A DNA stretch of 64,000 nt from Prochlorococcus sp. AG-355-P07 (GTDB lineage: Bacteria; Cyanobacteriota; Cyanobacteriia; PCC-6307; Cyanobiaceae), in assembly GCA_003280575.1 (NCBI GenBank), contig QCEN01000006.1, positions 1-64,000 of the forward strand, read 5' to 3'. The number at the start of each line of letters is the position of its first letter. Position 1 is the first letter of the stretch. Of this stretch, positions 1 to 64,000 are shown one piece after another. The notes below the pieces were generated by a model, which was not told the origin of the DNA, did no database searches, and saw nothing but the letters and a program-made list of their open reading frames with translations. The position numbers and the translations under genes are program-made.

Positions 1-1
1 A

Positions 2-355
2 AACTATGAAGGAAATTGGGTTCAAAGATGGGAAAAGTACCGAAGTGAAAGTAAAGACAGAGATGTTGATGGTACAGCAAGTTTCACTCCATTAGGGGAA
101 TGGAGTACATATAAGATTGGAATCTACAATACAAGAGATAACGATGGGTTTGTGAGAGTCTATAAGGATGGGGAATTGATGTTTGATTATAATGGTGTCA
201 CTTATGATTGGCGTGGAAAGTATAATCGAAGTCATATCAGAATCGGTCTCTATCGAGATCGAGTAGTTGGAGTGAGTTACCCCGACCAAACGATTCACTT
301 TGATGATTTCATTGTTGTTTCAGATGAGAAAACTTTAGATAGTTATATAAAATGA
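2..355 (+). CDS. Polysaccharide-lyase-like protein, C-terminal part (5' end outside window)
   Basis: The frame is open from the left edge to a TGA at 353-355, giving 117 visible residues, so the start lies outside the window. Near the end, GLYRDR followed about 13 residues later by IHFDDFIVV resembles the closing beta-strands of heparin-lyase-I-like polysaccharide lyases (PF14099, concanavalin-like jelly roll). There, a hydrated Gly-x-Tyr-Arg strand precedes a 'tvyyDdirv' strand. VRVYKDGELMFDYNG also fits the sugar-lectin-fold strand with a 'DGK' turn. The visible part carries no clear catalytic residue. If correct, the product would cleave or bind acidic polysaccharide, probably outside the cell. 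Family assignment is by pattern only; another jelly-roll lectin domain is the main alternative. It sits at the edge of an accessory region. Confidence 0.55.
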   Translation, partial: NYEGNWVQRWEKYRSESKDRDVDGTASFTPLGEWSTYKIGIYNTRDNDGFVRVYKDGELMFDYNGVTYDWRGKYNRSHIRIGLYRDRVVGVSYPDQTIHFDDFIVVSDEKTLDSYIK

Positions 356-681
356 TTTTTACTACAAAGTGTTTTTTGCTTTTGAACAAATAGACTATAG
401 ATGGTGGATATCACTTGGAGATGAAATTAAAGGTAAAACTGGTTTACCGAATGAGAGTGTAGAGATCGAGGGATAAAATAAAATACTCCAAATTAACAAA
501 TAAACTCAGGGGATAAATTAGGGGATAATTCTCATTATCATCATCTTTTTGCCTTCCCTATACTTGTCATAGAGTGCCTTCAAGACTCACTCCGAGTAAC
601 TCCCTCTCCGTTCTTATTTGTGTTTTATCTTTTTAGTTATTTTCCTATTAGTTTTACAGCCAATTGGTTCGTAAAAATAAG
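356..681. other. Gene-free gap with two possible ORF remnants
   Basis: No intact gene is seen. On the plus strand, positions 351-476 are open and encode a peptide containing FAFEQIDYRWWISLGDE with no start codon, which looks like the tail of a lost gene. On the minus strand, 615-518 encodes NGEGVTRSES, then TGA. One base out of frame it continues as LKALYDKYREGKK, so a one-base deletion would explain the break. Both are low-confidence remnants, consistent with decaying island DNA. Confidence 0.35.
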
Positions 682-2904
682 CTAACCATTCGTTCTATCT
701 CCAAATAAAATGGTGACATTAATTCGACGATTTTCATAGCCTTCTTTGAATTCATAATTATCAGTTTCATGAAATAAGTCAGAATTGAAAACAACAGCAC
801 GATTTTCTTTATATGGAATTACTGTTGATTTTGCTTTATTTCTTTTGATCTCTTCTCGGATTTTTTTTACATCAGAATTATAACTCTCATGAGACCAATC
901 TTTTGGAGCCTCTACATCGTAGACGATCATGCCACCAGTCTTAGGGTTTAAGTTCGCTTCATTTGGAGTAATCCAGAAATTCACATTTACCGCTGCGGGA
1001 TCTGCGTGAACATGGATGCCACTGAGTGACGAATCTACCTCCTTTGCTCGACTATCATATTTATAAGCCCATATTTGTTTTATAGGATAATCTTTGAATA
1101 TTTTTGGGAATTTTTTACTTAGCTCGTCTGCTATTTGAAGAATCAACGGATTAGCTAATCCCGAACCCAAATAGGCTCCAATCCACCCAGTTGGTTTGAT
1201 ATCAAACCAAATTGTACTTCCTAACAGAAACTTACGAAGGGAATCTAAAGCTAGAGGACTTAAGAAATCATCAATATAAGTTAATCCGAAATCATGATCA
1301 AAATAATTTTGTGTAATTTTCTCAGTATTTAATGAATTATTTACTACGTCTTCTTTTAATTTAGGTGCTTCTACTTGATAAATTAAACGATTATAAATGT
1401 TATTGAGAAGATTTTGATGTTCATTACTTAAGTCAATTAATTTGGTTTCGGATGGCCACTTGATCGCAGTGGCAACTTTTTTATATATGTTAGCTATGCT
1501 CTTAAATTTTTCAGTCTCATAACATTGCGAAGCTAAATATTCAAATTGTTCAACATCATGTTTTATTTTTGCCTTGCTAATTCTTGTAAATCTTTTGTGA
1601 TTTGATTCTTTATTTTTTTCCCCTCTGAGTAACTTAGCACTTTCTGAAAAACATTTTAAAGATAATTCTTGTGAGCCTTTATGAAGAAGAATGCTACCTA
1701 AAAGTTGATGAGCATTTGGCAAGGTAGGTTTCAGCTCAATTGCTTTGCGTGTAGACAATTCTGCTTCTTGTAAGTTTCCAAGATCTTTTAATATTTTTCC
1801 ATGAATTAAATGAGCTTCAGCGAGATTGGGATTGAGTTCAATAGATTTGCGTATAAATACTTCTGCTTCTTGGGATTTGCCAACTTCTTTTAAAAGTACT
1901 CCTAGATTTAAATGTGTTGCTGCGATATTAGGTTTGAGTTCAATGGCTTTGCGTAGTGAAAATTCTGCTTCTTTTAATTTGCCAAGCTCACTAAATATTC
2001 TTCCTAAATTGGAATGAGCCTCAGCTAAATCAGGTTTAAGATGAATTACTTTTCCTAGTGATAATTCCGCTTCTCTTAATTTGCTAATTTCTTTTAAAAT
2101 TTTTCCCAAATTGTAATGAGCCTCAGAGAAATTAGGCTTGAGCTCAATAGCTTTTCGGTATGACAATTCTGCTTCTTTTAATTTGCTAATTTCTTTTAAA
2201 ATATTTCCCAAATTGTAATGAGCATTAGCAAAATTAGGATTCAATTCAATAGCTTTGTGTTGTGATAATTCTGCTTCTTTTAATTTGCTAATTTCTTTTA
2301 ATACGTTTCCTAGATTTAAATGAGCCTCTGCGAAATTAGGATTAAGTTCAATCGTTTTGCGAAAGGCGTTTTCTGCCTCTTGATGGTTGTGTTGCCCACT
2401 TTGGATTATTCCAAGAAGGAAATGAGAATTAGCGAAATTAGGATTAAGTTCAATCGTTTTGCGAAAGGCGTTTTCTGCCTCTATTAAATTCCCAAGATCT
2501 TTTAGTATTATTCCAAGATTGTAATGTGCCTCTGCAAAATCAGGTTTGATTGCTATCGCTTTTCGGTATGACAATTCTGCCTCTTTTAAATTCCCAAGAT
2601 CTTTTAGCATTGCTCCAAGATTGTAATGTGCCTCTGGAAAATCAGGTTTGATTGCTATCGCTTTACGGTATATAGAGTCTGCTTCTTGTGATTTCCCTAT
2701 ACTATTAAGTAAGACTCCATAGTTAAAAAATAATCTATGATCTTTAAAACCTTTATCTAAAAAATATTGATAAAATTTAGTTGCTTCTGAAATTTTTCCT
2801 TCTGAATGCAACTTTAATGCAAGTTTAAGTATTTGTTCTTTAGAAAGGTTGCTATTTTTATTGAATTCTTTTTTAGAATTGTACTGCTCCCCATATCCGT
2901 TCAT
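682..2904 (-). CDS. TPR protein with C-terminal 2-oxoglutarate/Fe(II) oxygenase domain
   Basis: The product has 740 residues. After a short Lys/Asn-rich head and a helical cap (LHSEGKISEATKFYQ), eleven 34-residue TPR units run from about residue 56 to 429, many with the pattern AEAHYNLGNILK...KEAE..YRKAIELNPNF. A linker (about 430-580) leads to an oxygenase domain with the iron-binding facial triad visible as H633-x-D635 and H712 (LFHETD). A likely 2-oxoglutarate-binding Arg is at R726/R727 (NRRINVTILF). NVNFWITP after HAD is typical of TPR-linked 2OG-Fe(II) oxygenases of bacteria. The inferred role is hydroxylation of a protein, peptide or glycan held by the TPR scaffold; the substrate is unknown. 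It shares its N-terminus and 5' flank with the next gene (3296-5230). No signal peptide is seen, so it is probably cytosolic. Confidence 0.8.
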   Translation of the reverse strand: MNGYGEQYNSKKEFNKNSNLSKEQILKLALKLHSEGKISEATKFYQYFLDKGFKDHRLFFNYGVLLNSIGKSQEADSIYRKAIAIKPDFPEAHYNLGAMLKDLGNLKEAELSYRKAIAIKPDFAEAHYNLGIILKDLGNLIEAENAFRKTIELNPNFANSHFLLGIIQSGQHNHQEAENAFRKTIELNPNFAEAHLNLGNVLKEISKLKEAELSQHKAIELNPNFANAHYNLGNILKEISKLKEAELSYRKAIELKPNFSEAHYNLGKILKEISKLREAELSLGKVIHLKPDLAEAHSNLGRIFSELGKLKEAEFSLRKAIELKPNIAATHLNLGVLLKEVGKSQEAEVFIRKSIELNPNLAEAHLIHGKILKDLGNLQEAELSTRKAIELKPTLPNAHQLLGSILLHKGSQELSLKCFSESAKLLRGEKNKESNHKRFTRISKAKIKHDVEQFEYLASQCYETEKFKSIANIYKKVATAIKWPSETKLIDLSNEHQNLLNNIYNRLIYQVEAPKLKEDVVNNSLNTEKITQNYFDHDFGLTYIDDFLSPLALDSLRKFLLGSTIWFDIKPTGWIGAYLGSGLANPLILQIADELSKKFPKIFKDYPIKQIWAYKYDSRAKEVDSSLSGIHVHADPAAVNVNFWITPNEANLNPKTGGMIVYDVEAPKDWSHESYNSDVKKIREEIKRNKAKSTVIPYKENRAVVFNSDLFHETDNYEFKEGYENRRINVTILFGDRTNG
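2330..2482 (-). repeat. Exact 51-bp direct repeat, 102 bp apart, inside the TPR array
   Basis: Positions 2330-2380 and 2432-2482 are identical over 51 bp and offset by exactly 102 bp, i.e. one 34-codon TPR unit. They encode FRKTIELNPNF-type helices twice. Identity at synonymous sites points to a recent unit duplication or gene conversion within the array. Confidence 0.85.
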
Positions 2905-3295
2905 CTTTAAGTTTTTATATACTTCCTAATTCATTAATACACCTAATAATATCATAACTATTTTAAGGGGTATCAATTTGGAAGATTTTGCTTTAATTTT
3001 TAATTATCCTAATTTCCTAAATAAATCGGTAAATATTGTTTTTATATTTTTTTAGTACTTTGTATATTCTCGGAGAAATTCCTATCCTTTTTTTGTTTAG
3101 GAAATTCATAGGCTTTCCTTAAATTTGTAAATTTTGAATTTACAAAATCCCAGAAAAATTTGCAGACTTGCTTCTTAGACATCAGATGATCGTCTTACAT
3201 AACTCTCCTTAAAAATATTTGTTCAAGAAGCATCCAGTCTTCAAAGGTTCTTCTCTATTGAGGCATTCAGTTTTAAGAGTTCCCGCTCTATTGGA
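2905..3295. other. Gene-free gap; 5' flank duplicated with the next TPR gene
   Basis: No gene is seen. The first 134 bases (2905-3038), directly upstream of the 682-2904 gene, align along their length with 5231-5364, the same position upstream of the next TPR gene. Identity is roughly three quarters by eye, including the shared strings AATAATATCATAA, GGAAGATTTT and CTAATTTCCTAAATA. This is probably the promoter/leader carried along in a gene duplication. A 9-bp perfect inverted repeat (TTTGTAAAT, 3124-3132; ATTTACAAA, 3138-3146) lies further out; it has no T-tract. Confidence 0.6.
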
Positions 3296-5230
3296 CTATT
3301 TTTTCTGTACTAAGTCAAAAACAAAACAAATTCTCTCTTCTGAACTTTTAAATGGAATAGTATGGTGGTATAGAGAAGAGGGAAAAATGATTATATCTCT
3401 TGTTTCTATTTTTTTTGAAGTCACATTAAATTTTTTATTTTTAGTAGGATACTTTGGTCCTTGGTAACTAAAAGCTATCTTACCCGAATCATCATTATTA
3501 TGATATTTAGGAATCTGTAAGTAAAAACTACCCGTAATCCATCCATATTCATGATTGTGAGACTTTAGGAATCCTCCAGATTTCATACTTATCATCCATG
3601 CTCGGAGTTCATAATGTTGAGGCCAATGATTTATAAAACCTTGACCACTATTTTTGAAATGTTGCTTATATTTTTCGATCTTTTGCTCTAAAGCTATTTT
3701 TATAGATTTGATGAATGGGTAGTCTAAAGATAGTAAATTTCCTGATGTTTGAGTTCCATTAGTTAAAAGTCCTTGAGCCCTCTCTTGAATTTCACTTACT
3801 TTATGAAAAGAAATTAGATTCTCAAGATCATTTGAGGAAAAAGATTCTTCATTAATTTTGTCTAAAAAAACATATTGAATTGATTGATTACAAAAGGGAG
3901 ATTTGTATTGTTTTTCGTAAATAATATTGGCGTGCTCTACTATGCCTCCTATATCAGCATTACAAACTTTATTCTTAAAAATCTCTTTATATTTTTTATG
4001 AAAATCTTTCTCTCTATCAAGAGATAATAAACAGCCTAAATATAAACTTTGGCAAGTATCTGACTTACCTTTAATAAGATATTTTGAAGCTAATTCAAAA
4101 TTTCCCACATTCATTAAAAGAAGAGTTAAGGATTTAATGTATTCTTCCTCTTCAGGCTTTAATTCAATTGACTTCATAAGGTGAGATAATGCTTCCTGAG
4201 ATTTACCCTGATCTTTAAGAATATTTCCAAGATTGAAATGTGCTTCAGCGAAATCAGTTTTAATTTCTAATGCTTTGCGATTGGATAATTCTGCTTCTTG
4301 AGATTTACCCTGCTCTCTAAGAATACATCCAAGATTGCAATGTGCTTCAGCGAAATCAGGTTTAATTTCTATTGCTTTGCGATATGATAATTCTGCTTCT
4401 TGAGATTTACCCTGATCTCTAAGAATACTTCCAAGATTAACATAAGCATCTGCGTAATTAGGATTAATCTTTATTGCTTTGCGATATGATAATTCTGCTT
4501 CTTGAGATTCACCCTGATCTCTAAAAATACTTCCAAGATTGACGTAAGCATCTGTGTAATTAGGATTAATTTCTATTGCTTTGCGATATGATAATTCTGC
4601 TTCTTTAAATTTACCCTGATCTCTAAGGATATTTCCAAGATTGGAATGAGCCTCAGAGAAATCAGGTTTTACTGCTATCGCTTTAAGGTACGAAGATTCT
4701 GCTTCTTGAGATTTACCCTGATCTCTAAGGATATTTCCAAGATTGCAATGTGCTTCTGCGAAATTAGGTTTTATTTCTATTGCTTTGCGAATTGATAATT
4801 CTGCTTCTTTAAATTTACCCTGATCTCTAAGGATATTTCCAAGATTGCAATGTGCCATCGAGAAATCAGGTTTTACTGCTATTGCTTGACGGTACGAAGA
4901 TTCTGCTTCTTTTAAATTTCCAAGATCTTTTAGTATTGATCCAAGATTGTAATATGCTTCTGCAAAATTTGGATTGATTACTATTGCTTTCCGGTATAAC
5001 GATTCTGCTTCTTGTAATTTTCCTAACCTGTTTAGTAAAACTCCATAGTTATAAAATAATCTCTGATCTTCAAAACCTTGATTTATAAAATGTTGATAAC
5101 ATTTAGTTGCCTCTGAAATTTTCCCTTCTGAATGAAATTTAAATGCTTGATTAATTAATTGTTCTTTAGAAAAGTTAATACCCTTAACAAATTTTTTTTT
5201 AAAATTATGCTGCTCACCAAAACCGCTCAT
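3296..5230 (-). CDS. TPR protein with C-terminal 2OG-Fe(II) oxygenase of a different family (PF13759-like)
   Basis: The product has 644 residues. The head (GFGEQHNFKKKF) and cap (FHSEGKISEATKCYQ) match the 682-2904 product. About nine 34-residue TPR units follow (about residues 56-361), mostly with RDQGKSQEAELSYRKAIEI. The C-terminal domain is unlike that of the neighbour. It has SHNHEYGWITGSFYL (H558/H560, the H-x-H pattern of the 2OG-FeII_Oxy_5 family), a glycine-bounded strand, then IIIFPSSLYHHTIPF (H622/H623) and an Arg at about 633 (ERICFVFD). This fits a complete jelly-roll 2OG oxygenase. Substrate is unknown; the TPR part probably docks it. Repeat units are similar at DNA level, suggesting ongoing unit turnover. 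Likely cytosolic. Confidence 0.8.
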   Translation of the reverse strand: MSGFGEQHNFKKKFVKGINFSKEQLINQAFKFHSEGKISEATKCYQHFINQGFEDQRLFYNYGVLLNRLGKLQEAESLYRKAIVINPNFAEAYYNLGSILKDLGNLKEAESSYRQAIAVKPDFSMAHCNLGNILRDQGKFKEAELSIRKAIEIKPNFAEAHCNLGNILRDQGKSQEAESSYLKAIAVKPDFSEAHSNLGNILRDQGKFKEAELSYRKAIEINPNYTDAYVNLGSIFRDQGESQEAELSYRKAIKINPNYADAYVNLGSILRDQGKSQEAELSYRKAIEIKPDFAEAHCNLGCILREQGKSQEAELSNRKALEIKTDFAEAHFNLGNILKDQGKSQEALSHLMKSIELKPEEEEYIKSLTLLLMNVGNFELASKYLIKGKSDTCQSLYLGCLLSLDREKDFHKKYKEIFKNKVCNADIGGIVEHANIIYEKQYKSPFCNQSIQYVFLDKINEESFSSNDLENLISFHKVSEIQERAQGLLTNGTQTSGNLLSLDYPFIKSIKIALEQKIEKYKQHFKNSGQGFINHWPQHYELRAWMISMKSGGFLKSHNHEYGWITGSFYLQIPKYHNNDDSGKIAFSYQGPKYPTKNKKFNVTSKKIETRDIIIFPSSLYHHTIPFKSSEERICFVFDLVQKK

Positions 5231-5691
5231 CTTTAAGTTTTTTTGTACTTTCTAAACCGTTAATCTCCCTAAATAATATCATAATTATTTTTAGACTTTT
5301 TGATTCGGAAGATTTTATTTCATTATTCATTATTCTAATTTCCTAAATAGATCAGTAAACATTGCTTTGTTCTAAATCTCTCGTTGTCTTACAAATTTCA
5401 CCATGTTCGGCATTGCTTGATTCGTCATAACATAAACACTTCCTTCCATTAGGAATCATCTCAAATTTGATGTACCTTAATGATAATTCAATTAGTAGAT
5501 TGAGTTGAATAAGTATGTAGTTTAGAGGTTGGATGCTATTTCAAATTTAGAAACAAACGCAGATCTAGAAAAGACCTTATAAAAGGAGTCTTTTTTAATG
5601 TGTTTTATAGGTATTATCAATAATTTTCATAAAAATGTAACTATCACTTTTAATATGTATCAATGAGAAGAAAAATTATCCTTGATATTTA
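5231..5691. other. Gene-free gap with duplicated 5' flank and a terminator-like hairpin
   Basis: Bases 5231-5364 are the second copy of the TPR-gene upstream region (see 2905-3038). The remaining 330 bases hold no credible ORF. A hairpin followed by a T-run (5569-5596) could end an unrecognised small transcript from the middle of the gap. Nothing else is seen. Confidence 0.5.
5569..5596 (+). terminator. Possible Rho-independent terminator
   Basis: AAAAGAC (5569-5575) pairs with GTCTTTT (5588-5594) around a 12-base loop, and the T-run extends to 5596. The stem is short and its 3' arm uses part of the T-run, so the call is weak. No plus-strand gene ends just upstream, so it would serve either a small RNA in this gap or nothing. 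Confidence 0.3.
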
Positions 5692-6009
5692 ATGTTGCGA
5701 ATTCTTCCTTTACCGATTTTTATTGGCATTTATTTATTCTCTTGGTGGAGATGTAGAAAAAATATTTCTGCTAGTGATAAGCAACTAAAACCATGCATTG
5801 ATTGGGCATATTTAAAAAATTTACCTCTTCCAGAAAAACCTTCCTTTATCGAGTTTTATATTGTCTATGTTTCTTCTTTTTTTAAATTTCCCTTTGGGAT
5901 AATTGTTCAAACACTACCTTTCTCAAAGAAAGTAAGAAACTACGAAAGAGAAATGAAGTTAATATTTGATAAATGGAATTTAGAAAAAATTAAAAAAATA
6001 ACTTACTAA
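5692..6009 (+). CDS. Small protein of unknown function with one membrane segment
   Basis: A 105-residue ORF. The N-terminus (residues about 2-19, ILPLPIFIGIYLFSWW) is hydrophobic and followed by RCRKN, so it could be an N-terminal membrane anchor. A second hydrophobic stretch (about 55-75, YIVYVSSFFKFPFGIIVQ) is interrupted by Lys. The C-terminus is basic and helical. I do not recognise a family. It lies alone on the plus strand between minus-strand TPR/oxygenase genes, with long flanks. Codon use looks like the surroundings. No strong ribosome-binding site precedes the ATG. Confidence 0.5.
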   Translation: MLRILPLPIFIGIYLFSWWRCRKNISASDKQLKPCIDWAYLKNLPLPEKPSFIEFYIVYVSSFFKFPFGIIVQTLPFSKKVRNYEREMKLIFDKWNLEKIKKITY

Positions 6010-6080
6010 TTTAGGGTATTGATTGTGGGTATAACTATACAAAAAAACAAAATGTGTTGTCTAATTATGGTGGTATGAAA

Positions 6081-6114
6081 TGGGGTAGGAAATACCAAAT
6101 TTCCTATTTCCCCA
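6081..6114. other. Strong imperfect hairpin in the intergenic gap, no T-tract
   Basis: TGGGG (6081-6085) and AGGAAAT (6087-6093) pair with ATTTCCT (6099-6105) and CCCCA (6110-6114). This gives a 12-bp stem with one small internal loop and a 5-base apex. It is GC-rich for this genome. No T-run follows on the plus strand, so it is not a normal terminator. On the minus strand the same area (about 6163-6053) is an open frame containing NYYGEGVFQSDPIW without a start codon, perhaps a gene remnant. Confidence 0.4.
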
Positions 6115-6290
6115 CTTCCATATTGGGTCACTCTGAAAGACTCCCTCGCCGTAATAATTGGTTTTTCCAAGAAGTTTAATAAAAAGTAAAACTAAGCAAT
6201 ATCAATCAAAAAAGTAGATTTTGGAAGTCTGCGTTTGCCTAAGTATTCCAAATCCTAAAGTCAATATGATTAGAAAATAAATTTTTATTA

Positions 6291-6887
6291 TTATTTTGGA
6301 AATATTAACCAACCAGTAATTATATACTTCACTCCTGAATTCAATACATTTCCTTTATGTGAATGTGTCCATTCAGCTGGCCAAATCAAAGTTAAACCTT
6401 TTGTTGGTTTTATGTCTAGATCATAATGATTGAAATAAGTTGAACCGCCATCCTCTACATCATTTAAGTAAGTCATGAAGGCAAATAGTCTGTGGAGAGT
6501 GTTTAAACCACATCTCTCACAATGAACTTCTTGAAAGTGTTGTCCAGGCTCATATTTCCCAATATTAAAGATTCCTATATCTAAATGCTTGACTATATTA
6601 GCTAAAAATGGCCACTGAAGATTGTAATCCTTGTAGCATTCAAATAAATTATTAAAGTATGTTTTATATATTTTGTTCTCTGGTAAATTTAATTCTTTTG
6701 GTGAAATAGATATGTCTTGTCTATCTTTAGTTTCTAGGTTAAGACCGCTTGTAGTTTTTCCTTGGTATTGTTTATTTTTATTTTTTTCAAAGTATTCGAT
6801 TATCTCTTCACATAAAGTTGGATCGATTATCCAAGAACCAATAAAGTTTGGATTTAGGTTTCCTTTTTGTAAATTTGATCTTTTCAT
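6291..6887 (-). CDS. Prolyl-4-hydroxylase-like 2OG-Fe(II) oxygenase (stand-alone)
   Basis: The 198-residue product is a single oxygenase domain of the P4H type. MTYLNDVEDGGSTYF (about 138-152) is the diagnostic strand-turn. The first metal site is H122-C-E124, i.e. HxE rather than the common HxD. The distal His is in THSHKGN (H175/H177), and K187 (GVKYIITGW) is the expected 2-oxoglutarate-binding Lys. Similar enzymes are known from T4-like cyanophages and marine picocyanobacteria. It follows the disrupted TPR gene (6910-7830) by only 22 bases on the same strand, suggesting co-transcription, with the TPR protein as substrate adaptor. The target is unknown. Confidence 0.75.
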   Translation of the reverse strand: MKRSNLQKGNLNPNFIGSWIIDPTLCEEIIEYFEKNKNKQYQGKTTSGLNLETKDRQDISISPKELNLPENKIYKTYFNNLFECYKDYNLQWPFLANIVKHLDIGIFNIGKYEPGQHFQEVHCERCGLNTLHRLFAFMTYLNDVEDGGSTYFNHYDLDIKPTKGLTLIWPAEWTHSHKGNVLNSGVKYIITGWLIFPK

Positions 6888-6909
6888 GAAATAATATTTT
6901 TTGATAATT

Positions 6910-7830
6910 TTAGTTTATTGATAAGCCCTTTATTAAATTAAATTCGATGAAACCTTTCCCTTGTTTGAGATGTTTAATTCCCTCAAAATAATTTCCTTGA
7001 CTTAAAAGTATATTCCCTAGTAAGTAATGAGCATTTGCGAAATCAGATTTGATTTCTATTGCTTTGCGGGTGAATGATTCTGCCTCTTTTAAATTCCCAA
7101 GCTCTGTCAAAATATCTCCTATATTTAAATGAGCCTCTGCGAAATTAGGATCAAGTTCTATTGCTTTGCGGGTAAATGATTCTGCCTCTTTTAAATTCCC
7201 AAGATCTTTTAGTATTATTCCAAGAATAGAATAAGCATTTGTGTACTTGGGATTTATTTCTATTGCTTTGCGGGTAAATAATTCTGCCTCTTTTAAGCTC
7301 CCAAGATCTTTTAGTATTATTCCAAGATTGGCATAAGCATCTATGTAATTAGGATTAAGTTCTATTGTTTTGCGGTACGATAATTCTGCCTCTTTTAAGT
7401 TCCCAAGATCTTTTAGTATTGCTCCAAGATTGTAATGCGCCTCTGTAAAATCAGGTTTGATTTTTATGGCTTTGCGTTATGATAATTCTGCCTCTTTTAA
7501 GTTTCCAAGATCTTTTAGTATTGCTCCAAGATTGTAATGCACCTCTGCAAAATCAGGTTTGATTTCTATGGCTTTGCGGTATATAGATTCTGCTTCTCGT
7601 AATTTCCCTAAACTAATAAGTAAGACTCCATAATTATAAAATAATCTATGATCTTTGAAACCTTGATTTAAGAAATATTGATAACATTTAGTTGCTTCTA
7701 AAATTTTTCCTTCTGAATGCAACTTAAATGCTTTTTTAAGTATTTGTTCTTTAGAAAGGTTTCTCTGTTCATAACTTTTATTTTTTTTATATTCTTTCTC
7801 AAAACCTTTCATATTAAAATTTTTAGACAT
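6910..7830 (-). pseudogene. TPR-repeat gene broken by a single in-frame TAA
   Basis: One continuous 307-codon frame is interrupted only at 7479-7477. Other units read gaa-tta-tca-TAC-cgc (ELSYR); this one reads TAA, a one-base C-to-A change in the coding strand. Upstream of it lie the family's head and cap (FHSEGKI-type, here LHSEGKILEATKCYQ) and the first TPR units. Downstream are about five more complete TPR units and a tail ending GFIEFNLIKGLSIN. Unlike its two relatives it has no fused oxygenase; the separate P4H-like gene follows 22 bases later. The upstream fragment alone would be 117 residues. The break could be a true pseudogene, a population variant or a sequencing error. Confidence 0.75.
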
Positions 7831-8163
7831 ATTAACTATAGTAAGCGTAACTTCATAAAGCTCATAAATTATTTAAAACTTATGAATTAAGTGGATTTAA
7901 TTTCATAGGTTTCTTATTTAATTTCACAAATTAATTTGTAATGATTTTTTTTACATTTTTTTGATTAGATTTTCATATGGAGGATGTTATTTTATTTGTA
8001 TATTTTGAGAATAAAAAGCGCACCTATTAAGTTTCTTCATAAGCTATTGTGAAAGTCATAGAGATATCTTAAAGAATGTTTTTATTAAGTTTTAAACCTT
8101 AAAAGAATATGTTCTAGTCCTCAATGTTAATCATTAAGCCTCAGTAATTAAATAAGAAATTTT
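7831..8163. other. Gene-free AT-rich gap
   Basis: No ORF, RNA gene or clear hairpin is seen on either strand. It separates the TPR/oxygenase cluster from the HAD hydrolase gene and probably holds the promoter of the disrupted TPR gene near 7830-7900. Confidence 0.4.
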
Positions 8164-8967
8164 CTAAATTTTTACAGTTTTAAATAGGTCAAGCTTAATT
8201 TCTCTTAGGTCATTTATAGAACTTAGAATCAAGTCAGCACCAGCTTTTCGTAGATTTTCTTCGTATGTGTGACGTTCTTTTAATCGAGATTTCAAATGTA
8301 AATGAGGGGGGGCTAGCCCAATACTTATGAATTTCTGGGTTGGTATTTCCTTCCTTGCATTGATAACTGTTTTTATGTCTGCAATAGTATCTCCTACATA
8401 AGCAATAGGTATATTTGATTGACCTAGTTTATCTCCAAGAAGCTTTCTTGATAAGTTAATAAAACCTTCAGGATTAGGCTTGTCTGGAGCATCTCCCATA
8501 GATATTAATGGAGGTGAATTAAGCCCAAGTCTTTTTTCTAAAACAAATTTTGCAGAAGCTGACTCTGCACCACTCACAAAACCCCAAATTATTCCATTGC
8601 TTTGTAATAAATCAAAAAACTTTTTATCAACTAATAACTCTTCGTTTGTTATAAATCCAGACCAATAACTACTATCTTTATTAGGATCTCCCCCAAAGTA
8701 AAACTCTTCAAAACATTTAATTATTTCTTCTCTTGTAGGTATTTGAATTTTTAAGTTCTCTTTTTTTATAAATCTTTTAATAAGTTCTAAACTTAAATCC
8801 CAGTCATTATTCCAGATTCCTTCATTTTTTGCACAATCAATATCTTTATAACTTGGCTCCCAGCCTGAAAATTTGAAAACTGTTTTTTTAAGAGAAAGTC
8901 TGTAACTATTTTCCACGCTTCTTATTACACCATCTATGTCAAATAAAATTAAACCAATATTTTTCAA
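8164..8967 (-). CDS. HAD-superfamily hydrolase (subfamily IA, cyanobacterial type)
   Basis: The product has 267 residues. All four HAD motifs are visible: motif I FDIDGV (D10 nucleophile, D12 acid/base), motif II FVSGAES, motif III Lys in DKPNPEG, and motif IV VGDTIADI with paired acidic residues for Mg2+. An inserted helical cap follows motif I. Members of this set, well conserved in cyanobacteria, are predicted phosphatases of small phosphorylated metabolites; the substrate is not known. It is transcribed in the same direction as the upstream cobalamin gene, with a 90-base gap. This marks the return to core genome after the island-like segment. Confidence 0.75.
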   Translation of the reverse strand: MKNIGLILFDIDGVIRSVENSYRLSLKKTVFKFSGWEPSYKDIDCAKNEGIWNNDWDLSLELIKRFIKKENLKIQIPTREEIIKCFEEFYFGGDPNKDSSYWSGFITNEELLVDKKFFDLLQSNGIIWGFVSGAESASAKFVLEKRLGLNSPPLISMGDAPDKPNPEGFINLSRKLLGDKLGQSNIPIAYVGDTIADIKTVINARKEIPTQKFISIGLAPPHLHLKSRLKERHTYEENLRKAGADLILSSINDLREIKLDLFKTVKI

Positions 8968-9057
8968 TGAATTTTAAATGCTTTTTATAAAAGATTAGTA
9001 TTCTTATTAAAAAAAAGCAAAGAAAAATATGCTTTATTAGTTAAGCATTATCTAAAC

Positions 9058-10902
9058 TTAATTTTGTAAATATCCTCTTGGGGTAAGAAAGATTTCGTCT
9101 ATTAAAGTGGTTTGAGAATTCCCAATAATAATTATTGATAACATATCGACTTCTTTAAGAGGAATGGTGTTTAAAGTGAAAAATTTTTTTGATTGATCTT
9201 CTCTTCCTACTTGTCTAGCTATTAAAACGGGAGTGTCCCCTTGCCTAGATTTTAAACATAAGTCAATTGCACTTTTGAACTGCCAATTTCTTTCAATTGA
9301 TTGAGGATTAAAAAAAGCTATTACAAAGTCACCCAGAAGAGCTCCTTCAATTCTTTTTTCTATTAAAGACCAAGGAGTTAACTTATCACTTAAGCTTATT
9401 GAACAAAAGTCATTCATAAGTGGTGCCCCACTAATCGCAGCCGCTAATTGAACGCTACTTACACCAGGATGTACTTCAAAATAAGGCCTATTTTCTTTTT
9501 TAATTTTCTGAAGTAACTCTAGAAGTAAACCAGCCATGCCATAAAATCCAGATTCTCCTGAAGAAATTAAAGCTACTTTTATTCCTTCCTCAGCAATTTT
9601 TATTGCTTTTGTACATCTTTCTTTTTCCTCTGTAAGTTTACTTTCAATTACAACCTGGTCATTTCTTTTTAAGGATTTTATTAAATCCAAATACATTTTG
9701 TATCCAATCCAAACAGTACATCTTGCAAGTGCTTTTCTTGCATTATTTGTAAGGTAGGAGATGTCACCAGGCCCACTTCCAATAACATGGATTTCGCCAT
9801 CGGTTGGATTATATTGATTTTTTGATTCTGCTACAGCGATAGTTACTGCCCCGGATTTACTGCTTGGAAAGTTTTTATTTTTAAAAATTCTTTTTTCTTC
9901 TAATAATTTTGATTCTTCTCCTGCTGCGAGTAGGCAAGAGGCTTCTGCTACGGAAGGAGTGCCAATTTCATTTTGCACGACATTTGATGGATTAGGAACA
10001 ATTATTTTTGAAAGATCTTCTTTACTAAAATACTTTATAGGCAAGTTTTTTTCTTTAGCAAGTTCTAAAATTCCTGCCTCATTTTTTTTAATATCAATAG
10101 TTGCAAATCCCGCAATTGATTGCTGCGATAAGTTTCCTGACTCTAAAAAATTATCTAAAGAATTTGTTATTAATTCTTTGCTTGTATTTCTTTCACATCC
10201 AATACCAACCCATAATACGGGCGGGTGCCAAGTTGTTTCATGATTATCGAAGATACTCACATAAAAGGTTGAATCTGGTTTTTCAGTTTCTTTTTTATTA
10301 ATTTGATTAATAATCTCAGCTGATTCTGAAGTTTTCCATAAGTTATTACCAGATAATTGTTTGCAAAATATTTTTTCGTTATTAGCTTGTTTAATTACTA
10401 GTTTTGACCAATCGTCTATCTTGCCAGATCTTTTCCAACCCCATTGATTCCCAAATGCATCAAGACTTAAGAGGTTTTGATCATTGGAATTATTAGTTTC
10501 TATAATTTCGCCACCAAGTAAATTAGCAATTTGACATGCAATATTTTGCGTATTTGACTGATGTAAGCCAATTAAAGGAACTATCCTGGAACATTTATTA
10601 TCTATAACTATTACTCCTGGATCTTGATCTTTAGAGGTTAAAAATGAATTTATTATTCGTATTGATGCTGCAATTGAGCCTATAAAAATTATTAAATCTA
10701 TCTCTGGCCATTTTTTTAGTAAGATTTCTCTAGGTTTTTGTATTTGAATAAGCCCATTTTCATTTTCATGCTCCTTTGAAGAACCAGCAATATATATGTC
10801 TTTGACAAATTCTGTTTTTTTAAGTCTTTTTAAAATTTCTTTTGAATTATAAGATAGACCTATCGCAATGCCTTTCAAATTAGAAACTATTGATAGTGAC
10901 AT
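9058..10902 (-). CDS. cobJ: CbiG-CobJ fusion: cobalt-precorrin-5A hydrolase / precorrin-3B C17-methyltransferase
   Basis: A 614-residue two-domain protein. Residues 1 to about 350 match CbiG, with a degenerate N-terminal domain, then WVGIGCERNTS and, near 310, NEIGTPSVAEASCLLAAG. Residues about 370-610 are an SAM-dependent tetrapyrrole methylase: the GSGPGDISYLT loop, IGYKMY, VALISSGESGFYGMAG, HPGVSSVQLAAAISGAPLMNDF and AFFNPQS. Together these catalyse C17 methylation with ring contraction and opening of the delta-lactone in corrin synthesis. Fusion of the two is common in cyanobacteria. The gene is divergent from psaA. No B12 riboswitch core was recognised upstream. Product is cytosolic. Confidence 0.9.
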   Translation of the reverse strand: MSLSIVSNLKGIAIGLSYNSKEILKRLKKTEFVKDIYIAGSSKEHENENGLIQIQKPREILLKKWPEIDLIIFIGSIAASIRIINSFLTSKDQDPGVIVIDNKCSRIVPLIGLHQSNTQNIACQIANLLGGEIIETNNSNDQNLLSLDAFGNQWGWKRSGKIDDWSKLVIKQANNEKIFCKQLSGNNLWKTSESAEIINQINKKETEKPDSTFYVSIFDNHETTWHPPVLWVGIGCERNTSKELITNSLDNFLESGNLSQQSIAGFATIDIKKNEAGILELAKEKNLPIKYFSKEDLSKIIVPNPSNVVQNEIGTPSVAEASCLLAAGEESKLLEEKRIFKNKNFPSSKSGAVTIAVAESKNQYNPTDGEIHVIGSGPGDISYLTNNARKALARCTVWIGYKMYLDLIKSLKRNDQVVIESKLTEEKERCTKAIKIAEEGIKVALISSGESGFYGMAGLLLELLQKIKKENRPYFEVHPGVSSVQLAAAISGAPLMNDFCSISLSDKLTPWSLIEKRIEGALLGDFVIAFFNPQSIERNWQFKSAIDLCLKSRQGDTPVLIARQVGREDQSKKFFTLNTIPLKEVDMLSIIIIGNSQTTLIDEIFLTPRGYLQN

Positions 10903-11211
10903 TGAAATTATATCCTGTCGCTGGATTTAAAAAATTTCTCTGAAATCTAAAAAAAAATTTAAGAAATTTATATAAATTTTGAGTAAAAATACTCACAAGT
11001 TAGTCATAGACTTGGATTTAACAAAATATTCATATAGTAACAATCATTAGAACATTTGTTACGTTAATGCATAACGAAAGAATCTTTGCCTTATTATTTT
11101 TGAAACGAATATCTAAAGTTCCGGGGGATTCGTTTTCTTGAACATTATCATTAAAAATAGGTTCAAGATCCGATCAATCGGCTTTAATGTCAATTATTTT
11201 CGAGGTGCTAG
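10903..11211. other. Divergent regulatory region between cobJ and psaA
   Basis: No gene is present. A small perfect hairpin or operator-like repeat GAGTA-AAAA-TACTC is at 10981-10994, about 80 bases before the cobJ start. The psaA-proximal 110 bases contain three consecutive inverted repeats (separate entry) and a ribosome-binding site GAGGTG (11202-11207). Confidence 0.5.
11102..11181 (+). promoter_or_regulatory. Three consecutive hairpins in the psaA leader
   Basis: Stem 1 is AAACGAAT (11103-11110) with ATTCGTTT (11128-11135). Stem 2 is CTTGAAC (11137-11143) with GTTCAAG (11161-11167). Stem 3 is CCGAT (11170-11174) with ATCGG (11177-11181), the last with only a 2-base centre and so more like a protein site. 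They abut each other and end about 30 bases before the ATG. Inference: a structured 5' leader or operator cluster controlling photosystem I core synthesis. Confidence 0.45.
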
Positions 11212-13515
11212 ATGACCATCAGCCCACCAGAAAGTGGAGAAAAAAACAAAAAAGTTTTGGAAGATCCTGTCAAGGCCGATCCAAGACCTATTGATTTTGC
11301 CAAATTAGATAAGCCAGGTTTCTGGTCAAGTAAATTATCTAAAGGTCCAAAAACTACAACTTGGATCTGGAATTTGCATGCTGATGCACATGATTTCGAT
11401 GTGCATACAGGCGATGCTGAAGAAGCAACAAGAAAAATCTTTTCAGCTCATTTTGGACATCTTGCAGTCATATTTATATGGATGAGTGCTGCATTTTTCC
11501 ATGGAGCAAGATTTTCTAATTACTCAGGTTGGTTAGCTGATCCAACTCATGTCAAACCAGGAGCTCAGCAAGTATGGGCAATTGTTGGTCAAGAAATGCT
11601 TAATGCTGATCTAGGGGCTAACTACAATGGTATTCAAATTAGTTCAGGAATATTCCACATGTGGCGAGCATGGGGAATCACTAATGAGAGTGAACTTATG
11701 GCCTTGGCAATAGGTGCTGTAGTAATGGCTGCACTTATGCTTCATGCTGGAATTTTTCATTATCATAAAGCAGCTCCAAAAATGGAGTGGTTCCAAGATA
11801 TTGAGTCTATGCTTAACCACCATATAGCTGGTTTAGTAGGATTAGGATCCCTAGCATGGGCTGGCCATTGTATTCATATAGGAGCTCCTACTGCAGCTCT
11901 CTTAGATGCTATAGATGCAGGCTCTCCTTTAGTTATTAATGGAAAAGAAATAGCAACTATTGCAGATATGCCTATGCCGCATCAACTTTGCGATCCACAA
12001 ATTATCGGTCAGATATTTCCAGGATTAGCAAGTGGTACAGGTAATTTCTTTAGTTTAAATTGGTTTGCTTTTTCAGACTTCCTTACTTTCAAAGGTGGAC
12101 TCAACCCTGTGACAGGAAGCTTGTGGATGACTGATGTATCCCATCATCATTTAGCTTTTGGTGTAATAGCAATAATCGGTGGTCATATGTACAGAACCAA
12201 TTACGGTATTGGTCATAGTATGAAAGAAATATTAGATTCACAACAAGGAGACCCAATATTATTCCCTGCGCCTAAAGGTCATCAAGGTCTTTTTGAGTTC
12301 ATGGCAGAAAGTAGACATGCTCAGCTATCAGTAAACTTAGCGATGCTTGGATCAATAAGCATACTTGTATCTCATCACATGTATGCGATGCCTCCATATC
12401 CTTATATAGCTACTGACTACATGACAGTTCTTGGATTATTTACCCATCACATGTGGATAGGTGGACTATTCATAGTAGGAGCAGGTGCTCATGCTGGAAT
12501 TGCAATGGTTAGAGATTATGATCCGGCAAAACACATTGATAATGTATTAGACAGAATTCTTAAGGCAAGAGATGCTTTAATCAGTCACTTGAACTGGGTA
12601 TGTATGTGGTTAGGATTCCATAGTTTTGGACTCTATATTCATAACGATACTATGAGAGCTTTGGGTAGACCTCAAGATATGTTTAGTGATTCTGCAATCC
12701 AACTTCAGCCAATCTTTGCCCAATGGGTACAGAGTATTCAAGCTTCTGCTGTTGGGACCTCTCTGTTAGCAGGTACTGCAGAAGCATTACCTCACAAAGC
12801 TTTAAGTGAAGTCTTTAATGGAAGTCTAGTAGAAGTTGGTGGAAAGGTAGCTATAGCTCCAATTCCACTAGGTACAGCTGATTTAATGATTCATCATATT
12901 CATGCTTTCCAAATCCACGTAACTGTTTTGATACTTCTCAAAGGAGTTCTTTATGCAAGAAGTTCAAGATTGATCCCTGATAAAGCTTCTTTAGGATTTA
13001 GATTCCCTTGTGATGGTCCTGGAAGAGGAGGCACATGTCAAGTTTCTTCATGGGATCACGTCTTCTTGGCTCTCTTCTGGATGTATAACTGTTTATCAAT
13101 AGTTATTTTCCACTTCTCTTGGAAAATGCAGAGTGATGTTTGGGGACTTACTGGTGGTAATTTCGCACAAAGTTCAATTACTATCAATGGTTGGTTAAGA
13201 GATTTCCTCTGGGCTCAAGCTTCTCAAGTTTTAACAAGCTATGGTCAATCAATAAGCATGTACGGTTTGATGTTCTTAGGAGCTCACTTTATATGGGCGT
13301 TCAGCTTAATGTTCCTTTTCAGTGGAAGAGGATATTGGCAAGAATTGTTCGAATCAATTGTTTGGGCACATAATAAACTAAAGGTTGCACCAACCATTCA
13401 ACCTCGTGCTCTATCTATTACTCAGGGTCGTGCAGTAGGTGTTACACACTTCCTTGTAGGTGGTATTGCTACCACATGGGCCTTCTTCCATGCTCGCCTT
13501 TTCGGGCTGGGCTAA
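11212..13515 (+). CDS. psaA: Photosystem I P700 apoprotein A1 (PsaA)
   Basis: The product has 767 residues, close to the usual length. With PsaB it forms the photosystem I reaction-centre heterodimer, binding P700, A0, A1 and the FX 4Fe-4S cluster. The FX motif [12 protein letters not shown] is present near residue 600. Many His ligands for chlorophyll occur in [30 protein letters not shown] and [10 protein letters not shown]. It has eleven predicted thylakoid membrane helices by family. GAGGTG lies just upstream of the ATG. The gene is co-transcribed with psaB 27 bases downstream. Regulation is likely through the structured leader. Confidence 0.98.
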
Positions 13516-13542
13516 TAACCTGAACTTCACCTTTTTAATTCA

Positions 13543-15771
13543 ATGGCAACAAAATTTCCATCATTTAACCAGGGTCTAGCTCAGGACCCCACAACCCGAC
13601 GAATATGGTACGGAATAGCTACCGCTCATGACTTTGAAAGTCATGATGGTATGACAGAAGAAAAGCTTTATCAGAAGCTTTTCTCAACACATTTTGGTCA
13701 TCTGGCAATAATCGCCCTCTGGGTTGCAGGTAACTTATTTCATATTGCTTGGCAGGGCAATTTCGAGCAATTTGTACTTGATCCAACTCACGTTCGTCCT
13801 ATCGCTCATGCTATTTGGGATCCTCATTTTGGATCTGGCATTACAGAAGCAATGACACAAGCTGGTGCTAGTGGTCCAGTGAACATAGCTTACTCAGGTC
13901 TCTACCATTGGTGGTATACAATCGGAATGAGAACTAACGAGCAACTCTTCCAAGCTTCAATATTTATGAGTATTTTGGCTTGTTGGACCTTATTTGCAGG
14001 TTGGTTACATTTACAGCCAAAATTTAGACCTTCACTAGCCTGGTTTAAAAATGCAGAGTCAAGATTAAATCATCATTTAGCTGTTTTATTTGGTTTTAGT
14101 AGTATCGCTTGGACAGGTCATTTGGTTCATGTAGCTATACCTGAATCAAGAGGTCAGCACGTAGGGTGGGACAATTGGTTAACAGTTCTTCCACACCCTG
14201 CTGGATTAGCTCCTTTCTTTACTTTGAATTGGGGAGCATATGCGCAAAACCCTGATTCTTTAGATCAAGTTTTTGGTACAGCAGAGGGAGCTGGAACAGC
14301 AATCTTTACCTTCTTGGGTGGTCTTCATCCTCAAAGTGAAGCATTATGGCTTACTGATATTGCTCATCACCATATTGCAATTGGTACAGTTTTTGTAATC
14401 GCTGGGCATATGTATAGAAACACTTTTGGCATAGGACATAGCCTTAAAGAAATTACAGAAGCACATAATACTAGACATCCTAATGATCCTCATAAAGGTA
14501 GTTTTGGGATTAATCATGATGGAATATATGAAACTGTAAATAACTCATTACATTTCCAACTCGGCCTAGCACTAGCATCACTTGGAGTTGCAACTTCTCT
14601 TGTAGCTCAACACATGGGTGCATTACCTTCTTACGCTTTTATTGCCAGGGACTACACTACACAATCTGCTTTATATAGCCATCATCAATACATAGCTATG
14701 TTCTTGATGGTTGGTGCATTTGCACACGGAGCTATTTTCTTTGTAAGAGATTATGATCCCGAATTAAATAAAGATAATGTACTAGCCAGAGTTCTTGGAA
14801 CAAAGGAAGCTTTGATAAGTCACCTTAGCTGGGTAACAATGTTGCTAGGATTCCATACTCTCGGAATTTATGTACATAATGATGTTGTTGTAGCTTTCGG
14901 TAATCCTGAAAAGCAAATTCTAATTGAGCCAGTATTTGCTCAATTTGTACAAGCTGCTCAAGGTAAGATGATGTACGGCTTTAATGCTCTATTATCTGAT
15001 CCAACAAGTTCAGCAAGTCTTGCTGCTAATTCATTGCCAGGAAATCATTACTGGATGGATCTTATCAATAGACAAGACGCATTAAGTGCTTTCTTACCTA
15101 TTGGACCTGCAGATTTCTTAGTCCATCATGCTATCGCTTTAGGTCTTCATACAACTGCTTTAATCCTTATCAAAGGCGCACTTGATGCAAGAGGAACAAA
15201 ATTAATTCCTGATAAAAAAGATTTAGGTTATGCATTTCCTTGCGATGGACCTGGAAGAGGAGGTACTTGCGATAGCTCATCTTGGGACGCAATGTATCTA
15301 GCTATGTTTTGGGCATTAAATCTAATAGCATGGGTAACCTTCTACTGGCATTGGAAACATCTAGCAATATGGCAGGGTAATGTAGCTCAATTTAATGAAT
15401 CAGGAACTTATCTAATGGGTTGGTTTAGAGATTATCTTTGGTTAAACTCTGCACAACTTATTAATGGATATAATCCATTTGGAGTTAATTCTCTTTCTCC
15501 TTGGGCTTGGATGTTCCTATTCGGTCACCTAGTTTGGGCTACTGGTTTCATGTTCCTTATATCATGGCGTGGTTACTGGCAAGAATTAATAGAAACATTA
15601 GTTTGGGCCCATCAGCGTACTCCAATAGCTAACCTTGTTGGGTGGAGAGATAAGCCAGTTGCACTTTCAATTGTTCAAGCTAGATTAGTTGGATTGGCAC
15701 ATTTTACGATTGGAAACATTCTTACATTCGGTGCATTTGTTATTGCATCAACTTCAGGAAAGTTTGGTTAA
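13543..15771 (+). CDS. psaB: Photosystem I P700 apoprotein A2 (PsaB)
   Basis: The product has 742 residues. It is the partner of PsaA, with the same FX-cluster motif [12 protein letters not shown] (about residue 565) and chlorophyll-ligand His clusters ([33 protein letters not shown]). The C-terminal helix ends ASTSGKFG. It lies directly behind psaA and before a strong terminator, so the two form a dicistron. Confidence 0.98.
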
Positions 15772-15790
15772 ATTTTCCTTTAAATAATTT

Positions 15791-15819
15791 AAATCACCAC
15801 TTTTGTGGTGATTTTTTTT
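15791..15819 (+). terminator. Rho-independent terminator of psaAB
   Basis: AAATCACCAC (15791-15800), loop TTTT, GTGGTGATTT (15805-15814), then more T. A perfect 10-bp stem with a T-run, 19 bases after the psaB stop. This is the clearest intrinsic terminator in the window. Confidence 0.92.
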
Positions 15820-15874
15820 GTTTAGTTTTAATGTTCTAAATTAAGTTAAAATTATATAATTATTATAAAAATAA

Positions 15875-16837
15875 ATGTCAGATATAAAACAATTAATTTC
15901 TATTATCATCCCTGTTTTCAATGAAAGTGAGAGTATTGGTTTTTTATTGGAAGAAGTTATAAATGTAATGTCATTTCATAAATTCAATTTTGAATTAATT
16001 GTTGTAAATGACGGTTCTAAAGATAATACTCATCAAATATTAAAACAACTAACCCTCAAAATTAAAAAATTGTCAGTAATTTCTCTTCGCAAGAATTATG
16101 GTCAAACTGCTGCAATGTCAGCTGGTTTTGATAATTCTAAAGGCGATATTGTTATTACTTTGGATGGTGATTTACAGAATGATCCAAATGATATTCCAAA
16201 ATTAATTTCTGAAATTAATAATGGCTATGATTTGATTTGTGGATGGAGATTTGATAGAAAAGATAAATTAATTAATAGAAAGATACCGTCAAAAATAGCG
16301 AATAAATTAATAGCTCATGTAACAGGTTTGCAGTTGCATGACTATGGATGCTCATTAAAAGCTTTTAAGAAAGAAATAATAGATGACATTAAGTTGTATG
16401 GAGAACTTCATAGGTTTCTGCCTGTTTTAGCAAATATTGAAGGTGCAAGAATCAAGGAAATTAAAGTCAATCATAGAAGCAGACAATATGGAACTAGTAA
16501 ATATGGAATCGATAGAACTTTTAGAGTTTTAATGGATTTACTAACTGTTTGGTTTATGACTAAATTTTTAACAAGACCAATGTATGGATTTGGTTTTGTT
16601 GGAATTATAAGTATTTTGACTAGTCTTGCAATGAGTTCTTATTTAATAGTTTTAAAAATAATGGGTGAGAATATAGGAAATCGTCCTTTGCTAGTTTTTG
16701 CATTAATATTAGGAATTGCAGGGGTTCAATTATTTAGCTTTGGATTATTGAGCGAACTTTTAATTAGGACGTATCATGAAAGCCAAAGTCGTCCAATTTA
16801 TAGAATAAGGTCAATAACTAATACCAATCAAAATTGA
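15875..16837 (+). CDS. Family 2 glycosyltransferase, polyprenyl-phosphate type, with C-terminal membrane anchor
   Basis: A 320-residue protein. The GT-A fold is shown by ISIIIPVFNESESIG at the N-terminus, VVNDGSKDNT, LRKNYGQTAAMSAG, and the metal/sugar-nucleotide motif TLDGDLQNDP. GCSLKAF and HRFLP follow, typical of DPM1/GtrB-like enzymes that move a sugar from a nucleotide donor to undecaprenyl or dolichyl phosphate. Two hydrophobic segments (about residues 235-262 and 270-295) anchor the C-terminus. The likely role is cell-surface or glycolipid glycosylation. A TATAAT at 15855-15860 lies 14 bases before the ATG and may be its -10 element, giving a very short leader. It is convergent with the next minus-strand gene. 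Confidence 0.85.
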   Translation: MSDIKQLISIIIPVFNESESIGFLLEEVINVMSFHKFNFELIVVNDGSKDNTHQILKQLTLKIKKLSVISLRKNYGQTAAMSAGFDNSKGDIVITLDGDLQNDPNDIPKLISEINNGYDLICGWRFDRKDKLINRKIPSKIANKLIAHVTGLQLHDYGCSLKAFKKEIIDDIKLYGELHRFLPVLANIEGARIKEIKVNHRSRQYGTSKYGIDRTFRVLMDLLTVWFMTKFLTRPMYGFGFVGIISILTSLAMSSYLIVLKIMGENIGNRPLLVFALILGIAGVQLFSFGLLSELLIRTYHESQSRPIYRIRSITNTNQN

Positions 16838-16844
16838 ATTTTTA

Positions 16845-17236
16845 CTAGAATTTTCTTATTAATAAAGCTGAAAGTTTAACTACTTCAGGAGACATATCTC
16901 TTAAGCCTTGTCGTAAAATTGGTAATGTTGATTTATCAGACAATTCTTTCGCAATTTTTAATGCTTTTAATTTGTCTTCTGTATTTCCCTGAAAAAAACT
17001 AAACATTTTATTTCTTTGAGAATTTTTATAAAACATTGAGTACTTTTTTGCTTCTTGATCTAATAAAAAACTTTTTTTATTAGATTGAAATTTATTATTG
17101 TTTTTTCTATTTTTTTTTTAAATTTATCAGAATGTAACTTGCCTTTTTTTATAAACTTTCTAAAGCTTCTTTTTTTTAAAAAAATAAGTGATATTCCTAT
17201 AAAAATAATAAGTAAAATTGCGAAAAAATTTAACAT
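16845..17236 (-). pseudogene. Small membrane-anchored protein gene, frameshifted in a 10-A tract
   Basis: From an ATG at 17236 the frame encodes a hydrophobic N-terminus (MLNFFAILLIIFIGISLIF) then a Lys-rich stretch, and stops at 17060. A second frame ends at 16845 and encodes QEAKKYSMFYKNSQ...GNTEDKLKALKIAKELSDKSTLPILRQGL. It is open upstream to the same run of ten A (coding strand; 17119-17110). With one extra A the two join into a single 130-residue protein: one membrane anchor, basic linker and HEAT-like helical tail. The downstream fragment alone (63 residues from 17036) has no ribosome-binding site. This could be a true frameshift, transcriptional slippage or a base-call error. Function is unknown. 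Confidence 0.55.
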
Positions 17237-17328
17237 GTAAAAAGTTAATAATTTTTATATCATCCAGTAATAAAATTAACACTATTTCGCAGATAAATAC
17301 TAAAGTATCTAAAGATGTTTAAAGAATT

Positions 17329-17442
17329 ATGCCATCTGATTTACCAAGTCTCTTACCCTCAATTTTTGTTCCATTAATTGGTATAGCAATGCCTGCTGTT
17401 TTTATCGTATTGATTGGAAGATTTATTACAGCAACTGAATAA
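17329..17442 (+). CDS. psaI: Photosystem I subunit VIII (PsaI)
   Basis: A 37-residue ORF beginning MPSDLPSLLPSIFVPLIG. One membrane helix (about residues 11-31) is followed by a short polar tail RFITATE. Length, the acidic/Pro-rich start and the PAVFIVLIGR segment fit PsaI, which helps hold PsaL in photosystem I and aids trimer formation. It sits 27 bases upstream of psaL, the usual cyanobacterial pairing. Confidence 0.92.
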   Translation: MPSDLPSLLPSIFVPLIGIAMPAVFIVLIGRFITATE

Positions 17443-17469
17443 ATTATTAAACACTAAACTATTAAAAAC

Positions 17470-18069
17470 ATGAGCGACTTTCAAAAATCATTCTCAGAAT
17501 CAACAAGTTCAATTAAGTTTGATGAGAAATACATAGATAATTCTGTACAACCAAATGATATTGGTGTCGCAGAACAATGGGCAGTAAAAACTGTTGCTGA
17601 TCCATGTGTTGGTAATTTAGCTACCCCAGTGAATAGTGGCTATTTTACAAAAGCTTTTATAAATAATTTACCTTTTTATAGAGAAGGTATTTCTCCTAAT
17701 TTTAGAGGATTAGAAACTGGAGCAGCTTTTGGATATCTCTTATATGGACCTTTCACTATGACTGGCCCACTAAGAAATTCTGAATTTGCTCTAACTGCTG
17801 GACTTCTCGCGGCTATTGGAGCTGTTCATATTTTGACAGCACTCTTAGTTCTTTATAATGCACCGGGTAAAGAACCTAATGTTCAACCTTCAGATGCTAC
17901 TGTTAATAATCCGCCAAAGGACTTATTTACAAGAGCTGGTTGGGCTGATTTTACAAGTGGATTTTGGTTAGGAGGCTGTGGAGGAGCTGTTTTTGCTTGG
18001 CTACTTGTTGGGACATTACACTTAGACACCATAATGCCAATTATTAAAAATATTTGGACTGCTGGGTAA
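17470..18069 (+). CDS. psaL: Photosystem I reaction centre subunit XI (PsaL)
   Basis: A 199-residue protein. A soluble N-terminus (about 60 residues) containing [16 protein letters not shown] is followed by [29 protein letters not shown] and three hydrophobic segments, the pattern of PsaL. PsaL sits at the trimer axis of photosystem I. The N-terminal extension is typical of marine picocyanobacteria. It is co-transcribed with psaI. Confidence 0.96.
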
Positions 18070-18134
18070 TTTCTAAATAAAAGAATAAATAATATTTAAA
18101 ATTTAATTTTAAATTAAAAGATGAGCTCTACTTT

Positions 18135-18893
18135 CTAACGTATTGTTCTGTCCCATCTATAATTTCTAACAACTCTTCCTGCCGAAATAAGCTTAGATTT
18201 ATAATGCAATGAGATTTTATCATTAGACTGTTTTAGGGTATCTAATCCTATTCCATTTCTACCAAAATCCTTTCCAGAGCTATGGTAATACAAGCCCTCT
18301 CCTTTATAGATTCCAATATGATCACATTTTTTTATATTTCCAAAAAATAAAAGATCGCCAGGTTTAAGAGCCGCATAAGACTCTTTGAAATAGAAAAGAT
18401 GCTCACAAAAACTTTTTATTTGATAAGAGTCTCGAGGTATATTAATTCTATGCTTTAAAAAAGCAGTCTGAATTAAACCTGAACAATCAAAATTGGGTCC
18501 TAATGTGCCTCCCCAAAGGTATTCATTAGTTAATTCAGCTTGATCCTTGATCCATTTTAAAATTGAGGTAATTTTATCTTTTATAAGGAAGTGTTCATTT
18601 TTTAAACTCTCAGTTTTATTTAATTCATATTTTTCAATAATCAATCCATCTAAATTTATCCAACAGATATAACCATCTTCATATAGTTGAACTAATATTC
18701 TTGAAAATTTATGGTTGTTTTGAGAAATATTTGGATAAATAAGCCTAAAAATTCTATTTTTAAATATTTCAGTAACTAATTTATTTTCTGTTTCATTTTG
18801 ATATCCAGAAATATTAACTTTTAATTTCCACCAAATAGTTTTTGAAAAATTAGTTTGTTTAAATAGTGAGATAGGATTTTTATAACTTTCCAT
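18135..18893 (-). CDS. NlpC/P60-family cell-wall endopeptidase
   Basis: The product has 252 residues. The C-terminal NlpC/P60 domain has the catalytic Cys in NFDCSGLIQ (C137), the His in DHIGIY (H192) and a third polar residue, His, in YYHSSG (H204). The N-terminal half has two beta-rich segments resembling bacterial SH3 domains, as in cyanobacterial cell-wall NlpC/P60 enzymes that cut the D-Glu/diaminopimelate bond of peptidoglycan peptides. No signal peptide is visible. A good ribosome-binding site AAAGGA precedes the ATG by 6 bases and lies within the start of the divergent gene. Its start is only 3 bases from that gene's start. Confidence 0.88.
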   Translation of the reverse strand: MESYKNPISLFKQTNFSKTIWWKLKVNISGYQNETENKLVTEIFKNRIFRLIYPNISQNNHKFSRILVQLYEDGYICWINLDGLIIEKYELNKTESLKNEHFLIKDKITSILKWIKDQAELTNEYLWGGTLGPNFDCSGLIQTAFLKHRINIPRDSYQIKSFCEHLFYFKESYAALKPGDLLFFGNIKKCDHIGIYKGEGLYYHSSGKDFGRNGIGLDTLKQSNDKISLHYKSKLISAGRVVRNYRWDRTIR

Positions 18894-18896
18894 ACA

Positions 18897-19799
18897 ATGT
18901 CCTTTTACTATTTAAGTAAAGAGATGGGTCTAGCCCTAAATAATATTTTAGGGAGAGCATGTACTCATAATAAAGATTTTTCAAGAGAAGATATTGCTAT
19001 AACTTGGATTAATTATAAAAGTGAAAATAACAGGGTATTTAAAGGTTTTGGAACTGGTATTAATAATAAAAAAATGGTTTATCCTGCCAGCATAGTCAAG
19101 TTGTTTTATGGCCTTGCTGCATTTTATTGGATTAAAAAAGGAAATTTATTATTATCAGACGAACTTAATGATGCTGTACGAAAAATGTTGTCTTTCTCAA
19201 GTAATAATGCAACAAGCTTCTTAATTGATTTACTTACAGGAACAACAAGTGGACCTTGTATTGAAGGGGAATTATGGGCAAATTGGAAATATCAAAGAAA
19301 CATAATAAATGATTGGCTACATGATTTACATTGGGAGGAATTGAGTGGTATAAATTGCTGCCAGAAGACCTGGGATGATGGACCATATGGTCGTGAAAAA
19401 GAATTTTATGGGCACGATAATAAAAATAGAAACGCTATGAATTCTGATTCAGCAGCAAGGGTTTTGGAGGAAATTATGATTCATATTGATTATCAAAAAA
19501 ATGACTTAAATTTACGAAGTTTTTTAAAAAGAAATTTAAATAAAGTTGTTCTTAAAAACGATTCTCTTAATCAAATAGATGGTTTTTTGGGTGAAGGATT
19601 ACCAGAAAGCATTAATCTTTGGAGTAAAGCAGGCTTAATGTCTGAAGTTAGACATGATTCAGCTTGGTGGACTAATAGTCAATCTTTACACACTTTATTA
19701 GTTGTTTTTTGTAATGGAGAAAAATACTCTAAAGATACTTCCTTCTTACCATTAATAGCCAGAGAAGTATATGAATATAATAAGAGATATACTATTTAG
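18897..19799 (+). CDS. Serine beta-lactamase-like protein (class A fold)
   Basis: The product has up to 300 residues. The active-site S65-x-x-K68 is in YPASIVKLF, an SxN-like element in FSSNNATSF (S103-N104-N105), and a KTG-equivalent KAG in WSKAGLMSE before the last strand. The fold is that of class A beta-lactamase-related enzymes (PF13354). With an NlpC/P60 endopeptidase as divergent neighbour, a role in cell-wall peptide processing is more likely than drug resistance. No signal peptide is seen. The first ATG lacks a ribosome-binding site; the alternative ATG at 18924 (residue 10) is preceded by AAAGAG but without spacing. Start is therefore uncertain. Confidence 0.75.
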   Translation: MSFYYLSKEMGLALNNILGRACTHNKDFSREDIAITWINYKSENNRVFKGFGTGINNKKMVYPASIVKLFYGLAAFYWIKKGNLLLSDELNDAVRKMLSFSSNNATSFLIDLLTGTTSGPCIEGELWANWKYQRNIINDWLHDLHWEELSGINCCQKTWDDGPYGREKEFYGHDNKNRNAMNSDSAARVLEEIMIHIDYQKNDLNLRSFLKRNLNKVVLKNDSLNQIDGFLGEGLPESINLWSKAGLMSEVRHDSAWWTNSQSLHTLLVVFCNGEKYSKDTSFLPLIAREVYEYNKRYTI

Positions 19800-19801
19800 G
19801 A

Positions 19802-20014
19802 CTAAAGTAAATCATCTAAGTAATTAGAGTCTAATTTATCAGTATAGGCTTCATAAGGTAACATCATTACCTCTTCAGAATCTAAATCATTCATTATCCA
19901 TTCTCTATATTCTGCTAACAAACTTTTTCTATCTTCATTATCTAATTCATAAATACGTAAAGCTGTATCTTTAAAATTTTCTTTAATTAAATTTTCAATT
20001 TCTTTCTTCCTCAT
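19802..20014 (-). CDS. Small acidic protein of unknown function
   Basis: A 70-residue, helix-rich, acidic ORF (EYREWIMNDLDSEEVMMLPYEAYTDKLDSNYLDDLL at the C-terminus, in two pieces EYREWIMNDLDSEEVMML and PYEAYTDKLDSNYLDDLL). It begins one base after the stop of the recombinase-like gene, so it is translationally linked to it. I do not recognise a family. It may be a partner of the upstream regulator-like protein; that is inference from spacing only. Confidence 0.6.
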   Translation of the reverse strand: MRKKEIENLIKENFKDTALRIYELDNEDRKSLLAEYREWIMNDLDSEEVMMLPYEAYTDKLDSNYLDDLL

Positions 20015-20015
20015 T

Positions 20016-20708
20016 TTATTTTAATTCCCCTTCCAAAATAACTCTTCTTATTGTTGATAATGCAATTCCCGTTTGTGATCTGATCGATCGATATGAATAT
20101 CCCTCATTACGTAATCTGATTACTAAAGATTCTTTTAAAGGACTTATTTTGGGCCTTCCTCCCAGATTATTTCCAGATAATTTTCTGCGTAATAGTTGTT
20201 CTTTTTTTCTTTCACCTAAACTTTTGTCTTCTAAATTATCTAATTCATATAAAATCTGAAAAATTGAAGAATTTGCTTTAGTTGATTCATTAGCGGCAAA
20301 AAAACCAGTCAAAGTTCGCAATTTAATATCCTTAATAATAAGTTTATTTATTGTCATCAAACATTCTTTTTTATTTTTAAACGCTCGATCAAGCTCAGTT
20401 ATTATTAATTGATCACCTCTAGACAAGCAATTTATAGCTTTATTGAGTTGGGGTTTGATTTTTTCATCTAAACTTATCAATTCAGAGAAAACTAAACTGC
20501 AACCCTCTTCCTTTAAAAAATTTATTTGTTCTTCTAAATATTCATTTTCATTATCAGTAGCTCTAGCATAACCTATTGCTTTAGAGTTTTTATTTTTTTC
20601 AGATAGTAAAATACGCTTTCTTTTAAATTTAAAAGTCAATGTTTTATTACATATATTTTTTACTGTATCAATAAATATATAAAAAAACATTTTTTGTACA
20701 AAAAACAT
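20016..20708 (-). CDS. Serine-recombinase-like DNA-binding protein lacking the catalytic serine
   Basis: Up to 230 residues. Residues about 44-180 resemble the resolvase/invertase catalytic domain (IGYARATDNENEYLEEQINFL, then GDQLIITELDRAF), and the C-terminus has a Hin-type helix-turn-helix (GYSYRSIRSQTGIALSTIRRV) after GRPK. Two key changes are visible: the YARVS motif reads YARAT, replacing the nucleophilic Ser by Thr, and DRLGR reads DRAFK, replacing a conserved catalytic Arg by Lys. Strand exchange therefore looks unlikely, and a regulatory role is inferred. No transposon ends or partner transposase are nearby. The first 40 residues are hydrophobic/basic and may be an artefact of an over-long start; a later start is possible. 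Confidence 0.7.
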   Translation of the reverse strand: MFFVQKMFFYIFIDTVKNICNKTLTFKFKRKRILLSEKNKNSKAIGYARATDNENEYLEEQINFLKEEGCSLVFSELISLDEKIKPQLNKAINCLSRGDQLIITELDRAFKNKKECLMTINKLIIKDIKLRTLTGFFAANESTKANSSIFQILYELDNLEDKSLGERKKEQLLRRKLSGNNLGGRPKISPLKESLVIRLRNEGYSYRSIRSQTGIALSTIRRVILEGELK

Positions 20709-20749
20709 CTAAAAATAATAAAAATTTATTTAAAAAAGTGAAAATATAT

Positions 20750-20810
20750 GTTCTAATATCTATATTTAAAAAAACGTTCTAAATACTGTTTTATATTTAG
20801 TTGATAGAAC
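20750..20810. promoter_or_regulatory. GTTCTA/TAGAAC repeats upstream of the recombinase-like gene
   Basis: GTTCTA occurs at 20750-20755 and 20776-20781, and its complement TAGAAC at 20805-20810, within the 272-base gap between the recombinase-like gene and lipA. The spacing (26 and 29 bases) and mixed orientation suggest operator half-sites, perhaps for the neighbouring helix-turn-helix protein. In such AT-rich DNA chance occurrence is possible. Confidence 0.3.
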
Positions 20811-20980
20811 AAATATATTTTGTAAGTAATAACTTAAATTAGAATTTTTTTTTAAATTATCGATGGACTAGTGAAATTTATTGATTTTTTTTGCTATTGA
20901 CTTGTCTTCATTTTTGAAATTATTAATAGTTAATTCAAAATGTTTTTAGTAAAATATGAATACAGGCTAAAAAAATTAAT

Positions 20981-21874
20981 TTGACTAATAATTCTAATAG
21001 TTTAATTTCAAAACCTGATTGGTTAAGAGTAAAAGCTCCGCAAGTTGAGAGAATTGGGAATACTGCAAATTTGTTAAATGATTTAAATCTCAATACTGTA
21101 TGTCAAGAGGCAAGTTGTCCAAATATTGGTGAATGTTTTGCAAGTGGAACTGCCACTTTCCTTATAATGGGTCCTGGTTGTACTAGAGCTTGTCCATATT
21201 GCGATATTGATTTTGATAGATCTAAAAGAGAATTAGATCCAACAGAACCATATCGTTTAGCCGAAGCTGTTTATAGAATGCAACTTAAACATGTTGTAAT
21301 CACATCAGTTAATAGAGACGATCTTGAGGATGGTGGTGCATCTCAATTTTTTGAATGTGTTTATCAAGTAAGAAGAAAATCTCCTGAAACTACTATTGAG
21401 CTTTTAATACCTGATCTTTGTGGAAACTGGAAAGCACTTGAAAAAGTTCTTGATTCAAATCCAAACGTTTTAAACCATAATATTGAAACTGTGTCTTCGC
21501 TATATAAAAAGGTAAGACCTCAGGGTAAATATGAGAGAACTCTTGAGTTACTTAAAAGGACCAGAGCATATTCTCCCAAAGTTTATACAAAGTCAGGTTT
21601 TATGCTTGGTCTAGGAGAAAAAGATCAGGAGGTCTTAAATCTTCTCAAGGATTTAAAAAGTAATTTCGTTGATATTGTTACTATTGGCCAATACTTATCT
21701 CCTGGCCCCAATCATTTACCTGTACAAAGCTTTGTGAGTCCCTCAAAATTTAATTATTATAAAGTTTTCGGAGAAAAAGATTTGGAGTTTATGCAAGTTG
21801 TTAGTTCTCCTTTAACTCGTAGTAGTTACCATGCTGAAGAAATTCAAAAACTTATGAAAAAGTATCCAAGATAG
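20981..21874 (+). CDS. lipA: Lipoyl synthase (radical SAM)
   Basis: A 297-residue protein. LipA inserts two sulfurs into octanoyl chains on lipoyl domains. The auxiliary 4Fe-4S Cys set is C41, C46, C52 ([12 protein letters not shown]) and the radical SAM set is C67-x3-C71-x2-C74 (CTRACPYC). The C-terminal RSSYHAEE carries the Ser that ligates the auxiliary cluster. The start is TTG, chosen because [11 protein letters not shown] and all motifs fit the family length. It is convergent with the YciI-like gene. Confidence 0.95.
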
Positions 21875-21880
21875 TCATTT

Positions 21881-22174
21881 TTATTTATTTGAATCTATCC
21901 ACTCATTTAATTTCCATTCAACTAGATCATTTTTAATCATTGGATCATTCTTAATGATTTTTAGAGCATTTTTATAATTATTCATTTCAAGAATGAGTAG
22001 TCCGCCGTCACCGGGCCTCTTTAACTCATCTACTAAAAAACCACTTTTTATATTAATTCCATCTTTTTTTAATTTTTTTATCCAATCAATATGTTCGTTA
22101 ATTATTTTTTGTTTTAAATCATGATTAATTAAGTATTCTTTTTTTATGATTTCGGTTTTTATAAAGAAAGGCAT
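21881..22174 (-). CDS. YciI-like protein (YCII-related domain)
   Basis: A 97-residue ferredoxin-like alpha/beta protein: a beta-strand with IKTE, then HIDWIKKLKKDGINIKSG, then RPGDGGLLILEMNNYKNALKI and DPMIKNDLVEWKLNEW. This is the order seen in YCII-related proteins (the conserved His corresponds to H31 of INEHIDW, and an Asp to NDPMI). Function is unclear in the family. Its ATG directly follows the stop of glsF with no gap, so it is translationally coupled to the glutamate synthase gene. Confidence 0.75.
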   Translation of the reverse strand: MPFFIKTEIIKKEYLINHDLKQKIINEHIDWIKKLKKDGINIKSGFLVDELKRPGDGGLLILEMNNYKNALKIIKNDPMIKNDLVEWKLNEWIDSNK

Positions 22175-25100
22175 TTACATTTTCTTTATGCCAAGCATTT
22201 CTTCTTCGCTTGGGGGAACTATTAATTTGAAAGTACTTTTGTAATAAGACCAATTTTCAATTATTTTGGCAGCCTTTAAGCTATTTGTTTTTGCTCGATA
22301 TTCTCTAATAATTTCCAATAAGATATCTTCCTGCTTTGATGAAGTTATTTTATGAACGCTAACTATTTCCTTGTTAACTTTATTACTTAAATCGTTCTTC
22401 TCATCGATTATAAAAGCTATTCCACCAGTCATGCCAGCACCAATATTCCTTCCTGTGGAACCTAGAATAACTACTTTCCCACCAGTCATGTATTCACAAC
22501 AATGATCACCTGCCCCCTCTGTTACTGCTGTAGCACCACTATTTCTTACTGCAAATCTTTCCCCGGATTTTCCTAATGCAAATAATTTTCCTCCAGTGGC
22601 TCCATAAAGGCAAGTATTTCCTAAGATGACTTGTTCGGAGGAGAATTGATTTATTTTTGGTGGAATTATTGTTAGTATTCCTCCATTCATTCCTTTACAA
22701 ACATAATCATTAGCTTCTCCGATTAAATGAACATTCATTCCCTTCAATAAAAAGGCACCAAAGCTTTGTCCTGCATATCCTTTGAAATTTAAGTTGAGTT
22801 CGCCATTGAAGCCAATGTTGCCGTGAAGCTCAGCGATTTCGCCTGATATTTTCGCACAAACACTTCTATCTGTATTTTTTATCTCAATTTCTTTGGTTAA
22901 TATTTCGTGATTTTTAATTGAATCAATAAATTCAGTATCAGACAAAAACTCGTCTTCTAATACAGAACCATTACTATGGGCAGTTTTTGAATGTTTCAAC
23001 CATGATCTATCAGTGGTTGATTGTTTATTTACTAAAGAAGAAAGATCAATATTAGAAGTTTTTGGAAGATCAAGATTTCTTTCAGAGAGAAATTCTTGAT
23101 TACCGATAAGTTCTTCCATATTAGAAACACCGATACTACTCATTATCTGTCTTACTTCTTCAGCAATATATAAGAAAAAATTTACAACATTTTCGGGAAT
23201 ACCTTTAAATCTTTTTCTTAATTCTTCTTTTTGAGTGGCAACTCCAACAGGACACTTATTTGTATGACAAACTCGAGCCATTATGCATCCTTCAGCAATC
23301 ATAGCTACAGAACCAAAACCGTATTCTTCAGCACCTAGTAAAGCAGCAAGAACTACATCCCAGCCTGTTTTAAGACCTCCATCAGTTCTCAAAATTACTC
23401 TTTCACGTAAGTTATTTTCTAAAAGAGATTTATGAACTTCAGCAACACCGAGTTCCCATGGCAAACCTGCATGTTTAATAGAACTCAGGGGTGAAGCACC
23501 TGTTCCTCCGTCATGTCCAGAAATTTGAATTACATCTGCATTAGCTTTGCTTACTCCAGCAGCAATAGTGCCTATACCAATTTCAGAAACAAGTTTAACG
23601 CTTACCTTCGCTTTTGGATGAACTTGGTGTAAGTCATGGATAAGTTGAGCCAAATCTTCAATTGAATAAATATCATGGTGCGGGGGCGGAGATATTAGAG
23701 CTACTCCAGGTTTGCTATTTCTTAGTTTTGCTATATAAGAATCAACTTTTGGACCAGGTAATTGTCCCCCTTCTCCAGGTTTTGCACCTTGTGCCATTTT
23801 AATTTCTAGTTGTTTACCACTTCTTAGATATTCAGGTGTAACTCCAAATCTACCTGATGCTATTTGTTTAATTGCTGAGCATGCGGTGTCTCCATTCTCT
23901 AGACCTTTAATAAATGGCAAGGTTGCTGATTGAGTATTTTCATCGATATCATTTAAAACATTAAAACGAGCTGGATCTTCCCCTCCTTCTCCACTATTAC
24001 TTTTTCCACCAATTCTGTTCATTGCAACTGCCAATACTTCATGAGCTTCTCTTGATAAAGCACCCAAACTCATTCCCCCTGTACAGAACCTTTTGCAAAT
24101 TGATTCAACACTTTCAACTTCCTCTAATGGAATGCTTTTTCTTTTTGAGTTAATTGTTAATAAATCTCTTAAAGATGTTGTAGGTCTATTACTGATGAGT
24201 TTTTTGTAAGTTTCAAAATGATCGTATCCTGGTCCTTGTTTTACAGCTGAATGTAAAACTTTTGACATCTCCGGGTTATTGGAATGATATTCTCCATTAT
24301 TTCTAAATTGTACAAATCCTAAAAATTCTAATTTCTTTAAATCGATCTCTGGATAGGCTTTCATATGTATTGAAAGTGTTTCATTAGTTAATTCTTTTAA
24401 TGTGATGCCAGCAATGCGACTTGTTGTACCATCAAAAGCAATTTTTATTAAGTCAGATCCTAGTCCTACAGCTTCAAAAATTTGTGCGCCATGGTAACTA
24501 GATAAAAGTGAGATACCTATTTTCGAAAGAATTTTTCTTAGGCCATCTTCTAGAGCTTTTTTAATATTTTCTTGAACATCAATTATTGATAATGGATTTA
24601 TTTTTTTACTATCAATGAGTTTTTGTGTTTTTGGATGTTTTAACCAGTGTCTACCTGCTTCGAAGGTCAACCAAGGGCAAACTGCACTTGCTCCATATCC
24701 AATTAAACAAGCTAAGTGATGTGTGCTCCAACATTGACCGGTCTCAATTATTAGAGAAGCTTTTAGCCTGATTTCTTTTTTAAGAAGATAATGATGAATT
24801 GCTCCAACAGCAAGTAAAGGAGGTATAAAAGTCTTTTTAGGATTAATTCCCTTATCAGAAATGATAATTAAAGAGCAACCTTCTTTTATTGACAGTTCAC
24901 TTTGTTTACAGATTGCTTTTAATTGGTTCTCTAAGCCTTGAATACCTTCCTCTAGATTAAACAAACTTGAAATTGTCTGAGATTTAATTTTTGATTTTTT
25001 GATGGAAATGAGTTCTTCTTCATTAAGAATCGGACTTTGTAAATGAACAAAAGGTTTGTCATCTTTTATTTCAAATGGTGTACATCTTTCTCCTAGATGC

Positions 25101-26743
25101 ATCTCTAAACTCATTACAAGTTTTTCTCTCAGAGGGTCAATAGGAGGATTAGTAACTTGCGCAAATCTTTGCTTAAAGTAGTCGTATAAAATATGCGGCT
25201 TAGATGAAAGAACTGCTAATGGGATATCGTCCCCCATGCAATAAGTAGGCTCTTTAGCTAATGAAGCCATTGAATCTAAGATAAGGTCATTATCTTCTGC
25301 TGAAAAACCATATGCAGTTTGTTGTTGCAACAAATCAAGGTCTTTTAGTTTGCAGTCTTTAATCCATTCATTATTTTCAATTTTTATAGTTCTATTACTG
25401 AGAAGATTTTTATAATCATGCCTTTGAGCGGCTTCAGATTTTACTTCCCAATTTCTTAGGATTCTATTCTGATGAAAATCAACTGCCAACATTTGTCCCG
25501 GTCCTAATCGACCTTTTTCTATTATTCTCTCTTCTTCAAGATCAACTACTCCTGTTTCAGAACCCATTATTACAAAACCATCATTTGTGATTGAATATCT
25601 TGCTGGTCTTAGGCCATTTCTATCAAGCGTTGCTCCGACAAAATTTCCATCAGCAAATACAAGGAGTGCTGGACCATCCCAAGCTTCTTGTAGGCTTGCA
25701 GAATATTCATAAAAGGCTTTTATATCTTGTCTCTGCTCAAGTTCTGGTTGATCTCTAAATGCTTCAGGAACAAGTTTTAATAATGAGTCAGTAATGGGCT
25801 GACCTGAACGAATATTGATTTCAAGGGTAGCATCAAGATTTGATGAATCACTTTTGTTTATATCTACAATAGGCTTGATTTCGTTAGATAACTCTCCCCA
25901 AAAATCATCTATATGTGTTTCTGAAGCTTTAGCCCAGTTGATATTACCTAAGAGAGTATTTATTTCGCCATTATGACCCAAAAATCTCATGGGTTGAGCT
26001 AGCGGCCATTTTGGAAGTGTATTAGTACTAAATCTACGATGATAAACAGAAAACGAAACTTTAAAACTTTCTTCTTTTAGATCTTGATAAAATTCGGATA
26101 ATATTTCAGAGCGAACCATACCTTTATAAACAACTGTTTGAGAACTTAGTGATGCAAAATAAAATTCACAATCCCCAACATCGTTTTTGAAGTTCTCTCT
26201 TATTTTTTTCTCAATTCTTTTTCTTAATTGAAATAAAAGCCTTTCAACATCCTGATAATTTTTATTAATGTATAAAATCCACTGACAGATGAATGGAGCA
26301 TTTGCTTTAGCTAAAGGACCTAAGATTTCATTATTAACAGGTACTTTTCTCCAAGATGTTTTGTTGACTTTTAATTTTTCTGCTTCTTGATCACATATTA
26401 ATTTACATAATTCAATTTTTTCTTTTTTATTAGGCATAAAAACCATGCCTAAACCTCTATTAAAGTCTTGATTATTTTTTAGATTAATTTCCTCTTCTAG
26501 ATATCCCCATGGAATTGAACATAAAATTCCCGCTCCATCTCCTGAATCACTATCTCCTCCACAACCTCCCCTATGTTCCATGCATTTAAGGCCTTTAAGG
26601 GACTGTTTTAGGATCCAATTGCTCTCTACCCCTTTAATATTTGCTATGAAACCAACTCCACACGCATCTCTCTCCCCAATTATTCCATTTGGGGAGAAAC
26701 TATCTTGATATGGGCCAACGATTCTTTTAATACTCTCTCCCAT
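22175..26743 (-). CDS. glsF: Ferredoxin-dependent glutamate synthase
   Basis: A 1522-residue protein. It makes two glutamates from glutamine and 2-oxoglutarate using reduced ferredoxin, and is central to ammonium assimilation. After a propeptide, the N-terminal nucleophile Cys is in ERDACGVGFIA (about residue 28), starting the class II glutamine amidotransferase domain. The central and FMN-binding domains contain GEGGEDPARF, KPGEGGQLPG and SGHDGGTGASPLSS. The 3Fe-4S Cys set is C-x5-C-x4-C in GCIMARVCHTNKCPVG. The C-terminal GltB beta-helix has repeated G-x-x-G units such as TGGKVVILGSTGRNIGAGMTGG (in two runs). Length and lack of an NADPH subunit nearby favour the ferredoxin type. Cytosolic/thylakoid-associated. 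Confidence 0.95.
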   Translation of the reverse strand: MGESIKRIVGPYQDSFSPNGIIGERDACGVGFIANIKGVESNWILKQSLKGLKCMEHRGGCGGDSDSGDGAGILCSIPWGYLEEEINLKNNQDFNRGLGMVFMPNKKEKIELCKLICDQEAEKLKVNKTSWRKVPVNNEILGPLAKANAPFICQWILYINKNYQDVERLLFQLRKRIEKKIRENFKNDVGDCEFYFASLSSQTVVYKGMVRSEILSEFYQDLKEESFKVSFSVYHRRFSTNTLPKWPLAQPMRFLGHNGEINTLLGNINWAKASETHIDDFWGELSNEIKPIVDINKSDSSNLDATLEINIRSGQPITDSLLKLVPEAFRDQPELEQRQDIKAFYEYSASLQEAWDGPALLVFADGNFVGATLDRNGLRPARYSITNDGFVIMGSETGVVDLEEERIIEKGRLGPGQMLAVDFHQNRILRNWEVKSEAAQRHDYKNLLSNRTIKIENNEWIKDCKLKDLDLLQQQTAYGFSAEDNDLILDSMASLAKEPTYCMGDDIPLAVLSSKPHILYDYFKQRFAQVTNPPIDPLREKLVMSLEMHLGERCTPFEIKDDKPFVHLQSPILNEEELISIKKSKIKSQTISSLFNLEEGIQGLENQLKAICKQSELSIKEGCSLIIISDKGINPKKTFIPPLLAVGAIHHYLLKKEIRLKASLIIETGQCWSTHHLACLIGYGASAVCPWLTFEAGRHWLKHPKTQKLIDSKKINPLSIIDVQENIKKALEDGLRKILSKIGISLLSSYHGAQIFEAVGLGSDLIKIAFDGTTSRIAGITLKELTNETLSIHMKAYPEIDLKKLEFLGFVQFRNNGEYHSNNPEMSKVLHSAVKQGPGYDHFETYKKLISNRPTTSLRDLLTINSKRKSIPLEEVESVESICKRFCTGGMSLGALSREAHEVLAVAMNRIGGKSNSGEGGEDPARFNVLNDIDENTQSATLPFIKGLENGDTACSAIKQIASGRFGVTPEYLRSGKQLEIKMAQGAKPGEGGQLPGPKVDSYIAKLRNSKPGVALISPPPHHDIYSIEDLAQLIHDLHQVHPKAKVSVKLVSEIGIGTIAAGVSKANADVIQISGHDGGTGASPLSSIKHAGLPWELGVAEVHKSLLENNLRERVILRTDGGLKTGWDVVLAALLGAEEYGFGSVAMIAEGCIMARVCHTNKCPVGVATQKEELRKRFKGIPENVVNFFLYIAEEVRQIMSSIGVSNMEELIGNQEFLSERNLDLPKTSNIDLSSLVNKQSTTDRSWLKHSKTAHSNGSVLEDEFLSDTEFIDSIKNHEILTKEIEIKNTDRSVCAKISGEIAELHGNIGFNGELNLNFKGYAGQSFGAFLLKGMNVHLIGEANDYVCKGMNGGILTIIPPKINQFSSEQVILGNTCLYGATGGKLFALGKSGERFAVRNSGATAVTEGAGDHCCEYMTGGKVVILGSTGRNIGAGMTGGIAFIIDEKNDLSNKVNKEIVSVHKITSSKQEDILLEIIREYRAKTNSLKAAKIIENWSYYKSTFKLIVPPSEEEMLGIKKM

Positions 26744-26842
26744 AGATTATTTAATTCTATTTAGTTATTTATGTATTTCTATTATAAAAATAAATATGAA
26801 AATAAATCTAAAGATAATGAATATTTACCAAAGAATTTTAAT

Positions 26843-26904
26843 TTGACAAATTTTAAAAAAAATATCATTAAAACTTTTAGTTAGTGCTCTTAAAGGGTTA
26901 TGAT
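26843..26904 (+). promoter_or_regulatory. Probable promoter region of the rpsL operon
   Basis: TTGACA at 26843-26848 and TATGAT at 26899-26904 are the best -35-like and -10-like hexamers in the 194-base gap before rpsL. They are too far apart to be one promoter, so either the TATGAT acts as a stand-alone extended -10 or there are two starts. Low confidence without transcript ends. Confidence 0.3.
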
Positions 26905-26937
26905 AAATAAATGTTTAATTTTATTTAAGTTTAATAG

Positions 26938-27312
26938 ATGCCCACCATCTCACAATTAGTAGGTTCAGAAAGGAAACGTCTGACAAAGAAAACAAAATCT
27001 CCTGCATTAAAAGCTTGCCCTGAGAGAAGAGGGGTATGTACAAGAGTATATACATCAACACCGAAGAAGCCTAATTCAGCTCTGAGAAAAGTTGCTAGGG
27101 TTAGATTAACTTCTGGTTTCGAGGTAACGGCTTATATTCCTGGGATTGGACATAATTTGCAAGAACACTCTGTAGTACTTCTTAGGGGTGGAAGAGTTAA
27201 GGATTTGCCAGGAGTTAGATATCATATAATAAGAGGAACTTTAGATACGTCTGGAGTCAAAGATAGACGTCAATCCAGATCTAAATATGGAGCAAAATCT
27301 CCAAAAGATTAA
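26938..27312 (+). CDS. rpsL: 30S ribosomal protein S12
   Basis: A 124-residue protein of normal length. [14 protein letters not shown] at the start, then [33 protein letters not shown] (split [14 protein letters not shown] / [17 protein letters not shown]), matches S12, which lines the decoding centre. The Lys of TPKKPNS is the usual streptomycin-related position and is wild type. First gene of the str-type operon with rpsG, fusA, tuf and rpsJ. Confidence 0.98.
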
Positions 27313-27337
27313 TTTGTAAACATCACTTTTTTTAAAC

Positions 27338-27808
27338 ATGTCACGTCGTAATGCAGCAGTAAAAAGACCAGTTCTTCCTGATCCTCAATTTAATAGTCGT
27401 CTTGCTTCAATGATGATTTCTCGATTGATGAAACATGGTAAAAAATCTACAGCTCAAAGAATATTGTCTGATGCGTTTTCTTTAATAAGCGAGAGAACAG
27501 GTGGGAATGCAGTGGAATTATTTGAAACAGCTGTAAAAAATGCTACTCCCCTTGTCGAAGTACGAGCTAGAAGAGTTGGTGGTGCAACCTATCAAGTACC
27601 TATGGAAGTTCGCCAAGAGAGGGGTACAGCTATGGCATTAAGATGGCTTGTTACATTCTCACGTGCAAGAAATGGAAAAAGTATGTCCCAAAAACTTGCT
27701 GGTGAGTTGATGGATGCTGCAAATGAAACTGGTAGTGCCGTTAAAAAAAGAGAAGATACTCATAAAATGGCAGAAGCTAATAAAGCTTTTGCTCATTACA
27801 GATATTAA
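27338..27808 (+). CDS. rpsG: 30S ribosomal protein S7
   Basis: A 156-residue protein, usual length. [16 protein letters not shown] and [18 protein letters not shown] (the RNA-binding arm) and [19 protein letters not shown] are diagnostic. It nucleates assembly of the 30S head and contacts the E-site tRNA. 25 bases after rpsL. Confidence 0.98.
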
Positions 27809-27904
27809 TTTCATCAAAAGGTACTTAAGTAGTTTATTATTATTAAAGTTTGCTTTTAGGGTGAACTAAACTTATCAAAAATTATTTTATTTGGAGCTTT
27901 AAAA

Positions 27905-29980
27905 TTGGCACGCGACTTTCCCCTAGAACGAGTAAGGAATATAGGTATAGCCGCTCATATTGATGCAGGTAAGACAACAACAACTGAAAGAATTTTGTTT
28001 TATTCAGGTGTAGTTCATAAGATAGGAGAGGTTCATGATGGGGCTGCAGTAACAGATTGGATGGCACAAGAAAGAGAAAGAGGAATAACTATTACTGCTG
28101 CGGCAATATCAACTAGTTGGCAAGATCACAGAATTAATATTATTGATACTCCTGGACACGTTGACTTTACTATTGAAGTGGAAAGATCAATGCGAGTCCT
28201 GGATGGAGTAATAGCTGTTTTTTGCGCAGTTGGTGGAGTACAGCCACAATCAGAAACAGTTTGGCGTCAAGCAGATAGATACGCAGTACCAAGAATGGTT
28301 TTCGTTAATAAAATGGACAGAACTGGTGCAGATTTTCTAAAAGTTAATAAACAAATTAAAGATCGACTAAAGGCAAATGCACTTCCAATTCAGCTGCCTA
28401 TTGGAGCTGAAGGTGATCTTACAGGTATTATTGATTTAGTCGCCAACAAAGCATATCTCTATAAAAATGATTTAGGTACTGATATAGAAGAGGCACCTAT
28501 TCCATCTGAAATGAAGGAGGAAGCTTCTGAATGGAGAAACAAGTTGATGGAGAGTGTTGCGGAAAATGATGAAGAGTTAATTGAGATTTTCCTTGAAACA
28601 GGAGAATTATCTCAGGAACAACTTAAAAAAGGTATCAGGGAAGGAGTTTTAAAACATGGATTGGTTCCAGTATTATGTGGTTCGGCTTTTAAAAATAAAG
28701 GTGTTCAACTTGTATTAGACGCTGTAGTTGATTACTTGCCAGCTCCAGTTGATGTGAAACCCATACAAGGTGTTTTGCCAAGTGGAAAAGAAGATGTTAG
28801 ACCTTCAGATGATAATGCTCCTTTCAGTGCATTAGCATTCAAAGTGATGTCAGATCCCTATGGGAAATTAACTTTTGTAAGAATGTATTCAGGAGTTCTT
28901 TCAAAGGGAAGTTATGTAATGAATTCTACTAAGGATGCCAAAGAGAGAATATCTAGATTAGTAATTCTTAAAGCTGATGAAAGAGAGGAGGTTGATGAAC
29001 TTAGGGCTGGTGATTTAGGAGCTGTACTAGGTCTTAAGAACACAACAACTGGTGATACTTTGTGTAACACAGAAGATCCAATAGTTTTGGAGACATTGTT
29101 TATACCTGAACCAGTTATCTCAGTAGCTGTTGAGCCAAAAACTAAAGGCGATATGGAAAAATTATCAAAAGCCTTAACTGCTTTGTCTGAAGAGGATCCA
29201 ACCTTTAGAGTAAGTACAGATCCTGAGACAAATCAAACTGTTATTGCGGGTATGGGTGAATTACACTTAGAAATCCTTGTTGACAGAATGTTAAGGGAAT
29301 TTAAAGTTGAAGCAAATATCGGAGCTCCACAGGTTTCATATAGAGAAACTATTAGGTCTAGTTCTAAAGGTGAAGGTAAATATGCAAGACAGACTGGAGG
29401 TAAAGGTCAATATGGCCATGTAATTATTGAAATGGAACCTGCTGAAGTTGGTAAAGGCTTTGAATTTGTAAACAAAATTGTTGGTGGAGCTGTACCAAAA
29501 GAGTATATTGGACCTGCATCTAATGGAATGAAAGAGACCTGTGAATCTGGTGTTCTTGCCGGTTATCCACTCATTGATGTAAAAGTAACACTAGTCGATG
29601 GTTCATTCCACGATGTAGACTCATCAGAAATGGCCTTCAAAATTGCAGGTTCCATGGCTTTTAAAGATGGGGTTAAAAAATGCAATCCTGTCCTTTTAGA
29701 GCCTATGATGAAAGTTGAGGTCGAAAGTCCTGACGACTTTCTTGGATCTGTAATTGGTGATCTCTCTTCCAGAAGAGGTCAAGTAGAAGGACAATCTGTT
29801 GATGACGGATTGTCTAAGGTACAGGCCAAAGTGCCCTTAGCCGAAATGTTCGGTTATGCCACTCAACTCCGATCAATGACTCAAGGTCGGGGTATATTTT
29901 CAATGGAGTTCGCAAATTATGAGGAAGTTCCTCGTAATGTTGCTGAAGCTATCATTTCCAAGAATCAGGGCAACACCTGA
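27905..29980 (+). CDS. fusA: Translation elongation factor G
   Basis: A 691-residue GTPase driving ribosomal translocation. G1 [14 protein letters not shown]3 DTPGHVDF and G4 [10 protein letters not shown] are intact, and domains II-V follow at normal length ([16 protein letters not shown] in domain IV). The start is TTG preceded by GGAG; no better ATG fits the conserved [14 protein letters not shown] beginning. Gap of 96 bases after rpsG. Confidence 0.98.
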
Positions 29981-30025
29981 TCTCTAAACTAAAACACTCT
30001 TAAACCCTCGATTCTTTAATTCAAA

Positions 30026-31225
30026 ATGGCTCGCGAGAAGTTCGAAAGAAACAAACCACATGTCAACATAGGTACTATTGGCCACGTTGATCATGGAAAA
30101 ACAACACTTACTGCTGCTATTACAAATGTATTAGCCAAAAAAGGTCAAGCTCAAGCTCAAGACTATGGAGACATTGATGGCGCTCCTGAAGAAAGAGAGC
30201 GTGGCATTACCATTAATACAGCTCATGTTGAATATGAAACTGAAGGCAGACATTATGCTCACGTCGATTGCCCAGGACATGCTGATTATGTTAAAAACAT
30301 GATCACAGGGGCCGCCCAGATGGATGGAGCTATTCTAGTTTGCGCAGCTACAGATGGTCCTATGGCTCAAACAAAAGAGCATATTCTTCTAGCTAAACAG
30401 GTTGGAGTTCCTGCTCTTGTAGTTGCTCTCAATAAGTGCGATATGGTCGATGATGAAGAAATTATTGAACTTGTCGAAATGGAAATTAGGGAACTGTTAG
30501 ATAGTTATGACTTCCCCGGAGATGACATTCCTATAGTTCAAGTTTCAGGTTTAAAAGCTCTCGAAGGAGATTCTACTTGGGAATCAAAGATTGAAGAATT
30601 AATGAAAGCAGTTGATGCTAGCATTCCTGAACCAGAAAGGGAAGTTGATAAACCATTTTTGATGGCGGTTGAAGACGTTTTCTCAATTACTGGTAGAGGA
30701 ACTGTTGCTACTGGACGAATTGAGAGAGGAAAAGTTAAGGTCGGAGAAGAAGTAGAAATTGTTGGGATAAGAGACACAAGATTAACAACCGTTACTGGAG
30801 TTGAAATGTTCCGAAAACTTCTTGACGAAGGTATGGCTGGCGATAATGTTGGTTTACTTTTACGGGGTGTCCAGAAAGAAGATATTGAGAGAGGAATGGT
30901 TCTTGTGAAAAAAGGTTCTATTACCCCTCATACTCAGTTTGAAGGTGAAGTTTATGTTCTCAAAAAAGAAGAGGGCGGTAGACATACGCCTTTCTTTGCA
31001 GGATATAGACCACAGTTTTATATCAGAACAACTGATGTAACTGGTCAAATAACAGCATTTACCTCTGATGATGGCTCTAATGTTGAAATGGTTATGCCTG
31101 GAGACAGAATAAAAATGACTGGAGAATTAATTTGTCCAGTAGCTATTGAACAAGGTATGCGATTTGCAATCCGGGAAGGTGGACGTACTATCGGTGCTGG
31201 AGTTGTTTCTAAAATACTCAAATAA
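30026..31225 (+). CDS. tuf: Translation elongation factor Tu
   Basis: A 399-residue protein. G1 [11 protein letters not shown]3 DCPGHADY, G4 NKCD and the effector [12 protein letters not shown] are intact; domains II and III follow at normal length. It delivers aminoacyl-tRNA to the ribosome. It lies 45 bases after fusA. A hairpin without T-run separates it from rpsJ. Confidence 0.99.
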
Positions 31226-31279
31226 TATATTTGTATTTTAAAAACTTAACCTCAATCACTTAATATAGACAAATGGATA

Positions 31280-31303
31280 AGGGTCATTGATTTAAATGAC
31301 CCT
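31280..31303 (+). other. Perfect 9-bp hairpin between tuf and rpsJ, no T-tract
   Basis: AGGGTCATT (31280-31288), loop GATTTA, AATGACCCT (31295-31303). GC-rich for this genome and perfectly paired, but followed by CCAATAG, so not a standard intrinsic terminator. It may be a processing or stability element that uncouples tuf from rpsJ in the polycistronic RNA. Confidence 0.5.
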
Positions 31304-31325
31304 CCAATAGAAGTAATTTACAACT

Positions 31326-31646
31326 ATGACTGCATCAATCGCACAACAAAAAATAAGAATAAGGCTCAAAGCATTTGATAGAAGAATGCTTGATTTATCT
31401 TGCGACAAAATTATCCAAACTGCTGATACTACTTCTGCCTCAGCAATAGGTCCAATACCTTTACCTACAAAAAGGAAGATTTATTGTGTCCTAAGATCAC
31501 CACATGTTGATAAAGATTCTAGAGAGCATTTTGAAACAAGAACACATCGAAGAATAATAGATATCTATAGTCCTTCTGCAAAAACTATTGATGCTTTAAT
31601 GAAACTAGATCTCCCTAGTGGTGTAGATATAGAAGTTAAACTTTAA
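31326..31646 (+). CDS. rpsJ: 30S ribosomal protein S10
   Basis: A 106-residue protein. [47 protein letters not shown] (in two runs [19 protein letters not shown] and [15 protein letters not shown]) and the C-terminal [11 protein letters not shown] fit S10 (also NusE in antitermination). Location after tuf is the normal cyanobacterial arrangement. Confidence 0.98.
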
Positions 31647-31702
31647 TAAATCCCGAAATTGCCCTAAATTGTTTAATATAAATACAATGTATTGAGGTTT
31701 AA

Positions 31703-32359
31703 ATGGGAGAGCTCTCTGTAAGGGAATTACCTTTATTTCCTTTGCCAGAGGTAGTCCTTTTTCCTCAAGAGGTTTTACCTTTACATATTTTTGAATCGAG
31801 ATACAGGATCATGCTCCAAACTGCACTTGAGAGCGATTCTATGTTTGGGGTTATAAAGTGGGATCCAAATACTAAGAGTATGGCTAATATAGGTTGTTGT
31901 GCCCAAATCATAAAACATCAAACTGCAGACGATGGGAGAAGTAATATAATCACTCTTGGACAACAAAGATTTCAAGTCTTAGAAATCACGCGATCGACTC
32001 CGTTTTGTTCGGCGATGGTTAGTTGGATTAGTGATGATAATGTTGATGACCTTCAAAAATTAGATTCTTTAAAAGATTCAGTAAAAGAAGCACTTAGTGA
32101 TGTTATTAAACTGACAAGTAAATTGACTAATACCAAGAAAAATCTGCCAGATAAATTACCTGACAACCCAATGGATTTATCATTTTGGATAGGGGCACAT
32201 TTGGGTGGTCCCGTAGCAGAGGAACAGCAACGACTTCTTGAGGAAAGAAATACTTTTACTCGTTTACAAAGAGAATATGAAATGCTTGACCATACAAGAA
32301 AACAACTTGCAGCAAGAACGGCATTGAAAGAAAGTTTTCCTGATACAAAAGACAATTAA
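31703..32359 (+). CDS. LON N-terminal-domain protein (substrate-binding domain without protease)
   Basis: The 218-residue product starts with LPLFPLPEVVLFPQEVLPLH followed by IFESRYRIM, the signature of the LON substrate-binding domain (PF02190). GCCAQIIKH and TLGQQRFQVL complete the beta-rich half; the C-terminal half is helical. No ATPase or protease domain follows, so it is not the Lon protease itself. Role is unknown in cyanobacteria. Its TAA is directly followed by the ATG of the quinol methyltransferase, so the two are translationally coupled. Confidence 0.85.
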   Translation: MGELSVRELPLFPLPEVVLFPQEVLPLHIFESRYRIMLQTALESDSMFGVIKWDPNTKSMANIGCCAQIIKHQTADDGRSNIITLGQQRFQVLEITRSTPFCSAMVSWISDDNVDDLQKLDSLKDSVKEALSDVIKLTSKLTNTKKNLPDKLPDNPMDLSFWIGAHLGGPVAEEQQRLLEERNTFTRLQREYEMLDHTRKQLAARTALKESFPDTKDN

Positions 32360-33295
32360 ATGTTTGAATTTTTATTCACCTTTTTTTCACTAGTTTTATT
32401 CTTTTTAGTCCTATTTATAATTTGGAGAATTAATGCAAGAAAATATATTTCTTCCGGTACCGTAGCTTCTGCATATGATGCTTGGACCCAGGATAAATTA
32501 CTTGAGAGATTGTGGGGAGAACATATACATTTGGGCTTTTATCCCCCCGGCAATAAAAATATTGATTTTAGAAAGGCTAAAGTTCACTTTGTACATGAAT
32601 TAGTCAAGTGGAGTGGTCTAGATAAATTGCCAAAGGGATCCAGAATACTCGATGTAGGTTGTGGAATAGGAGGAAGTTCCAGGATTCTTGCAAAATATTA
32701 TGGTTTTAATGTTACGGGAATTACAATTAGCCCTGCTCAAGTAAAAAGAGCAAGAGAACTTACTCCTTCAGGACTTAATTGCAACTTCCAAGTTATGGAT
32801 GCATTGAATTTAAAATTTGATGATGGAGCATTTGATGCTGTTTGGAGTGTTGAGGCTGGTGCTCACATGAATAATAAAACTAAGTTTGCAGACGAAATGC
32901 TTAGAACTTTGCGACCTGGCGGCTACTTGGCATTGGCTGATTGGAACTCAAGAGATCTGAAGGCATATCCTCCATCTATTATTGAGAAGTTAGTACTTAA
33001 ACAACTACTTGAACAGTGGGTACATCCTAATTTTATTAGCATTAATGAATTCGGTAATATTCTGAATGCTAATAAAAATAGTGCAGGAAGAGTTATTTCT
33101 GAAAATTGGAATTTTTATACAAACCCTTCATGGTACGACTCCATTATTGAAGGAATACGAAGGCCTTTTGCGATTTTATCTCTTGGACCTTTTGCATTAG
33201 TAAAGTCAATTAGAGAGATCCCAACTATACTTCTTATGAATTGGGCATTTAGAAAGGGTTTAATGGAGTTTGGAGTGTATAAATGCAGAGGATAA
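32360..33295 (+). CDS. 2-methyl-6-phytyl/solanesyl-benzoquinol methyltransferase (Sll0418-type)
   Basis: A 311-residue protein. A hydrophobic N-terminal anchor (about residues 1-24) precedes SAYDAWTQDKLLERLWGEHIHLG and the SAM-binding motif ILDVGCGIGGSSRILAKYYGFNVTGITISP (motif I ILDVGCGIGGSS, then GFNVTGITISPAQVKRA). VWSVEAGAHM and REIPTILLMNWAF also match the cyanobacterial enzyme known as Sll0418. It methylates MPBQ (tocopherol path) and MSBQ (plastoquinone path). Thylakoid or inner-envelope-like membrane location is expected from the anchor. It is convergent with pheA, with one base between stops. Confidence 0.88.
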   Translation: MFEFLFTFFSLVLFFLVLFIIWRINARKYISSGTVASAYDAWTQDKLLERLWGEHIHLGFYPPGNKNIDFRKAKVHFVHELVKWSGLDKLPKGSRILDVGCGIGGSSRILAKYYGFNVTGITISPAQVKRARELTPSGLNCNFQVMDALNLKFDDGAFDAVWSVEAGAHMNNKTKFADEMLRTLRPGGYLALADWNSRDLKAYPPSIIEKLVLKQLLEQWVHPNFISINEFGNILNANKNSAGRVISENWNFYTNPSWYDSIIEGIRRPFAILSLGPFALVKSIREIPTILLMNWAFRKGLMEFGVYKCRG

Positions 33296-33296
33296 A

Positions 33297-34142
33297 TTAA
33301 TTTAATTCAACATTTTCAGAAAAGTAATTTCCAAAATCAACGAAGTTATTACATAGGGGTTTAAGATGATTTTTTAATTCACGAAAATTTTCAATATTAT
33401 TTTGGTTATTTATTTCTAAATCAATATAAATTATATATTCGCCTAATTCTCTCTTAGAAGGTCTTGACTCTATTTTACTCATATTAAATCCAAAATTTGC
33501 AATATGATTTATTGCTTCTAGCAAAGCACCAGGTTTATTTGAGATTAATGAAAAAGCAAAACTGGCAATATTTGCTGAATCAGAACTTGATTCTTTGCTC
33601 AATAAGACAAATCTTGTACAATTACCTGGGACATCATTTATGGGATAGGCTAATTCCTTAAGTCCTTCAATTTGTATTAAAGATTTCGAACCTATAGCTG
33701 CTCTAAATTTACTTCCTTTAACCATATTGACAGCCTCTGATGTTGAATTTGTTGGAAGAGCGATTGCATTTGGAAGATTTTCAGATAACCATTCTGAACA
33801 TTGTGCTAATGCTTGAGGATGAGATAATACTTCTGAGATAATTGAAAGTTCTCCATCACTAATTAATGCATGTTTTATAGGCAAAACAATTGCTTTATTG
33901 ATAAAAATATCAGGAAACTTCCAAAGGGCATCTAAGGTAGCTGTAACTCCGCCCTCTACAGAATTTTCAATAGGAACTACAGCAGCATCACAATTGTTGA
34001 ACGCTATAGATTTTATAACCGAATGTAACCCATTACATGGTACAAATATAGGTGATTGAAAATTGGCAAGCTTTGATAAAATATGAGCTGCTTTTTCTGC
34101 GTATGTCCCTTTAGGACCTAAATATGCAACTTGTTTGCGCAT
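33297..34142 (-). CDS. pheA: Prephenate dehydratase
   Basis: A 281-residue monofunctional enzyme converting prephenate to phenylpyruvate in phenylalanine synthesis. AYLGPKGTYAEKAA at the start, VVPIENSVEGGVTATLDAL, and the catalytic Thr-Arg-Phe in GNCTRFVLLS are all present. A C-terminal ACT domain (NKPGALLEAINHIANFGFNMSKIESRPSKR, split at FGFN) senses phenylalanine. Divergent from the DUF1997 gene with a 52-base gap. Confidence 0.96.
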   Translation of the reverse strand: MRKQVAYLGPKGTYAEKAAHILSKLANFQSPIFVPCNGLHSVIKSIAFNNCDAAVVPIENSVEGGVTATLDALWKFPDIFINKAIVLPIKHALISDGELSIISEVLSHPQALAQCSEWLSENLPNAIALPTNSTSEAVNMVKGSKFRAAIGSKSLIQIEGLKELAYPINDVPGNCTRFVLLSKESSSDSANIASFAFSLISNKPGALLEAINHIANFGFNMSKIESRPSKRELGEYIIYIDLEINNQNNIENFRELKNHLKPLCNNFVDFGNYFSENVELN

Positions 34143-34194
34143 GATTAATTGTAAGAAAAAAAGAGATCAAATAAGCATTGAGGGTATATAGAAA

Positions 34195-34713
34195 ATGCTA
34201 TTGTCTTTTAATGCTAAACAGAAACTAAAGCTTTCTGTAACAAGAAATAAAGAATATCTTTCTAAGTATCTTTTAGAAGAAGAAAGAGTTGTGGGGGCAA
34301 TGCTAGACTCCAAAAAATTATTACCTGAAGGGGAGGGTAAGTACAAGTATACAGTAACAAGTTTTAGGGTTTTCCAGTTAGATATTAATCCTGTTGTTTC
34401 AATAGCAGTAGAAAATAAAGATGGAATTTTAAAAATGAGTGCTCTTGAAAGTACATTGGATGGTTTGGGGATGATAGATGATTTCAATCTTGTTTTGAAA
34501 GCGAATTTGGAAGCAACTGATATTGGATTAGAAGGGGAGGCGCTTCTAGGGGTATCTGTAAGCCAACCCCCTCTATTAAGGCTAGTACCGAAAAAAATTT
34601 TAGAATCTACTGGTCATTCGGTATTAAATGGGATTTTATTAGGAATAAAGACAAGAGTTCAACAGCAATTAGTTAAAGATTTTTTGGAATGGTGTGAATT
34701 AAATAAGATTTGA
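34195..34713 (+). CDS. DUF1997 family protein
   Basis: A 172-residue cyanobacterial/plastid-type protein. An N-terminal Lys/Glu-rich helix ([20 protein letters not shown]) leads to a long beta-rich lipid-carrier-like region ([40 protein letters not shown]) and a C-terminal helix [11 protein letters not shown]. Function unknown; confined mostly to oxygenic phototrophs. Its last 15 bases overlap the end of rnhB on the opposite strand. Confidence 0.78.
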
Positions 34714-35316
34714 TTTCTTTAAAAAACTTTTCCTATGTAGATTAGTTATTCCATTTTCTTTAATACTTGAAAGATGCTCTTTAGTACCATATCCTTTATT
34801 TTTAAATATTAAGTATCCTGAGTATTTTTTTTCTAAACTTTCCATTAGATTATCGCGAGATACTTTTGCAACTATACTCGCTGAAGATATCGAGGTATAT
34901 ATTGAGTCTCCTGATATTATATTTTTTTGAATTCCTTTCCATGGTCTTAACAATAATGGTCCATCAATTAATAGTTCAGATGGTTTCTCTTTTAATTTTT
35001 TTAAAGCTCTAATCATTGAGAGTTCAGTTGCAACTCTGATTCCGAGGTCATCTATTTCTCTAACAGAGGATTGTCCAATTCCATAATCTGTAGAAAGTAA
35101 TAAAATTTTTCGAAAAAGGAAGGTTCTTTTTTTTGGAGTTAATTTTTTACTATCTATTACTCCAAATTTTTTTAAACTTAATTTATTTTTTTTAGACAAT
35201 ACTACAACTGCCGAGAAAACTGGACCAAAAATTGCTCCCCTTCCAACTTCATCCATTCCAACTTCGTAAACTTTATTCAATACTTGCCGATGATCTTCTT
35301 CTTTTTTTTCTTGCAT
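34699..35316 (-). CDS. rnhB: Ribonuclease HII
   Basis: A 205-residue protein removing RNA from RNA-DNA hybrids. Catalytic acidic residues appear in [21 protein letters not shown] and near the SIVAKVSRD segment. The ATG start overlaps the 3' end of rne by 44 bases. A TTG four codons before YEVGMDEVG, overlapping the rne stop, is an alternative start that would remove most of the overlap. Confidence 0.93.
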
Positions 35317-37096
35317 TGTTTATCTCATCTGTTAATTCAATTTCATCCTTCTGATCTAAAGCTACAACTTCTTCATTCTCAATAGTATTGTTTATCGCTT
35401 CATTATTGGAATTTGTATCTTCAATATTAATGGCTATCTCTGTAATTTCACTAGATTTTAAGGTTTTTTTGACTCGTTTTCCTGTTGTTGTTTTTTTATT
35501 ATCTAAAGTTATTCCTTTTTCCTCACTATTGTCCTTCAAACTCACAAAATTATTGCTAGTTAGATATTCTTTCCCTAACTTTATTAGTGGATTAATACCT
35601 AAGTGACTGAAAACAATTTTTTCATCATTAGTAAGATCAACGGTTACTATATTTTTTACCTTCGAATTTAATGTATTCAAATCATCATTATCATTTTCTT
35701 TTTTAATAGAAGAATCCTCTTTACTTATATTTTTGGCGTTAAGTAATTCCTTTTCATCTATTTTTTCTTGCTTGTCAATTGATTTAGAAGAAATTATATC
35801 TACAGATTTAGTATTATTTGATTGAGAAGGCCTTTCTTCAATATTTTTTAGTTTCAGATTAGAAATTCCAAAATTCAATTGACTGTCTACATGGCCTGTA
35901 CCATTGCAGTAGGTGCATTTTTTACCGAATAATTCATATATATTTTGACCTTGTCTTTTCCTTGTTAACTCAACTAAACCTAATTCAGTAAGCTGAGCTA
36001 TCTGAGGCCTAGCAGAATCATCTTTTATTGCTGAAGTAAAATGTTCAAGTAACTGGAATTGATCTCGTCTCGATTCCATATCAATAAAATCTACTACGAC
36101 AACTCCGCCAATATTTCTTAATTTCATTTGTCTTGATATTTCAACAGCTGCTTCGCAATTCGTCCACAAAACAGTTTGTCTTGAGTTAGCGGATCTTGTA
36201 AATGATCCAGAGTTTACATCAATTACTGTTAGAGCTTCAGTTGGTTCAATAATTATGTAGCCTCCTGAAGGAAGATCTACCCTTGGTTGAAGAGCTTTTT
36301 GAATTGTTTTATTAATTTCATATTTTTCTAAAATATTTTGGTTTAAATCGTTATCATGAAATTCAATATCCACATTAGATTCATAATTTGTCAAGAAATC
36401 TTTTGCCCTCTCCACTGACAATTTACTATCAATAATTACGGTTTTAGTGGATGATTTAATATGATCTCTTAAAATCTTAAGAGAGAAATCATCATCTCTT
36501 TTTATTAAATTTGGTGGATTAAAGGACTCAGAAACTTGCAAGATATTATCCCATTCTTGAATTAAATTTTCTAAATCTTCAATAAGTAGTTCTTCTTTAA
36601 TCTTTTCTGCTTCTGTTCTAAATAGTAAACCTGTGCTAGTTGGTTTAATTAAAACCCCTAGAGCTTTTAAACGGTTTCGTTCTATTTCTGTATTGATTTT
36701 TCTGGAAATATTTAATCCCTGGCCATATGGTTGAAATATTAAGTACTTTCCAGGTATTGAAATACTCCCGGTAAGTCTAGGACCTTTAGATCCTGTAGGC
36801 TCCTTAATTACCTGTACAAGAACTTTTTGTTTCGGTTCTAGTAGTTCAGTTATTCCTGATGTTCCCTTCTTGAGTTTCAATGGACCTAAATCTGATACAT
36901 GAATGAATCCATTTTTGTCACTCTCACCAATATTTATGAAAGCGGCATCAATGCCAGGGAGAACATTTTCAACTGTTCCTAAAAAAATATCACCAATTTG
37001 ATATTGGCCTTGTGCGACGATTAGTTCATCAACTCGATCATTTGTGAGTAGTGCTGCAATTCGAGACTCCTCAGCGATGATAATTTGCTGAGACAT
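35273..37096 (-). CDS. rne: Ribonuclease E/G
   Basis: A 607-residue endoribonuclease, main initiator of mRNA decay. The S1 domain is at about residues 35-115 ([20 protein letters not shown]). The catalytic Mg2+ acids are in [10 protein letters not shown] and VVVDFIDM. The Zn-link [10 protein letters not shown] has the two Cys. The C-terminal third is acidic/disordered. It ends KKRRRSSAS, matching the Arg-rich C-terminal peptide that in cyanobacteria binds polynucleotide phosphorylase, so the degradosome tail seems present. Long leader with an inverted repeat (separate entry). Confidence 0.96.
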
Positions 37097-37120
37097 ATAG
37101 TTGATTCTGAATGATTTGGA

Positions 37121-37265
37121 TTTTGAAAATCGTCTAAAGTAAAGAATTAGATTTTTATCTTTGAATAAAGCAATTTTGTATATCTAGTATTATTTACTTT
37201 TTAAAATTAATTAATTAATAGTGATTGAATTCGACTATTTATAAATCTTTAAACGATTTTCGAAA
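37121..37265 (-). promoter_or_regulatory. Long-range inverted repeat in the rne leader
   Basis: 37125-37139 (GAAAATCGTCTAAAG) pairs with 37247-37261 (CTTTAAACGATTTTC). In the rne transcript this is 15 contiguous pairs with one G-U, plus three more beyond a mismatch (37121-37123 with 37263-37265). The arms are 107 bases apart. One lies 25 bases before the rne ATG, the other near the likely 5' end. RNase E autoregulation through its own leader is known in bacteria; this fold is a candidate element. Confidence 0.5.
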
Positions 37266-37283
37266 CAATTTGAATTGAATTTA

Positions 37284-37317
37284 TAGTTATAATTATTTCT
37301 AAAATTAATTATAACTA
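37284..37317. promoter_or_regulatory. Perfect 12-bp palindrome with facing TATAAT elements between rne and dapL
   Basis: TAGTTATAATTA (37284-37295) and its exact complement TAATTATAACTA (37306-37317) flank a 10-base centre. Each arm contains TATAAT: on the plus strand at 37288-37293 pointing to dapL, and on the minus strand at 37313-37308 pointing to rne. This fits a symmetric bidirectional promoter or an overlapping operator. Confidence 0.45.
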
Positions 37318-37392
37318 AGATAATATTAACATCTAATTACCACTAAAGCACGTTAATCAATTATTCTAATATTGGTGAGATTTCTTTCTAAA

Positions 37393-38619
37393 GTGGTACA
37401 AGTAAACGAAAATTATTTAAAACTCAAAGCAGGCTATTTATTCCCTGAAATTGCTAAAAGGGTAAAAATATATTCTCAATCAAATAAGAAGACTGAAATT
37501 ATAAAGCTAGGCATAGGTGATGTTACAGAACCATTACCAAGAGTATGCATAGAGGCTATGAGCAAAGCTCTAGTTGATATGGGAACAATAGAAGGTTTTA
37601 AAGGTTATGGACCAGAACAAGGTTACTCTTGGCTGAGAGAAAAAATATCTGAGCATGATTTTATCTCGAGAGGCTGTCAAATATTACCTGAAGAAATATT
37701 TGTTTCAGATGGTTCTAAATGCGATAGCAGTAATATATTAGATATTCTTGGTAAAGATAATTCAATTGCTGTAACAGATCCTGTTTACCCTGTTTATGTA
37801 GATAGTAATGTTATGACGGGAAGAACTGGGGATGCGCTTGAAAATGGTACTTATCGAGGCTTGACATATCTTGCAATAAATGAGGAAAATAACTTTCTGC
37901 CAGAACTACCTGAAAAAAAAGTTGATATTTTATATCTTTGTTTTCCTAATAATCCAACTGGGGCAACAATTACTAAAGAAGAATTAAAAAAGTGGGTTGA
38001 CTATGCTCTTGAGAACAAATCTTTAATCCTTTTTGATGCAGCCTATGAAGCATTTATTCAAGATAATGATATTCCACATTCAATATATGAGATTGAGGGG
38101 GCGAAGGATTGTGCTATAGAATTTAGATCTTTTTCAAAGAATGCTGGATTCACTGGAGTTAGATGTGCTTTTACAGTAATACCTAAAAATCTTAAAGGTT
38201 TGAGCTCAACAAATGAAGAAATAGATTTATGGCCTCTTTGGAATAGACGACAATCTACAAAGTTTAATGGAGTAAGCTATGTGGTGCAGAAAGGAGCAGA
38301 GGCTATTTATTCTATTGAAGGGAAGAAAGAAGTAAGAGGTTTAATTGATTTTTATATGGAAAATGCAAAAATCATGAAAAATAAACTTCAAACTGCAGGA
38401 TATAAAGTTTATGGTGGGGATAATGCTCCTTATATCTGGATTAAAGTTCCTGACCAAATGACATCTTGGGATTTTTTTGATTTCCTTCTCCAAAAAGTTA
38501 GTGTCGTAGGCACGCCTGGGAGCGGATTTGGATTATCAGGAGAAGGTTATTTTCGTTTGTCAGCATTTAACTCACGATCAAACGTCATTGATGCAATGGA
38601 AAGAATAATTAATATATAA
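37393..38619 (+). CDS. dapL: LL-diaminopimelate aminotransferase
   Basis: With a GTG start at 37393 the product is 408 residues and begins [20 protein letters not shown], the normal N-terminus of picocyanobacterial DapL. An upstream in-frame TTG at 37372 would add 7 unsupported residues. It converts tetrahydrodipicolinate to LL-diaminopimelate for lysine and peptidoglycan. The PLP-binding Lys is in [14 protein letters not shown]; the substrate/PLP region NNPTGATI and DAAYEAF are also present. Cytosolic. Confidence 0.95.
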
Positions 38620-38650
38620 TCATTAGTATCGTTTAGTTGCAAAAAATTTA

Positions 38651-38968
38651 ATGCTATCTATCAAGCTAGAACAAAGTGGAAGTAATAATTCGGCAGTGCT
38701 TGAAAAGAAACCTGCCGAATTAAAAAATAAATCTCCAAAATATAAGGTTTTACTTCATAATGACCCAGTTAATTCTATGGAGTATGTTGCTATTTCACTT
38801 CGAGAAGTTGTGCCACAATTAAGCGAACAAGATGCTATCGCCATTATGCTAGAGGCACACAATAATGGTGTAGGTTTGGTTATAGTTTGTGATTTAGAGC
38901 CGGCAGAATTCTATTCAGAATCATTAAAATCGAAAGGAATATCTAGTTCAATTGAGAAAGAAGATTAA
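38651..38968 (+). CDS. clpS: ATP-dependent Clp protease adaptor ClpS
   Basis: A 105-residue protein. After a disordered N-terminus, YKVLLHNDPVNSMEYV contains the N-degron-binding Asn-Asp, and MLEAHNNGVGLV the conserved His. ClpS hands N-degron proteins to ClpAP/ClpC. It is 31 bases after dapL, probably co-transcribed, and convergent with the radical SAM gene. Confidence 0.94.
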   Translation: MLSIKLEQSGSNNSAVLEKKPAELKNKSPKYKVLLHNDPVNSMEYVAISLREVVPQLSEQDAIAIMLEAHNNGVGLVIVCDLEPAEFYSESLKSKGISSSIEKED

Positions 38969-38982
38969 TAACTAATAAATTA

Positions 38983-40602
38983 TCATTTAGAATGAACTAA
39001 TTTCCTTTCTGATAAGGGTCGGACTTTTAAGGATTCTTTTAAGGAAGACTTTCCGTATTCTCTCTCAAGAATGTTGATAACTGTTTTACCGAATTCATCT
39101 TCTGGATTATCAAATGCTTCTAAGCAAACCTGACCAAGTTTTTTGCCTAATGTGCCTGGATTCCATAGTAGTTTTCGCGCTGTCCAGGGCATCATACTCA
39201 TTGGATTATAATTCGGCTTCAAAATTTTATGCTCTAAGGCGTACTGCTCAAGAAGAGTGTGAGGCTGCAAACCTATAAAGAATATAGCAGGATCAACTAA
39301 TCCTTTACCAAAAATATTTTCTAATTCTCTATGATAAGCAATTGTCTGTCTTATAGTCCTCGGCGTCTCATCAAAAACATTAAATGAATAATTGACTGAA
39401 ACATGGTTCTTGAAACCCGATTGGACTAGCATTCTGCAATTATTTAATACAGTTTCAAGGTCATACGCTAATCTCATTTTTCTAACAAGTTCTTGAGATC
39501 CCGAAGTTATACCGATTTCAAAATAACTCATACCTGTATCAACCATAAGCTGAGCTAGCTCAGCATCAATATTATCTGCTCTAATATATGCTGCCCAATT
39601 AATATCGTCCCAGCCTTGATCTTTTATAGCTTGCAAAAGTGTCTTAGCATCCTCGATGTGTTTCTTTGCTGGAATAAACTGCGCATCTGTAAACCAAAAT
39701 CCTCTAACTCCAAGATCATATAATTGCTTCATTTCCTTAATAACTTCGTTAACAGGATTAACTCGTACCTGCTTTCCTTCAACAACTGTATAAACACAGA
39801 AACAACAATTATGAGGACAACCTCTTTTTGTTTGCACCCCTACATAGTAATCTCCTCCATCTATATACCAATTAAATTCAGGCCATATTGATTTAATATA
39901 TTTGTAATTACAGGCAGTTTTAACAGTTCCTGATGGTTGTTCATGAATTAATTTGTTCCGTGGTTTTTGTCCAGCAAGATAACATCTTTCTTCCTCTATA
40001 GAATCACCCCTAATGATTTTCTCTATGAGATTTTCTCCCTCTCCAACAGAAATAATAGTTCCTTTTGGAAGTAGATTTCCTAATTGTTCATAAAAGACAC
40101 TAACTGCTCCTCCTCCTAAAATTACTTTTGAATCTTTGTTGTATTTTTGTGCTCTTTTAAGCCCCATTTTGACTAAAGAGGTATTTCTATATATCTCTCC
40201 ATAATGAGATGCAATTAATTTTAATCCTCCCCAAGAACCTCTAATTTTTTTAAGGATATTATTTGAGTAAAAAACTTCAAAAGAGTTTTGTAGGGGATTT
40301 CCGCTTCTGCCATCGACGGGTGCGTAAATTTGTATATCTCTCCAAGAAAAAATTAATAGGTGAGGTCTAAATTGATCAATTTTTCTAGCTAAATATTTGG
40401 TAATTTTATTAGATGGAATTATTGCTAAATCAATAAATTGTTGTTCAATATTTGGGAAGCATTTATGTACATGGTCTGCTAAGTAAATAGGTCCTATAGG
40501 AAATATTGGATTGCAAGGAAGCCTTACAATAAGAATTTTCCTGTAGTTTTTCCGTTGGAATTTTTTCTTATTTATTTTTGTGAAACCAAAATTAAAATTC
40601 AT
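38983..40602 (-). CDS. B12-binding-domain radical SAM protein of unknown substrate
   Basis: A 539-residue protein. Residues about 22-190 form a Rossmann-like B12-binding domain (ILIVRLPCNPIFPIGPIYLA, KVILGGGAVSVF, GTIISVGEGE) without an obvious DxHxxG cobalamin-ligand His. The radical SAM domain carries the 4Fe-4S Cys set in KRGCPHNCCFCVY (C-x3-C-x2-C), followed by RVNPVNEVIKEM, FWFTDAQF and EIGITSGSQELVRKM. Conserved in marine cyanobacteria. The reaction is not known to me; related enzymes do methylation or rearrangement. The same genome makes corrinoid (see cobJ), which fits B12 use. Confidence 0.82.
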   Translation of the reverse strand: MNFNFGFTKINKKKFQRKNYRKILIVRLPCNPIFPIGPIYLADHVHKCFPNIEQQFIDLAIIPSNKITKYLARKIDQFRPHLLIFSWRDIQIYAPVDGRSGNPLQNSFEVFYSNNILKKIRGSWGGLKLIASHYGEIYRNTSLVKMGLKRAQKYNKDSKVILGGGAVSVFYEQLGNLLPKGTIISVGEGENLIEKIIRGDSIEEERCYLAGQKPRNKLIHEQPSGTVKTACNYKYIKSIWPEFNWYIDGGDYYVGVQTKRGCPHNCCFCVYTVVEGKQVRVNPVNEVIKEMKQLYDLGVRGFWFTDAQFIPAKKHIEDAKTLLQAIKDQGWDDINWAAYIRADNIDAELAQLMVDTGMSYFEIGITSGSQELVRKMRLAYDLETVLNNCRMLVQSGFKNHVSVNYSFNVFDETPRTIRQTIAYHRELENIFGKGLVDPAIFFIGLQPHTLLEQYALEHKILKPNYNPMSMMPWTARKLLWNPGTLGKKLGQVCLEAFDNPEDEFGKTVINILEREYGKSSLKESLKVRPLSERKLVHSK

Positions 40603-40909
40603 ACTATAAAAAACTCAGATGAATTTATTTCATTAAGAATCTAACTACTTTATTACTAATTTGGAGAAATTAAAAATATTAAAAAAATACTAATAAAATT
40701 TTTCAAGTTTCAAAGATCGAAATCAAATAAAGAATTTTTATTGTTAATAGTTTTAATTTGCCAGTCCATATAGCTCGAAAGACATAGACAATTCATCAAA
40801 AAATGAAAATTATTTTGAAAAATTGAATATCTGATTTTATAAAATCTTTAAGTAATATCTTAGTTGCTAAACTTCAAAAATTATTCTTGTTTTTAAGATG
40901 CTTTTGAAA
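40603..40909. other. Gene-free gap between radical SAM gene and tRNA-Thr
   Basis: 307 AT-rich bases with no ORF or hairpin worth calling. Probably the promoter/leader of the minus-strand radical SAM gene and the 3' flank of the tRNA. Confidence 0.4.
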
Positions 40910-40981
40910 TGCCGATAATTGGAATTGAACCAACGACCTACTGTTTACGAGACAGTTGCTCTACCGCTGAGCTATACCGGC
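40910..40981 (-). tRNA. trnT-CGU: tRNA-Thr (anticodon CGU)
   Basis: A full cloverleaf: acceptor GCCGGTA/TATCGGC with one G-U, D-arm GCTC/GAGC, anticodon stem ACTGT/ACAGT around loop CTCGTAA, and T-arm GTTGG/CCAAT around TTCAATT. Anticodon CGU (complement at 40947-40949) reads ACG. The discriminator base is A and no CCA is encoded. The nearby DNA shows no integrase or attachment repeat. Confidence 0.97.
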
Positions 40982-41033
40982 AATAAAAAATTGATATTTT
41001 CATATAGACTTAATCTTATAATTGAAAGAACCC

Positions 41034-41270
41034 ATGTCAAAAATAGATCCTAAATTAAAAAAGAAACTATTAAAGGAATCCCAAGCCCCCTTCAAAGGAT
41101 TAAGGAAAATATTATGGATAGCTTTCAGTGGTTCGGCATTTTTGGGCCTTTTAATAATGCTTTCAAAAATTGCAAGTGGAAGTGAATTGCAGCAAAACAA
41201 CCTTCTTATACAAATTGGTGCTTGTATATTATTTCCTACTTTATTATTCTTTGACAGAAATAAAGATTAA
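41034..41270 (+). CDS. DUF3493-type small membrane protein
   Basis: A 78-residue protein from ATG 41034 (an upstream TTG at 41022 is possible). A basic N-terminus KIDPKLKKKLLKESQAPFKGLRK precedes two hydrophobic segments (about residues 26-46 and 55-72, the first ILWIAFSGSAFLGLLIML). This order (LLKE..aPfrglRr + two helices) is that of DUF3493, found in cyanobacteria and plastid-bearing plants. Thylakoid or plasma membrane; role unknown. Convergent with infB. Confidence 0.7.
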   Translation: MSKIDPKLKKKLLKESQAPFKGLRKILWIAFSGSAFLGLLIMLSKIASGSELQQNNLLIQIGACILFPTLLFFDRNKD

Positions 41271-41286
41271 TAAGTTAAGTATTTAA

Positions 41287-44200
41287 TTATTTAGTTAATG
41301 TCCTTTTTTGAGTTACAAATTTGAATGCTTCGATTATGTCTCCTTCATTCCAAGAAGAGAATTTATCACAGCCAACTCCACATTCAAATCCTGTATTTAC
41401 TTCTTTCACGTCATCTTTAGACCTTTTTAGAGAGTCTAAATTACCTTCAAAAATTACTTTATCTGATCTAATAACTCTTAGAGAACAATTTCGTTGCAAT
41501 TTCCCAGTTTGTATATAACAGCCTGCAATAGCTCCCTTGCCAACTGCGAAAGTTGCTCTAACTTCGGCTTTACCTAATGATTCTTCAACAAGATCTGGTT
41601 CAAGAAGACCTTCCATAGCTAACTGTATATCTTCAAGGAGTTTATAGATTACTTCATATTCTCTAATATCAACATCATTAGCATCAGCCGCTCTCTTTGC
41701 TCCAGAGGCTAATGAGGTGTTAAACCCAATGATTACTGAACCTGATGCGGCGGCGAGGTCTATATCTGTCTCAGTTATTTCCCCAGGCGCAGATAGTAGA
41801 ACTCTAACTTGAACTTCATTTTTCGGTAATTGTTCTAGTGATCCCAATATCGCTTCAACACTACCTTGAACATCAGCTTTAAGAATTAAGTTTAACTCTT
41901 TTAGTTCTCCATCATTTGCTTGATTTGACATTGAGGACAAGCTGACTCTTCTGGAGGCCATTTGTTGAGCTAATTTTGTCGCTCTAGCATCTGAGGCTCT
42001 ATCTCCAACAATGGCTCGAGCAGTTTTTTCATCAGGGTAGACTTCAAATTCATCACCTGCCGTAGGAACTTCACTGAATCCTAATGCCTCCACTGGGAAG
42101 GAAGGTCCAGCTTCTTTGATTCTATTACCATTTTCATCAACCATTGCTCTAATTTTCCCAAGTACTGAACCTGCTGCCAAAACATCTCCAGATTTTAATG
42201 TGCCATTTTGTACTAACAAAGTAGCTACAGGACCTTTGGCTTTATCTAAGTGGGCTTCAATGACGGTACCTTTGGCCGATCTATAAGGGTTAGCTTGTAG
42301 ATCTTCAACCTCTGACACTAACAAAATCATTTCTAGCAATTTTTCGATATTTTGTTTTTTGATTGCACTAACTGGAACCATCACGGTATCTCCTCCCCAA
42401 TCTTCAGCAATTAAGTCTTTTTCTGATAGCTCTTGTTTTACTCTCTCTGGGGATGCTCCTTCCTTATCAATCTTATTAATCGCAACAACAATTGGGACTT
42501 TTGCGGCTCTTGCATGACTGATAGCCTCAAGCGTTTGGGGTCTGCAACCATCATCTGCTGCTACCACAAGAACAGCTACGTCAGTTACTTTTGTACCTCT
42601 TGCTCTCATTGCTGTAAAGGCTTCATGCCCAGGGGTATCAAGAAAAGTTAATTTTTTCTTTTTAGATTCATGTTCAAATTCAACTTGATAAGCACCTATA
42701 TGTTGAGTAATTCCTCCCGCTTCTCCTGAAGCTACTCTCGATTCCCTAATGGAATCTAAAAGACTAGTTTTGCCATGATCTACATGACCCATTACTGTGA
42801 TAACAGGTGGTCTTTTTATTAGGCTTTCAAGATCATCAGACTCAATCATGTCTTCTGGTTTCTCAGCAGCTTCTTGGACATCATCTTGCAGAACAGGAAC
42901 TCCAAATTCTTCAGCTACTGTTTCGATAGTTGTTAAATCAAGTGATTGAGTAACTGTTGCCGTTATTCCCTTAAAGAAAAGAGATTTGATTATTTCAGAA
43001 CTTTCTAGACTTAATTTATCAGCTAATTCTTGAACTGTTAAATTATCTTCAGGGACTATTATCATCTCAGGCCTTACTTGTTTAGCCTCCTTAGCAGCCT
43101 TTAATTCCATAGCTCTTCTTTTCTGCCTTTGCCTTGTAGTCTCTTTTTTCTTCTTCTTAAATTGTTTTATAGATTTTTGAGATTTTGTTTCATCGGATTT
43201 TTCTCTCTTTGGACGTGCCAAACTAGCTGATAATATTGAAATTTTTTCGCCTGAATAACCACTAGTCTCAGAAGTTAATGAATCATCATTTTCTCCAATA
43301 ATATGAACTTTCTGTCGTTGTTTCTGGGGATTTTTATTTCTTAATGCTTCTAGTTTGGCACTATCGTCCCAGTCTGTCTTTCCAGGTTTTTTTGAACTAT
43401 TCGAAAATGCTCTATGAGGCGGTTTTTTGGAACTCGGGGCAGTGTTTGGCCGACTGCCAGGGCCAGGTGGTTTCACCTTTTGTTTAGGTGACTCTAAATT
43501 TTGTTTTTCGTTAATATTTATCCCTTTTTTGTCCTTCTCTGATTTATTAGTTTTTTGAAGTTGCAAAAGTTCATTAGGTGATACTGGTTTTCTAATTCCC
43601 GAGGACTTCTGGCCGTTGAACTTAGAACCAGGCCTATTTGGCATTCCAGGCCTGCTGGGAGCACCTGTTCTACTAGGATTGACTTGTCTGTTGAAGGATC
43701 CAGATCTGACTTGATCTGATGGTTGGTTTCTCAATCCAGGCCTGCTGGGAGCACCTGTTCTATTGGGATTGGCTTGTCTATTAAAGGATCCAGATCTGCC
43801 TTGATCTGATGGTTTGTTTCTTAATCCAGGCTTATTTGGCATACCAGGTCTGTTTGGCCCATCAAGTCTTGGTCTATTGGGCATACCGGGTTTATTGGAG
43901 GCAGTTTGCTTAAAAGAAATGTTTTGCTTGTTATTTTGGTTGTTATTTTGCTTAAAAGAGTCGTCTCTTCTTATCGGAGCTCCTACGAGCTCAGGGGTGT
44001 TTAATCTATTATTATTTTTTAATTTGGGTTTGTTCGTATTTTGATCAGATTTGTTTGGTAGTTTTCTTTTGTCACCTGAATTGTAGATGTTATTAGAAGA
44101 TTTATTAGATTTAACATTATTATTTATATTTTTAGGCTTTGCAATTAGTTGTATAGGTGGTTTTGCGGGACTTTTGATGGGTGGGTTTGTGGTGTTTAGG

Positions 44201-44676
44201 AAAGTTTTTTTATCTTGGTTGAAATTTTGTAAAGGCTTACTCTTAATATTTTGATTCTTGAGGTTTTCTTGAGATTGTGAGTTATTAATAATATTGGTTT
44301 TAATGGGATTTCCAGATTGATTTGAAATTTTTTTAAGACTCTCGGGCTTATTATTAGGTTTTATCAATAATGGCTTTTTGTTTGAATTATCTTTAATAGG
44401 TTCATCATTTAAAGAGGGGATAAGAGAAGGATTATTTTCTTTGTTTTTATTGTGGTTATCTTTTTTAATTGGAGAATTATTAATTGAAAGTATTTTTTTA
44501 TCTGAATTTTTTTTATTAATGAGATTTGTTATTTTTTCTGCGTCTACTGTACTTATTGAGCTGCTATGGCTTTTTACTGAAATTGAAAGTTTTTGAGCTG
44601 CATCCAATATATCTTTATTTTCCAGATTTAAGTCTCTGGAAAGTTCGTAAATTCTGATTTTATTGCTGATAGTCAT
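41287..44676 (-). CDS. infB: Translation initiation factor IF-2
   Basis: A 1129-residue protein placing initiator tRNA on the 30S subunit. The N-terminal half (about 1-520) is a disordered Asn/Lys/Pro/Arg-rich linker with internal repeats, then the IF2_N helix ([20 protein letters not shown]). The GTPase has G1 [13 protein letters not shown]3 DTPGHEAF and G4 NKIDKEGA, with domains II-IV after it. The very long repetitive linker is the odd part. Last gene of rimP-nusA-ylxR-infB. Confidence 0.97.
43646..43825 (-). repeat. Two tandem 90-bp repeats in the IF-2 linker
   Basis: 43646-43735 and 43736-43825 are near-identical 90-bp units, each encoding 30 residues with RSGSFNRQ and [10 protein letters not shown] or [10 protein letters not shown]. 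Partial units with GMPNRPG flank them. A recent in-frame duplication in disordered sequence. Confidence 0.85.
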
Positions 44677-44718
44677 TTAATCTGATTTGAACTCTTTTAT
44701 AAAGAGAATTTATTTTAA

Positions 44719-45000
44719 TTATATTCCTTTATTGGGGTAGTCATTGTAGCTTGTAATTTCTTTTTCAAAAATTTCAATAAATTCAGGTCCTAAAGATGTT
44801 TTTAAAGCTTTTTGAAGCTTTTTTTTAATCTTAGAATCTGAGTAACATTTTCTAGACTTGCAAATGTAAGCTGATCTCCCCATTCCCTTATGAAACATAA
44901 TACCTTCCTTGTGATCTTTGGTTATCTTCAAAAGATTTTTTCTGTCATATGTTTTTCTACATGAAATGCATATACGCATAACAGGGATTTGTTGTATCAC
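44719..45000 (-). CDS. YlxR family RNA-binding protein
   Basis: A 93-residue protein with MRICISCRKTYDRKNLLKI and GRSAYICKSRKCY, the YlxR (DUF448) signature. The start is GTG overlapping the nusA stop by 4 bases (GTGA). The family is a predicted RNA-binding partner in the nusA-infB operon. An internal ATG eight codons later (MRICISC) is an alternative start. Confidence 0.85.
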   Translation of the reverse strand: MIQQIPVMRICISCRKTYDRKNLLKITKDHKEGIMFHKGMGRSAYICKSRKCYSDSKIKKKLQKALKTSLGPEFIEIFEKEITSYNDYPNKGI

Positions 45001-46400
45001 CGTTTTCTTTCCTCTTTGGATAATATTTCACCATCTTGATGAGTCTCTAATTGATCATTATCTGAAAAGGCAACTTCTTCGTATTGTTCTTCTCCATATT
45101 CTTGTTCATCTTCAGGAAGCGGATAAAGCTCTCTTAATCTTGCATCTTCTGCAGCGCGCTCAGCCTGTTCCGCTTCTAATCTTTGCTCAGCTTCTCTTTG
45201 AAGATTCTCTTCATCCTCTCTTTGAATAATTAATTCAGAGACTGCAGCATCTTCTGCTTCCTGATCATATTCATGAGAGTTTTTTACATCAATCTTCCAG
45301 CCAGTTAATCTTGCGGCAAGTCTAACATTTTGACCTTCTCTACCAATTGCAAGGCTCAATTGATCAGGGGGCACTAAAACATGCGCATGTTGCCCTGCCG
45401 GGTCCACTAGTCTTACCAGATCGACTTTTGCAGGACTTAGAGAGTTTAAAATATATTGAATTGGATCTGATGACCATTTAATAACATCAATTTTTTCTCC
45501 TCTTAATTCGTTAACTACCTGTTGAATCCTTGCTCCTCTTGCTCCAATACAGGCCCCTACAGGGTCAACTTCTTGTTCAACACTATCAACAGCTACTTTA
45601 GTTCTTGGCCCGACTGCTCTTGAAGGAGGGTTTGCTTCTCTTGAAACGGCAACAATTTTTACTATACCCTCTTGAATTTCCGGTACTTCATTTTCAAAAA
45701 GATAAACTACTAAACCAGCATTTGCTCTACTGACAAAAAGTTGTGGCCCTTTTCTGGCTATTTCGCTAACTTCTTTAAGGAATACTTTGAAAGTAGCATT
45801 AGCTCTGTAATTATCATTTGGTAATTGATCTCTTTTTGGGAGCTCTGCTTCTACTTCAGGTCTACCAATACCCGAACTAACTCCCATAATGACTGATTGT
45901 CTTTCAAATCTTATAACTCTTGCAGTCAAAACAGGATCTTCCAAATCTGCAAATTCTTCCTGGATCATTTTTCTTTGTTGGTCTCTTAATTTTTGAGCTA
46001 AAACTTGCTTAGTTGTTGAAGCAGCCATTCGCCCAAAATCCTCTTTTTCCGGAGTAACGTCTAAAACAACTGTGTCTCCTATTTGAGCGTCATCAGCAAC
46101 TTGTTTAACTTCTACAAGAGATATTTGATGATCTTCGCTCTCAACCTCCTCAACAATTATCTTGCTAGATAATATCCTATAACCCTCTTCTTCAAGATCT
46201 AGACCAACATCAAAATTACTAAAATATTCTTCATCAAATGGATCTTCGTTAATCCCAATATAAAAAGTTTTTCTATATTTTTCATATCCTTTTAGTAATG
46301 CTTCGCGTAAGGCTACTTCCACGATATTAGGAGGTAACTTTTTTTCCTCACTAATGTCTTCAATGAGATTGTTTAAACCTGGGAGAATAACTAATGCCAT
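44997..46400 (-). CDS. nusA: Transcription termination/antitermination factor NusA
   Basis: A 467-residue protein. The N-terminal RNA-polymerase-binding domain, S1 domain (IGDTVVLDVTPE), KH1 (GACIGARGARIQQVVNEL) and KH2 (LSLAIGREGQNVRLAARLTG) are in order. The C-terminus is an acidic/Glu-rich tail rather than the two acidic repeats of E. coli, as usual outside proteobacteria. Operon with rimP, ylxR and infB. Confidence 0.97.
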   Translation of the reverse strand: MALVILPGLNNLIEDISEEKKLPPNIVEVALREALLKGYEKYRKTFYIGINEDPFDEEYFSNFDVGLDLEEEGYRILSSKIIVEEVESEDHQISLVEVKQVADDAQIGDTVVLDVTPEKEDFGRMAASTTKQVLAQKLRDQQRKMIQEEFADLEDPVLTARVIRFERQSVIMGVSSGIGRPEVEAELPKRDQLPNDNYRANATFKVFLKEVSEIARKGPQLFVSRANAGLVVYLFENEVPEIQEGIVKIVAVSREANPPSRAVGPRTKVAVDSVEQEVDPVGACIGARGARIQQVVNELRGEKIDVIKWSSDPIQYILNSLSPAKVDLVRLVDPAGQHAHVLVPPDQLSLAIGREGQNVRLAARLTGWKIDVKNSHEYDQEAEDAAVSELIIQREDEENLQREAEQRLEAEQAERAAEDARLRELYPLPEDEQEYGEEQYEEVAFSDNDQLETHQDGEILSKEERKR

Positions 46401-46435
46401 CTATGATGGGTAAATTGAATAATGGTTGAAAATTA

Positions 46436-46912
46436 TTAGTCTTTTAATGTACAAAGACTAATTTTTAATACTTCGCTAAAAGGGATTTTTTTAATCTTAC
46501 CTTTTATGTTAATGGCTAAATAATCTTTAGACTTTTCATAAAGTAAACCGTTCAGAAATTTTATTTTTGAATTCTTTTGGTTTAACTCAACATTAACTGG
46601 AAAACCCTTAAAAGTTTTGAAGTCTCTTTCTGAGGTTAATTCATCACTGACCCCTTGACTACTAATTTCTAACACATAGGAACAATTTAAAAGATTTGAA
46701 TTTTCTATTTTTTCAGATGCTGGGGTATTAAACAAAGCACAATCATCAAGTGAAATATCATCACCATTAGTTTTTTTTATAATAACTTTAATAATAATTG
46801 GATTTTGATTAGTTTGTACTTTTAAGCTAAATATTTCTAAATCCCATTCATCAGCAACTTTTTTCAAAATAGTTTCTAGTTTAGTTTTATCGTCTTTATT
46901 CAAATTTCCCAT
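46436..46912 (-). CDS. rimP: Ribosome maturation factor RimP
   Basis: A 158-residue protein acting in 30S maturation. The N-terminal alpha/beta domain contains [15 protein letters not shown] and [14 protein letters not shown] (usual: LEVSSPGldR), then the C-terminal SH3-like barrel ([10 protein letters not shown]). First gene of the operon with nusA; divergent from htrA with a 148-base AT-rich gap. Confidence 0.9.
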
Positions 46913-47060
46913 ATATCTTGTTCAAAATAATTTTCGCATAAAAAATTTTTTTTTCTATAAAAATTTAAAAATAAATATTTTATGGATGTAAACAAATAAA
47001 CAACAATAATATATTTCTTCAATTAGATTTAATTAATAATTTCAAAAAATTACTGAATAA

Positions 47061-48191
<1,131 letters not shown>

Positions 48192-48234
48192 ATCACCCAT
48201 TGAAATTTAATAATCTATAACCTCAAAAAAGATT

Positions 48235-48948
48235 TTGGATTCACAAACTAAAATGAAACAAATAGTTGCTGATGCAGCAATTAAGGAAGTAAAGAGTGAG
48301 ATGATTCTCGGATTAGGATCTGGATCTACAGCAGCGCTTATGATAAAAAGTCTCGCTCAAGAAATTCGCTCTGGAAAATTGCAAAATATAAGGGGTGTTG
48401 CAACTTCCTTTCAATCAGAAGTTTTAGCTCTTGAACTTGATATACCGCTTATCGATTTAGCTTCTGTTTCTCAAATTGATTTAGCTATAGATGGAGCAGA
48501 TGAAGTTGATCCAGGATTTCAATTAATAAAGGGGGGAGGAGCATGCCATGTTAGAGAAAAGTTGGTAGCATCTAAAGCTAACAAACTGTTGATTGTTGTT
48601 GACGAAACAAAACTAGTACAAAACTTAAATATATCTTTTCCTCTACCTGTTGAAGTCCTCCCTAATGCTTGGATGCAAGTTCAGGATATAATTTCAGAAA
48701 TGAATGGTAATTCTACTTTAAGAATGGCTACAAAAAAAGCTGGCCCTGTGGTTACTGACCAAGGCAATTTAATTTTGGACGTAATGTTCAATGATGGTAT
48801 CAGAAATCCTAAAGAAATTGAAAAGAGCATTAATAACATACCGGGAGTATTAGAAAACGGGTTATTTGTTGATCTTACAGACAAAGTATTGGTTGGTAAA
48901 ATTGAAAAAAATACTGCAGTTGTTTACTCTCCCTCAAAAGTTGGCTAA
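48235..48948 (+). CDS. rpiA: Ribose-5-phosphate isomerase A
   Basis: A 237-residue enzyme of the Calvin and pentose-phosphate cycles. [33 protein letters not shown] (the catalytic Asp/Lys region) and LREK-equivalent [10 protein letters not shown] are present. The start is TTG. Its stop overlaps the hisD stop by 4 bases (convergent). Confidence 0.95.
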
Positions 48949-50231
48949 TCTTGAAATCTTATTTGTACTGAATTAGCGTGACTGTGTAAACCCTCACTTT
49001 TAGCAAGGTTAATAATATCAAGACTGTTAACTCTTAAACTTTCTTCAGTAAATTCTATTATTGAAGTGTTTTTCATAAAAGTTTCAACACCTAACGAACC
49101 GCTAAACCTAGAATTTCCGGATGTGGGTAAAGTATGATTTGGTCCAGCTAGGTAATCTCCAACTGCTTCTGGCGTCCAGTTCCCCAAGAAAATTGCCCCT
49201 GCATTATCTATACCTTCAAGAATCTTTTTTGGATCAAAAGTTAAAATTTCTAAATGCTCTGGAGCAAAGTTATTGCTTAGCTCAATACATGTATCATAAT
49301 TTTCGCAAATAACAATTAATCCCCAATTTTTTATTGATTGCATACAAATTTCTTTTCTTGGATGATTATCTATTTTTTTATAAAGTTCTTCTAAAACTTT
49401 TTTTGCCTGTTCCATTGATGTTGTGAGAAGTATAGAAGAGGCTAAGGGATCATGTTCTGCTTGCGCTAGTAAATCAGATGCTATATGAGTGCTTCGAGCT
49501 GTATCATCTGCAATGATTAATATTTCACTTGGACCAGCTAATGAATCAATTCCTGTGGAGCCATAAATTAGTTTTTTAGCAGTAGTTACATAGATGTTCC
49601 CTGGGCCTGAAATGACATCAACTTTATCTATTTGATTTGTACCAAATGCTAAAGCACCAATTGCTTGCGCTCCTCCAATTCTGAAAACTTTATTGATTTC
49701 TGATAAATGAGCTGCAGCTAAGACAGTTTTGTTGATAATCCCGTTCCTATTCCCAGGAGATACCATGATTATTTCTTGTACTCCTGCGACTTTTGCAGGT
49801 ATGGCATTCATTAATACAGTACTAGGATAGGCCGCTCTTCCTCCAGGGATATAAATACCTGCATTTTTTACTGGTTTCCATCTCCTTTGGACTGTATCAC
49901 CATGTTCACCCTCTAAAGTAAAAGATGATGGAATTTCTTTTTCATGAAATTTTTTGATTCTTTTATGGGCTAACTCAAGTGACTGCTTTAAATTTCCATC
50001 AATTTCGTTCCATGCATCTTTTAAATCATTTGCACTAACTTGCATAGGGTTAGGATTAAAACCATCAAATTTTTTTGTATATTTTTCTACAGCAATATCT
50101 CCATTAGTTTTTACCTCTTGAAGTATTTCTTCGACAATTGCATTTATCTTATTATTGTTTTCAGAATTGGTTCGACTAGAAATCCTTTTTAATTCTTGGA
50201 TCGCGTCTTGTTTATTATTTAAGATCTTCAT
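48945..50231 (-). CDS. hisD: Histidinol dehydrogenase
   Basis: A 428-residue enzyme for the last two oxidations of histidine synthesis. [45 protein letters not shown] and the Zn/catalytic region [18 protein letters not shown] and [10 protein letters not shown] are all present. Divergent from rpsT across 122 bases. Confidence 0.96.
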
Positions 50232-50353
50232 ATACTTAATTTTTCAAATTTAAAGGGCTCTAGACACCATTTTATTAGCTATTTTGATTATATATTATTG
50301 ATTAGTAGCCCATTTATTTGTTATGATTATAGTCTTCTATTAATATATCCTCT

Positions 50354-50647
50354 GTGGCCAATAACAAATCAGCAAAAAAGAGAATACAAATTGCCGAAAG
50401 AAATCGTTTAATTAACAAATCATATAAATCTACAGTAAGAACTTTGACAAAAAAAACTTTAGAAAATTGTGAAAAATATAAAAAGGATCCTAATGAGGAT
50501 AATAAAAACTTAGTGACAACAAGTCTTAATAAAGCTTTTAGCTTAATTGATAAAGCAGTAAAAAAGAATGTTCTTCACAAAAATAACGGGGCTAATAGAA
50601 AATCAAAAATTAACAATTTCGTAAAAAATACCCTCATCATTAAATAA
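50354..50647 (+). CDS. rpsT: 30S ribosomal protein S20
   Basis: A 97-residue highly basic helical protein. ANNKSAKKRIQIAERNRLIN and the C-terminal LHKNNGANRKSKI are typical of S20, which binds 16S rRNA. The start is GTG. A TATGAT about 35 bases upstream may be its -10 element. It is 15 bases before tatD. Confidence 0.95.
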   Translation: MANNKSAKKRIQIAERNRLINKSYKSTVRTLTKKTLENCEKYKKDPNEDNKNLVTTSLNKAFSLIDKAVKKNVLHKNNGANRKSKINNFVKNTLIIK

Positions 50648-50662
50648 AGACAGATCATAATA

Positions 50663-51451
50663 ATGAGCGATATTGAACTCATAGACTCTCACTGTCATTT
50701 AATATTTGAAAATTTTGAAAAAGATCTGGAAGATGTTGTTTTAAGGTTACGTTCAAAAGGTGTAAAAAAATTAGTTCACGCTTGTTGTGAATTAGCAGAA
50801 ATTCCTAAGTTAAAAAAAATATCGCATGAATTTACTGAAATTTATTATTCCGTAGGTTTGCATCCTCTAGAAGCTAAAAAATGGGACTCAAGTTCCAAGT
50901 CTCACTTAAGAAGGTCAGCTCAAGAAGATAGAAGAGTTGTTGCTATTGGGGAATTGGGCTTGGATTTTTTTAAAAGTGAAAATAAGACTCAGCAAATTGA
51001 TGCTCTTATACCTCAAATGGAGTTAGCTAACGAACTTGAATTACCTGTAATTATCCATTGCAGAGATGCAGCCAGTGAAATGATTGAAATATGTAAGGAC
51101 CTTTTTAAAATGGGTAAATGCCCTAAAGGTGTTCTTCATTGTTGGACAGGAACCCCGAAAGAAATGATGGAATTCTTGGATCTTGGTTTTTATATTAGTT
51201 TTAGTGGAATAGTGACTTTCCCAAAAGCACAAGAAATTCATGAGTGCGCCAAATTAGTCCCAAGTGATAAATACTTAATTGAAACTGACGCACCATTTTT
51301 AGCTCCAGTACCGCATAGGGGCAAAAGAAATGAACCTTCATTTGTCGAAAATGTAGCTAATTTTATAGCAAACTTAAGATCTACAGAATTAATTACAATT
51401 GCGAAAGAGTCATCTCAGAATGCTGAAGATTTGTTTAAATTTGACTTGTAA
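50663..51451 (+). CDS. tatD: TatD-family metal-dependent DNase
   Basis: A 262-residue TIM-barrel hydrolase. Metal ligands are visible in IDSHCHL, GELGLDFF, VIHCRDA, VLHCWTGT and IETDAPFLAP. Family members are 3'-5' exonucleases acting in DNA repair. Follows rpsT by 15 bases. Confidence 0.94.
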   Translation: MSDIELIDSHCHLIFENFEKDLEDVVLRLRSKGVKKLVHACCELAEIPKLKKISHEFTEIYYSVGLHPLEAKKWDSSSKSHLRRSAQEDRRVVAIGELGLDFFKSENKTQQIDALIPQMELANELELPVIIHCRDAASEMIEICKDLFKMGKCPKGVLHCWTGTPKEMMEFLDLGFYISFSGIVTFPKAQEIHECAKLVPSDKYLIETDAPFLAPVPHRGKRNEPSFVENVANFIANLRSTELITIAKESSQNAEDLFKFDL

Positions 51452-51523
51452 TATTGACACTTTGGCTGCTAATATAAGGAATTACTGAAATTTTTCTTGA
51501 ATTTTTCGTTTTAACTTTTTAAG

Positions 51524-51566
51524 TTAATGGTTCTCAAGCCATTAAGCACAATTTTTATTGTTTTTT
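51524..51566 (+). terminator. Weak double hairpin with T-run between tatD and rpoB
   Basis: TTAATGGTT (51524-51532) pairs with AGCCATTAA (51537-51545, one G-U) around CTCA. It is followed by ACAAT (51548-51552) and ATTGT (51557-51561) around TTTT, then five more T. It probably ends the rpsT-tatD transcript before the rpoB promoter region. Confidence 0.5.
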
Positions 51567-51694
51567 ACTGAATTGAATTTTTGTTGAAATCGAGATCTTA
51601 TGCTTGGTTTCGTATAAAAATAAAAGTTAAACAGTTAATTTTTGAGTAAGTTTAAAGTAAATAGTAAATCTCACATAATCTCAGGTTTTCTTGG

Positions 51695-56931
<5,237 letters not shown>

Positions 56932-56938
56932 TCTTTAA

Positions 56939-61066
<4,128 letters not shown>

Positions 61067-61096
61067 ATATTATCTAATATTATTTTTAGTTACTAG

Positions 61097-61273
<177 letters not shown>

Positions 61274-61290
61274 AAATAGTTTTGAACTAA

Positions 61291-62349
<1,059 letters not shown>

Positions 62350-62418
62350 TATTTTCTATGAAAAATTTTTTAAAAGTCTATTAAACAGGTTATTATTGAA
62401 TTAATTAATTAGGCTTCT

Positions 62419-62544
62419 TTGGGTTTTATCAAGACGAAAATTTTACCTTTCGCTATCGTCTCACTTTTTGGGATTGCTTTTTTAGCAGTCAGCGCAAGAA
62501 TTTGGTTGCCAGGAGATATGATGTCCCCTGCACCAATGAATTAA
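62419..62544 (+). CDS. 41-residue single-membrane-span microprotein
   Basis: From TTG 62419: GFIKTKILPFAIVSLFGIAF, then LAVSARIWLPGD and MMSPAPMN, stop at 62542. One membrane helix with a polar Pro-rich tail. I believe short proteins ending RIWLPGD-x-M recur between rlmN and HEAT-repeat genes in marine picocyanobacteria, but the function is unknown. It starts 69 bases after rlmN and ends 18 before the next gene, so it is probably co-transcribed. Start codon choice rests on length and hydrophobic pattern. Confidence 0.6.
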   Translation: MGFIKTKILPFAIVSLFGIAFLAVSARIWLPGDMMSPAPMN

Positions 62545-62562
62545 TTTTTTTAGTTTTAGAAA

Positions 62563-63330
62563 ATGACAAAATATAAGGATCCTAACAAAGAAAGCTTAGC
62601 TGAAATTGCAGTTGACCCAGATGTTTTGGCCAGAGAATTGGCTTTAGAGATTGAAATAGATCCTTTAGAGCAAATTGATGAAGATAATTTTTCAAAAGGT
62701 TTAAATATAACTCAAGAGTGCAATGAAGCTTTAAAAATGCTAGAAGGTAATAGAGAAGAAAGAATACAGGGCTTAAGAATTTTTTGTGAATATAGAGATA
62801 AAAGATCATTCCCTCTTTTATTACCATTACTTGATCAACCTTGTCCTGTTGAGAGAATGAGTGCTGTATATGCTTTAGGCCGTAATCCATGCCCCAGCGC
62901 TGTTAAGAAACTTGTCAGCCTTTTGGAGACTGATGATAACGCCTATGTCAGAAGAGCAACTGCATGGAGCTTAGCTAATTATGATAATCAAATTGTTTTA
63001 AAGCCATTAATAAATGCTTTAAAAAATGATGTTGCTGCAGTAAGGCTTTGGTCATCTAGTTCTTTAGCTGAAATTGGAAATGTTTCTTCCAAAAACGCAG
63101 AATTAGCTGCAGAACAGCTTTTAATAAGTTTAAAAATAGATAATGAATCAGGTGTCAGAAGTAATTGCATTTGGTCATTGTGTAGGTTGTTTGAAAAATT
63201 AAATAATACATTTCAAGAATGTTTCGTTGATGAATGCACCAAAATTGCTCTTTTTGATAAAGAGCCATCAGTTATGGAAGAAGCAAAAACTGCTCTAGAT
63301 TCAATGGGGATGCAAGGTTTTTATAATTAA
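62563..63330 (+). CDS. HEAT-repeat (PBS-lyase-like) protein
   Basis: A 255-residue all-helical protein. Repeats of about 30 residues are visible: RSFPLLLPLLDQPCPVERMS, AVKKLVSLLETDDNAYVRRA, LKPLINALKNDVAAVRLWSS, and a last one near EECT-like ECTKIALFDKEPSVMEEA. Such repeats scaffold protein contacts; in cyanobacteria some act in phycobilin or iron-sulfur work (e.g. IaiH-type), but no lyase site is shown. Function is not assigned. Same strand as rlmN and DUF2997. Confidence 0.8.
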   Translation: MTKYKDPNKESLAEIAVDPDVLARELALEIEIDPLEQIDEDNFSKGLNITQECNEALKMLEGNREERIQGLRIFCEYRDKRSFPLLLPLLDQPCPVERMSAVYALGRNPCPSAVKKLVSLLETDDNAYVRRATAWSLANYDNQIVLKPLINALKNDVAAVRLWSSSSLAEIGNVSSKNAELAAEQLLISLKIDNESGVRSNCIWSLCRLFEKLNNTFQECFVDECTKIALFDKEPSVMEEAKTALDSMGMQGFYN

Positions 63331-63480
63331 ATAGCTTTAATTTTCTTTTCAGGAAAATATCGAAAAAATTTATTTATCAGATATTTAATATAAAAATTAA
63401 AATAAATTAACTTGTACCAACTGAAACAAAAAATTTTCGTTATTGTGTATAAAGTAAAAAGTAATTTGTACTTGAATTTA

Positions 63481-63696
63481 ATGACTCAAAAAACATTGAG
63501 ATTCAAAATTCATCAAGACGGAAGAGTTGAAGAGACTGTTGAGGGATTTACAGGTAATTCATGTAATGAAGCTACAAAAAATCTCGAAGATGCTCTCGGT
63601 AAAGTAACAGTTAAGACTGAAACATCTGATGCTTTCATCTCTAATCAAAATGAAAACTTAAAACAAATTAACCAAGAATCTAATGTCACATTTTAG
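63481..63696 (+). CDS. DUF2997 family protein
   Basis: From ATG 63481 the product is 71 residues: TLRFKIHQDGRVEETVEGFT, then GNSCNEATKNLEDALGKV, the DUF2997 pattern (beta-beta-helix, conserved Cys). A longer start (63412) adds an unconserved head. Its stop overlaps ycf35 by 14 bases. The pair is common in cyanobacteria and linked by context to photosynthesis or iron-sulfur proteins. Confidence 0.78.
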   Translation: MTQKTLRFKIHQDGRVEETVEGFTGNSCNEATKNLEDALGKVTVKTETSDAFISNQNENLKQINQESNVTF

Positions 63697-64000
63697 TACT
63701 ATTAAAACCAAGCTTAAAGAAGCTGATCCATTAATTAAAGCCTTAAATAACCTAGGTTACATTATTAATCAAGAAGAGAAGTTTGTTAAAGGCTATAGAG
63801 GCAAGTTCACAGCTGTTGATATAAGCATGAATTTACCAAACGATACTAAAGTTGGATTTAAATGGGACAATAACTCAAGTACTTATGAATTGGTAACTGA
63901 TCTTGATTTATGGAAATTTGAATTACCAGTAGAAAGATTTATTTCTAAAGTTACTCAAATGTATGCTTATCAAACAATTATTTCTAAAACAAAAGAGGAT
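63683..64000 (+). CDS. ycf35: Ycf35 (DUF1257) protein, 3' end outside window
   Basis: 106 codons are visible, from ATG 63683 to the window edge. MSHFSTIKTKLKEADPLIKA and LNNLGYIINQ, then GYRGKFTAVDI fit DUF1257/Ycf35, a plastid- and cyanobacterium-conserved protein of unclear role. It overlaps the DUF2997 gene and is probably translated from the same message. Confidence 0.88.
   Translation, partial: MSHFSTIKTKLKEADPLIKALNNLGYIINQEEKFVKGYRGKFTAVDISMNLPNDTKVGFKWDNNSSTYELVTDLDLWKFELPVERFISKVTQMYAYQTIISKTKED

Follow-up and report, generated by a model that had tools for sequence, protein, structure and literature searches.

The rne leader of a high-light Prochlorococcus is a structured RNA that lacks an Rfam match and carries a well-supported hairpin at its presumed 5' end

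The element in the 5' untranslated region (UTR) of the enterobacterial rne message is the Rfam family rne5 (RF00040). Messages can also be shielded by a 5'-terminal protective stem, as reportedly described by Bouvet and Belasco in 1992 and by Arnold in 1998, with E. coli ompA as an example, and both RNase E and RNase J prefer 5' ends that are accessible and monophosphorylated. For Prochlorococcus MED4 the key paper is that of Stazic et al. (Genetics, 2016), which may already discuss a structure or the cleavage site in the rne leader. In one of the most abundant phototrophs of the ocean it is RNase E that sets the pace of mRNA turnover, and a phage raises its expression by shifting the transcription start site.

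The rne-II element of Pseudomonas is RF01756 (PMC2864571). In E. coli the primary cut in the rne message is insensitive to RppH, yet autoregulation needs the 5' sensor (PMC3997798), and RNase J is present in cyanobacteria (PMC10989914). In MED4, rne is transcribed from two starts, at 220 and 200 nt upstream of its ATG, and the 5' UTR holds an autoregulatory cleavage site (PMC9692554). The same source states that RNase E feeds back on its own message through this UTR, as the preliminary description of the present locus had assumed. A third MED4 start, TSS3, is induced by phage and lies at the G (+3) of the start codon; the resulting message is without the autoregulatory cleavage site, and the phage in this manner bypasses the autofeedback of the 5' UTR (PMC9692554). 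A structure in the rne leader is not named in the accessible text of three other papers of the open-licence literature (PMC6778093, PMC2518516 and PMC7368042).

The window, a stretch of 64,000 nt from a contig of high-light (HL) type Prochlorococcus, the genus to which the nearest named loci belong, carries on its minus strand a frame of 607 amino acids (35273..37096) that has relatives in other genomes and whose translation reads as RNase E. This is the gene that had been proposed, and matches to it are found in 221 of the 266 genomes of the genus. It is overlapped downstream by a short frame on the same strand (35316..34699), read from its translation as RNase HII, and a divergent frame on the opposite strand, aminotransferase-like by its translation, starts at 37372. 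A perfect 13-nt inverted repeat, TCTCACCAATATT, links the coding region of rne (36922-36934) with the start of the divergent gene (37368-37380) and is probably a chance event. For the comparison within the HL clade, 187 loci from overlapping collections, which do not cover all 221 genomes, were fetched and reduced to 139 distinct leaders.

The start positions were carried over from MED4 by aligning one of these leaders (L209), taken as that of MED4, with the window. By this alignment the equivalents of the MED4 starts (PMC9692554) should lie on the minus strand at 37318 for TSS1 (-220), at 37299 for TSS2 (-200) and at 37094 for the phage-induced TSS3, the G of the ATG. The distal start is preceded by what is likely to be its extended -10 element, TGTTAATAT (37323..37331, minus strand), and a loose pattern TG(C/T)TAnnnT, which matches the distal -10 of MED4, is found before rne in 85 of 90 leaders of other genera. 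Further upstream, at approximately -250 to -235, TTAGTGGTGATT is complementary in many HL genomes to a leader segment, AATCACTATTAA, at -134 to -119. As TTAGTGGTGATT is located upstream of the starts and outside the transcript, it is perhaps a DNA element.

At the gathering score the sole Rfam match in the window is a tRNA at 40910-40981, with none in the rne leader. The rne leaders of ten relatives likewise gave no match at the gathering score, and the region 37060-37372 gave none at E<=5. As a whole, the leader is a structured RNA for which Rfam gives no match, and the presumed 5' end of the distal message bears a well-supported hairpin, termed P0, that the preliminary description had left out. 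The 12-nt arms of P0 lie on the minus strand at 37306..37317 (TAGTTATAATTA, the 5' arm, recognised from an inverted repeat, predicted folds and substitution counts) and at 37284..37295 (TAATTATAACTA, the 3' arm, recognised from the alignment and substitution counts). The hairpin would be the first thing transcribed from a distal start of the MED4 type, and the proximal start would lie within its loop. In MED4 itself transcription from the distal start begins with the opening base of the P0 stem, base +1 is paired when the leader is folded from TSS1, and the published TSS1 (PMC9692554) together with the predicted fold places a stem no more than a few nt away from the 5' end that was mapped. By homology to MED4, P0 of the window is presumed to occupy the 5' terminus of the distal message. 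Folds of 137 of the 139 HL leaders gave the first 8 nt from the TSS1 position a mean unpaired probability of 0.16, with 136 of the 137 below 0.4, and gave the first 8 nt from the TSS2 position one of 0.74, with 107 of the 137 above 0.6.

P0 could be placed in 137 distinct HL leaders and could not be placed in two divergent members of the genus, L215 and L216. Within this set the arms form on average 11.5 of the 12 pairs by sense rules and 9.7 by antisense rules. Eight of the nine inner pairs vary and yet only 5 of 1233 cells are unpaired; in the window, one G-C pair of the relatives has become A-U through a change on both sides. Inferred transitions from Watson-Crick pairs kept the pairing 58 times and broke it 7 times. 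On a second tree, for which the stems were left out, the ratio becomes 66:7, and for the inner pairs the two trees gave 39:1 and 44:1. Double changes kept the pairing in 4-5 cases and broke it in about 0.6. The excess of T>C in the leader runs opposite to this trend: over -187 to -1 of the HL leader there are 264 inferred T>C events and 131 A>G events. This ratio of roughly 2:1 on the sense strand, found over the region downstream of P0 (37097-37283), looks as if the leader avoids G.

When all substitutions, transversions included, are counted, the share that keeps P0 paired is 0.76-0.78. The 76 candidate stems read as sense RNA have a median of 0.43-0.45, and the 100 read as antisense have one of 0.40, with 0.58 as the best. 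P0 is outranked solely by a five-column match between the 5' arm of P0 and rne codons 6-7 (0.86-0.88). The transition ratio alone is not unique to P0, because comparable values are attained by short stems selected in the scans, an antisense stem of five columns giving 27:1. In a pair count over 32 rows P0 is paired in 97.4% of cells and slid registers in at most 57%; the same count holds only 3 double-change cells, equal to one of the slid registers, and the covariation score is reached by 8 of 500 shuffles. In the HL clade P0 hence shows an excess of pair-keeping changes on the transcribed strand, with a double-change count over 32 rows that is weak when taken alone. Comparison of the leaders therefore gives strong evolutionary support to P0 as a structure of the leader, unlike the long-range stem P1 that is described below.

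The retention of G-U in P0 on the rne strand points most simply to RNA of that strand as the molecule under selection. An alternative is that P0 and the arms of P1 act as DNA, with P0 as an operator over a -10 element and start and the 3' arm of P1 within the promoter of TSS3. The 5' arm of P0 does overlap a probable TATAAT-like -10 element of TSS2, so that part of its conservation may belong to the promoter, and the best conserved 18-nt stretches upstream of rne also lie in the promoter. Moreover, the 3' arm of P1 sits where, judged from the spacing, the -35 element of TSS3 would be expected, and a phage MarR protein is active at the rne locus of MED4 (PMC9692554, accessible text), although the same source places the strongest binding of pMarR downstream of TSS3. 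What makes a DNA element unlikely is that nearly all changes in P0 of the HL clade leave a G-U pair on the rne strand, where the other strand is left with A-C, and a DNA-binding site has no reason to retain G-U.

A comparable arrangement is found outside the HL clade. In low-light Prochlorococcus and marine Synechococcus a segment just past the -10-like element can pair with another some 40-55 nt further on, and the stem shows many compensatory changes such as GGACG/CGTCC, GAACG/CGTTC and GGATATG/CATATCC. In these leaders the 5' end was guessed from the -10-like pattern, and a covarying stem near this presumed 5' end thus appears to recur in both groups. Alignment A1 comprises 37 of the 48 low-light and Synechococcus leaders, aligned by sequence, on which a drawing of P0 and the two hairpins that follow was made by eye. 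In this drawing 13 of the 16 pairs have changes on both sides, seven of them in P0, and there are 36 double-change cells compared with 16 in shuffles, a value reached in none of 500 shuffles, which ignore relatedness. The drawing is paired in 81% of cells and slid versions of it in 18-50%; by helix, the figure is 71% for P0, 46% for its inner extension and 92-94% for the two hairpins.

A pairing test that is free of the drawing used 5' segments whose spacing from the -10 element was held constant. The leader's own downstream segment was better than swapped ones (0 of 5000 permutations), with an advantage in 22 of 31 genus groups and none in the other 9. The antisense strand is nearly as strong (z -8.1 vs -9.1), so that across the family the test fails to separate the two strands, a point in favour of DNA elements. 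A covariance model of the low-light and Synechococcus leader, searched with filters that lose weak matches, found 61 of 392 genomes of the family with one match each, namely 36 of the 37 seed genomes and 25 others, spread over 14 of 40 genera. All 44 matches for which the place of rne is known are found 146-171 nt upstream of its ATG. No HL genome is among the matches listed; the HL leader differs too strongly in sequence. RNAalifold gave no consensus when applied to all 30 non-HL leaders. The low-light and Synechococcus leader is conserved enough to be detected by a covariance model and would lend itself to description as an RNA family. Past P0, the non-HL leaders L221-L250 share a number of hairpin-like blocks, GG(C/T)CTT..AGAGG(C/T)C, GGAG..CTCC, GACC..GGTC and GCAG..CTGC, and a further block, GAGCC..GGCTC, just before the ATG.

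The stem from which this analysis started, P1, was seen in the inverted-repeat search and in predicted folds. Its arms of 19 nt lie on the minus strand at 37247..37265 (5' arm) and 37121..37139 (3' arm, with its outer edge 24 nt before the ATG), are 89% complementary and stand 107 nt apart. On the rne strand they form 15 contiguous pairs with one G-U (37247-37261 with 37125-37139), as had been noted at the outset, followed by a C-A mismatch and three more pairs. Two start points were used for folding, and the stem appears in both the minimum-energy and the centroid structure from each (z -3.6 and -4.1). When the 206-nt leader was shuffled 3000 times with its dinucleotides preserved, 5 of the shuffles reached the score of P1 and 20 held any stem of at least 15 pairs. 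Over the window 4 of 2552 tiles reached the score; apart from the tile of P1 these are three that overlap one another at a single other site. As the search spanned 64 kb, P1 is only moderately unusual on these chance counts alone. The other site, the only place among the tiles with a stem as strong, is at 56281-56347 (minus strand), where a 14-pair stem, GTAATGTAGGTGCT/AGCACCTGCATTAC, lies antisense within the frame 55027..56931. In the predicted ensembles of the 139 distinct HL leaders, P1 is dominant in 113 and all but missing from 16. The z-score of the whole-leader fold has a mean of -1.64 across the HL clade and is below -2 in 44 of the 139; global fold stability is no proof of structure, because these scores are only mildly negative.

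The preliminary description took the outer arm of P1 for the 5' end of the message and supposed that the stem brings this end close to the start codon. Neither point survives the transfer of the MED4 starts, as the ends at 37318 and 37299 would precede the arm by 53 and 34 nt, and with 34-53 nt of leader before it P1 fails to bring the 5' end near the ATG. If the MED4 starts hold here, both arms are inside the transcribed leader of the two long messages, neither of which begins below 37247, and outside the phage-induced one.

In 138 HL leaders that could be placed on both arms, P1 forms a mean of 16.2 of 18 pairs and at least 14 of 18 in 133 of them, and pairs 1-17 are unpaired in 171 of 2346 cells. 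Complementarity was thus retained in most of the HL clade, which agrees with the original proposal. For 30 leaders representing 21 other genera the three strongest stems were listed, and none of these has the P1 sequence. That P1 is itself the functional sensor, a long-range stem bound by or displayed to RNase E, was the original proposal. It has in its favour the strong predicted fold, arms more conserved than the loop between them (identities of 0.92 and 0.90 vs 0.82), a 3' arm held near -43 in 112 of the 138 leaders whilst the distance of the 5' arm varies, and stems of 23-30 pairs with bulges in the divergent leaders L202, L211, L213 and L214. However, the linker before the arms is just as conserved (0.90), and of the 19 leaders that were drawn, five (L201, L203, L212, L215 and L216) have P1 either weak or lost.

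The substitutions in P1 show no clear excess of pair-keeping changes. Transitions from Watson-Crick pairs in P1 kept and broke the pairing 18 and 24 times (p 0.44), and 23 and 26 times on the tree built without the stems (p 0.78), although the excess of T>C in the leader by itself makes pair-breaking likelier in P1 in both counts, so that the transition ratio does not speak clearly in either direction. With all substitutions counted the keep share is 0.32-0.37, below the median given above for the 76 candidate sense stems. A scan of all columns for covariation, with nulls simulated on the tree, found no significant pair and none better than E of about 5, and its top pairs look phylogenetic. 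The 32-row count is ambiguous: P1 has 4 double-change cells and a covariation score above that of all 500 shuffles, but registers slid by +2 and +3 also have 4. Pairing between the two P1 arms of one leader is slightly stronger than between swapped arms (1 of 5000 permutations, with a z on the antisense strand of only -1.4), yet MED4-like 5' arms reach -17.5 kcal/mol with 3' arms taken from the main HL group and -15.1 kcal/mol with their own. A lineage-specific fit of the P1 arms was looked for by arm swaps between MED4-like leaders and the main HL group, and none was found. The conservation of P1 appears to be mostly one of sequence, the evolutionary signal of the leader is carried by P0, and the evidence that these alignments give for P1 as a selected stem is weak. 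A role for P1 as the sensor is accordingly doubtful. It is most likely a secondary feature that encloses an AU-rich region, and cutting sites may be displayed by it.

P1 might also be a site for RNase III, in which case RNase III would process the leader in place of RNase E. By duplex prediction the stem has 13-30 pairs, with 19 in the window, a length near that of RNase III substrates. Genes for RNase III are carried by cyanobacteria (PMC10989914, accessible text). Such a role is nevertheless very improbable, given that P1 shows no clear constraint specific to pairing, that its helix is interrupted in the MED4 group and that the MED4 literature names autofeedback by RNase E.

The reading that we favour, with a probability of roughly 55%, is that P0 seals the 5' end of the TSS1 message, which leaves RNase E with internal entry only and makes the leader a sensor of RNase E dose. 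The sealing, the dose sensing and the roles suggested for P1 and P3 are our inferences. In this scheme P0 would close the 5' end of the message from the distal start. The sealed end would block both the removal of pyrophosphate and the sensing of a 5' monophosphate by RNase E, and would equally block the 5' exonuclease RNase J. With its 5' end sealed, the decay of the message would therefore depend on internal entry, and is envisaged to start by direct access of RNase E to single-stranded AU-rich sites within the leader. When RNase E is plentiful, it would cut the leader and expose a monophosphorylated end, upon which the message would be lost. The leader would in this way report the dose of the enzyme.

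A further hairpin, P3 (CTCAGC..GCTGAG), is predicted by folds and codon counts over rne codons 2-9 (37070..37092, minus strand). It can form in 131 of 140 distinct HL sequences, in which codon 3 is CAG in 136 and codon 9 is GAG in all 140; as background, eight large frames from the window use CAG at 20% and GAG at 22%. Elsewhere in HL rne, conserved Gln and Glu positions mostly take the codon ending in A, with codons 95, 122 and 162 as exceptions. The five inner pairs of P3 can form in only 2 of 90 non-HL leaders, and its variants are few and give no covariation. Such codon constraint is not unique to P3, because codon choice at rne codons 16-29 is even more uniform, being nearly invariant (0.98-0.99) among 72 distinct HL sequences and providing the top windows of the first 180 codons. 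The 5' arm of P0 (37306-37317) is also complementary to the loop of P3 at codons 5-7, with a keep share of 0.73-0.88 over 5-6 columns, and represents a possible alternative pairing. The rare codon ATC is kept at rne codons 6 and 7 in 119 and 113 of the 140 sequences, compared with 11%.

As TSS3 of MED4 is 2 nt before P3, the phage-induced message would also begin with a stem. A tentative extension of the favoured reading is that the choice of start around terminal hairpins sets the lifetime of the rne message, with the TSS1 message sealed by P0, the TSS2 message open and the TSS3 message sealed again by P3, a hairpin kept through the rare codons CAG and GAG at positions 3 and 9 in HL hosts. 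We hold this to be rather unlikely as it stands. If true, one simple rule, by which start choice seals or opens the 5' end, would join the self-control of RNase E with its bypass by phage.

The rne 5' UTR of Synechocystis 6803 is likewise cyanobacterial, is cleaved by RNase E and is proposed to mediate self-regulation; it differs in that its U-rich cleavage site is more than 200 nt from the start, and a terminal stem is not named in the accessible text of PMC10989929. The leader described here resembles rne5 and rne-II in being a structured leader of an RNase E gene for which feedback on RNase E dose is proposed. It differs from them in lineage and gives no match to their covariance models, and its best-supported structure is at the presumed 5' terminus and is not an internal binding hairpin. 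With protective stems of the ompA type it shares a 5' end held in base pairs, on a message for which the main nuclease is one that senses 5' ends. Unlike these, the predicted P0 of Prochlorococcus is placed on the message of RNase E itself, where the use of alternative starts would remove or replace it.
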